DNA from: Candidatus Micrarchaeaceae archaeon
GTDB taxonomy: Archaea; Micrarchaeota; Micrarchaeia; Micrarchaeales; Micrarchaeaceae
NCBI GenBank assembly: GCA_027310755.1
Contig: DAIDAE010000007.1
Coordinates: forward strand, 1-39,329
Direction: 5' to 3'
Length of the DNA: 39,329 nt
Below, piece by piece: positions 1 through 39,329 of this stretch (position 1 is its first letter; each line of letters opens with the position of its first letter). A model generated the notes under the pieces. The model was given only the letters and a program-made list of their open reading frames with translations, did no database searches and was not told the DNA's origin. The translations under genes and the position numbers were made by a program.

Positions 1-1
1 A

Positions 2-748
2 TATACTACAGCCGCCAAGGCAATCATTTCAAAAGCGTTCGCCGAATATATTGAAATGGGCGGTATGCCGGAGACCGTGGTTTTTTCCAACGAGACGGTG
101 TTGATGCAGCTGGTCAATGATATAATCCAGAAGGATATATTGAGCAGGTATAACGTAAGAAAACCTGCAGAGCTTAAATCCGTCCTGAAATTTTTAATAG
201 CAAATGCATCAAACATGATAACTTACAATTCTATAGTGGAAAATTTTAGAATATCTAGCCCAAACACAGTTCAGAAATATGTGGAATATGCGGCCGAGGC
301 ATACCTGCTCTTCGAAGTAAGGCGCTTTGAAAGGAAAATAAGGAAACTAGATAAAAATTCAAGGAAGGTTTACTGTATAGATAACGGGATAATGGTTAAA
401 AATTTCCCTGCATTGAAAGAAAAGAAGGGTGCCCTGCTGGAAAATGCGGTAGCGGTACAGTTGAAAAGGTTGGGCAAAGAGTTCTTTTATTATAGAAATG
501 CATCCGATTGGGAGGCAGATTTTGTGGTTCCGGACAAGGGCGAGGCAATCCAGGTATGCTATAGATTGGATTCAAACAACGATACCAGGGAAATCAGGGG
601 GCTTGTGGAAGCCGCAAAAGACACTAGAAGCAAAAATGCATTGATATTGACTTTGGAACAGGAGCGGATTATAAAGAGCAAAGGCGTCACCATTACCGTA
701 AAACCAGTATGGCAATGGCTGCTTGAAAATGAACCAGTTTATGATTGA
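2..748 (+). CDS. AAA-family ATPase, C-terminal part with DUF4143 domain (partial)
   Basis: The reading frame is open from the first bases of the window to the stop at 746-748, so the gene begins upstream and only its C-terminal ~248 residues are visible. The internal ATG at 56 should not be taken as the start. The segment EYIEMGGMPE and the following helical part (KDILSRYNV) match the region after the lid in the widespread archaeal and bacterial 'ATPase plus DUF4143' family. The C-terminal part (ALLENAVAVQLKRL..FYYRNASDWEADFVV) is the DUF4143 restriction-nuclease-like fold with an E..D..D/ExDF pattern. The Walker A/B N-terminal half lies outside the window. The substrate of such ATPases is unknown; they are common, mobile and often multicopy. 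The family call is firm, the role is not. Confidence 0.8.
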   Translation, partial: YTTAAKAIISKAFAEYIEMGGMPETVVFSNETVLMQLVNDIIQKDILSRYNVRKPAELKSVLKFLIANASNMITYNSIVENFRISSPNTVQKYVEYAAEAYLLFEVRRFERKIRKLDKNSRKVYCIDNGIMVKNFPALKEKKGALLENAVAVQLKRLGKEFFYYRNASDWEADFVVPDKGEAIQVCYRLDSNNDTREIRGLVEAAKDTRSKNALILTLEQERIIKSKGVTITVKPVWQWLLENEPVYD

Positions 749-949
749 TCGTCTGTTATATGTACCCCCGTGCGCTCGAATGGAATGAAGGTGATAGGCA
801 ACGACAAGGGAAGAGCAACGCTAAAGATCAACCATCAATCACCGGAATCTCCATCGTAAAATTCCAAAATGTCCAAAAACAGCGCAAGCGGGGGGCGCGC
901 GTTCCCGAAAGGAATAAAACCCTATTTTCCCGTGTATGATACGATTATA

Positions 950-1879
950 ATGCATGGCGGCGCACGACGGCGAAACAAAAATACAGAGAGAGTACTATTT
1001 CTTAAACGCAAAGTAAGGTCGCAGTCAGCTATGGAATATTTGATGACGTACGGTTGGGCCATCCTAATCATCGCAGTAGTGCTCGGTGCATTGTTCCAGG
1101 TTGGCGTTTTCAGTGGGATTGGAACGCCAAGGGCACAGCCCGGAAACTGCCAGGTCGTCAAGGTCGGAACCGGAATCACGCAGACAATATCTCTAGCAGG
1201 GGAATGCCAAGGACAGGAACCGGAGTATGTGGCCTCTTTTACAGGTTACGATTCTACGGTAAATGATAGCGTTTCAGGACCACTAAATCAGCAGGCCGTT
1301 ACGAGCATTACAATAACTGCGTGGGTTGTTCCCAAGAACCTAGTTCCATGCTATGAAAATATTGCAGGGGTTTATACTACATCCGGAACGCAATTGGATA
1401 TAGGAACAACTTGTTCACCCTATCAGGCAATAATGCGGCAGGATGGCAGCCATGGTGTTGGTAGTACAGTATACCCACTATCTACCGGCGTGTACTATTT
1501 TGTTGTCGGCATATGGAACGGCACAAGCGATACATTGACTGTATATTTGAATGGAGTGAACCCGGCCACATCCGCGGGCAATGGAGCTTCCGGATACACT
1601 ATTAACAGGTATACTATAGGTGGATATTACAGCGGCATGTATGCCTGGAATGGTACGATTTCAAATGTACAAATGTATAACACGACGCTTTCTGCATCCG
1701 AAATCAAGGCACTATACCTAGAAGGCATCGGGGGCGCCCCAATCAGACCCCAGAATATTATTGGATGGTGGCCTCTCAACGGGAACGCGCAGGACTATTC
1801 CGGAAACAACAATGCTGGTAAGATAAATGGAAAAGTTATATACACAAGTTCCTGGACAAGCGGGTATACACAGCCATAA
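950..1879 (+). CDS. Class III signal peptide (pilin-like) LamG-domain surface protein, copy 1
   Basis: A protein of 309 residues. The basic N-terminus is followed by SQSAMEYLMTYGWAILII, the class III archaeal signal peptide: cleavage before the Q-S-A-M-E motif is expected from an EppA-type prepilin peptidase, and the hydrophobic helix then acts as the pilin assembly core. Next comes a short conserved stem (GTPRAQPGNCQVVKV...GECQGQEPEY, two Cys, possible disulfide). A variable ~170-residue LamG/concanavalin-like domain follows, closing with SNVQMYNTTLSASEIKALY, and then a conserved tail (IIGWWPLNGNAQDYSGNNNA). ATG 950 is preferred over the upstream GTG/ATG options because a TATA-like AATAAAAC at 913-920 predicts a transcript start near 942. 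Likely an extracellular fibre or S-layer-associated adhesin; the ligand is unknown. Five relatives lie in this window. Confidence 0.85.
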   Translation: MHGGARRRNKNTERVLFLKRKVRSQSAMEYLMTYGWAILIIAVVLGALFQVGVFSGIGTPRAQPGNCQVVKVGTGITQTISLAGECQGQEPEYVASFTGYDSTVNDSVSGPLNQQAVTSITITAWVVPKNLVPCYENIAGVYTTSGTQLDIGTTCSPYQAIMRQDGSHGVGSTVYPLSTGVYYFVVGIWNGTSDTLTVYLNGVNPATSAGNGASGYTINRYTIGGYYSGMYAWNGTISNVQMYNTTLSASEIKALYLEGIGGAPIRPQNIIGWWPLNGNAQDYSGNNNAGKINGKVIYTSSWTSGYTQP

Positions 1880-1910
1880 TTTGCCTGTTGCTGCCAAGGG
1901 CATGGTGGGC

Positions 1911-1925
1911 ACATATTAAAATATT
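1911..1925 (+). promoter_or_regulatory. Putative TATA box of the nuoHIJKLMN operon
   Basis: An AT-rich CATATTAAAATATT element is centred about 27 bp upstream of the GTG at 1945. It is the only good TATA candidate in the 65-bp gap and would give a leaderless or near-leaderless operon mRNA. Confidence 0.45.
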
Positions 1926-1944
1926 AGCTTCTTAATCTTGTTAG

Positions 1945-2994
1945 GTGGCTATGGGAATAACATCGGGGTTTGTAAGCGGCATTTACAACTATGCCCAGAG
2001 CACTCTCCCCCTTTCGCTAGGCCAGTATTCATGGATAGCTGCGCTGCTGATAGCCCTGGTAGCTTTTACAATAATACTTTCCGTGATATTTTCGATGTTT
2101 GCTTATGTATTTGGCTGGGTGGAAAGGAAGGTCATGGCCAGGATGCAATCGAGGCACGGTCCAACCTACGTGGGTCCGTATGGATTCCTCCAGAATCTTG
2201 CCGATCTGATAAAGCTGATAGCAAAGGAGCACATAGTCCCCGACGCCGCCGACAAGCCCCTCTTCCTATCTAGCATACCCCTCCTTCTTGCAATATTCGT
2301 GCTGATGCTTGTCTTCATACCGTTCACTGAGAATTTTGTCGGAATAGGGACGAGCCTGGCCCTGATAATAGTCTTCATGCTGCTCTCCTTCACCCCCCTG
2401 CTTGTTTTCATAGCCGGATGGACAAGCGGGAACAAGTTCGGATCAATAGCAGCGCAGAGGTCTGTCGTGATGATGCTGAGCTATGAGATACCCATAGTGC
2501 TCGTGATCGCCGCCGTCGCATTCCTTGCAAACAGCTATAACTTTACAAGCATAGTGAATTCACAGTCCGGGGCATGGTACATAGTCCTCATGCCGCTCGG
2601 CTTCATAGTCTTTTTCATCGCGCTGCTCGGCGAACTGGATAGGCCACCGTTCGACCTGCGCGAAGCCGATAGCGAACTCATAGCCGGATGGCTCACCGAC
2701 GTCAGTGCGCCCTACTACGGTCTCGTTCTCTTCCTTGATTATACCAGAATGTTCGTGGGCACCCTGTTGATATCCATACTCTTCCTTGGCGGATGGCTGG
2801 GCCCATCATTCATACCATCATTTTTATGGCTGATGGCCAAGGTCATACTACTCTCCCTGTTCATAATAGTCATAAGGGCGACCACGGTGAGGATGAAGAT
2901 CGACAGGCTGCTCAGACTGGGGTGGCTTTATCTTATGCCCCTCTCCGTGATCAATTTATTAATTACATTTGTAATATTTACGCAGGGGATATAG
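1945..2994 (+). CDS. nuoH: NADH-quinone oxidoreductase (complex I-like) subunit H
   Basis: NuoH/Nqo8/FpoH family, 349 residues, about eight membrane helices. It links the peripheral arm to the proton-pumping membrane arm and forms most of the quinone chamber. Diagnostic motifs are the early GWVERKVMARMQSRHGP segment and the acidic quinone-chamber loop RPPFDLREADSELIAGW. The start is GTG 1945 or ATG 1951; both lie just after the transcript start predicted from the TATA element at 1911-1925. It is the first gene of the nuoHIJKLMN block and its stop abuts the next start. Subunits A-D, which usually precede H, are absent: a LamG surface gene lies immediately upstream. The identity is secure; the electron donor (NADH, ferredoxin or F420H2) cannot be told from this part of the complex. 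Confidence 0.97.
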   Translation: MAMGITSGFVSGIYNYAQSTLPLSLGQYSWIAALLIALVAFTIILSVIFSMFAYVFGWVERKVMARMQSRHGPTYVGPYGFLQNLADLIKLIAKEHIVPDAADKPLFLSSIPLLLAIFVLMLVFIPFTENFVGIGTSLALIIVFMLLSFTPLLVFIAGWTSGNKFGSIAAQRSVVMMLSYEIPIVLVIAAVAFLANSYNFTSIVNSQSGAWYIVLMPLGFIVFFIALLGELDRPPFDLREADSELIAGWLTDVSAPYYGLVLFLDYTRMFVGTLLISILFLGGWLGPSFIPSFLWLMAKVILLSLFIIVIRATTVRMKIDRLLRLGWLYLMPLSVINLLITFVIFTQGI

Positions 2995-3372
2995 ATGATA
3001 TTGGAACCGGTGGTGAAGGTTGCAAAAGAGACATTCAAGAAGCCCTACACCACGGAATTCCCGGAGCACAGGGAGAGCCTGACCGACAATTACAGGGGCA
3101 TACACAAGTTGGACATGACCACGTGCATAAACTGCCAGGCGTGTGCAAGGATCTGCCCGAACCAGACAATAGAGATGGTAGAGGGGGAGGCGGATACCGC
3201 ATTCAAGGCCACCGGCCCCAAACTCTTCCCGCAGATAAACCTGGAAAGATGCCTTTTCTGCGCGCTCTGTGAGGAGGTCTGCCCGACAGACTGCCTTGTG
3301 CTCACAAAGGACACAGACTTCGAAAAATTCGATAGGAGAGACTTCATAAAGAGGCCCGAGGACCTTGAATAA
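2995..3372 (+). CDS. nuoI: Complex I-like 2x[4Fe-4S] subunit I
   Basis: A protein of 125 residues with two canonical ferredoxin motifs: C44-x2-C47-x2-C50-x3-C54-P and C86-x2-C89-x2-C92-x3-C96-P. They ligate clusters N6a and N6b, which carry electrons from the peripheral arm toward the quinone-site cluster. The N-terminus (RESLTDNYRG.H.LD) is typical of the NuoI family. The ATG directly follows the nuoH stop with no gap, implying translational coupling. It is shorter than many bacterial NuoI (~160-180 residues), mainly in its tails, and similar to archaeal forms. Confidence 0.96.
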   Translation: MILEPVVKVAKETFKKPYTTEFPEHRESLTDNYRGIHKLDMTTCINCQACARICPNQTIEMVEGEADTAFKATGPKLFPQINLERCLFCALCEEVCPTDCLVLTKDTDFEKFDRRDFIKRPEDLE

Positions 3373-3375
3373 AGT

Positions 3376-3858
3376 GTGTTTATGATCGACCTGGCATTAT
3401 TCCTTATCGTCTCCGTGATGGGGTTAGTGGTTTCCTTCTTTGTATTCGCCGTCAAGGACATCCTCCACGCCGCGCTCATGCTTTCGGCAGTCTTCTTTGT
3501 AAATTCGCTGTTCTTTTTCATGCTGGATCAGCCCCTGCTCGCCGTTGTGCAGCTTTTCATAATGATAGGCGGCATAACCACATTCCTGTTTGTCGGGGTG
3601 GCCTCGGTCCAGTATTCAAAGTTCAAGCACACGGAGGTGACTGGACTCGCCGTCCTGTGGACCATAGTATTCGTAATATTAGTTCTCCCGCTCAATTACG
3701 TCCAGATAACTCCTTTCCAGTCAAACCTGTTCGGTCCCGATTCCATAGCGTTGTCGCTCGGCACCTCGTCCATGCTGTTCTATTTAATGCTTTTCACCAT
3801 GTTTGGGGTGGCGCTGGGCGCCATACTCCTGCTAAAAAAGGTGGGTGCTGACAAATGA
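3376..3858 (+). CDS. nuoJ: Complex I-like membrane subunit J
   Basis: A protein of 160 residues with about five predicted membrane helices. NuoJ carries the pi-bulge helix that couples the quinone chamber to the antiporter-like subunits. The segment KDILHAALMLSAVFFVNSLF and the following LDQPLLAVVQLFIMIGGITTFLFVGV correspond to the NuoJ core, although the usual 'YvGAi' reads MIGGI, so it is a divergent member. The start is GTG 3376 or ATG 3382, three to nine bases after nuoI. Its stop overlaps the nuoK start (ATGA). It is encoded as one full-length gene, unlike methanogen-type clusters in which J is split. Confidence 0.9.
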   Translation: MFMIDLALFLIVSVMGLVVSFFVFAVKDILHAALMLSAVFFVNSLFFFMLDQPLLAVVQLFIMIGGITTFLFVGVASVQYSKFKHTEVTGLAVLWTIVFVILVLPLNYVQITPFQSNLFGPDSIALSLGTSSMLFYLMLFTMFGVALGAILLLKKVGADK

Positions 3859-4166
3859 TCCTGATACCAATAGAATATTTTATTGTGCTGAGTTTCGCCC
3901 TCTTCTCCATAGGCGTTGTCGGCGTGGCTGCGTCCAGGCACTTTCTACTGATGATACTATCTGTGGAGATAGCGCTGGTCGCGTCCACTTTGCTTGCAAC
4001 TGTCATGTACTACTCCGTGACCGGGAACGGCAACATAATGCTCCTGCTCTTCACCCTCTGGACGATAGCCGCGGTGGAGGCCATAGCGCTGGTATCATTT
4101 TACAGGTATCTTGCGAGATATGAAACCAGCCTTGACGTAAGAAAACTTTCGAGGTTGAGGGACTGA
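3855..4166 (+). CDS. nuoK: Complex I-like membrane subunit K
   Basis: A protein of 103 residues with three membrane helices, the standard size for NuoK (MrpC-like). The conserved helix-2 glutamate of the proton path is seen in LLMILSVEIALVAS, and a second acidic residue in AAVEAIALVSFYRY. The ATG overlaps the nuoJ stop by four bases, a hallmark of coupled translation. It sits between J and L as in almost all nuo/fpo operons. Confidence 0.95.
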   Translation: MILIPIEYFIVLSFALFSIGVVGVAASRHFLLMILSVEIALVASTLLATVMYYSVTGNGNIMLLLFTLWTIAAVEAIALVSFYRYLARYETSLDVRKLSRLRD

Positions 4167-4172
4167 TCGATT

Positions 4173-5939
4173 ATGATAGAGCTATTGGTTGTGTTTCCAT
4201 TGGTCGCGGCCGCAATCCTTTCGCTTCTGCTGAAGCGCAGCCCGAAGGCGGCCGGATACATCGCACTTCTCGCAGCGCTCGCCACATTGGCGATTGCGCT
4301 GTCGATCTTCATCTCTCCCGGCGCGCCGCAGTCGTTCCAATGGTTTACTGCGGGAAACCTTCTGTTTAGCATATCTACAACCGCGGCTCCGATAAACATC
4401 CTCCTTCTCATGCTGGTTTCGGTGATTACGCCGCTCATATTCCTTTATTCCATCGGGTTCATGCGCGTGCCGAGCGAACAGGCGAGGTTCTATTTTGAAA
4501 TGTGCGTGTTTGCCGCAGCCATGGTGCTTTTTTCCATATCCGCAAACTTCATAACCATGTTCATAGCATGGGAAATGCTCGGGATAACCAGCTACATGCT
4601 CATAGGCTTCTGGTATAGGAAGGAGCATGCGCCCACAGCCGCAAGGAAGGCGATAACAACAATACTCATAGGGGACATCCTGATGCTAATGGGCATACTT
4701 CTTATAGGGGCGGCCTACGGCACATTCGAGTTTTCGGCTGTTCTATCCGCACCTGGCTCTCCCGCCCTGGACCTGGCGCTTATACTGATACTCCTGGCCG
4801 CATTTACAAAGTCAGCTCAATTCCCCTTTCATGAATGGCTTTCGGACGCGATGGAGGGCCCTACCCCCGTATCCGCATTCCTGCATTCTTCCACAATGGT
4901 GAAGGCCGGAGTATTCCTGATAGCAGTTCTCCTTCCTTTGTACGAGGCGGCGCACCTGCTTCCAGTCATATTGGTGATAGGCCTTGTAAGCGCACTCATA
5001 GGGGTTTCCAACGCGCTTACCGATAGGCACATAAAGAAGATTCTTGCTTATTCCACAATAGAGGACCTCGGGCTCATGTTTGTAGCGCTCGGCCTAGGAT
5101 CCCTTCCCGCAGCCATCGCCCTTTTCTTCGTCCAGACATTCTACAAGGCACTGCTCTTCATGGGCGCGGGTGCGATAATGAGGGCCAACGATGAGAAGGA
5201 GGACATATACAAGATTTACGGAGCAACGCTCAGCAGGCCGCTTATTGCCGCGATGGCCATAGGGGCATTGTCTATTGCAGGGATATTTCCATTGAGCGGC
5301 TTCTTTGGAAAGGCAATGCTTGAGGGAGCGGCGATGCAGAACATCCTGGTCTATACAATAATATTTGCGGTGGAGCTGGGAACCGGCCTTTACATGTTTA
5401 GGTGGATGTTCACGGTAAGCAGGAAGTCGTATGAGCAGACCAGCACCCTGAAACTTAATTACGGTTCCATACCAAAGAGCATGATGGTGCCGATATATGT
5501 GCTTGCGGCAGCTGTTCTGGTCGCCTCGATAGCGTACCTGTACCTGCCAACATACCTACAGTCCAGCTCCGGAGGCGCGAGCATCAGCGACGGCCTCATC
5601 GGAATGTTTGCATCAATAATTGGCATAGCGCTGGCCTACCGGATATACCTGCAGGGTCACAGGGTGCACCTGGAATCGACAAGCCCGGGCATGTTTGCCG
5701 TGGTCCACAACAGCACTCTGGTCAACTCCGTTTATCTCAAGATTACGAGGACCTTTTCGTATGCCGCCGGTTTGGCCATGTACATTGATTTCGCCTTTGA
5801 CAAAATGACATACGGGTTTGCCCAGGCGCTCATAAGCTCCGGAAACATAATCAGAAAGGTAGAGAACGGCCAGACAAACATGTACGTCCTGGGTTTTGTA
5901 GTGGGCATGGTTGTCCTGGTATTGGCGTTTATTTTGTGA
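4173..5939 (+). CDS. nuoL: Complex I-like antiporter subunit L
   Basis: A protein of 588 residues in the Mrp-antiporter/NuoL family. The proton-translocation core is recognisable: FYFEMCVFAAAMVLF..FIAWEMLGITSYMLIGFW, the lysine helix around LAAFTKSAQFPFHEWLSDAM, GPTPVSAFLHSSTMVKAG, and DRHIKKILAYSTIEDLG. The ~150 C-terminal residues beyond the 14-TM core form further hydrophobic segments consistent with the lateral helix HL and a terminal anchor helix, which distinguishes L from M and N. It starts at ATG 4173, six bases after nuoK. Confidence 0.96.
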   Translation: MIELLVVFPLVAAAILSLLLKRSPKAAGYIALLAALATLAIALSIFISPGAPQSFQWFTAGNLLFSISTTAAPINILLLMLVSVITPLIFLYSIGFMRVPSEQARFYFEMCVFAAAMVLFSISANFITMFIAWEMLGITSYMLIGFWYRKEHAPTAARKAITTILIGDILMLMGILLIGAAYGTFEFSAVLSAPGSPALDLALILILLAAFTKSAQFPFHEWLSDAMEGPTPVSAFLHSSTMVKAGVFLIAVLLPLYEAAHLLPVILVIGLVSALIGVSNALTDRHIKKILAYSTIEDLGLMFVALGLGSLPAAIALFFVQTFYKALLFMGAGAIMRANDEKEDIYKIYGATLSRPLIAAMAIGALSIAGIFPLSGFFGKAMLEGAAMQNILVYTIIFAVELGTGLYMFRWMFTVSRKSYEQTSTLKLNYGSIPKSMMVPIYVLAAAVLVASIAYLYLPTYLQSSSGGASISDGLIGMFASIIGIALAYRIYLQGHRVHLESTSPGMFAVVHNSTLVNSVYLKITRTFSYAAGLAMYIDFAFDKMTYGFAQALISSGNIIRKVENGQTNMYVLGFVVGMVVLVLAFIL

Positions 5940-5943
5940 GAAT

Positions 5944-7359
5944 ATGATACCCTACCTAGGAATTATGCTCGCCTCGCTCCTTCTCGGCATTATTGGGGTT
6001 CTTCTAGTCAATGAAAGGCACAGCAGGGTCGTCGGATCCGTTTTCTCCGGGATCACGATGCTCCTAGCATTTGCCGTGCTTGTGTCCGGCATACAGTCTG
6101 GGTCGTTGAATTTCTCGGAGAACTACATCTATTACATCTCCCAATTCAACGTAAGTCTCAACCTCCAGCTTACCCCGATCTCGCTGGCACTGGTTTTGAT
6201 GGCCTCTGTGGTCGCATTCGTAACCGTATTCGCCGGCAACCCAGAGCACGAACGCGAAAAGACTGCGAGCGCCCTGATACTGCTTTTTGAATTTGCTGCG
6301 ATAGGGTTGTTTGCATCCGGCAACCTGCTGCTCTTCTTCATATTCTGGGACATAGGCGTCCTTGCCCTTTTCTTCATGATCTACCTCCTCGGCTCGGCAA
6401 ACAGGCGCCGCGCCGCAATAAAATTCCTTATATATGAATTGCTGGCGAGCCTTCTTCTGCTGTTCGCAATAATGCTCGTTTATTTCTACACTCCAATGCA
6501 CTCGTTTGACATAAACTACATAATCGCCAATTCCGTTACAATGTCCTCCAGCACACAGACTCTCATATTTGCATTTCTCTTCGTTGCATTCCTGATAAAT
6601 ATGCCCGTATTCCCGCTGCATCTGTGGCTTCCGGACGCCCATACCGAGGCATCCACACAGGGATCCATGCTGCTTTCCGGGGTCCTGACAAAATTCGGCG
6701 GCTATGGAATGCTGCTGGCATTCGCCCTCATCCCCGCCGCTGCAAACTTTTCGCTGTTCGTGGCGCTTCTCGGCGGCTTCTCCGCATTCTACGCCGCATT
6801 TGTGCTCATGACACAGCATGACATAAAGAGGGTGATAGCGTATACCACAATAGTTGAGATGAGCATAATACTTGTCGGCATAGCTACGCTAAACCCATTC
6901 GGCACTGCAGGGGCGACTTTTGCCATGCTCGCGCACGGATTTGCAATCTCCATGCTCTTCCTTGTGGCCGGATCGATAGGCCACATATTTGCCGACAGGG
7001 ATTTCAGGGCGGTAAAGGGCGTTATAGCTTCCTCAGCGGCAACAGGCTATACGTTCCTGATAGGGGTCTTTGCGACTACCGGCGTGCCGTTGACCGCGGC
7101 ATTCATAGGCGACGTGCTCATATTCCTCGGGGCGATCAGGGCATTTTCAGCAATGGGTGTGATCCCGCTGCTCTCGCTTGGCATAGTCGGCGCGTACCTC
7201 TATTACGTGATGAATAAATCGGTCTTCTCCACAAGGGAGGTATCCAAGACAATCGAGTACATAGGATCCAGCCAGAAACTTGGCTACGCCATCCTATTGT
7301 TTTTCATATTTTTGTTCGGGCTGCTTCCGTTCTTGATATTAAACTTCTTCAATTTGTGA
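5944..7359 (+). CDS. nuoM: Complex I-like antiporter subunit M
   Basis: A protein of 471 residues, antiporter-like proton channel of the membrane arm. Motifs include LFEFAAIGLFASGNLLLFFIFWDIG (channel glutamate region), FPLHLWLPDAHTEAST, GSMLLSGVLTKFGGYGML and QHDIKRVIAYTTIVEMS. ATG 5944 (four bases after the nuoL stop) is preferred to an upstream in-frame TTG at 5911, which lies inside nuoL and would add eleven residues not expected in the family. The product begins MIPYLGIMLASLLLG, a normal first helix. Its stop is followed immediately by the nuoN start. Confidence 0.96.
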   Translation: MIPYLGIMLASLLLGIIGVLLVNERHSRVVGSVFSGITMLLAFAVLVSGIQSGSLNFSENYIYYISQFNVSLNLQLTPISLALVLMASVVAFVTVFAGNPEHEREKTASALILLFEFAAIGLFASGNLLLFFIFWDIGVLALFFMIYLLGSANRRRAAIKFLIYELLASLLLLFAIMLVYFYTPMHSFDINYIIANSVTMSSSTQTLIFAFLFVAFLINMPVFPLHLWLPDAHTEASTQGSMLLSGVLTKFGGYGMLLAFALIPAAANFSLFVALLGGFSAFYAAFVLMTQHDIKRVIAYTTIVEMSIILVGIATLNPFGTAGATFAMLAHGFAISMLFLVAGSIGHIFADRDFRAVKGVIASSAATGYTFLIGVFATTGVPLTAAFIGDVLIFLGAIRAFSAMGVIPLLSLGIVGAYLYYVMNKSVFSTREVSKTIEYIGSSQKLGYAILLFFIFLFGLLPFLILNFFNL

Positions 7360-8763
7360 ATGATTGGCATGATACCGTATATTGGATATATTATTGCAGG
7401 AGCGCTGTTCCTATTTGTAGCCACAGATATCCTCGCGGTGTGGCATAAAAAGCTCAAACTACAACTCATTGTCAGCACCGCCCTGCTCGGTTTGCTCGCG
7501 CTTACAGCGCTCTATGGGATAATGAGCGGCCAATCCTCCGTTGCGCTCGGTATTTTCAATATCAACCCCTTCTCCATGCTCTTCGTGCTCTTATTTTCGC
7601 TATCGCTGATGCTTGTAAATTTCCTCGCATACGAATATTCGAACGATTATGCGGCATTCCTTATGCTCCTCGGTTTTGCCTCAATCGGGATGTTTGCGAT
7701 AGCGATGGCGAATTCCCTTGTCACCATACTGCTGGGCATAGAGCTGATGACGGTGCCTACCGCATTCATGATAATGCTGAATGGCAAGCAGTTTGTAGAA
7801 TCTGCCATAAAATTGTTCATCCTCGCCGCGATCGCGATATCCGTCCTCTCATTTGCCGTAGCCCTGGTATTTCCGTACGATCCATCATTGGCACTTGCCT
7901 CCTTGGCCACGAATCCCGGAATATCCGGCACATACATTCTCGTGCTTGCACTCCTGCTTTTCATAACCGCACTCTCCTTTGACGCATCTCTATTCCCATT
8001 CAATCTTTGGATACCGGACGTTTACACCGGGGCCCCCGGATATGTGACCGCCCTGCTTGCCGGCATCAACAAAAAGGTCGCATTCGTTGCACTCTTCGAG
8101 GTTCTGCTGCTTGTCATGTTTCCTCTTGCGGGTTACTATTCATCCGCGCTGCAGGCGCTCGCCATAATGACGATGTTCTTCGGAAACATAGTGGCGCTTG
8201 TCCAGAACAACGTAAAGCGCCTTTTCGCCTATTCATCGATCGCACAGGCTGGCTACATAACTCTCGGAATTGTTTCTGTGACGCAGTATGGCATAGAGGC
8301 ATCCATTTTCCAGATCATCGTGCATTCATTCATGATAATCGGCTCGTTTGCGATAGTCCTTTGGCTGGAGTCCAAGAACATCAGGACGATAACGGACTAC
8401 AACGGTCTCGGATCCAGGAACGCCTTCGCCGCATTCGCGCTCACAATATTCATGATCTCATTGATAGGGATACCCCCAACCGCCGGTTTTGTCGGCAAAT
8501 TTTTGCTGTTTACCAGCACCATAAATGTTGGACTGCTTGCACTCACAATCATTGCAGTAATAAACAGCTTCATTTCGGTCTATTATTACGCGAAAGTTAT
8601 CATGTCCATGTACGCAAAGAAGGATAGGAGCGCAATGAAGGCTACGTGGTCGATAAATGCGGTGGTCCTGGTATGCCTTGCCGTTGTAATCGTGTTCGGG
8701 ATCTTCCCGCAGCCTCTTATTTCAATGGCATCAGCCGCTGCGACTGCAATATTCCCGATTTGA
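7360..8763 (+). CDS. nuoN: Complex I-like antiporter subunit N
   Basis: A protein of 467 residues, the third antiporter-like subunit. Typical NuoN segments are LLGIELMTVPTAFMIMLNG, SFDASLFPFNLWIPDVYTGAP (the tryptophan/proline loop diagnostic of N), NVKRLFAYSSIAQAGYITLG and GIPPTAGFVGKFLLF. It is the last gene of the operon. No nuoE, F or G gene is present in the window, so the complex may be an 11-subunit or Fpo-like form, or the peripheral-arm genes lie elsewhere. A convergent LamG surface gene ends 28 bp beyond. Confidence 0.96.
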   Translation: MIGMIPYIGYIIAGALFLFVATDILAVWHKKLKLQLIVSTALLGLLALTALYGIMSGQSSVALGIFNINPFSMLFVLLFSLSLMLVNFLAYEYSNDYAAFLMLLGFASIGMFAIAMANSLVTILLGIELMTVPTAFMIMLNGKQFVESAIKLFILAAIAISVLSFAVALVFPYDPSLALASLATNPGISGTYILVLALLLFITALSFDASLFPFNLWIPDVYTGAPGYVTALLAGINKKVAFVALFEVLLLVMFPLAGYYSSALQALAIMTMFFGNIVALVQNNVKRLFAYSSIAQAGYITLGIVSVTQYGIEASIFQIIVHSFMIIGSFAIVLWLESKNIRTITDYNGLGSRNAFAAFALTIFMISLIGIPPTAGFVGKFLLFTSTINVGLLALTIIAVINSFISVYYYAKVIMSMYAKKDRSAMKATWSINAVVLVCLAVVIVFGIFPQPLISMASAAATAIFPI

Positions 8764-8791
8764 TGCGCTCCTGTGCGCTATGCCCTTGGCA

Positions 8792-9700
8792 TTATGGCGG
8801 TGTATACCCATTCGTCCAGCTGCTTGAATAGGTTATGCCCGTGACCCGTCCGTTGTTGTTGTTTCCGGAATAGTCCTGCGCATTCCCGTTGAGAGGCCAC
8901 CACCCTACGATGTATTGCGGGTTTATGGGCGCACCCCCTATTCCCTCTTGGTAGAGGGCGGTTATTTCGCTTGCGGATAGCGTTATGTTGTAAATCTGTA
9001 CGTTTGATATGTATCCTATTATTGCGCCAGTTCCTGGTCCGCCCCCTATAATAATCTCTTGTGGGCTTATGCTCGCCACCCCTGCGTTATTCCCACTGAG
9101 AGGATATGCCATCCCGTTTAGATAAAGAATTACGTTTGCACTGCCTCCGCCCCGTGGAAGTTGAAGGCCTATAAACTGCCATTGGTTATTGTTTGTGTTC
9201 AGGTTGCTGGTCCAGGCGCTAGGCCCGCATTCTGAATCGTAAGTTACGGAGCCGATCACTCCTGCCCCGTTTATCTCCAATGCCGCATTTTGACCATTGC
9301 ACAAAGATGTGCCATACGAGACAACTCTCTGCCATGATCCTGTGTCTGATTGGCTAATGTCAACCCATGCGAATATGCTTATGGCACCAGTTCCGGACGG
9401 GAGGTAGGATGAGCTTGGAAGGTTTATGGTTATTGGAAAGCTGCCTGACCCTCCTGATTCCACCACATATTCTGGCTCCTGTCCTTGGCACTCCCCTGCA
9501 AGTGATATTGTTTGAGTTATCCCTGACCCGACTTTTACTACCTGACAATTCCCGGGCTGTGCCCTCGGCGTTCCAATCCCGCTGAAGACACCCAATTGAA
9601 AGAACGCTCCAAGCACGACTGCAATAATTAGTATCGCCCACCCATAAGTCATGAGGTATTCCATGGCGCTTTGCGACCTTATCGATCGTTTATGGCACAT
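8792..9700 (-). CDS. Class III signal peptide LamG-domain surface protein, copy 2
   Basis: A protein of 302 residues, same architecture as the copy at 950-1879: basic start (MCHKRSIRSQSAMEYL), pilin-type hydrophobic helix, two-Cys stem (GNCQVV...GECQGQEPEY), variable LamG core and the constant tail with IVGWWPLNGNAQDYSGNNNN. ATG 9700 is chosen over 9760 because the longer version adds 20 residues before the signal peptide and would start inside the intergenic promoter region; a GGAG lies just upstream of 9700. The core has its own insertions (GGSGSFPITINLPSS, PSSYLPSGTGAISIFAWVD), so it is intact but distinct. It converges on nuoN. Likely exported and assembled or anchored through the pilin helix. 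Confidence 0.85.
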   Translation of the reverse strand: MCHKRSIRSQSAMEYLMTYGWAILIIAVVLGAFFQLGVFSGIGTPRAQPGNCQVVKVGSGITQTISLAGECQGQEPEYVVESGGSGSFPITINLPSSSYLPSGTGAISIFAWVDISQSDTGSWQRVVSYGTSLCNGQNAALEINGAGVIGSVTYDSECGPSAWTSNLNTNNNQWQFIGLQLPRGGGSANVILYLNGMAYPLSGNNAGVASISPQEIIIGGGPGTGAIIGYISNVQIYNITLSASEITALYQEGIGGAPINPQYIVGWWPLNGNAQDYSGNNNNGRVTGITYSSSWTNGYTPP

Positions 9701-9756
9701 CGCTCTCCGTATTGCTAATGAAAAAAAGATTAAATGGCTTTCCACGCGCCGTACGT

Positions 9757-10869
9757 TCAATTACTCAGGCTCCTCAGGAAGAACCTCTTCATCATGAGCT
9801 TGGGGCTGTCCATGTCTCCATATTTGCCAAGGAATTTCTCTAACCCCAGCAACTTCGCTCCGATTATCGCCATAGAAAATCCCCTGTCATTGAGGTTTGA
9901 GTAATAGCCATGCACCATTTTGTGCAGCCTGAGATCCAGGCCATAAGCGCTCCTCCACATCTTTTCGTACCTTTCAAGCGGCTTACCAGCCCCTATATTC
10001 TCCATTATTGCCTTCGCGGCAATCCTTGCACATGCCGTGCCGAATATTATCCCTCCGCCAGTCGTGGCTTTCACCTGCCCGGCAGCGTCGCCCACAAGAA
10101 GCACATTGTTCATCACCGTTTTCTTCCTGACCTGCAATGGTATTATGCTTGCATATCCTATGGTCCTTTTCGCATCTTTGATCATGTCCCCAACACTCCT
10201 ATTTTTTATGAACGCGTTGAAGGCAGACATGCTGTTTTGCCTGGAATAGCTGCTTACTCCGACCCCTACCTCTAATTTGGACCCGGAGTAAGGCACCGTC
10301 CATCCAAAGAACCTTTGCGCTATCTTGTTTGAGAAGAAGAGGCCCACTTTGTGAATGTCACCGACCCTGGCGTTTTCATATTCTGCTTTGTAGGTGAGGA
10401 CATATTCATCTATTTTCGGGAACCCGAATACGCTTGCCACGTTGGACACCGCGCCATCTGCACCCACAAGTATATTATTTTTGTCGTGAGCCAGTTCCAA
10501 AAGCTCCTCCCTACTAATTCTTTTGCCCAGAATTACCTTCGCCCCGTTCTTTATGGCATTCTCGGCACAGAGCTCCGCAAGTATCCTCCTGTCCAGCACA
10601 AAAGCCTTTGTGCCCTTTGTTTCTATGGCAAACGACTGTTTGCCACCGCTAATCACGGCGCCGTTCAGCGTGTTTTGCAGAGCTGGAGCATAGTCTATCC
10701 CTATCCTGGACAAACCTTCCGTTGAGAATATTCCAGATGCCCTTCCCGCATTTTGAGATACAGACACCCTGGATTCATAGACCTCCACCTCCGCGCCGCT
10801 TTTCGCCAGTTCGGCCGCCAGCGTAAGCCCTATGACACCCGCACCAATAATCACCGTTTTTTTTCTCAC
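9757..10869 (-). CDS. Geranylgeranyl reductase-family FAD-dependent oxidoreductase
   Basis: A flavoprotein of 370 residues. The N-terminal Rossmann motif is KTVIIGAGVIGLTLAAELA (GxGxxG) with an acidic residue at the end of strand 2 (EVYES). The second FAD motif is LLVGDAAGQVKATTGGGI, the form seen in archaeal digeranylgeranylglycerophospholipid reductases, and FFGWTVPYSG resembles their YxWxFP substrate motif. In archaea this family saturates the isoprenoid chains of membrane lipids. An ATG at 10905 adds twelve residues, but the strong TATA box at 10915-10922 puts the transcript start near 10893, inside that extension. GTG 10869 is therefore the preferred start and directly precedes the RKKTVIIGAG strand. 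Other members act on different isoprenoids or quinones, so the substrate is inferred. Confidence 0.8.
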   Translation of the reverse strand: MRKKTVIIGAGVIGLTLAAELAKSGAEVEVYESRVSVSQNAGRASGIFSTEGLSRIGIDYAPALQNTLNGAVISGGKQSFAIETKGTKAFVLDRRILAELCAENAIKNGAKVILGKRISREELLELAHDKNNILVGADGAVSNVASVFGFPKIDEYVLTYKAEYENARVGDIHKVGLFFSNKIAQRFFGWTVPYSGSKLEVGVGVSSYSRQNSMSAFNAFIKNRSVGDMIKDAKRTIGYASIIPLQVRKKTVMNNVLLVGDAAGQVKATTGGGIIFGTACARIAAKAIMENIGAGKPLERYEKMWRSAYGLDLRLHKMVHGYYSNLNDRGFSMAIIGAKLLGLEKFLGKYGDMDSPKLMMKRFFLRSLSN

Positions 10870-10914
10870 AAAACAGCCCTTCGGTCCAAGACCTGGACTC
10901 CACATTACGCTTCT

Positions 10915-10928
10915 ATTTATATCTTTCG
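10915..10928 (-). promoter_or_regulatory. BRE/TATA promoter of the reductase gene
   Basis: Read on the minus strand, CGAAAG followed by ATATAAAT is a near-ideal archaeal BRE plus TATA box. It is centred about 50 bp upstream of GTG 10869 and only ~14 bp upstream of ATG 10905, so it argues against the ATG. Confidence 0.65.
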
Positions 10929-10938
10929 ATTTAAAAAA

Positions 10939-10948
10939 CTATATAAAG
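10939..10948 (+). promoter_or_regulatory. Putative TATA box of the single-repeat TBP gene
   Basis: CTATATAAAG on the plus strand lies back to back with the divergent reductase promoter. At normal spacing it predicts a transcript start near 10970, downstream of the GTG at 10952. Either the spacing is unusual or the true start codon is non-canonical, because no ATG, GTG or TTG follows in frame before the conserved domain. Confidence 0.4.
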
Positions 10949-10951
10949 GAT

Positions 10952-11314
10952 GTGATTTATACGGCGAGTAAACCAGCAAAGGTCGGTGGGAACAACATAC
11001 CCATCCCGGTCATAAAGATACAGAACATAGTTGTCAGCGCAGACCTTCATGCGGTGATTGACCTTTATTCTCTTTCAAAGGAGGTAAAAGCCGTCGATTA
11101 TGAACCCGAGCAGTTTCCAGGCGCGATATTCAAGATAACAGAGCCAAAGGCCGTTATAATCCTGTTCAAGAACGGGAAAATGATATGCACTGGAACAAAC
11201 ACAGAGGCGAACATAAAGAGGGTCCTTGAGTACGCCTCCAAGGTGATATCAAAGTACGTCATCGAAGTAACCCCTGCGGTCTCGCCCTTGAAAAACGCTG
11301 CCCCAAAGAAATGA
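10952..11314 (+). CDS. Single-repeat TATA-binding protein (half-TBP)
   Basis: A protein of about 120 residues holding one TBP repeat where archaeal TBPs (~180 residues) have two. The order is strand S1 KIQNIVVSADL, helix H1, VDYEPEQFPGAIFKI, KAVIILFKNGKMICTG, then helix H2 (EANIKRVLEYASKVI) and a short Lys-ending tail. It keeps the DNA-contacting residues of a complete half-site: Asn in IQNIV, the two intercalating Phe (QFPG and ILFKNG) and Thr in CTG. The S1 wording resembles repeat 2 of normal TBPs. No second repeat is found: upstream is the divergent promoter, and the stop is followed by another gene's promoter. The start is uncertain; GTG 10952 is the only in-frame candidate in the intergenic region. 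It may homodimerise or pair with a TBP encoded elsewhere. Confidence 0.85.
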   Translation: MIYTASKPAKVGGNNIPIPVIKIQNIVVSADLHAVIDLYSLSKEVKAVDYEPEQFPGAIFKITEPKAVIILFKNGKMICTGTNTEANIKRVLEYASKVISKYVIEVTPAVSPLKNAAPKK

Positions 11315-11362
11315 GAGCACGCGCCACGCAATCTATTTATATCAGAAAAGGAGAGGGTCACT

Positions 11363-12019
11363 GTGATTTCGATGCTGCATCAAGCTTCTGCTACCGAGTC
11401 TAAAGAGGATACCAAGGAATTCAATGTCAGGTTCCCCAATGAATTAGGCATAGTGTCACTCGATGCAAACTTCAGCCTTACGCCCGGCAAGAAGCTTGTA
11501 GTAAAAGCAAACCAAGTCCGCGGAACAAGATCCTTCAAAGAACCAGGCTACGTGCCCTCCAATACCTTTCTTTCCGATGTGGTTATAAGCGTGATTCTTG
11601 ATGAGCCCAGGCAAAGAATAGCATTGAGAAACGACCCAGACCCCGGTCGCGGTTCTTACATGTACAGCGCAATAGAATTTTCCGCCAAATTCCATACAAT
11701 CGATTATGTTTCTAAAGATGAATTCAACGAGACAGAAAGGAGAGAGGAGCTCGCAGAACTTGTTCATACAGTGCGATTCAGCAGCTACGACAGCCGAAGG
11801 AGGCCCGAGATTAAACCGATAATCGACAACGCGGAAAAGAACCCACGGTTGAGCCTTATAAGGGCGCTTGCAATCCTGTCTTCAGATGTAAGCAAAACAC
11901 TTCTAGAACCAAGCTTCTTGAATGACATACCAGTATACGGTGCCATAAACAATGCCCTTTTGGACATTCTGCATTTTGCAACCTCCACCAAAGTAGTGGT
12001 TACTAAGAATCGGGCCTAA
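11363..12019 (+). CDS. Protein of unknown function (218 aa)
   Basis: I do not recognise a family. The product is soluble, without signal peptide or membrane helices. The N-terminal half looks beta-rich (FNVRFPNELGIVSLDANFSL, KKLVVKANQV, DVVISVILDEP) and the C-terminal half helical (ELAELVHTVRFSS, LSLIRALAILSSDVSKTLLE). GTG 11363 has a good Shine-Dalgarno (GGAG/GAGG at 11350-11356). A TATA-like CTATTTATATC at 11333-11343 also puts a transcript start near 11364, so the downstream ATG 11372 is a realistic alternative. It follows the half-TBP gene by 48 bp but has its own promoter. Its stop overlaps the stop of the convergent glycosyltransferase. Confidence 0.6.
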   Translation: MISMLHQASATESKEDTKEFNVRFPNELGIVSLDANFSLTPGKKLVVKANQVRGTRSFKEPGYVPSNTFLSDVVISVILDEPRQRIALRNDPDPGRGSYMYSAIEFSAKFHTIDYVSKDEFNETERREELAELVHTVRFSSYDSRRRPEIKPIIDNAEKNPRLSLIRALAILSSDVSKTLLEPSFLNDIPVYGAINNALLDILHFATSTKVVVTKNRA

Positions 12020-13161
12020 GACTTAGCTAACCTTTTGAGCTCCCTGTCGAAAGCCTCGAAGAATCCCTCCCAATTATAATGGGTTTTGACCCTCTTCCTC
12101 CCCGCAACGCCCATCTCCTCCGTCTCGGACGGATGCTCGGCGATATAAATCATCTTCCTAGCCATGTGTTCCGCATCGTTTATAAGAAATCCTGTCTTGT
12201 CCCTGACCACTGTTTCTAACGGCCCGCCCTCGCCTCTTGCAATGACTGGTTTGCCGCTCGCCATCGCTTCGAGCGGTACTAGTCCATAGTCCTCGTTTAT
12301 CGGAGGGTACAGGACTGCCGTGCACCTTGAATAGAGGTCAAGAAGCTTTTCGTCGCTGACCTGGGTGAGTATCTCTATATCCTGTGACCTAAGCGCCTGC
12401 TTCCGCACCATTTCATAATAATCCTTGTAGAATTTGTCAAGCGAAACCACACCGCATAATACAAGTTTGTACTTTGCCCCGCGCTCTCCCATCATCTTCT
12501 TGAACCTCAAGAATGCTTCGACTGCGAAATCCTGCTGCTTGTTGGGAGACATCCTTGAGGGATAAAAGAAAAATTTGTCGTCGCCGTTGTTTTTGTACCT
12601 TTCATAGTCTATGCCCCCGTTCAGAACCTTCGCATCCTCCCGTCCAAAATATTTTATAAGCCTCGATCTAGTGTTCTCGCTGTTCGCGAATATGGATTCG
12701 ATATTTTTCACAACCCCCATGTCCATGGACCTTACAACCTTAGAGCCAAGCACGTGGACCGGCTTTTGATGAAGTTTCTTCAGGCCCAGCCTGTACTGGT
12801 AAAGGTCCCATACATCCCTCAGTGGGGTGTGGCAGTACCAAAGCACCCTCTCGTTCAGGTGCCTTATCCAATGGCTCGGCGCAAAATGCGGATTTATAAC
12901 ATCATAATCATCCTTGATCTTGAAGTTGTAGAATGTAAGCCCGTAATTTATTCCCTGCGCAACCCTCCCATACGGAATTACTTTTGAAAGGCCCCGTCTG
13001 CCTATAACCTCCACGTCCAATTTCCCGAATTCCGGATATGTGCTCTCCTTGTTGTACTCCGCGGTGTAGATTTTTGCGTTGTAACGCTGCGCTATCTTCA
13101 ACAATACCCGCTCCCCTCCTCCCTTTAGGGTGAGGTTTGACTGCGTGATTATGAGCTTCAT
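12016..13161 (-). CDS. GT4-family glycosyltransferase
   Basis: A protein of 381 residues with the GT-B fold, retaining GT4 type. The N-terminal domain has the glycine-rich acceptor-side loop (LTLKGGGERVLLKIA). The C-terminal domain has the nucleotide-sugar-binding segment NEDYGLVPLEAMASGKPVIA with its ExxxxxxxE-like pattern, and FFYPSRMSPNKQQDFAVEAF. It probably transfers a sugar to a lipid carrier, glycan or protein at the cytoplasmic membrane face. The acceptor is unknown; sequon-rich surface proteins in this window make protein glycosylation plausible. ATG 13161 is preferred to 13218: a CTTTTATTCC TATA-like element near 13190 predicts a transcript start at about 13164, giving a leaderless mRNA. 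Confidence 0.85.
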   Translation of the reverse strand: MKLIITQSNLTLKGGGERVLLKIAQRYNAKIYTAEYNKESTYPEFGKLDVEVIGRRGLSKVIPYGRVAQGINYGLTFYNFKIKDDYDVINPHFAPSHWIRHLNERVLWYCHTPLRDVWDLYQYRLGLKKLHQKPVHVLGSKVVRSMDMGVVKNIESIFANSENTRSRLIKYFGREDAKVLNGGIDYERYKNNGDDKFFFYPSRMSPNKQQDFAVEAFLRFKKMMGERGAKYKLVLCGVVSLDKFYKDYYEMVRKQALRSQDIEILTQVSDEKLLDLYSRCTAVLYPPINEDYGLVPLEAMASGKPVIARGEGGPLETVVRDKTGFLINDAEHMARKMIYIAEHPSETEEMGVAGRKRVKTHYNWEGFFEAFDRELKRLAKS

Positions 13162-13257
13162 AGACTCGATACCTATTGCCCAAACAAGGAATAAAAGGAT
13201 AGCGATGTCGAGTCGCAAAGGGTTAAATAGTCAAAACTTCAAAATAACCCAAGCACA

Positions 13258-13323
13258 AAAAGTAAGACTGATCTATAAAAGTAAGACAATATCTAAAAGT
13301 AAGATATAAATATTTATTCTTAC
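13258..13323 (+). promoter_or_regulatory. vapBC promoter with repeat operator
   Basis: Three direct copies of AAAAGTAAGA lie at 13258-13267, 13277-13286 and 13295-13304 (19- and 18-bp periods). An inverted TCTTAC at 13318-13323 pairs with GTAAGA of the third copy. The TATA box ATATAAAT (13304-13311) lies inside that inverted pair. AbrB-type antitoxins commonly bind such repeats to repress their own operon, so this is the likely autoregulatory operator. Confidence 0.7.
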
Positions 13324-13343
13324 ATATAATGCAACGTGAGACC

Positions 13344-13622
13344 ATGGCTATGGAAAGGGCAAGATTATCCACCAAGGGGCAGCTGGTCATACCGGTTAAA
13401 ATGCGCAAGCGATTGAAGCTCAAAGCGAAAGAGGACGTCATCATAGAAATGAGAGATGATTCTATCGTAATAAAACCACGCGTAAGGCTATCCGAGTTGC
13501 GGGGCATAGCCAGTGCAAAAGGCCGCGGCCTTGTAGACGAACTGCTAAAAGAAAGGGAAAGGGACCTGGAAGGCGAAGAGCAGCATTTCAAAAAGGTATT
13601 AAAGAGGCTAAAGCAGAAGTGA
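13344..13622 (+). CDS. vapB: AbrB/SpoVT-family antitoxin (VapB)
   Basis: A protein of 92 residues. The N-terminal swapped-hairpin DNA-binding domain is clear: ARLSTKGQLVIPVKMRKRLK, then DVIIEMRDDSIVIKPR. The charged helical C-terminus (VDELLKERERDLEGEEQHFK) would wrap the toxin. It neutralises the VapC encoded five bases downstream and presumably binds the repeats upstream to repress the operon. ATG 13344 is chosen because the TATA box at 13304-13311 puts the transcript start at ~13333, downstream of the first ATG (13329). ATG 13350 is also possible. Confidence 0.85.
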   Translation: MAMERARLSTKGQLVIPVKMRKRLKLKAKEDVIIEMRDDSIVIKPRVRLSELRGIASAKGRGLVDELLKERERDLEGEEQHFKKVLKRLKQK

Positions 13623-13626
13623 TAAA

Positions 13627-14016
13627 TTGATCTATTTGTTCGACACCTCCTCCATAATAGCGCTATTCGACAACGAAGAGGGCGCAGCAAATGTGCAAAA
13701 ATATTTCTCAGAAGTTGATAGCAATGCGGCGGAAGGATACATTAGTGCGGTGACCGTGGCAGAATTATATGGTGCATACGGTAGGATAGATGGTGAGCCG
13801 GCAGCGATTAATAGGATACTTAAGCTGAAGGAATCAGGGATTGGTGTGTTAATAGCTGATGAAGACATAGCCATGGCGGCAGGGAAAATGAAATTACGCG
13901 GGGTACCGACCGCAGATGCGCTGATTGCGGCTACAGCCAAGGCGATCGGCGCCAGATTAATTGCTGTCGACAAGCACTTTGAGGACACTGGCGCGGATCT
14001 GATAAAATTTAGGTAA
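13627..14016 (+). CDS. vapC: VapC-type PIN-domain ribonuclease toxin
   Basis: A protein of 129 residues, the usual PIN toxin length. The acidic metal-binding residues are all present: D6 (YLFDTSSII), E46 (VTVAELYGA), D97 (VPTADALIAATA) and D115 (IAVDKHFED), so the nuclease should be active. VapC toxins cleave tRNA or rRNA under stress. The start is a TTG at 13627, a weak codon that may limit toxin synthesis relative to the ATG-started antitoxin. The stop (TAA 14014-14016) overlaps the start of srp54. Confidence 0.9.
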   Translation: MIYLFDTSSIIALFDNEEGAANVQKYFSEVDSNAAEGYISAVTVAELYGAYGRIDGEPAAINRILKLKESGIGVLIADEDIAMAAGKMKLRGVPTADALIAATAKAIGARLIAVDKHFEDTGADLIKFR

Positions 14017-15317
14017 TGAACATGGACCTAGGAGAGGGACTCAGAAAGGCACTTGCAAAGCTGACAAAGTCTACGATAATCGATGCCAAAACGATAAGGG
14101 AATTCAACAAGGACCTGCAGAAGACCCTGATAAGCGCTGACGTAGAGGTACAGCTCGTGCTGCAGTTCACTAAGGATATAGAGGAGAAAGTCCTGAAGAG
14201 CAAGCCCCCTTCTGGCCTGGCTCCCACGGACTATATAACAAACATAGTCTACGACGAGCTGGTGAAGCTTATGGGCTCCACATACACTCCGCAGATAAAG
14301 AAGCAGAGGATACTGCTCATGGGCCTCTACGGTTCCGGGAAGACCACAACGGCCGCGAAGCTTGCAAAGTACTACCAGGACAGGGGACTTAGCGCCGGGG
14401 TAATCTGCTGTGACGTAGCCAGGCCGGCGGCGTACGAGCAACTTGAAACCCTTGCAAAGCAGGCAAACGTAGCGTTCTACGGAGCAAAAGGGGAAAAAAA
14501 CGCTGCAAAGATAGTAAAGGACGGTCTCATAGAACTCAAGGACAAGCAGGTTTTGATCTGCGACACTAGCGGCAGGAACGCCCTGGACAACCAGTTGACC
14601 GAGGAGCTAAAAAAAATATCAAAGGAGTTCGGCCCCGACGAGAAAGTGCTTGTGATAAGTGCGGACATAGGCCAGGTGGCGGCTAGGCAGGCAAGGGAAT
14701 TTGACAAGGCGGTGAAAGTATCCGGTGTTATAGTCACGAAGATGGACGGCTCCGGAAAGGGCGGAGGCGCCCTAAGCGCGACAAATGCGGCCAGCACGCG
14801 CGTTATGTTTATAGGGGTTGGCGAGAAACTCACAAATATTGAGCCATACAACGCAGAAAAATTCATCGGCGGGCTCCTTGGAATGCCTGACATCGCCTCG
14901 TTGGTGTCAACCGTCCAGCAGGCGATCAAGGAAGCGAACATAAAGCCGGAGGAGATGGAGGCCGAGGAGCTAAATTTCGACACATTTTACACCCAGCTCA
15001 AGACGATGGGGGGCATGGGCTCCCTGAAGAGCGTGTTCGGGATGATGGGTGCGCCTGACATCCCAAAAGACATGGTGGAGCAGAGCGAGGAAAAGCTAAA
15101 GAGGTACAAGGTGATAATAGCGTCCATGACGAAGGAGGAGCGCAGGGATGGCAAGCTGCTTCATGATACGAAGAGGATAGCGAGAATAGCGAAGGGGAGC
15201 GGCACCAGCGAGAACGACGTTCACAGGCTCGTATCGGATTTCAACAAGATGAAGAAGATGTTCAATTCGTTGAAGAATGACAGGAACTTCAAGAAAAGAT
15301 TCGGAAAGTTTATGTGA
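14016..15317 (+). CDS. srp54: Signal recognition particle GTPase SRP54
   Basis: A protein of 433 residues, full length: N domain (1-95), GTPase G domain and Met-rich M domain (~300-433), which binds signal peptides and 7S RNA. P-loop GLYGSGKTTTAAKLA at ~103; DVARPAAYEQL (~133); DTSGR at 183-187 where nearly all SRP54 have DTAGR; TKMDGSGKGGGAL at 241, where the usual Ala before KGGG is Gly. It targets nascent membrane and secreted proteins to SecYEG; secY lies ~6 kb downstream. ATG 14016 overlaps the vapC stop (TAATG); ATG 14022 is an alternative. A small membrane protein and a DRG GTPase follow closely, likely in one operon. Confidence 0.97.
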   Translation: MNMDLGEGLRKALAKLTKSTIIDAKTIREFNKDLQKTLISADVEVQLVLQFTKDIEEKVLKSKPPSGLAPTDYITNIVYDELVKLMGSTYTPQIKKQRILLMGLYGSGKTTTAAKLAKYYQDRGLSAGVICCDVARPAAYEQLETLAKQANVAFYGAKGEKNAAKIVKDGLIELKDKQVLICDTSGRNALDNQLTEELKKISKEFGPDEKVLVISADIGQVAARQAREFDKAVKVSGVIVTKMDGSGKGGGALSATNAASTRVMFIGVGEKLTNIEPYNAEKFIGGLLGMPDIASLVSTVQQAIKEANIKPEEMEAEELNFDTFYTQLKTMGGMGSLKSVFGMMGAPDIPKDMVEQSEEKLKRYKVIIASMTKEERRDGKLLHDTKRIARIAKGSGTSENDVHRLVSDFNKMKKMFNSLKNDRNFKKRFGKFM

Positions 15318-15321
15318 TTTA

Positions 15322-15558
15322 GTGGAGAAGAAAACAAGGGCTTATTTTTATTTCAGATGGGCCATGATATTTGGATTTGTGGGCTGGGGCAGTTTCTTCA
15401 TCGCGGGCGCTCTATTCGCGCTGGGCCATTACACGATGGCCTATTATGTGGGCGGCTTCAGCATATTTATGGGGTGGTTCGTCAGCGGATATTTCTGGCT
15501 AAGGTACGGCTTGACGATGGGGAAGAGCGTGAAAGACATAATATTGAGGAGAAAGTGA
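15322..15558 (+). CDS. Small two-helix membrane protein in the srp54 operon
   Basis: A protein of 78 residues starting at GTG 15322, four bases after the srp54 stop. It has a short basic N-terminus (VEKKTRAYFYFRW), two hydrophobic segments (~12-32 and ~38-58), and a basic tail (GKSVKDIILRRK). No family recognised. Its place between srp54 and a GTPase suggests a membrane-biogenesis role, but this is inference only. An upstream in-frame start at 15277 would lie inside srp54 and is rejected. Confidence 0.65.
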   Translation: MEKKTRAYFYFRWAMIFGFVGWGSFFIAGALFALGHYTMAYYVGGFSIFMGWFVSGYFWLRYGLTMGKSVKDIILRRK

Positions 15559-15562
15559 AGGC

Positions 15563-16669
15563 ATGGTACAGGACAAGGCAACACTGGAGAAGAAGATAGA
15601 GGAGCTGAAGGAGGAGTACGCCAAGACGAAGGACAACAAGAAGACGAACGTCCACGTTGGGCTCATCCGCTTCAAGATAGCGCAAGCAAAGCGGGATCTT
15701 GTCGTTGCAAGCAAGAAAATAAAAGGGGAGGGATTTTTCGTAAAGAAATCCGGCGATGCTACCGTCGCGCTGGTCGGATTTCCGAGCGCGGGGAAATCAT
15801 CATTAATCAATGTGATTGCGAACACCAAAAACAAGACGGCCCAATACGCATTTACAACAACACAGATAATCCCCGGTACGATGATCTACAAGGATGCACA
15901 TATACAGGTGTTCGACATGCCCGGCCTCATAGAGGACGCGCATCTTGGGAAGGGAGGGGGAAGGATGGTGATATCCGCCGCCAAGTCCGCGGACCTGATC
16001 GTATTCGTCATAGACATAAACCAGCTTCAGCAGTTCGAAAAGCTCATGAAGGAGCTCAATGCGCTTGAAATCAACATCAACAAGAAGAAGCCCTACATAC
16101 AGATAACCGAGCAGGTGACCGGCGGGATAAAGGTGGAGGTGAACAAATCAGGCCTCCCAGAGGAGGACATAACCGAAATACTGGGCGGGCTGGGAATTCA
16201 CAATGCGATAGTCTCGATATGGGGCAAGACAAGCGATGACGAGCTGATTTCGATAATCTCCGGAAGGGCCATCTACCTGAGAGCGATAGTCGCCCTCAAC
16301 AAGATAGATACCAATGCAGATTACCAAAAAGTGGCAAATGTCCTTTCGAGGGAGTTCAACATAGAGGTTATCCCTATAAGCGCAACCAAAAAGATAAACA
16401 CTGACGTTATCAGGGAGAGGATCTATGAAAATCTTGGGATCATAACTGTCTACCTAAAACCTAGAACCAGCGAGGAGCAGCTTAAGCCGATGATACTCGG
16501 AAGGGGTGCAACAGTCGGCGACGCGGCCAAAAAGTTCCACACCAGGATAATCGACGATCTGAAGTGCGCTACCATAACCGGTCCAAGTGCGCATTTCCCA
16601 AACGAGAGGGTCGGTGTTGCTCATAACCTCCAAGGCGGCGACGTGATAACGTTCATAAAGAACAAGTAA
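15563..16669 (+). CDS. DRG-family GTPase (Obg-type, TGS domain)
   Basis: A protein of 368 residues. The basic coiled N-terminus (EKKIEELKEEYAKTKDNKK) precedes G1 VGFPSAGKSSLIN (~71-83), G2 around FTTTQIIPG, G3 DMPGLIEDA (~118), G4 NKID (~265) and G5 ISATKK. The C-terminal ~75 residues form a TGS domain (VYLKPRTSEEQ...HNLQGGDVITFI). Archaeal and eukaryotic DRG proteins bind translating ribosomes and help rescue stalls. It is four bases downstream of the small membrane gene and probably cotranscribed with srp54. Confidence 0.93.
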   Translation: MVQDKATLEKKIEELKEEYAKTKDNKKTNVHVGLIRFKIAQAKRDLVVASKKIKGEGFFVKKSGDATVALVGFPSAGKSSLINVIANTKNKTAQYAFTTTQIIPGTMIYKDAHIQVFDMPGLIEDAHLGKGGGRMVISAAKSADLIVFVIDINQLQQFEKLMKELNALEININKKKPYIQITEQVTGGIKVEVNKSGLPEEDITEILGGLGIHNAIVSIWGKTSDDELISIISGRAIYLRAIVALNKIDTNADYQKVANVLSREFNIEVIPISATKKINTDVIRERIYENLGIITVYLKPRTSEEQLKPMILGRGATVGDAAKKFHTRIIDDLKCATITGPSAHFPNERVGVAHNLQGGDVITFIKNK

Positions 16670-16860
16670 TTGATGCTGGGCAAAATCCCATATAACAAAC
16701 TGCGCAAAACAATGTATAAATCCGTTTATTTTCATACAAAATCCAATCATTGCGGGCAGCGGGGACGATCTCCATAAACTTCCGAGTGAGCACCACATCG
16801 CTCCGCAATTGTTAATTCCGAAAGCATGGAAGGATTAAATAATTATTATGATATGCTTTA

Positions 16861-17343
16861 TTGCACTGTCGTGATTTAATAGCTATAAAATACTGGGAAT
16901 TCGAGGATGCGCCGCTCAGGGAGAAGCTAAAATCGCCCAGCATCAAAGAAATTGCAAAAATATTCTATGACAATGAAACAGAGGCCTATCGTTTCTCCCT
17001 GCTTTTGCTCGAAGTGAAGAGAAAAGGGGAGCTCAGGCTGAAGGACGTGCCTGAATCCATACCCATAGCGACCGCAAAGCGGTACCTGGACTTTGCAATG
17101 CAGATAGGTATGCTCAAGCACGAAAATAGCGCCTATTCATTGACGGACAGGTTTTCGAAACCCTTCAGGAACATAGCAACATACGTGAAGGCATGGATGG
17201 ACGCGCAGCAAGACGAGGATCTCTCCGTACAATTTGCAAACGCAAAGATGGAGAAGCAGGCCAAAAGGGGAGGCAAACAGGTAAAATCCGCAGGCACCGG
17301 AGGCCCGGGCCAGGATACTCCAGTCCAAAGTCCACCCCGTTAG
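16861..17343 (+). CDS. Putative winged-helix-like protein, unknown function
   Basis: A protein of 160 residues, not assigned to a family. The N-terminal ~100 residues are mostly helical and resemble a winged-helix arrangement (IKEIAKIFYDNETEAYRFSLLL, then RLKDVPESIPIATAKRYLDFAMQIGMLKHENSAYSLT, as in a wing ending in a short hairpin). The last ~35 residues are basic, Gly/Pro-rich and probably disordered. The start is TTG 16861; the TATA-like ATTAAATA at 16831-16838 lies ~26 bp upstream, which fits a leaderless mRNA beginning at this codon. The 191-bp gap before it shows no gene. It converges on the next gene with a 9-bp gap. Confidence 0.55.
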   Translation: MHCRDLIAIKYWEFEDAPLREKLKSPSIKEIAKIFYDNETEAYRFSLLLLEVKRKGELRLKDVPESIPIATAKRYLDFAMQIGMLKHENSAYSLTDRFSKPFRNIATYVKAWMDAQQDEDLSVQFANAKMEKQAKRGGKQVKSAGTGGPGQDTPVQSPPR

Positions 17344-17352
17344 CGCGAGCAG

Positions 17353-17913
17353 CTACCTTAACAAATTTTCTATCGGTTGTGCCGTCGGGTTTTTCATGAG
17401 GCTGAGGTGCTCCCCGTCCTTTATCTCTAGCTCCAAACACGTACTGCGTGGTATCAAAAATGCACCCGGATTGAATAGGAACCTGTCTATCAGCATTTCG
17501 GCGCGCATCTGATGTACTTCCGTGAATAGGCGGCGTAATGTTCCGAGATCCTCCGCAAGGAACATACCCTCCCTGCGCCCGTTATCCACCGACCTCACGT
17601 TAACAACCTTGCCGACATACGCAGCATCAGAGGTGAAACCCACGCTAACCGGCATGCCGATGCTGTGATTTCTGAGGATACGTATCGCACACATGTGTTC
17701 CACCGCCCTTTTTTGCACATACGACAAGTCGCCGTCCGGCAACGGCTTCAGGGCGGTCCTGATTTCTGCAATCCCGCTTTCTCTTCCAACATATATTTCC
17801 GGCCGTTCAATATAAACCCTTAGTTCTCTCCCGATGGGCTGCAAGCTGGCCGTACCTTTGTCCGCATCTGATTCTATACTGGCCGCCACTTTGACGAACG
17901 AGGATCGCCACAC
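17353..17913 (-). CDS. Protein of unknown function (186 aa)
   Basis: I cannot assign a family. The product is soluble, without signal peptide, mixed alpha/beta (ELRVYIERPEIYVG, DLSYVQKRAVEHMCAIRIL, LGTLRRLFTEVHQMRAEMLIDRFLF, CLELEIKDGEHLSLM). The start is probably GTG 17913, with AAGGAG immediately upstream; GTG 17889 is an alternative. An AATAAATAT element near 17945-17955 could be the TATA box. Codon usage looks like the neighbours, so it is probably a resident gene. Confidence 0.5.
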   Translation of the reverse strand: MWRSSFVKVAASIESDADKGTASLQPIGRELRVYIERPEIYVGRESGIAEIRTALKPLPDGDLSYVQKRAVEHMCAIRILRNHSIGMPVSVGFTSDAAYVGKVVNVRSVDNGRREGMFLAEDLGTLRRLFTEVHQMRAEMLIDRFLFNPGAFLIPRSTCLELEIKDGEHLSLMKNPTAQPIENLLR

Positions 17914-17978
17914 GCTCCTTCAACCTGATAAAGCAGTCAATGAGTCACATATTTATTCTTTTTGTATAGAAACGACAG

Positions 17979-18089
17979 CGGGCCCGGCGGGATTTGAACC
18001 CGCGACCTTCAGATTTCTTCTTCGATAAAACTTTCACGGAAAGTTTTCATTAGAAGTCTGCCGCTCTATCCAAGCTGAGCTACGGGCCC
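17979..18089 (-). tRNA. tRNA-Arg(UCU) with a 36-nt intron
   Basis: On the minus strand the acceptor GGGCCCG (18089-18083) pairs with CGGGCCC (17986-17980), with G73 and no encoded CCA. The D arm is GCTC..GAGC, the T arm GCGGG-TTCAAAT-CCCGC, and the anticodon loop CTTCTAA reads UCU. The anticodon arm is interrupted after position 37 by an intron at 18015-18050. The mature length is 75 nt. The anticodon stem has a G27-A43 mismatch. A TATA element lies 27 bp upstream of G1. Confidence 0.92.
18015..18050 (-). other. Archaeal tRNA intron at the canonical 37/38 position
   Basis: The 36-nt intron contains a perfect 9-bp hairpin, AAAACTTTC with loop CGT and GAAAGTTTT. Its 3' part (GAAGAAG) can pair with the anticodon-loop CTTC to form the central helix of a bulge-helix-bulge site cut by the archaeal splicing endonuclease. 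The exact bulges were not folded. Confidence 0.75.
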
Positions 18090-18110
18090 GTCAGAAGAAT
18101 AGTGCAAATA

Positions 18111-18120
18111 TGTTATTTAA
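18111..18120 (-). promoter_or_regulatory. TATA box of the tRNA-Arg gene
   Basis: TTAAATAACA on the minus strand is centred about 27 bp upstream of tRNA nucleotide 1, the expected distance. It sits in the short gap after the TatD stop codon, so the tRNA is transcribed independently. Confidence 0.55.
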
Positions 18121-18126
18121 TGCTTT

Positions 18127-18948
18127 TTAAGAGCGCCTGAGTCCCGAGTCCGTGGGTATCCTGAAGAATTTTTTTGTGTTTAGCGTGAGCTGTTCCGCGG
18201 CCCTGGAAAACTCCAACCCCTTGGCCGCCGCAATCATGGCAATGGATTTTCCGACGTCGGCCGGGGAGGCTCCCACCACAGGCGAATCGCTCTCCGCCAT
18301 CAGGCGGTCTATCGCAACCTCCGTTATGACGGCTCTCCGTTTTGCGGATTCTATTGGGGGAATGGATATCATGTAGCCAAGCCTCTCCGCTTCCCTCGCT
18401 TGCAGCACATCGCCCTCAAAGAAATGCAGATGTACATTCCCTATATTTCTCTCCTTCAGGATCGCCAAGACGTCGCCCATCGAATTTCTTGAGTGTACGC
18501 TTACTGGCAGATCGAGCTCCTCGGCAAGGTCCAGCATTGCGATGAATGCCTTTTTCTGCTTGATGACAAGATCCGGAGTATCCGCTTTCATGTAGTCGAG
18601 GCCTATTTCCCCTATAGCCACGACCCTTCCCTTACTATTCAATGCAAGTTCCTTGAGCTCCTTTACATTGCCGATTAGGTGCCTGCTCTCTGTGTACATT
18701 GCGTTCTCCGGATCTATGCCAACAGCGGCGAATACATTATTGTTTAGGGCGCTGATTTTCACCGCCGTCCTGCTGGTCAGCGCGTTTATCCCATCTGTGA
18801 CTATTGTAAGCACTCCGGCGTCTATCGCAGAAAGTACCAAGGCATGTTCCTTTATCAGATCGAGGTGGCAGTGCGCATCGGCCATCTCAATTTTCTGTTT
18901 TTCATATCTTGCCACGTCGTTCACCTTCGCGACAAGTTTTCCTCCCAT
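18127..18948 (-). CDS. TatD-family metal-dependent hydrolase (DNase)
   Basis: A protein of 273 residues, TIM-barrel amidohydrolase fold. Metal-site motifs in order: ADAHCHLD (~23), GEIGLDY (~114), VSVHSRN (~148), a His in NVHLHFFEG (~172) and AESDSP (~215; usually ETDSP). TatD enzymes are Mg-dependent 3'-5' exonucleases acting in DNA repair and degradation. ATG 18948 is supported by the shared TATA element at 18972-18980, which predicts a transcript start at ~18950 (leaderless). The internal ATG 18885 starts right at the first motif and is the alternative if the N-terminal 21 residues are not translated. It is divergent from the DUF929 gene. Confidence 0.88.
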   Translation of the reverse strand: MGGKLVAKVNDVARYEKQKIEMADAHCHLDLIKEHALVLSAIDAGVLTIVTDGINALTSRTAVKISALNNNVFAAVGIDPENAMYTESRHLIGNVKELKELALNSKGRVVAIGEIGLDYMKADTPDLVIKQKKAFIAMLDLAEELDLPVSVHSRNSMGDVLAILKERNIGNVHLHFFEGDVLQAREAERLGYMISIPPIESAKRRAVITEVAIDRLMAESDSPVVGASPADVGKSIAMIAAAKGLEFSRAAEQLTLNTKKFFRIPTDSGLRRS

Positions 18949-18971
18949 AAATACAAATGAAAAAGCAAAAG

Positions 18972-18980
18972 ATTAATATA
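18972..18980. promoter_or_regulatory. Shared bidirectional TATA element
   Basis: ATTAATATA reads as a TATA-like box on both strands and is the only candidate between the TatD gene and the divergent DUF929 gene. At 25 bp spacing it puts transcript starts near 18950 (minus) and 19001 (plus), each close to a start codon. Confidence 0.45.
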
Positions 18981-19024
18981 CACCTGTTCAGAATTATTAC
19001 CAACTTTTTGTGTCAGTGTTATCC

Positions 19025-20002
19025 ATGGCCAGCTCAACGAACAAAATCAACAGGCTCGAGAGCAGGCTCAACAAGCTTCTCATCGTGAATGTCATACTCA
19101 TAATTGCAATTGCCATCCTGGCTGTCTACTTATTATGGTGGCCACAGCTCAAGCTCGCACTCTTCGGCCCGCCATTCGGCCAGACCCTTGCGGGGATAGA
19201 TACGCCCCTTACTGCCGCGCAGCTAAATGTTATCAACGGGGGGCCGAACAGTTATTTTGAGACGGCAGGAGAGAGGCTGATCAACGGAACCCTCACAAAC
19301 CAGATTCAACTTGCAAATTCCCCACAATACAGACCTTTTGTGATAAATGGAAAACCCACAGTGATATACATGGGTGCAATATCATGCATATACTGCGGCG
19401 AGAATAGGTGGGCGATGGCATTGGCGCTCTCGAGATTCGGAAACTTCAGCGCCCTTTATAACGGATACAGCTCGTTCGGGGACGCCGACGTTCCCACCCT
19501 CTACTGGAAATCAAACAATTACACCGCGCCTTCCGGGATGACCTATGGCAATTACTACAACAGCAACCTAATAAATTTCGTATCCGCCGAATACGATTCC
19601 CCCATAAAGCTGGGTTTCGAGCTGCCGAGCACAGGACTGACATACTATGTGCAGAACGCACCAAACCAAAGTTATGCTTCAGCCCTGGAGTTCATGAATA
19701 GAACAGGTAAGTTCCAAGGCACCCCGTTCACTTTCTGGGGGTCATCCCTTGTCACCGGCGCCGATGGAGTGGTTTTTGGAAATTCGACCCCTACCTCGGC
19801 GGCAGGCATCGCACTTACCAACATGACCCATCAGGACGTGCTCAACCAGCTGCAGTCCTTCAATGACCAGTTTGCATGGAGCGAATACGCCGCAGCAGAC
19901 GTTTACATAGCCGAGATCTGCCCGACAATAGGAAACGCCGCATCGGTCTGTTCCCTGCCGGCGATAAGGACCATAGGCGCGGTGATGGGTCTTTCATCTT
20001 AA
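19025..20002 (+). CDS. DUF929-family membrane-anchored thioredoxin-like protein
   Basis: A protein of 325 residues. One N-terminal membrane helix (~19-39) anchors a ~280-residue extracytoplasmic domain. The segment PTVIYMGAISCIYCGENRW with C121-x2-C124, followed by ALALSRFGNFSALY, is the hallmark of DUF929, a thioredoxin-fold family known mainly from acidophilic archaea. More Cys occur near the C-terminus (ICPTIGNAASVC) and could form a second pair. Many N-x-S/T sequons fit an exported glycoprotein. A role in disulfide formation or exchange outside the membrane is inferred. ATG 19025 is preferred; GTG 19010 and GTG 19016 are in-frame alternatives. The next gene, a 4-TM protein with a Cys pair, is 21 bp downstream. 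Confidence 0.8.
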   Translation: MASSTNKINRLESRLNKLLIVNVILIIAIAILAVYLLWWPQLKLALFGPPFGQTLAGIDTPLTAAQLNVINGGPNSYFETAGERLINGTLTNQIQLANSPQYRPFVINGKPTVIYMGAISCIYCGENRWAMALALSRFGNFSALYNGYSSFGDADVPTLYWKSNNYTAPSGMTYGNYYNSNLINFVSAEYDSPIKLGFELPSTGLTYYVQNAPNQSYASALEFMNRTGKFQGTPFTFWGSSLVTGADGVVFGNSTPTSAAGIALTNMTHQDVLNQLQSFNDQFAWSEYAAADVYIAEICPTIGNAASVCSLPAIRTIGAVMGLSS

Positions 20003-20023
20003 AGTGTTTCCAAAAGTAATAAT

Positions 20024-20530
20024 ATGAAAACCAGCTTCCCTTCCCGCGCCTTTAGCACCCTGCGCAGAATCTATGGCAGCCCGGTTTATCTCGCGGCAAA
20101 CATCCTTGCGCTTGTAGTCTACTATTTCATATTTGTTTACCTGATAAAGATACAGGAGGAGGGCGTTTTTCTGATAACGGTGCCCCCGTATATAGTATAT
20201 CTGCTTGTTGTGACCTCATCCATCGCTTTCACGATAGGCATATACTCAATAAAAAATACAAGGAGGAATGAGGCACGGGAGCTTTCCACCGGCCTGGGCA
20301 CCGCCACCACGTTGCTGGGCGGCGTGATAGGGGGATGCGGATGCGTCGAGCCCCTGCTCCTAAACCTTTCCATTTTTGGGCTCAATACTTCACAAACATT
20401 TGCGCTCCTGGACTTCGTTTCTGTGGCCCAAATCTGGATACTGTGGATTATGATAGCTATAAATTCCTTTGTAGTGATATACTACCTGAATAAACTTTCC
20501 AAACCTGCATGCGAAATCAGGAGAAAATAG
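20024..20530 (+). CDS. Four-helix membrane protein with a CGC motif
   Basis: A protein of 168 residues with about four membrane helices (~20-41, ~53-74, ~93-118, ~122-155). A glycine-rich Cys pair, GGVIGGCGCVEPLL (C105, C107), lies at or in a membrane segment, and two loops are basic. I do not recognise a named family. Adjacent to a DUF929 thioredoxin-like protein, it could be the membrane redox partner that re-oxidises or reduces it, analogous in role to DsbB, VKOR or CcdA; this is inference. The ATG lies 21 bp after the DUF929 stop, implying cotranscription. Confidence 0.65.
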   Translation: MKTSFPSRAFSTLRRIYGSPVYLAANILALVVYYFIFVYLIKIQEEGVFLITVPPYIVYLLVVTSSIAFTIGIYSIKNTRRNEARELSTGLGTATTLLGGVIGGCGCVEPLLLNLSIFGLNTSQTFALLDFVSVAQIWILWIMIAINSFVVIYYLNKLSKPACEIRRK

Positions 20531-20570
20531 GCGACAGCTGGTTTCACAATGGTTGTAAACGGGTTTGTTT

Positions 20571-21668
20571 ATGACGACCTACAAAAGGGCCACGGGGGCC
20601 CACACTACGGCGAAGCCCTTGCACAGGAAGCGCAGCCTGTCATTGCAGAAGCGGGCAGGAATCCACACAAGGAGGCACCAATTCTCCCGCATTTCCAGTA
20701 GGGAGGCGTATGTGCCACCAACATATGAGCCGATGGGTTACGAAGAGGCAGTGATACGCAACATAATGAACAATAGCAAGGGCAGCAATGTTGCCGATGA
20801 GGCATATGCCCTGACCTCAACGCTCTCAAGCCTGAGCGGCAATTTGAAGGAGCTGCAGTACAGGAAGGGAGTTGCAGCGGGCAAGCTGCTTTACAAGGTA
20901 AAGAGTGCAGCAAGGGGCTACATATATCCTGAGGAGTCCGTTGCTGATCTTGTCAGGTTTTTCCAGAGCGCGGGGCACAAGCATGTTACCTACATTGCCT
21001 ATCCTGGCAATATACAAATAAAACTGCACGACAAGCTCGGTCCAAACGTCGGGGCTTCCCTGCACATTTTTGAGGCCGGCGTGATTTCCGGGTTCCTGAG
21101 CTCGGCGATGCTGCGTTATGTTGATATAAAGGAAAGTTCATGCGTCAATGATGATGGGCCCTACTGCAGGTTTGTTTTTGACGCCAGCGGCGCGGGGCGG
21201 TCGGGCAATGCGGATCCCTCCTCCATAGATAGGCTCGCAAACCATATCGCCCACAATGTCAGGTTCACCAAGAGCAGGAGAGCGGTGGTGAAGAATGAAT
21301 ACTACATGCTCGGATCCTCCCTCCTTTTCGATGACGTTTATGTAGACTCCGTCAAAAGCATAGCCGCATACATGGGATGGAGCGTTGGCGAGAGGCTTTC
21401 CCGGAACGGCAAGCGTGTCAAGCTGTCAGAGATGAAGTATGCGATAAGGCTGCTCAACATGGGCAATCCCGAGATTATAGCATCCAAGCCCCTCCACATG
21501 CAACTCTCGTTCAACGGCGCAAGCTCAAGAAGGCAGTTTGTGAACATTTCTGTCGCATTCATAAATGGGCTCCTGTCGAGCGGCGCGGGAAGCGCAGCCA
21601 CGGCGGAAGCGCATACAGAAAACGGCTCCTATGTTGTCGACATAAGGGAGAAAGGCCCGAAAGGATAA
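20571..21668 (+). CDS. V4R-domain-like protein
   Basis: A protein of 365 residues. After a basic, probably disordered N-terminus (~1-45), a region of ~150 residues ends in EAGVISGFLSSAMLRYVDIKES and SSCVNDDGPYCRFVF. That glycine-rich helix plus C-x-n-G-x-x-C-x-F pattern is typical of V4R (4-vinyl reductase) small-molecule-binding domains. The C-terminal half repeats a similar but Cys-less pattern (SVAFINGLLSSGAGSAATAEA..GSYVVDI), suggesting two V4R-like units. The ligand is unknown; V4R domains often sense small hydrophobic molecules or act in complex assembly. ATG 20571 is chosen over the TTG two codons earlier. Confidence 0.65.
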   Translation: MTTYKRATGAHTTAKPLHRKRSLSLQKRAGIHTRRHQFSRISSREAYVPPTYEPMGYEEAVIRNIMNNSKGSNVADEAYALTSTLSSLSGNLKELQYRKGVAAGKLLYKVKSAARGYIYPEESVADLVRFFQSAGHKHVTYIAYPGNIQIKLHDKLGPNVGASLHIFEAGVISGFLSSAMLRYVDIKESSCVNDDGPYCRFVFDASGAGRSGNADPSSIDRLANHIAHNVRFTKSRRAVVKNEYYMLGSSLLFDDVYVDSVKSIAAYMGWSVGERLSRNGKRVKLSEMKYAIRLLNMGNPEIIASKPLHMQLSFNGASSRRQFVNISVAFINGLLSSGAGSAATAEAHTENGSYVVDIREKGPKG

Positions 21669-21718
21669 TTATTAAATAAGCTCGTTCTAAAGTTAAAAAG
21701 AATATACTAGGTTTAACT

Positions 21719-23164
21719 ATGGTTCTTGAATTTGCGGACAAGATATCCCCCCTCCTCCCGACCATCAAGCCCCCTGCGCAGCCCCTTTCGCTCAGGGAAA
21801 AAATGGTGTGGACCGGGATAGTCCTTATCGTTTACTTCATGCTCTACAGCACGGTGGCCATAGGCGTTTCCCAGCAGGCGATATCACAGCCGGTCGTGCA
21901 GCTCATAAGCATAGTGTTTGCCGGAAAGATAGGAAGCCTGATAACTGTTGGAATAGGCCCTATCGTGCTCGCCAGCATAATCCTACAGCTCGCGTCCGGC
22001 TCCGGACTGTTCAAAATAGACATGCAAAATCCCGCCGAGAAGGCAAGGTACCAGACGGTCCAGAAGCTCGCCGCCATACTGATTGCCGTGATCGAGGCGT
22101 TCGTATATACTATGACCGGATTCGTGCCGATAACGACCCCATCCTTCTTCGGCCTGGTCGTTTTGCAGCTTGCGATAGGCGCGATAACGATAATATTCCT
22201 GGACGAGATAATGACGAAGTACGGCATAATGTCAGGCATAAACATATTCATAGCCGCAGGAGTCTCATACTCCATAGTGGCAGGCACGTTTGACATACTC
22301 ATTCCGGGCGCAATAAATGCGCTCCATGCCGGCGGCGCATCGGCCCTGCCAAACGCCCTGCTGGTGTTTGGGCCGCTCTTCTTTGCAGTGCTTGTCTTTT
22401 TGGTCAGCATATACGCATATGAGACGAAAGTGGAACTCCCCCTCGCATTCGAACAGCTTAGGGGCATAGGCGGCAGGCTTCCGATACCATTCCTTTACGT
22501 GAGCGTGCTTCCTGTCATACTCGCATCGTCGCTCGAGCTCAGCATGACCGTATGGTTCAGGTTTCTTGCCGGATCCACAAGCGCGATCGCAAAGTTCTTC
22601 GCATTTTACCAGAGCGTAGGCACCACGACCCCCTCCCTCACCGGCGGGCTCATCTATCTGATCTCGCCGCAATTCCCATCTCCGTATCCTGCCCCGTACG
22701 GCATAGGCGGCTACGGCGCATATTTCAATTACCTGGCAACATCAACATCGCAGTTATTCCTCCCATGGGGAGGACTCATCCTCGTTCCGGAATGGGTCCA
22801 CATGGTAGTCTACACGCTTGTCCTTGTCGTGCTCTGCGTTATATTCGGGCGGTTCTGGATAGAGATGACCGGCCAGAATCCAAAGACCATGGCTGAGCAG
22901 ATAGGGGACATGGGATGGCAGATCCCAGGGTTCAGGAGGGATCCCAGGATAATAGAGAATGTCCTAAACAAGTACATTCCGACCGTGACCGTACTGGGCA
23001 GCATATTTGTGGGCTTCCTTGCAGCCATAGCCACTTTGAGCGGCGCAATAGGTTCCGGCATGGGAATACTACTCACCGTAGGAATAATCTACATGCTATA
23101 CCAGCAGCTCGAGCAGGAGAAGATCTTTGATACATATCCTATACTGAACAAGATAGTGAAATAA
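21719..23164 (+). CDS. secY: Protein translocase subunit SecY
   Basis: A protein of 481 residues with ten membrane helices, the channel of the Sec translocon. Recognisable parts: the plug and TM2 region (GSLITVGIGPIVLASIILQL), KARYQTVQKLAAI, the cytoplasmic loop with KVELPLAFEQLRGIGGRLPIPFLYVSVLPVILASSL, and a C-terminal FVGFLAAIATLSGAIGSGMGILLTV. It accepts proteins delivered by SRP54 and would export the pilin-LamG proteins encoded next to it. Its usual ribosomal-protein neighbours are absent. A-rich TATA-like elements at 21671-21678 and 21692-21699 precede ATG 21719. Confidence 0.97.
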   Translation: MVLEFADKISPLLPTIKPPAQPLSLREKMVWTGIVLIVYFMLYSTVAIGVSQQAISQPVVQLISIVFAGKIGSLITVGIGPIVLASIILQLASGSGLFKIDMQNPAEKARYQTVQKLAAILIAVIEAFVYTMTGFVPITTPSFFGLVVLQLAIGAITIIFLDEIMTKYGIMSGINIFIAAGVSYSIVAGTFDILIPGAINALHAGGASALPNALLVFGPLFFAVLVFLVSIYAYETKVELPLAFEQLRGIGGRLPIPFLYVSVLPVILASSLELSMTVWFRFLAGSTSAIAKFFAFYQSVGTTTPSLTGGLIYLISPQFPSPYPAPYGIGGYGAYFNYLATSTSQLFLPWGGLILVPEWVHMVVYTLVLVVLCVIFGRFWIEMTGQNPKTMAEQIGDMGWQIPGFRRDPRIIENVLNKYIPTVTVLGSIFVGFLAAIATLSGAIGSGMGILLTVGIIYMLYQQLEQEKIFDTYPILNKIVK

Positions 23165-23170
23165 GATAAC

Positions 23171-23180
23171 TTTTATATTT
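23171..23180 (+). promoter_or_regulatory. TATA box of the pilin-LamG array
   Basis: TTTTATATTT is centred ~25 bp upstream of ATG 23200, so the array mRNA is probably leaderless. The two later cassettes have no visible promoter of their own. Confidence 0.6.
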
Positions 23181-23199
23181 TGTCTGTTCAGTGTAAGCC

Positions 23200-24093
23200 A
23201 TGCCCCGGAGGCGAATACACCAGAACAGAAAGTCCCAATCCGCCATGGAATATTTGATGACCTATGGCTGGGCGATACTCATAATTGCGGTTGTATTAGG
23301 GGCACTCTTCCAGCTTGGTGTCTTCAGCGGGATTGGAACACCAAGGGCACAGCCTGGAAACTGCCAGGTCGTCAAGGTCGGAACCGGAATAACGCAGACC
23401 ATCTCACTTGCGGGGGAGTGCCAGGGGCAGGAGCCGGAGTATGCAGCTAAATTAAATGGAGCTAGCAGCAAAATAACAATAAACATACCTTCATCAGAGC
23501 TTCCTACCGGGACTGCGCAACGAACCGTAACTGCATGGTTCAGCGGAAGCAACTACGCAAACTCCGGTGGAGGAAATATATTTGCTTACGGGGTTGGATC
23601 GTGCAATTATGACTGGTTCTCTACTGATGTTGGCCAGTATCCGAATCAATTAGAAATAAACATGTGCGGAAGCAACCAGGCATTTCCGCCCACGCTCAAC
23701 GCCAATACATGGTATTTCGTAGCTTATGAGTACAACGGCATAGCACAAATAGGCTATCTGGGTAGCAGCGGACAACTCTCCTCCCCAATCACAGAAACAT
23801 TCGCAGCCAATACTGAGTTCTCTCCCTTTTACGTTGGTTGGGGGTGGGATCCGCCAGGCTACTGGAATGGATTTATTGCTAATGTACAACTCTACAACAC
23901 TTCGCTCTCACAGGCGGAAGTAACCGCTTTATATCAAGAGGGCATAGGCGGTGCTCCAATCAACCCGCAGAACATCGTTGGATGGTGGCCCCTGAATGGG
24001 AACGAAAACGATTACTCAGGAAACAATAATAATGGGCAGCCTACCGGAATAACATTCAGCAGTTCCTGGACAAGCGGCTATACTGCACCGTGA
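23200..24093 (+). CDS. Class III signal peptide LamG-domain surface protein, copy 3 (intact array member)
   Basis: A protein of 297 residues: MPRRRIHQNRKSQSAMEYL (basic head plus cleavage motif), pilin helix, two-Cys stem, variable LamG core, closing motif FIANVQLYNTSLSQAEVTALY, and the constant tail with IVGWWPLNGNENDYSGNNNN. It is the only intact member of the three-gene array. Its stem DNA (23317-23399) is identical over 83 bp to the third array member, while the cores share little, so the stem has been recently homogenised. Predicted to be exported by Sec, processed by a prepilin peptidase and displayed on the surface. Confidence 0.87.
   Translation: MPRRRIHQNRKSQSAMEYLMTYGWAILIIAVVLGALFQLGVFSGIGTPRAQPGNCQVVKVGTGITQTISLAGECQGQEPEYAAKLNGASSKITINIPSSELPTGTAQRTVTAWFSGSNYANSGGGNIFAYGVGSCNYDWFSTDVGQYPNQLEINMCGSNQAFPPTLNANTWYFVAYEYNGIAQIGYLGSSGQLSSPITETFAANTEFSPFYVGWGWDPPGYWNGFIANVQLYNTSLSQAEVTALYQEGIGGAPINPQNIVGWWPLNGNENDYSGNNNNGQPTGITFSSSWTSGYTAP
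23317..23399 (+). repeat. Stem-block repeat A, copy 1 (83 bp)
   Basis: These 83 bp, starting GGTGTCTTCAGCGGGATTGG, are identical by eye to 25139-25221. They encode the conserved stem from GVFSGIGTPRAQ to ITQT. Confidence 0.9.
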
Positions 24094-24098
24094 TACTT

Positions 24099-25031
24099 AT
24101 GATGAAGTCCCAATCTGCAATGGAATACCTCATGACTTATGGATGGGCGATACTCATTATTGCAGTGGCACTTGGTGCTCTTTTCTAATTAGGCGTATTC
24201 AGCGGGATAGGAACGCCGAAGGCACAGGCGGGTAATTGTCAGGTAGTAAAGGTTGGTAGTGGAATCACCCAGACCATTTCCCTCGCAGGGGAATGCCAGG
24301 GGCAGCAGCCCGAGTACGTGGCAAAATATCCCGCAGCATATTATTCTGCCCTACCAAATAGCGGCAGCATCAATACAGCGTGGAATGGAGGTAGCTGGAC
24401 CATAACCGCATGGCTTTGGGTAAGCTCGGCTTATGCTGGAAACGCTGGACAATGGGTTGCCGAGGAGGCATGGGGCTGCACTTCTGGGCTTTGGATCACT
24501 CCTGACGCTTCTGCCATCTCTATCACTGCAAGCATGTGGAGCACAAGCGGCTCGAACTGCGGCAGCGGTGCCGGGTCTGCCGGTTCTCAAATTTCTGCTG
24601 TCACTCCAGCCAGTGCGCCATATAACCAATGGATATTTGGTACCGCAGAGTTCAATGGCGCGAACATTATCGCGTGCTATAATTCAAAATGCACTAGTGT
24701 AACATGGAGCGGCACTCCCACCGATTATGCGCTGGACGGTTCGTGGAATTTCGTTTTTGGCGGGGCAGGCACCTGTTGCGGTCCGCCTTACTCACCGATA
24801 CAGTTATCAAATATCCAACTCTACAATACCTCTCTTTCACAGGCGGAGATAACCGCGCTCTATGACGAGGGAATAGGAGGGGCGCCGATCAACCCGCAGT
24901 ATATTGTCGGATGGTGGCCCCTCAACGGAAATTTAAACGATTATAGTGGGAATAATAATAATGTACAAAGCAGCAGTGGAAGCGGAGCAATAACATATTC
25001 GAGTTCGTGGACGGGTTATACTCCACCATAA
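24099..25031 (+). pseudogene. Pilin-LamG surface protein, copy 4, interrupted by an in-frame TAA
   Basis: The frame runs from ATG 24099 (MMKSQSAMEYLMTYGW) to 25031 with a single TAA at 24186-24188, exactly where the paralogues have Gln (CAA/CAG in LFQLGVF). A C-to-T change explains it. Everything downstream is open and conserved: two-Cys stem, a Ser/Gly/Trp-rich LamG core, LSNIQLYNTSLSQAEITALY, and IVGWWPLNGNLNDYSGNNNN. Without the repaired codon only a 29-residue signal-helix peptide would be made. It starts five bases after the preceding cassette. It could be a recent pseudogene, a silent donor cassette or a sequencing error. Confidence 0.8.
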
Positions 25032-25138
25032 TGATATTCATGAATTACGAAAAGTCTCAGAGCGCAATGGAATACCTGATGACGTACGGGTGGGCCATAT
25101 TAATCATTGCAGTTGTCTTGGGTGCACTATTTCAATTG

Positions 25139-25221
25139 GGTGTCTTCAGCGGGATTGGAACACCAAGGGCACAGCCTGGAAACTGCCAGGTCGTCAAGGT
25201 CGGAACCGGAATAACGCAGAC
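25139..25221 (+). repeat. Stem-block repeat A, copy 2 (83 bp)
   Basis: Identical to 23317-23399 over its whole length; the flanking codons differ, so the identity stops abruptly on both sides. Confidence 0.9.
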
Positions 25222-25692
25222 AATATCTTTAGCAGGGGAATGCCAGGGGCAGCAGCCGGAATACGTCGCACAATTTAATGGGCAGTATACAAGTAATGTT
25301 TTGGTAACCACGGCTAGCAATCTGCAGCCAAGTTCCATTACATTGGCGGGCTGGAGCTATGTTGCAAACATGGGCAGCGGCTGCAGTCCCCAAATGATTG
25401 TAAGCAATCTTGCTAACAGCAACGGGGGCAATGGCCGCACGGCGCATCTCTTGGAGATGGATGGGGCAGTGATGTCTTTGCTGCAATAGGCAATTCCATT
25501 AGTTGGCTTCAACCAGACACCACGAGCAACCCTTCCTACGGAGGCAGATGGATCCTGCTTGCAGTCACATACAACAGTTCTTCGGGGAACAGTATTTTAT
25601 ACGAAGATAATATGCAGCTCACTGCGGGGCACATAAATCAACTAGCAGAGAACGCATACCCATATGTAGTAGGAGGTGGATGCGAAAGCGGA

Positions 25693-25810
25693 TACATCTC
25701 CAACGTCCAGATCTACAATACTTCGCTTTCACCCAGCGAAGTCAATGCACTATATCTTGAGGGAATAGGCGGCGCACCCATAAATCCGCAATACATCGTA
25801 GGGTGGTGGC
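25693..25810 (+). repeat. 3'-block repeat B, copy 1 (118 bp, 3 mismatches)
   Basis: Matches 36183-36300 with only three differences, all synonymous (runs of 50 and 46 identical bases). It encodes the LamG closing motif through NPQYIVGWW. Confidence 0.88.
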
Positions 25811-25940
25811 CGCTAAACGGGAATGCGCAGGACTATTCCGGAAACAACAACAATGGGCAGGCAACAGGCATAACATATTCAAGCAGCTGGTCGAGCGGTT
25901 ACACTGCACCTTAGGAAAAACATCAAAACACAAAACAGGC

Positions 25941-26015
25941 TTACAGCTCTCCTACCCTTCTCTTCTGTGCTCTCTTGAGTCTCTTGCGCCTCTTCTTCTT
26001 CCACTTCCAGCGCAT
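25941..26015 (-). CDS. rpl41e: Large ribosomal subunit protein eL41
   Basis: A 24-residue, extremely basic peptide, MRWKWKKKRRKRLKRAQKRR plus four residues, which matches the eL41 consensus (MR.KWKKKR.RRLKR.RRK). eL41 is a single helix at the ribosomal subunit interface. An in-frame TTG at 26054 could extend it by 13 residues (GSIPRKWKKKGR), also basic. ATG 26015 gives the family's usual 24-25 residues. An AT-rich stretch at 26062-26075 may hold the promoter. It lies alone on the minus strand behind the LamG array. Confidence 0.75.
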   Translation of the reverse strand: MRWKWKKKRRKRLKRAQKRRVGEL

Positions 26016-26145
26016 TCTTCCCTTCTTCTTCCATTTCCTGGGTATGCTTCCCAATGCTACACCTAAATAAATCTACGGTTTAGTATTGCCCCGATAAAAA
26101 TAAATACCTGCTTGTGAAGTATATTAGGTAAGTCAACGTGTTTTG

Positions 26146-27207
26146 ATGGCAGCATGGCAGGCCCTAGCGGCTTTTATGGTACTTATATTGATAGTACTGG
26201 TAGTGTGGTACCTGTCCAATGGCTTTGCGCTTCCGCGCCAGCTGACCTCAACCATCACTACAACCGTTTTTTCCACAGGCAACCATACTGTAAATGGCAC
26301 CACCACTTCAACTATCTTATATACTGAGAACTGCGAGGCATTCAGTCTTTATACGACTTTGGCAAACAGTGCGGTGAGCTCCGGCTGCACATGGACCGGA
26401 GGGCCATTGGGTCTCTGGGTGGGCAGCGGCAACTCCACGTACGAGCGCGTCAGCGTCGTCGGCGCTGACAACGTCACATATGCAAACCAGACGTCCAGCT
26501 ACCAATGCCCCACATTCTTTGAAAATTTCACCCTCCCCGCGCAGAGGTACATAGTCACGCTCACCACCGGGCCACTCTCGAACAGCACGAATCCGGCATG
26601 CCCGCGCGCATTCGCAATAATGAACCAGACCCTGTCGCCCTCAAAGAATCATGTGTACTCCGGATCGGTCTACAATGGCAATTTCTCGAACGGCGCCTAC
26701 ACTGGATGGAACACTAGCGGGAAAGGGTTCCTTACCGGTCCGCTCAACCTGACAAGGGCGAACCTGCCCGGCAACCTCAGCTGCTATGAGGGAGTCCCAT
26801 GGACCAATTATAAGGGATCGTACTTCGCCACGACATACACCTGCGGGACGTCTGTCGCTCCAGGCAACCTGACATCAAGCGCATTCTACGCATCAGAGTC
26901 ATTCCTTAATTTCAGGATCATCAGCCCGCAGAACAATTTCATCTATGTCGAGATACTGTACAACAACACCCCTTACATAATCGCCCATTATGATACATTC
27001 AACATCACGCTGGGCGCCAATGCGCAATCAACTTTCAGGAATGCGAGCATACCATTAGTAACCGTGATAGACAAGCCCATACAGATAAGGGTTGTCGCCA
27101 ACACCCAGATACAGGAGAACTTCGTTGCGGTAGGCGACTTCACACTGGCCAACAGGCCCGTGCAGGACAAGGGCATACAGGCAAACGTCACTTTTGTGAG
27201 CCACTAG
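26146..27207 (+). CDS. Sequon-rich membrane-anchored surface protein, unknown function
   Basis: A protein of 353 residues. A single N-terminal hydrophobic helix (AFMVLILIVLVVWYLS, ~9-25) is followed by a Thr-rich linker and a ~300-residue extracytoplasmic region with about twenty N-x-S/T sequons (NHTVNGTTTS, NSTYERV, NVTYANQTS and others). Several Cys pairs (NCEAF/SGCTW, QCPTF, ACPRAF, LSCYEG/TCGT) suggest disulfides. No recognised enzyme motif. Probably a heavily N-glycosylated cell-surface protein. ATG 26146 is preferred to TTG 26143. The 3' end overlaps the convergent next gene by 20 bp. Confidence 0.65.
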   Translation: MAAWQALAAFMVLILIVLVVWYLSNGFALPRQLTSTITTTVFSTGNHTVNGTTTSTILYTENCEAFSLYTTLANSAVSSGCTWTGGPLGLWVGSGNSTYERVSVVGADNVTYANQTSSYQCPTFFENFTLPAQRYIVTLTTGPLSNSTNPACPRAFAIMNQTLSPSKNHVYSGSVYNGNFSNGAYTGWNTSGKGFLTGPLNLTRANLPGNLSCYEGVPWTNYKGSYFATTYTCGTSVAPGNLTSSAFYASESFLNFRIISPQNNFIYVEILYNNTPYIIAHYDTFNITLGANAQSTFRNASIPLVTVIDKPIQIRVVANTQIQENFVAVGDFTLANRPVQDKGIQANVTFVSH

Positions 27208-27727
27208 GACCAGAGTCCTTTTTCTCCCTGTTGCCGAGGAACTTTTTGCTGAGCTCGGCCCTGTTCTCCATCTGTTTCCTGATGTTTTCCATGTCCTCCG
27301 GCTTCAGCATCTTTTCGAATATGAATTTCGAGTAATCCATGGATATCTGGGAAAGGTCCATCAGGATCGATTGGAGCTCATTGGTCCTAAAGCGGACCTC
27401 CTTTTCCGGCCTCAGTATTTCCAGCCCTGCCGGGGCGTACTTGAAAGATATCCCGACAAGGGGCGCAAAGTTGCTGAACAGCATGGTTATCACCCCGCTG
27501 GTGGTGTATACGCCGCCCTTTTCCAAGGGCTCCTCTATGCTTCCATACACATATACCACCCCCGGCTCCTTCATCAGCTGCTCGTTGACAAGGTTGACCA
27601 TGAGCGGCTGCAATTTCTCCTTGTCCTTGTCCTGCATGTCAAAATAGAACCTTACGAGTATCCCTCCCTTCGCTATGGTTTCATCCGTCACTTTTTCAAC
27701 GTCATTTTTTGCCAAGCAATCACTCAT
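27188..27727 (-). CDS. Conserved-looking protein of unknown function, downstream of hisS
   Basis: A protein of 179 residues, soluble. It begins with a strand-rich half (GGILVRFYFDMQDKDKEKL, PGVVYVYGSIEEPLEKGGVYTTSGVITMLF) and ends in charged helices (KPEDMENIRKQMENRAELSKKFLG). I do not recognise a named family. The ATG overlaps the hisS stop by four bases (ATGA), so it is translationally coupled to histidyl-tRNA synthetase and may serve translation, but that is inference. Confidence 0.65.
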   Translation of the reverse strand: MSDCLAKNDVEKVTDETIAKGGILVRFYFDMQDKDKEKLQPLMVNLVNEQLMKEPGVVYVYGSIEEPLEKGGVYTTSGVITMLFSNFAPLVGISFKYAPAGLEILRPEKEVRFRTNELQSILMDLSQISMDYSKFIFEKMLKPEDMENIRKQMENRAELSKKFLGNREKKDSGPSGSQK

Positions 27728-28992
27728 TTCTTCAGGACCATAATGGCATCCTGGACTGTGAAGGCGCTCTCAGTTCCATCTATCAGGTTGCGGACCTTCA
27801 CGTTTTTCCCCTTTTCCTCCGCATCGCCAATTATTATCGCGTATTTGAAGCTTAAAGCGTTTGCGTAAGCCAGCTGGTTCGATATGTTCCTGCTTGCGAT
27901 GTTAAGGTCTACGGCAATCCCGTGCGACCTCAATATAGTGGCAACCTGCAGCGCATACTGGTAATTGCTGTCGTTTATTGTTGCCATGAAGACGTTGGCA
28001 TGCGTGTGCTTTGGCGAGGAGCCGAACTCCAGGATGTCAAGAAGCCTGTCCAGGCCAAGCGAAACGCCCACGGCCGGCAAATCCCTGCCGCTGAATGTAC
28101 CTATCAGCCTGTCGTACCTTCCCCCTCCGGCTATAGAGCTGTTCTCATCCTGGGATTTGTACTCGAAGACCACACCAGTGTAGTAATCGAGGCCCCTGAT
28201 GACCGAAAAGTCTATGGCCACCGACTCGGGCTTCAGGTTGTAAAGCTCAAGCAATTCAATTGTCTCCCGCATTTCCTTCACTGCGGTTTTGTCCGAAAGC
28301 GTTTTCTCCAAGTAGTCAAGCTTGTCCGCATTCGTGCCCTGGAAATTTATGAGCGCGTCGATCTTGCCGACCGTATCCCTGTCCAGGCCGAGTTTTTGGA
28401 GCTGCTCCACCACTCCATCCCTGCCTATCTTGTCCAGCTTGTCCACCGCCCTCATCGCGGGGACGATCTTGTCCTGCGGTATCCCAACAATTTTAAAAAG
28501 ATCATCAATGAATTTCCTGCTATTGATGTGTATTACATGGTCTATCCCTAGCGCGTCCAGCGCCATTGCGCCGACCGCGATTATCTCAGCATCTGCGGCT
28601 GTCTGCCGCCCGCCCACTATGTCCACGTCAGCCTGCGTGAATTCCCTGTAGCGCAGCCTCTGCGGCTCCTCCCTTCTCCACGCCTTCCCTATGAAGTATC
28701 TTTTGAAGGGCTGCGGGAGGTTCTGGTGCATTGCCATATACCTCGCCAGGGAGACCGTGTGGTCGTACTTCAGTGCGATGTCCTCGTATTTCATTTCGTA
28801 TATAAGCTTTGCGTCCTCCCCGATGACGCCCTTTGCGTTAAGAACCTTGATCGATTCGAACGCCGGGGTGTCTATGGTGAGAAATCCAAACCTCTGGAAA
28901 ACCCCCTCTATTTTCCCGATAACCTCGTTCCTGTAGAGCGCCTCGTTTGGCATCAGGTCGCGCACGCCCCTTGGGAATGGTATGTCTGCCAC
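27724..28992 (-). CDS. hisS: Histidyl-tRNA synthetase
   Basis: A class II aminoacyl-tRNA synthetase of 422 residues. Motif 1 region PFPRGVRDLMP; substrate loop LKYDHTVSLARYMA; motif 2 WRREEPQRLRYREFTQADVDIVG; HisRS-specific GLDYYTGVVFEY; motif 3 AVGVSLGLDRLL with SIAGGGRYDRLIG before it; C-terminal anticodon-binding domain (~330-422). GTG 28992 gives the typical N-terminus (VADIPFPRG). The TTG at 29031 would add thirteen residues unlike the family and lies close to the probable TATA sequence. It heads a two-gene operon with the overlapping unknown gene. Confidence 0.95.
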   Translation of the reverse strand: MADIPFPRGVRDLMPNEALYRNEVIGKIEGVFQRFGFLTIDTPAFESIKVLNAKGVIGEDAKLIYEMKYEDIALKYDHTVSLARYMAMHQNLPQPFKRYFIGKAWRREEPQRLRYREFTQADVDIVGGRQTAADAEIIAVGAMALDALGIDHVIHINSRKFIDDLFKIVGIPQDKIVPAMRAVDKLDKIGRDGVVEQLQKLGLDRDTVGKIDALINFQGTNADKLDYLEKTLSDKTAVKEMRETIELLELYNLKPESVAIDFSVIRGLDYYTGVVFEYKSQDENSSIAGGGRYDRLIGTFSGRDLPAVGVSLGLDRLLDILEFGSSPKHTHANVFMATINDSNYQYALQVATILRSHGIAVDLNIASRNISNQLAYANALSFKYAIIIGDAEEKGKNVKVRNLIDGTESAFTVQDAIMVLKK

Positions 28993-29052
28993 GATATCAA
29001 CAATAACGGTACATAGGTAAATCGTAGCCAAATAATAAAAATCTGACTAAAA

Positions 29053-29382
29053 TCAGAGATTCTTATCTATCCATTTCTTGAGCGTCTCTTTTGGCACGGC
29101 GCCGACCTGCATCGCCTTCACCTTACCGTGCTCCACCAGCAACGTGGTTGGTATGCTCATTATGTTGTATTTTGCCGCGATGTTCTGGTTTTCGTCCGCG
29201 TCTATCTTTACGAACTTCAGCTTTCCATCATAGTCCTTGGAAACATCCTCTACTATTGGACCGTAGAACCTACATGGCCCGCACCAGGTAGCCCAGATAT
29301 CCACAACCACCGGCGTCTTCGACTTCAGAACTTCCGCATCGAAGTTCGACTCGGTCACAACATTTACGCTCATGAGAACCAT
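29053..29382 (-). CDS. trxA: Thioredoxin
   Basis: A protein of 109 residues, the classical length. Active site WATWCGPC (C34, C37), preceded by VVVDIWA, with the cis-proline at SIPTTLL and the Gly-rich last strand (GAVPKETL). A cytoplasmic dithiol reductant. ATG 29382 lies 28 bp from a TATATAAA-like element (29406-29415), fitting a leaderless mRNA; ATG 29373 is an alternative. The partner reductase is not in the window. Confidence 0.93.
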   Translation of the reverse strand: MVLMSVNVVTESNFDAEVLKSKTPVVVDIWATWCGPCRFYGPIVEDVSKDYDGKLKFVKIDADENQNIAAKYNIMSIPTTLLVEHGKVKAMQVGAVPKETLKKWIDKNL

Positions 29383-29462
29383 CCCTGATTAGATTACAGC
29401 ATACAAATATAAAAATCCTAGCGGGCGAACCTTTTTATTGTTTTAAACACATAATTCCTTCA

Positions 29463-29498
29463 ATGATGACAATGCACTACGCTGAGCTCGCGCTGTGA
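29463..29498 (+). other. Possible leaderless upstream ORF of the histone gene
   Basis: ATG ATG ACA ATG ... TGA encodes MMTMHYAELAL. Its first ATG lies ~28 bp from the TATA-like TTTTTATT at 29432-29439, so transcripts may begin at this codon. Nothing else shows that it is translated. Confidence 0.25.
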
Positions 29499-29516
29499 CG
29501 AAGATCTTGAGTGCTG

Positions 29517-29729
29517 ATGTTCATGAAAATTTCCAATGCGGCAATTAAAAAGATAGTAAAGAAATCCAACGTTCAGATAAGCGAATCAGCCGCAAATGCG
29601 ATAGCAAGACTATTGGAAAAGAAGGCGAGGACCATAGCAAAGTATGCGGTGAAAAGGGCGAAGAAGAACGGCAGGAGCTCGGTCCTCAGCGAGGATGTCG
29701 ACTATTACAGGCTCAAGTTCGGGGATTAG
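29517..29729 (+). CDS. Archaeal histone
   Basis: A protein of 70 residues, a single histone fold: ISNAAIKKIVKKSNVQISES, long median helix ANAIARLLEKKARTIAKYAV, then RAKKNGRSSVLSEDVDYYRL. It keeps the R/S-x-V loop-strand contacts and the acidic C-terminal dimer residues. It should dimerise and wrap DNA. ATG 29517, ATG 29523 and GTG 29511 are all possible; archaeal histones of 66-68 residues favour 29523. The 47-nt leader carries a small ORF. The downstream gene starts directly at the stop codon. Confidence 0.9.
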   Translation: MFMKISNAAIKKIVKKSNVQISESAANAIARLLEKKARTIAKYAVKRAKKNGRSSVLSEDVDYYRLKFGD

Positions 29730-30287
29730 ATGGATGGGACGTCAGGCAGGATTTCAAGGGGGCCGGGCGGCAGGGTGAAGCTCGAATATGTCCATGCCGG
29801 CCGAAAAAGGGTCGCTTTGTGGGAACCGCTTGGCAGCGGCATTATCGAGACCATTTACAACGAGGAGGGCGCGGTGTTGAGGCTGAGCGCCTTCAAGAAA
29901 GAGGGAGACCGTGGCATGGATGCCTGCGTAGAGAATCTGAAGCGCACCGTGTCGATAACCAGCACTGTGGAGTGCGACTACTCAGAGATAAAGCTGGAAA
30001 AAGGGTGCCCGGCATGCGGTGCACGCCCGTTAAAAAGAATATCCGCTTTTGCGAAAGAGAGCCCCACGCCGCTGGAAACAATCACCTATGAGTGCGCGGA
30101 GTGCAAGGGCAAGAGTTATTATCTTACAGACGAATACCTGGAGCAGATGATGGCGGAGCAGGCAACACTTTTCGACCAACAGGAAAGAAAGGAGATGGAG
30201 AAAAACAGGGAGGCATTCAGGGCCAAGCTCAAGGCATGGGTACATATAAGAACATTTGTACCGAATAAGATACTGCAAATAAATTAG
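29730..30287 (+). CDS. Zinc-ribbon protein of unknown function
   Basis: A protein of 185 residues, starting at the base after the histone stop. A CPAC (C93, C96) and CAEC (C122, C125) pair forms a zinc ribbon between a beta-rich N-terminal half (GGRVKLEYVHAGRKRVALWE) and a charged helical C-terminus (LEQMMAEQATLFDQQERKEMEKN). Coupling to the histone gene hints at a chromatin or nucleic-acid role. No named family recognised. Confidence 0.6.
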   Translation: MDGTSGRISRGPGGRVKLEYVHAGRKRVALWEPLGSGIIETIYNEEGAVLRLSAFKKEGDRGMDACVENLKRTVSITSTVECDYSEIKLEKGCPACGARPLKRISAFAKESPTPLETITYECAECKGKSYYLTDEYLEQMMAEQATLFDQQERKEMEKNREAFRAKLKAWVHIRTFVPNKILQIN

Positions 30288-30295
30288 GTGTCTGA

Positions 30296-30538
30296 ATGGC
30301 AATGCTATTGTCGGAATTGTACGGAAAACAAATAATAACGAACACCGGCCAAAGGATAGGCATGGTAGAGGATGTGATCCTGGACTTCGAAAACGGCAAC
30401 GTGGCGAACCTGCTTCTTGTTAAGATGGAAGATCTCGTAAGGGCGCAGAACACGCCCGGCGCGCTATCGAAGAACAGCGTGAAGTACGAAAGGGTCAAGA
30501 ACGTGTCCGAATCAATAATTGTGGGCGTAAATAAGTGA
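30296..30538 (+). CDS. PRC-barrel domain protein
   Basis: A protein of 80 residues consisting of one PRC-barrel: LSELYGKQIITNTGQRIGMVEDVILDFENG, then VANLLLV and VKYERVKNVSESIIVGV. Stand-alone archaeal PRC-barrel proteins of this size are widespread and associate with RNA processing or cell division factors. The start is ATG 30296 (ATG 30302 possible), eight bases after the zinc-ribbon gene. Its stop overlaps the next start. Confidence 0.85.
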   Translation: MAMLLSELYGKQIITNTGQRIGMVEDVILDFENGNVANLLLVKMEDLVRAQNTPGALSKNSVKYERVKNVSESIIVGVNK

Positions 30539-30867
30539 GGAAGTCTCACACAGGCAGGGCAGGGCTCGGATGGATCTATAGGTATGTCATGGCCGCGGTC
30601 GTGCTAGGGCTGGTCGAGGGCGTTGCAACTTTTCTCTTTTTCAGCCAGGCTTGTCACACAATGGCATTCCAGCATCTGCTCGGCAATCCACTTCCGCTCA
30701 TACCCTATATCTTCGGCATGCTCTTCGTGGCGATGCTCGCGCTGTATCTCCTGATAGAGCACGATGCCGTGAATACCGTTCTCTTCTGCTCATTCATCAT
30801 AATATGGCTCGCAAGCGGGTTCCTGCTCTACTATTCATTGAGCGTCGGCTGCCCCGTATACCTCTAG
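30535..30867 (+). CDS. Small membrane protein with three helices
   Basis: A protein of 110 residues starting at GTG 30535 (overlapping the preceding TGA). The basic head (RKSHTGRAGLGWIYRY) is followed by hydrophobic helices at ~17-40, ~53-74 and ~80-102, with Cys in QACHTM and VGCPVYL near the same membrane face. No family recognised. Probably cotranscribed with the histone operon. Confidence 0.6.
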   Translation: MRKSHTGRAGLGWIYRYVMAAVVLGLVEGVATFLFFSQACHTMAFQHLLGNPLPLIPYIFGMLFVAMLALYLLIEHDAVNTVLFCSFIIIWLASGFLLYYSLSVGCPVYL

Positions 30868-30896
30868 CCATGATCAAAACAGAGAAAAGAGGATTC

Positions 30897-31028
30897 CTAA
30901 TCTGTGGATACCTCCTTGGCGAGGTTCGGCCTCTCCTTTATGAGTATCCTCGCACCGCAATAGGAGCACCTGGTGAAGTTGTCGACCAGCTTTACCTTCT
31001 TACCGCATTTTGCGCATACATATGCCAT
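30897..31028 (-). CDS. rpoP: DNA-directed RNA polymerase subunit P (Rpo12)
   Basis: A protein of 43 residues with one zinc ribbon: C5-x2-C8-G-K then C21-x2-C24-G, followed by ARILIKERP, which is the Rpb12/RpoP signature. It bridges Rpo3 and the RNA polymerase core. The start ATG 31028 is preceded by GTGAT five bases upstream, the same Shine-Dalgarno seen before other genes in this operon. It is the last gene of the exosome superoperon. Confidence 0.92.
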   Translation of the reverse strand: MAYVCAKCGKKVKLVDNFTRCSYCGARILIKERPNLAKEVSTD

Positions 31029-31045
31029 AATATCACAACGTCAAG

Positions 31046-31426
31046 TCAACGGAGCTTGTTCTGCCCCTTCAGCCATTTTGATAGCTCCGTATGCAATGTG
31101 GATGCGCTTGTGTCGATGACCCTGACCCTCTGCGCCTGCGGGTAGCTTTCGTCCTTTACTTCAAGAACCGGTTTGTACTTGTCCATCACTGCAAACTGGA
31201 CCTCCAGCCAGTGGATCTTGCCTTCCATGTAGTCCCTGACTATGTCCCTCGTCCACGGCATCGAGCTGAACGTGAAAACCAGCCCGCCGCACCAGTACAG
31301 CGGCATCGTGCCAGCGGGTGTCACCCTGCTGCGCAGCAGGTCCTCCATCGGCACTGATATGTACTCATGAACTACTATCTCCTTCAACGGAGCATGGGTT
31401 ATTTTTATTCCATTTGTGTTTGCCAT
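31046..31426 (-). CDS. Unknown protein encoded between rpl37ae and rpoP
   Basis: A protein of 126 residues, soluble alpha/beta (IKITHAPLKEIVVHEYISVP, MPLYWCGGLVFTFSSMPW, DYMEGKIHWLEVQFAVMDKY, LHTELSKWLKG). I do not recognise it; it is not the KEOPS Pcc1 protein often found in this operon position. ATG 31426 has GTGAT seven bases upstream; ATG 31432 overlaps the L37Ae stop. Position within the exosome/proteasome superoperon suggests a role in RNA metabolism or ribosome assembly. Confidence 0.65.
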   Translation of the reverse strand: MANTNGIKITHAPLKEIVVHEYISVPMEDLLRSRVTPAGTMPLYWCGGLVFTFSSMPWTRDIVRDYMEGKIHWLEVQFAVMDKYKPVLEVKDESYPQAQRVRVIDTSASTLHTELSKWLKGQNKLR

Positions 31427-31431
31427 CAGCA

Positions 31432-31677
31432 TCACGCGCCCTTGTTTACAATATCATGTATCAGCCTTCTCGCCACTTCCCCTTCCGGCGTGGTCATGGT
31501 GTACGCTCCTCCCGCATAAGTGGCATTGCAGTGCCTGCATCTCCATATGCTGGTGCCAACCCTCCTAACCGAGGGCTTGCCGCAGGCCTCGCACTTGTAC
31601 TCCGCCTGCTTCTTCTGCTTGACGCCGAGCGCTCGCTTCCTTATGCTCGCCCCGTACCTTATGCTAGCGTTTGCCAT
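31432..31677 (-). CDS. rpl37ae: Large ribosomal subunit protein eL43 (L37Ae)
   Basis: A protein of 81 residues with a zinc ribbon: C29-x2-C32 and C47-x2-C50, framed by RYGASIRKRA and by TSIWRCRHCNATYAGGAY, both diagnostic of L37Ae. ATG 31677 is preferred (it lies after GATGATATT, like the rpoP start region). ATG 31692, overlapping the rrp42 stop by four bases, would add five residues. In archaea this gene typically follows rrp42, as here. Confidence 0.94.
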   Translation of the reverse strand: MANASIRYGASIRKRALGVKQKKQAEYKCEACGKPSVRRVGTSIWRCRHCNATYAGGAYTMTTPEGEVARRLIHDIVNKGA

Positions 31678-31688
31678 AATATCATCTA

Positions 31689-32468
31689 TCAATCTGGAGC
31701 TATCCGCTTCCTTATCTCGCTATATTTAGAGAGTGAAACATCTACTAAGCTTTCTATCTCTTTTGGGGAGAAGCTTCCGCCGAGGCCCTTCTGCATCGCC
31801 CTGATTACCTTTCCATCGTTTGTTATGGTGAGACGCGCACCGCTGGCCGCCTCTTCGTGTATGTTTGGATCCAGCATCAGCACGCCGTCCGCCTTTGCGA
31901 ATGTAGTCGATACGACATAGTTCTTAAGCTCAAGCGGCTTTGTCCTTTCCTCATACACTGCCTTTCCATCCTCGTACTTCGGCACCTTTGCGCTCGACAA
32001 CGCTGCCATGGCCGCGATCGTGCTCGCATCAAACAGGTTACCGTCATAGTTGAGAACATAAAGGTCTATGAAAACGCTCCACGCCTTTCCCTCTTCGATG
32101 AATAGCTTGGTGAGGTCTATGCACTCTGCCGCGCGTATCCCCCTGTCTACGACTCTCGCAAGCTCGACAGATTCAGGGCTCGGAGGCCCACTTTCGAATT
32201 CCGGGTGCGCAAGCTGCAGCAGCTCGGACGAGACCATAAGGTTGCCCTGGTCCGGTGTGTCCTCCATCGGCTCCTCCACTTGCAGCTTCACCCCTGCGAG
32301 GACGCGGGTTGCGCCCAGGTCCACCTGCGCAGACCCTTCGGCATGCGATATGACATTTGGGATTATGGTTATGTTCCTGAAATCGAACATTCCCCTTCCG
32401 TCCTCCCTGGTCCCTTTCGCAATCAGTTCCTTTACATAGTGGCTTTTTACAATATCTAGTCCTTCCAT
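31689..32468 (-). CDS. rrp42: Exosome complex subunit Rrp42
   Basis: A protein of 259 residues, RNase PH fold, the catalytically inactive partner of Rrp41 in the archaeal exosome hexamer. Seen: GTREDGRGMFDFRNI, GSAQVDLGATRVLAGVKLQV, ALSSAKVPKYEDGK and LMLDPNIHEEAASGARLTIT. The phosphate-binding arginine pair and catalytic aspartates of Rrp41 are not present in the expected positions. ATG 32468 follows the rrp41 stop and has GGTG six bases upstream; ATG 32480 overlaps rrp41. Confidence 0.95.
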   Translation of the reverse strand: MEGLDIVKSHYVKELIAKGTREDGRGMFDFRNITIIPNVISHAEGSAQVDLGATRVLAGVKLQVEEPMEDTPDQGNLMVSSELLQLAHPEFESGPPSPESVELARVVDRGIRAAECIDLTKLFIEEGKAWSVFIDLYVLNYDGNLFDASTIAAMAALSSAKVPKYEDGKAVYEERTKPLELKNYVVSTTFAKADGVLMLDPNIHEEAASGARLTITNDGKVIRAMQKGLGGSFSPKEIESLVDVSLSKYSEIRKRIAPD

Positions 32469-32469
32469 T

Positions 32470-33228
32470 TCAAACACCATTTTCGCTGCCTTTTATGTCA
32501 GCTTCTGTTTTTTTATACGTCTCCTGAAGCGCGGCCTTCTGTATGGCTGTTATTTTCTTCCCTGCTTCTATTGCCATTGCCATGCCTCTCTTCATCTCCT
32601 CCTTGGTGAGGTTGCCGTCCATCTGCAAGAGCAGGAGCTCGCCATTCCTTGGCGCTATTGCCATTGGCATGTCGCATTCCGAATAGTTGTCCTCTATCAT
32701 GTTGAGGTCAAGTATAAGCTCCCCGTCCGTCTTTCCAAACGATACCGCGTATATGAGATCCTTCATATGTATTCCGGCATTAGCGAGCGCGACTGCTGCC
32801 GCCGTTATCCCGGCCGCTCTTGTCCCGCCATCGCTTTGAAGTATTTCTATGAAGATGTCTATCTCGCTGCCAGGGAAATCGTTGAGCATTACTACGCTTT
32901 CGAACGCTTCCCTTGTGACCTTTGAGATTTCCGTGGCCCTCCTGTTCGGCCCGCTTCTTCCATGCTCTCCCATTGATGAGAAGGGAGCCATCTGGTACTT
33001 GCACTTGATTATCGCTTTTACAGGATCCTGCACATGCTTCGGCATCGCCTCCTTCGGTCCGTAAACGGCGGCGAGCACCCTGTTATCACCCCATTCAAGG
33101 TATGCCGAGCCGTCCGCATTCTTCAATACGGATGCCTGTATCTTGATGGGCCTGAGTTCGTTAAGTGCCCTGCCGTCCAGTCTTTTGCCGTCAACGATCA
33201 GTTGCGGCTTGTTTGCTTTGCTTGCCAT
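32470..33228 (-). CDS. rrp41: Exosome complex exonuclease Rrp41
   Basis: A protein of 252 residues, RNase PH fold, the catalytic phosphorolytic subunit. KRLDGRALNELRPI; RSGPNRRATEISKV (RNA- and phosphate-binding Arg pair); SDGGTRAAGITAAAVAL (phosphate loop); ILDLNMIEDNYSECDMPMA with the two catalytic acidic positions. It degrades RNA 3'-5' and can add A-rich tails. Start ATG 33228 with GTGAT five bases upstream. Situated between rrp4 and rrp42 as in most archaea. Confidence 0.96.
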   Translation of the reverse strand: MASKANKPQLIVDGKRLDGRALNELRPIKIQASVLKNADGSAYLEWGDNRVLAAVYGPKEAMPKHVQDPVKAIIKCKYQMAPFSSMGEHGRSGPNRRATEISKVTREAFESVVMLNDFPGSEIDIFIEILQSDGGTRAAGITAAAVALANAGIHMKDLIYAVSFGKTDGELILDLNMIEDNYSECDMPMAIAPRNGELLLLQMDGNLTKEEMKRGMAMAIEAGKKITAIQKAALQETYKKTEADIKGSENGV

Positions 33229-33232
33229 AAAA

Positions 33233-33862
33233 TCACGCTATTTCTTTGTTTGTTCCTCCAACCTGCCGGGTATCCAGCAGTTTTTTTATTCGCTCTGTTA
33301 AGCCTGATGTGTGTGCCTCGTCCTCTATTTTCCTTATCGCCATTGTAGCAAGTGCAATGTCCCCGCCCTTCAGCCAGACTATGCCGTTGTTCCCGACGAT
33401 TATGTTCGACTTCGTAATCGAGGCAATCTGCATTATCATCGTATTGGCCTTGCCGATTATTCTCGGCACCTTGGTCGCCTTTACGTCTAGCAGGGTGCCC
33501 CCGTAGAGCGTCCTCGGCCTCCAAAGTATAACCGTTTTCCTGTTTTCTATGTCCTTGACTTCCGCCTGCACGACATCCCCCAGCTTATAGGTTTGCCTGT
33601 CATACTTGCTGCCTATCAGTATCGCCCTGCCGTAGAATGAAAGGTCGACCTCATAGACCTGGTTCCTTGAATTTGTTATTATTCCGATCACAACCTCATC
33701 TGTTCTCGGGCTCCATGCACCCTCGAGCGCAACAAGGCTGCCTTTCTCGCTATCAAAAAGCCCCATCACCTCAGCATACGTCTTTCCATTTTCAACATAG
33801 GAGTTATCCATCCTCATGGGTTTGTCAAAAATCACGTCACCGGGCATAACAATTTCCTTCAC
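33233..33862 (-). CDS. rrp4: Exosome RNA-binding cap subunit Rrp4
   Basis: A protein of 209 residues: N-terminal domain (VMPGDVIFDK), S1 domain (~60-135; NQVYEVDLSFYGRAILI) and KH domain (~140-205; KVPRIIGKANTMIMQIA..NGIVWLKGG). It caps the Rrp41/42 ring and threads RNA into it. Start GTG 33862 lies after GTGATGAT; ATG 33847 (MPGDVIF) is a plausible shorter start. It is four bases upstream of rrp41. Confidence 0.94.
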   Translation of the reverse strand: MKEIVMPGDVIFDKPMRMDNSYVENGKTYAEVMGLFDSEKGSLVALEGAWSPRTDEVVIGIITNSRNQVYEVDLSFYGRAILIGSKYDRQTYKLGDVVQAEVKDIENRKTVILWRPRTLYGGTLLDVKATKVPRIIGKANTMIMQIASITKSNIIVGNNGIVWLKGGDIALATMAIRKIEDEAHTSGLTERIKKLLDTRQVGGTNKEIA

Positions 33863-33887
33863 ATCATCACTCTTTCGATTTGTTTGT

Positions 33888-34571
33888 TTATTGCAATATC
33901 TTTGTCAGTACCTTTCCCTGCGTCAGCTTGTTTATCTTGTCAAAGAATTCTCCCTGCAGTCCGGCTGGGAACTCCACAACCGCCTTCAGGCTTCCATTTC
34001 CTTGCCATTCGTCAGATTTCATGCCATACTGCTTCAATATGCCGAAACTCCTGTTCGCGTATTCAGCCGGCACCACCACCTCCATTTTTACCGTGGTAAA
34101 CTTGAGCGGCAGTATGGGCCTGAGCTTGTCCACGACTATTTCGACCTGCTCCGGCACGCTCTTGAACGGGTCGACGGAAACCCTTGCCTCCTTCATCGCG
34201 TTTTCCACCCTCAATGGCGGGTTTGGTGCGTTGGTCCTTGGATCTATTGAATTCTTTGCAATCATCTCTATTATCTGCTTCCTTTTGTCTTCGGCAAGCC
34301 TTGCCCGCTGTTCTGTTGTTATGGGCACATCCCCCTTCTTCAGCATTATGTCAGCGACCTTGGCCACCTCTACGGTCCCAAAAGCCTTCTTCAGCTTTTC
34401 ATCGCTTGCCTTTTCCCCCTTGCCGGCATCCTTGAATATGTCCTCTGCCTCAAGCACGCTGAGCGGATCGGTCCGCTTGCCAGTAATGTATTCGTAGGCC
34501 ATGTCGGAATTGACAAGGATCTCGAATTCGTCCCCGGCATGTTTGTATTTCACTATGACTGTCTTAGACAT
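33888..34571 (-). CDS. Ribosome maturation protein SBDS (Sdo1)
   Basis: A protein of 227 residues with the three SBDS domains: FYSH domain (VIVKYKHAGDEFEILVN, YITGKRTDPLSVLEAEDIFKDAGKGEKAS), the helical domain (TEQRARLAEDKRKQIIEMIAKNSIDPRTN..PPLRVENAM) and the C-terminal ferredoxin-like domain. SBDS frees aIF6 from the 50S subunit to make it translation-competent. ATG 34571. Located between psmA and rrp4, the standard archaeal arrangement. Confidence 0.95.
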   Translation of the reverse strand: MSKTVIVKYKHAGDEFEILVNSDMAYEYITGKRTDPLSVLEAEDIFKDAGKGEKASDEKLKKAFGTVEVAKVADIMLKKGDVPITTEQRARLAEDKRKQIIEMIAKNSIDPRTNAPNPPLRVENAMKEARVSVDPFKSVPEQVEIVVDKLRPILPLKFTTVKMEVVVPAEYANRSFGILKQYGMKSDEWQGNGSLKAVVEFPAGLQGEFFDKINKLTQGKVLTKILQ

Positions 34572-34595
34572 TTTTCCACTTTCAGAGAAGGAGCA

Positions 34596-35291
34596 TTAAA
34601 TGTACTGGTCAATTTCGCTAGCATTCAGCAGCTTGAATCCCTCTTTCTTTGATATTATAGACATGTCTACATTGTCCCGGGTCAGTTTCTGCTCGGACGC
34701 CTTTTTCAAAACGCCCATGCCTAGTTTTATTGCATCATCTACCTCCATTCCGTCCTTGTACTCTTTTGTAAGTATATCCTGCGCCACCTGTTTTCCGGAT
34801 CCTATTGCATCGGCTTTGTATCCCAGGAAAGATGCACCCGCGTCTATCTCGTACAGCTTTGGGTACTTGTCGTATCCCCCAAGCAACAGGGAGATCGCGT
34901 AAGGCCTTATGCCTCCGTACTGGGTTGCCACCTGCATCTCTTCTGCAATTTCCCTCGCGGTCGTTTCAACCGATTCCGTTTCGTCATAGACCATCCTGTG
35001 CGACTGGGTCTTGTGCCTCATTATGTTGACAAGGTGAAGGCCATCGGATACAAGGCCAGAGTAGGTTGCCCCTATCTTAGCGTCGATCTTGAAAATCTTT
35101 TGGACAGTGCTAGGTATTGCAAGAGGCTCCATGACATTCTTGTGCGCTATAAGGACCACCGCGTCCTCCGCTATCAGGCCTACTGATGTGGCCCCGCGTC
35201 TTACCGCCTCTCTTGCATAGTCCACCTGGAAAAGCCTTCCGTCCGGGCTGAACATTACTCCCCTGTCATACGCTTGCACGTTTGGTAACAT
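34596..35291 (-). CDS. psmA: Proteasome subunit alpha
   Basis: A protein of 231 residues. The alpha-specific N-terminal helix motif YDRGVMFSPDGRLFQVDYARE identifies it against beta subunits; there is no propeptide or catalytic Thr. Alpha rings gate the 20S core and dock the regulatory ATPase. ATG 35291 has AGGTG six bases upstream. It is the first gene of the superoperon; the beta subunit is not in this window. Confidence 0.96.
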   Translation of the reverse strand: MLPNVQAYDRGVMFSPDGRLFQVDYAREAVRRGATSVGLIAEDAVVLIAHKNVMEPLAIPSTVQKIFKIDAKIGATYSGLVSDGLHLVNIMRHKTQSHRMVYDETESVETTAREIAEEMQVATQYGGIRPYAISLLLGGYDKYPKLYEIDAGASFLGYKADAIGSGKQVAQDILTKEYKDGMEVDDAIKLGMGVLKKASEQKLTRDNVDMSIISKKEGFKLLNASEIDQYI

Positions 35292-35489
35292 TTATTGCAC
35301 CTGTTTTAACGCTATGATGATTTCTGATAGGCCAAGATTGCCTACACAGAATATAAATCGACACTTTTCAGTGGTACGATACATTCCTTTCTCTGATACT
35401 ACTATTCTGGAATTAAGGTTTAAAAGCCTTCGCTTGGCCACACGACAGAACATCTCCCATGCAACACCGGTGGGCTAGGAAAGGTATTT

Positions 35490-36407
35490 ATGGCTTTTTT
35501 GAACAGTGAGTCTGATCAGATGCGGCGTCCACACGCGTTCAAAGCACAGTCCGCAATGGAGTACCTCATGACCTACGGTTGGGCCATTCTTATAATAGCG
35601 GTTATGCTTGCCGCCTTGTATAACCTGGGCATCTTCAGCAGCACCTTCTTCGTCCCAAAGGTTCCCCCTGGTTCGTGTCAGGTGCTTAAAGTTGGGAGCG
35701 GAAGCGCGCAGGACATATCCATAGAGGGAACATGCAGCGGCCAGCTGCCCCAGTATGTCGGCTCATTCAGCGGCGGCGGCTATATCGGCATAGCGGCGCC
35801 GAGCTCCATGCCTTCGAAATCAACCTTCACGATAAGCGCATGGGCGGACTACTTCCCCCCGTCGAATTGCAATTGGGGCAATATAGTGGAGACCAACCAA
35901 TTTGACTTTGAAAAGGCCGGCCTGACCGGCACGTGCTCAGGCACCATAATACGGTTCATACCCTCGATAGACGGTGGCTTCGTGGCCTCATCCGCTTTTG
36001 GATTCCCGATGAACAAGTGGAACTTTATTACTGTTACGGTAAACGCAGTCAGCACGGTGCTTTACGTGAACGGCACTGCTGTGGAGACCGCCTCTGGCAT
36101 GTCCAACTCTTTGGCGATAAACGGTATCCGAATAGGGATGGCCGGCCTAACAGGTATAGGATACTCTGATGGTTGGACCGGCTACATCTCCAACGTCCAG
36201 ATCTACAATACTTCGCTTTCACCCAGCGAAGTTAATGCATTATATCTTGAGGGAATAGGCGGCGCACCCATAAATCCGCAATACATTGTAGGGTGGTGGC
36301 CCCTCAATGGGAATGCGCAGGACTACTCAGGAAACAACAACAATGGGCAGCCGAACACAGGTCTATCGTATAGCAGCTTTTGGACCAATGGATACACGGC
36401 CCCCTAG
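35490..36407 (+). CDS. Class III signal peptide LamG-domain surface protein, copy 6 (mosaic)
   Basis: A protein of 305 residues: signal (FKAQSAMEYLMTYGW), pilin helix, then a clearly different stem (FFVPKVPPGSCQVLKV..GTCSGQLPQY, still two Cys), variable LamG core, and a closing/tail region almost identical in DNA to copy 5 ten kilobases away. The 5' half is therefore divergent and the 3' end recently shared, which points to gene conversion. ATG 35490 (after AGGAAAGG) or ATG 35520. The stop adjoins the convergent gyrA stop. A 198-bp gap before it holds only promoter sequence for psmA and this gene. Confidence 0.86.
   Translation: MAFLNSESDQMRRPHAFKAQSAMEYLMTYGWAILIIAVMLAALYNLGIFSSTFFVPKVPPGSCQVLKVGSGSAQDISIEGTCSGQLPQYVGSFSGGGYIGIAAPSSMPSKSTFTISAWADYFPPSNCNWGNIVETNQFDFEKAGLTGTCSGTIIRFIPSIDGGFVASSAFGFPMNKWNFITVTVNAVSTVLYVNGTAVETASGMSNSLAINGIRIGMAGLTGIGYSDGWTGYISNVQIYNTSLSPSEVNALYLEGIGGAPINPQYIVGWWPLNGNAQDYSGNNNNGQPNTGLSYSSFWTNGYTAP
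36183..36300 (+). repeat. 3'-block repeat B, copy 2 (118 bp)
   Basis: Partner of 25693-25810 (same strand, offset 10,490 bp) with three synonymous differences. Confidence 0.88.
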
Positions 36408-39329
36408 CTAGACCAGCTGCGCGTCGACGACAGAAGTGCCCTTGTCAACCTTCATCAGCCTGACTCCAGAAGCACTCCTCCCTGTTTTTCTTATCTCAGA
36501 TACAGGGAACTGGATTGTCAGGCCCTTCGAGTTGATGAGCAGCACCTCTGAGGAGGCCTCAACTATCAGGGACTTTACGACATTTCCCGTCTTCTCGTTC
36601 ACCTTCAGGTTCCTGACCCCCTTTCCGCCCCTGTGCTGCAGCCTGTATTCCTCCAGTGCGGTCACCTTTCCGAAGCCATTCTGCGATATTGTTGCTATGA
36701 GATCGGTTTCCTTTGCCTGCAGCAGGTTGACTATCTCATCATCATGGCCGAGCTTCATTCCCCTCACGCCATAGGCGTTCCTTCCCATTGACCTTATGTC
36801 AGCCTCCTTGAACCGGAGAGATTTCCCCTTCTTCGAAGCAACGAATATGTCTGATTTGCCATCCGATATGCAGACGTCCGCCAGGGAGTCCCCTTCTTCT
36901 ATCGGAATTGCTATAATCCCATTCGCCCTCGGCCTTGAGAATTTCTCTCCCATAACCCTCTTTATTGTGCCCTTCCTTGTTATGAACGTCAGGAAGCTCT
37001 GTGCAAACGTCCTGGTGTTGACAAGCCTCTCAATATTTTCGCCCTCCCCCAGCTGCACCAAGTTCACCGCAGCCTTTCCCCCTCCATACCTTGTGGCTTC
37101 CGGCACCTGCCAGGCCCTCAGCCAGTAAGCCCTGCCCTTGTTGGTCAGCGCAAGGAGATAGTCCTTAGACATGCAGAACGATATCTGCTTTACGGCGTCG
37201 CCTTCGTGGAGCTCTATGGCTATTATCCCTTTTCCTCCCCTTCCCTGTGACCTGTACACGCTTGTCGGCATTCTCTTGATATAATTATTCTTTGTGAGTA
37301 TAACTGTAGTTTCTTCGTCAGTGATCAGGTCCTCGTTCTGTATCTCTTCTATTTCCGTTTGCTCTATCACGGTCCTCCTGTCGCGTCCGTATTTCTCCTT
37401 AATCTCCTTCGTCTCGTCCTTTATGATCTGGAAGACCCTGGTCTCGTTTGCGAGTATCTCGCCATAGTTATTTATGTTTCCTATAAGCTCCTTCCTCTCA
37501 CCCTCCAGCGACCCGCTCTCCAGGCTGGTAAGCTTGCTGAGCTTCATGTCCAAGATCGCATTCGCCTGCTTTTCGCTGATCCCATAATTCTTTATGAGGT
37601 TTGCCCGGGCATCTTTTGTGTCAGAGCTTTCCTTTATAGTCGCCACAACCTCGTTTATGTGGGTTATTGCGATAAGGAGCCCTTCCACAATGTGCAGGCG
37701 CTCGGTGGCAACGTCGAGGTCGTACTTCGTCCTGTTCTTTATTACCTCAACCCTGTGATCGACAAATATTTTGATAAATTGCCTTAGGTTTAGCGTCATC
37801 AGGCTGGTCTTCAGCACCGCTATATTGGCTACATGCAAAGTAATCTGGAGCGGTGTATGCATGTAGAGCGTGTTCAGCACGGTATCCGCGTTCGCGTCTT
37901 TCCTGAGCTCTATTACTACCCTGACGCCCTCCTTTCCGCTTTCGTCCCTCAGGTCGCTTATGCCCTGGATTTTTTTATCCTTTACGAGCTCTGCAATCTT
38001 CTGCACAAGCTGCGCCTTGTTGACGGTATATGGTATCTCCTTGATCACGATGGAGTTCTTGTTTTTGCCCTCCTCGGTCACGGTCTTGCCCCTTACGGTG
38101 CACGCCCCCCTTCCCGTCAGGTACGATGAAGCGAGCGCGTTGTTGTAGAAGACCGTGCCGCCGGTCGGGAAGTCTGGCCCCTTTATGTACTGGAGGAGCT
38201 CCTGCGGCGTAATATTCTGGTTGTCCACATAAGCCGTTACTGCGTCACAGACCTCCCTCAGGTTGTGCGGCATTATGTTTGTCGCGACTCCCACCGCGAT
38301 TCCCGAACTGCCGTTAAGCAAAAGATTAGGAACCTTCGCAGGCAGCACGACGGGTTCCTCCTCTGTATTATCAAAGTTTGGAACAAATGGCACAGCTTTC
38401 TTATTCAGATCTGCCAGCATCTCCTCCGCCAGCTTCTCCAGTCTTACCTCGGTGTAACGCGCGGCGGCGGGCGGATCCCCGTCGATCGAGCCCATATTTC
38501 CCTGACCTTGCACGAGCGTATGATTCATCGAAAAGTACTGTGCCATTCTGATTAGCGTATCGTAGGCGGCGATGTCTCCATGCGGGTGGAATTTTCCTAT
38601 GCAGTTATGGGATATCATTCCATTTGCAATAAACTCATGTTCACCCTCCACACCGATATCATAAGTTATTTCTTCATCAATTTCTTCTATGCTTATTAAC
38701 GGTGCGAAATTAATTTTGTCCTTTATTATTGCATTTAAAAATTGCGAGAGTCCAGAATTTATTTTTTGCAATTTATTTTGAATTCCCCATTCTATTATTT
38801 GGGTAGCATGCAATTGCAAAGATCTTAAATTAGAGCTGTATCTAATCTTTGTTCCGTTTAGATATTTTATCCCCTCTCTAAACTTCTTTCCTTCGGCATC
38901 AAGATACCAGCCACTTCCGATATGTTGAGTGCCCGGCTCTCCAAATATTTTCTCTGCAGCCCAGGGTATGATATCAAAATCAGATTGTTTTATTTTGTGC
39001 AAAAGGAGCAAGTTTGCGCGAGCGCCCTTATTTTTCTCTTTAAGCTCCAATCCCGCAGCAAGGCGCTGTGCATTAATCCCAGCAAATTCTAAACTAAATG
39101 AGTCATGTAAATGAACTTTCCTCCCGAGGATATAATCTTCTTTAGCTCTTTTAATTTCATACTTTTGCCCATGTATATTGAAATGCTGTAAAAGTATTAT
39201 TAACTGATTTGCCATTTGTCCAGAAATGGTAGCATACTCGATAACATCTCTCTTTTTATGTACGTGACCATCACCGTCAATTAAACCGCTAAGAAATGCA
39301 AATATTACTTTTTTAGGGCTATTAAATAT
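36408..39329 (-). CDS. gyrA: DNA gyrase subunit A, intein-containing (5' end beyond window)
   Basis: The frame is open to the window edge, so the N-terminal extein and most of the intein N-terminus are outside. The visible C-extein (from 38603) begins [22 protein letters not shown]. It carries the catalytic Tyr in [10 protein letters not shown] 49 residues later, the coiled-coil gate domain and a six-bladed C-terminal pinwheel with the GyrA-box SQGRGGKG (and QHRGGKG in a later blade), so it is GyrA rather than ParC or an archaeal topoisomerase VI. It would introduce negative supercoils with GyrB. Gyrase in archaea is of bacterial origin. The stop abuts the LamG copy 6 stop. Confidence 0.95.
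38604..39329 (-). mobile_element. Intein with LAGLIDADG homing endonuclease in gyrA (partial)
   Basis: The C-terminal splice block is clear: [18 protein letters not shown] then ISHN, followed by Cys+1 of the extein (CIGKFHPHG). At the window edge the frame contains [13 protein letters not shown], a LAGLIDADG motif. The DNA is visibly more AT-rich than the flanking gyrA extein, as expected for a mobile insert. At least 242 residues are present; the N-terminal splice block lies outside. Confidence 0.9.

Follow-up and report, generated by a model that had tools for sequence, protein, structure and literature searches.

Gene starts in archaea and eukaryotes are marked by a universal promoter factor, TATA-binding protein (TBP), whose two-lobed form is taken as fixed in textbooks. 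One gene of a micrarchaeal genome, located in a stretch of 39,329 nucleotides that was analysed whole and is referred to here as the window, encodes only one of the two lobes, which raises the question of whether half a TBP can do the work of a complete one, and in what form. The features of this gene, designated A, are listed below with their window coordinates (f1 is the family to which the source genome belongs).

10952-11314, forward strand: coding sequence of half-TBP A (120 aa, GTG start), an open reading frame with one TBP repeat and then a stop; syntenic orthologues throughout f1.
11012-11257, forward strand: single TBP repeat of A (PF00352 positions 2-85), from the profile match.
11024-11026, forward strand: N25, the central minor-groove contact Asn, from the alignment of 79 orthologues, with its role taken from TBP structures.
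11102-11110, forward strand: E51-P-E53 in the stirrup, a Glu pair of the C.L3.2 / C.L3.4 type, from alignments, with its role taken from PMC7221094.
11114-11116, forward strand: F55, the stirrup Phe predicted to insert into DNA, from the alignment and the role in TBP structures.
11165-11167, forward strand: F72, the second Phe predicted to insert into DNA, from the alignment and the role in TBP structures.
10916-10922, forward strand: candidate TATA-like box of the A gene (TTTATAT), a consensus match only, 36 bp 5' of the start codon.

The product of A gave a single match to the Pfam TBP profile (PF00352; 83.7 bits, E 8e-24, cut-off 22.9), covering positions 2-85 of 85, which made it a member of the TBP superfamily. 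It aligned with both repeats of the solved archaeal TBPs, and archaeal TBP was its closest relative in the comparison with solved structures and NCBIfam. The NCBIfam models recognized it as a TATA-box-binding protein with a best score of 88.5 bits, below all of their cut-offs (181 or more) because one half is absent. No second tandem repeat was found in the chain of A or its orthologues, and neither a second repeat nor a frameshift remnant in the surroundings of the gene, while the single-repeat architecture and the stop were kept at this locus in about 80 named relatives. The reading frame was thus exactly as described in the earlier note on this DNA, which had reported one complete repeat, a clean stop and no trace of a second. 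No other Pfam domain was found in A, which is therefore not a catalytic-domain fusion of the RNase HIII or DNA glycosylase type; its 120 aa comprise one TBP domain and nothing else, as in monopartite TBP-domain proteins.

The canonical set of DNA-contact residues (Asn, Val, two Phe and Thr) was conserved in A as N25, V27, F55, F72 and T80. Among 79 A sequences, N25, V27, E51, E53, F55, F72 and G81 were invariant and T80 was conserved in at least 90%, in agreement with the earlier observation that the N, F, F and T of one TBP half are all kept. The equivalent contact residues were invariant or nearly so in 20 sequences of a second half-TBP, B (see below), and in 22 halves of other families, and the stirrup Glu pair was present in every micrarchaeal half-TBP lobe compared, whether from A, B or other families. 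This pair is a C-lobe signature, in contact with Arg and Thr residues of TFB/TFIIB (PMC7221094), and is often absent from canonical N-lobes. Within the genus, the A orthologues shared 93-98% core identity, and pN values of 0.015-0.047 against pS values of 0.65-0.82 indicated that the gene is under strong purifying selection. The divergent FAD oxidoreductase gene next to A, and the glycosyltransferase and SRP54 genes nearby, were kept in most of the f1 members examined; the conservation of the orthologues (pN << pS) and the retention of these neighbours argue that A is not a remnant. A very probably performs the job of TBP, although it is not a two-repeat TBP. Directly downstream of A, on the same strand, lies a gene for a 218-aa protein (window:11363-12019) without any Pfam or NCBIfam match.

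Named relatives place the source organism within Candidatus Micrarchaeota, in the family Micrarchaeaceae or close to it. The whole source genome (869,511 bases in 62 contigs, estimated to be 90% complete) was searched for TBP matches, and only two were detected: A, and the half-TBP B on contig C7, a 110-aa protein with a single repeat (L001:1444-1776). No two-repeat TBP was found across this genome, so that the proposal of the earlier note that A might regulate or assist a complete TBP is not supported. The same search of the 90%-complete genome found no hidden full TBP; an assembly artefact or a frameshifted full TBP was ruled out by the identical architecture in dozens of independent genomes, and contamination by the synteny of A across f1, which involves the FAD oxidoreductase, glycosyltransferase and SRP54 genes. 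In one scan of viral contigs, no relative of A was found.

The distribution of half-TBPs was surveyed in 60 relatives, comprising 37 genomes of f1 and 23 of the sister family f2, and in 295 genomes of the phylum Micrarchaeota. Exactly two separate half-TBPs were present in 31 of the 37 f1 genomes; the remainder carried three halves (2/37), one half (1/37), two halves plus a two-repeat TBP (1/37) or none (2/37), and one of the two genomes without a match was only 52% complete. In the two genomes with three halves (G009 and G013) B was duplicated, giving A+B1+B2 (L139, L140, L206, L207). The f1 genome with a canonical two-repeat TBP (L167) beside A and B carried it on an 8 kb contig (G022, contig C43) that is probably foreign. 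A check proposed in the earlier note, the search of this genome and its relatives for a two-repeat TBP, thus yielded none in the genome itself, nearly none in its order, and a second half-TBP in B. Exactly one half-TBP was found in 15 of the 23 f2 genomes, including one assembled in a single contig (G039) and one that is 97% complete (G037); seven f2 genomes had two matches, which in six reflected an A-type gene or second half and in the seventh (G059) what looks like a tandem fusion; the remaining genome had none.

Across the phylum, one half was the rule in families f8, f9, f10, f13, f14, f15, f17, f19, f22 and f25, and one to three halves per genome were found in f11, whereas two-repeat proteins, about 185-220 aa long, were found in f3, f4, f5, f6, f7, f12, f16, f18, f20, f23 and f26. 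One f11 genome in two contigs (G082) contained three half-TBPs (L203, L204, L205), two of them nearly identical. A very diverged second TBP-like repeat (42 bits) was observed alongside a normal half-TBP in a genome of f21 (G149:C12:19300-19539). Among the Micrarchaeota genomes more than 90% complete, 95 of 96 had a TBP match. Many Micrarchaeota therefore lack a normal two-lobed TBP and carry single-lobed halves only. A-type genes were seen only in f1 and in part of f2, the remaining halves being B-like, and the loss of A from many f2 genera counts against the pairing of A with B proposed below, since B can evidently do without A as a rule. That one half is able to serve as a whole TBP is argued most strongly by the partnerless half in genomes up to 97% complete, including the one assembled in a single contig.

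We propose that A is one of two half-TBPs that would jointly replace the ordinary two-repeat TBP in this micrarchaeon. Each chain would contribute one lobe, the contact between chains running through strand one of the repeat like that between the lobes of a normal TBP, and the resulting two-chain saddle would push four Phe side chains into the TATA-box minor groove. An ordinary asymmetric TFB would dock on one of the stirrups, with its second cyclin fold reading the BRE and setting the direction of transcription. In lineages with one half, the saddle would have to be a homodimer, most plausibly a symmetric one in the sister lineages of this kind; in f1, which has both A and B, the working form would most likely be an A:B heterodimer, with homodimers as possible alternatives. 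Dimerisation, the A:B pairing, the bending of DNA and orientation by the BRE alone are all inferred. A two-chain saddle in some form is highly likely, the complete explanation, with A and B replacing TBP as a two-chain saddle that is here most likely A:B, is probable, and A:B as the main form in this micrarchaeon is slightly favoured.

A role outside promoters, with A binding nucleic acids as a lone lobe or acting as a TFB decoy, is very improbable: single TBP-like domains do act in other contexts, such as RNase HIII and the DNA glycosylases, but those are fused to catalytic domains, whereas A stands alone, has archaeal TBP as its nearest relative and keeps the Glu residues that contact TFB, and in lineages with one half this is the only TBP present. 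TFB was found in all of the 30 genomes checked, in one copy in most of them, and was conventional in having a Zn ribbon, two cyclin folds and a conserved C-terminal helix-turn-helix. In f1 and f2 (L296, the TFB of G000), the region ahead of the Zn ribbon was basic and longer than in other families. Promoters were compared in 400-kb samples of three related genomes by counting TATA-like hexamers at -44..-24 from the predicted starts. Such hexamers were in excess in a genome with A and B (80 vs 41 expected, z 6.4), in a genome with one half as its only TBP (25 vs 9 expected, z 5.7) and in one with a two-repeat TBP (46 vs 18 expected, z 6.7), which indicates that TATA-type promoters persist with half-TBPs. 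The cores of the promoter motifs were near-palindromic in all three genomes and, since these included the two-repeat control, have no bearing on the symmetry of the saddle.

The earlier note had suggested that a saddle might form from separate single-repeat chains, and the distribution data strongly support this part of it, as no full TBP is present in this genome or in nearly all others of its order, and several families have a half as their sole TBP; the plain homodimer that it envisaged is not the leading candidate for this genome, in view of the presence of B. Because a diverged B was found in nearly every f1 genome, an A:B heterodimer is likelier here than a homodimer of A. When scored against profiles of the canonical N and C repeats, A was displaced towards C (mean N minus C of -1.0 bits, range -6.0 to 4.4) and the B proteins of f1 towards N (mean +8.0 bits, range 6.1 to 13.4), with no overlap between the two ranges, as expected if an A+B pair split the two lobe roles. 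The N and C repeats of the micrarchaeal two-repeat proteins were shifted in the same way (+3.6 and +0.5 bits). A was also slower-evolving than B, an observation that does not discriminate between the pairing models. In a different arrangement, A and B would each homodimerise and act as alternative TBPs on different promoters, as may occur in haloarchaea, with no A:B pairing. Judging from the lineages with one half, homodimers should be sufficient; some genomes carry three halves (A+B1+B2 in G009 and G013, and those of G082 in f11), all DNA- and TFB-contact residues are kept in both A and B, and strict co-occurrence would fit two homodimers with different targets as well. However, A is highly conserved and kept in nearly all f1 genomes, unlike dispensable TBP paralogues, and A and B have diverged along the canonical C/N axis, so that separate homodimers are an unlikely arrangement, albeit one to be taken seriously.

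Monomer models of A, a prediction that the earlier note had also called for, were obtained with AlphaFold in two runs and were of low confidence (pLDDT 52.6 and 57.8). The confident part comprised S2-S3-S4-H2, while the first strand, the presumed dimer contact, was uncertain; even so, all 44 best matches in a fold search with the second weak model (pLDDT 57.8) were TBPs.

On the question, posed in the earlier note, of which half A derives from, its profile scores lean towards the C repeat, but trees constrained to an origin from the canonical N- or C-repeat (AU p=0.46 and 0.15) favoured neither. A history of fission would split one ancestral canonical TBP into two genes, its C-repeat giving rise to A and its N-repeat to B and the remaining halves, and the A:B dimer would then rebuild an ordinary TBP. 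The more C-like A and more N-like B agree with such a history, and the constraint joining A to canonical C was not rejected (AU p=0.154). In contrast, the best tree of 106 repeats, which included the halves and the N and C repeats of two-repeat proteins, placed all Micrarchaeota repeats, A among them, in one group apart from the canonical N and C repeats (aLRT/UFBoot 96.7/100); moreover, A-type genes were found only in f1 and f2, and since families that branch more deeply have the other type alone, fission would imply that A was lost many times. Fission is thus a rather remote prospect.

The relationship between the half-TBPs and the two-repeat proteins of the same phylum was examined with species trees. 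A rooted tree of EF-2 nested the two-repeat families, with alternatives at AU p=0.29; as EF-2 alone was insufficient to root the phylum, RpoA1 and RpoB were added. In the concatenated EF-2/RpoA1/RpoB tree, rooted with one outgroup lineage only, the two-repeat families formed one clade (100/100), the deepest branch of Micrarchaeota was a half-TBP clade (support for all remaining families 100/88), and monophyly of the half-TBP families was rejected (AU p=0.0018). The RpoA1 open frame was 1133-1155 aa long in the deep clade with f24, f13, f15 and f10 (L326-L329), compared with about 860 aa in most others, which suggests that the long form of this clade is a fusion, perhaps with RpoA2. Repeat-by-repeat orthology of the micrarchaeal two-repeat proteins with canonical TBPs was rejected (AU p=0.02), while one fusion event, with the N and C repeats in separate clades, was not (p=0.29). 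Identity between the two repeats of a protein was 47-73% in the micrarchaeal two-repeat proteins, as opposed to 38-55% in canonical TBPs.

The position of the two-repeat families inside a grade of half-TBP families, together with repeats that are not orthologous to canonical N and C, indicates that the two-repeat TBP apparently re-evolved. The simplest history that these trees suggest is a half-TBP in the micrarchaeal ancestor followed by one duplication and fusion, and re-evolution by this route is reasonably probable. Alternatively, the two-repeat TBP may have been ancestral in Micrarchaeota and reduced several times, with gene conversion homogenising the remaining repeats. The repeat trees, based on about 85 residues, are weak enough to leave room for this, the YEPEQFPGAI and LLFKNGK motifs found in both repeats could be products of conversion, and one genome of the otherwise two-repeat family f6 (G136) has a single half-TBP (L220), a possible reversal or the effect of an incomplete genome. 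Repeated reduction nevertheless requires at least four parallel losses, and both the three-gene tree, which rejects monophyly of the half-TBP families and nests the two-repeat ones, and the rejected N/C orthology count against it, making it distinctly unlikely.

In an f2 genome, an apparent in-frame tandem of two near-identical half-TBPs was observed at the end of a contig (G059, contig C39, L020:1487-1897); the copies had 1 difference over 99 overlapping bases, and the contig terminates within the first copy. A tentative joint reading, in which Micrarchaeota would have retraced the history proposed for TBP, would start from a single-repeat, homodimeric and orientation-free ancestor, with the half duplicated but left unfused as A:B in one order, and duplicated and fused into a new two-repeat TBP in one clade and in a lineage of f2; the A:B pair would be obligate and restore asymmetry, the fused TBP would be independent of that of other archaea and eukaryotes, and the f2 fusion would be separate and recent. 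Taken as a whole, this reading falls a little short of an even chance. The likeness to the proposed ancestor of TBP, raised in the earlier note, is upheld insofar as the half form appears ancestral within Micrarchaeota; nothing shows that it is the primordial TBP, and it is no less likely to have arisen secondarily, by reduction of a two-repeat TBP.

With a half-TBP, sole or paired, alongside an ordinary TFB, this phylum makes old questions directly testable: whether directional transcription can proceed from a symmetric saddle, whether polarity can come from BRE and TFB alone, and what is gained by fusing the lobes. If true, re-evolution of the two-lobed TBP would repeat, independently, the way in which TBP is presumed to have originated, and the half-TBPs would offer biochemistry a natural split TBP. 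The papers that were searched contained no description of half-TBPs in Micrarchaeota.

Among known systems, free-standing single-TBP-domain proteins are reportedly found in some Archaea, a finding attributed to Brindefalk et al. in 2013. These monopartite proteins share with A the single free-standing domain; they are reportedly occasional, whereas the Micrarchaeota halves are the sole TBPs of whole families, form an A/B pair and appear to have been fused again later. The multiple TBPs of haloarchaea are, like A and B, paralogues in one genome that possibly combine with TFB, but they are two-repeat proteins (two repeats in each of the three sequences compared). TBP-like single domains also occur in DNA glycosylases, fused to catalytic domains, and RNase HIII carries one as well (PMC7221094). 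In both enzymes it is, as in A, a single helix-grip domain contacting the minor groove, but it lies within a multidomain enzyme and is far more distant in sequence than canonical TBP. The closest system is the canonical archaeal TBP (1mp9 from Sulfolobus acidocaldarius, 1pcz/1ais from Pyrococcus woesei and 2z8u from M. jannaschii), which has the repeat in common with A over the full Pfam profile, shares the contact Asn, two Phe, Thr and TFB-contacting Glu pair, and works with an ordinary TFB; it has two repeats per chain where A has one, and, unlike it, any half-TBP dimer is predicted to have two stirrups of the C-lobe, TFB-binding type. Like canonical TBP, the half-TBPs have the marks of a general factor, near-universal in their phylum (95/96 genomes) and accompanied by TFB.
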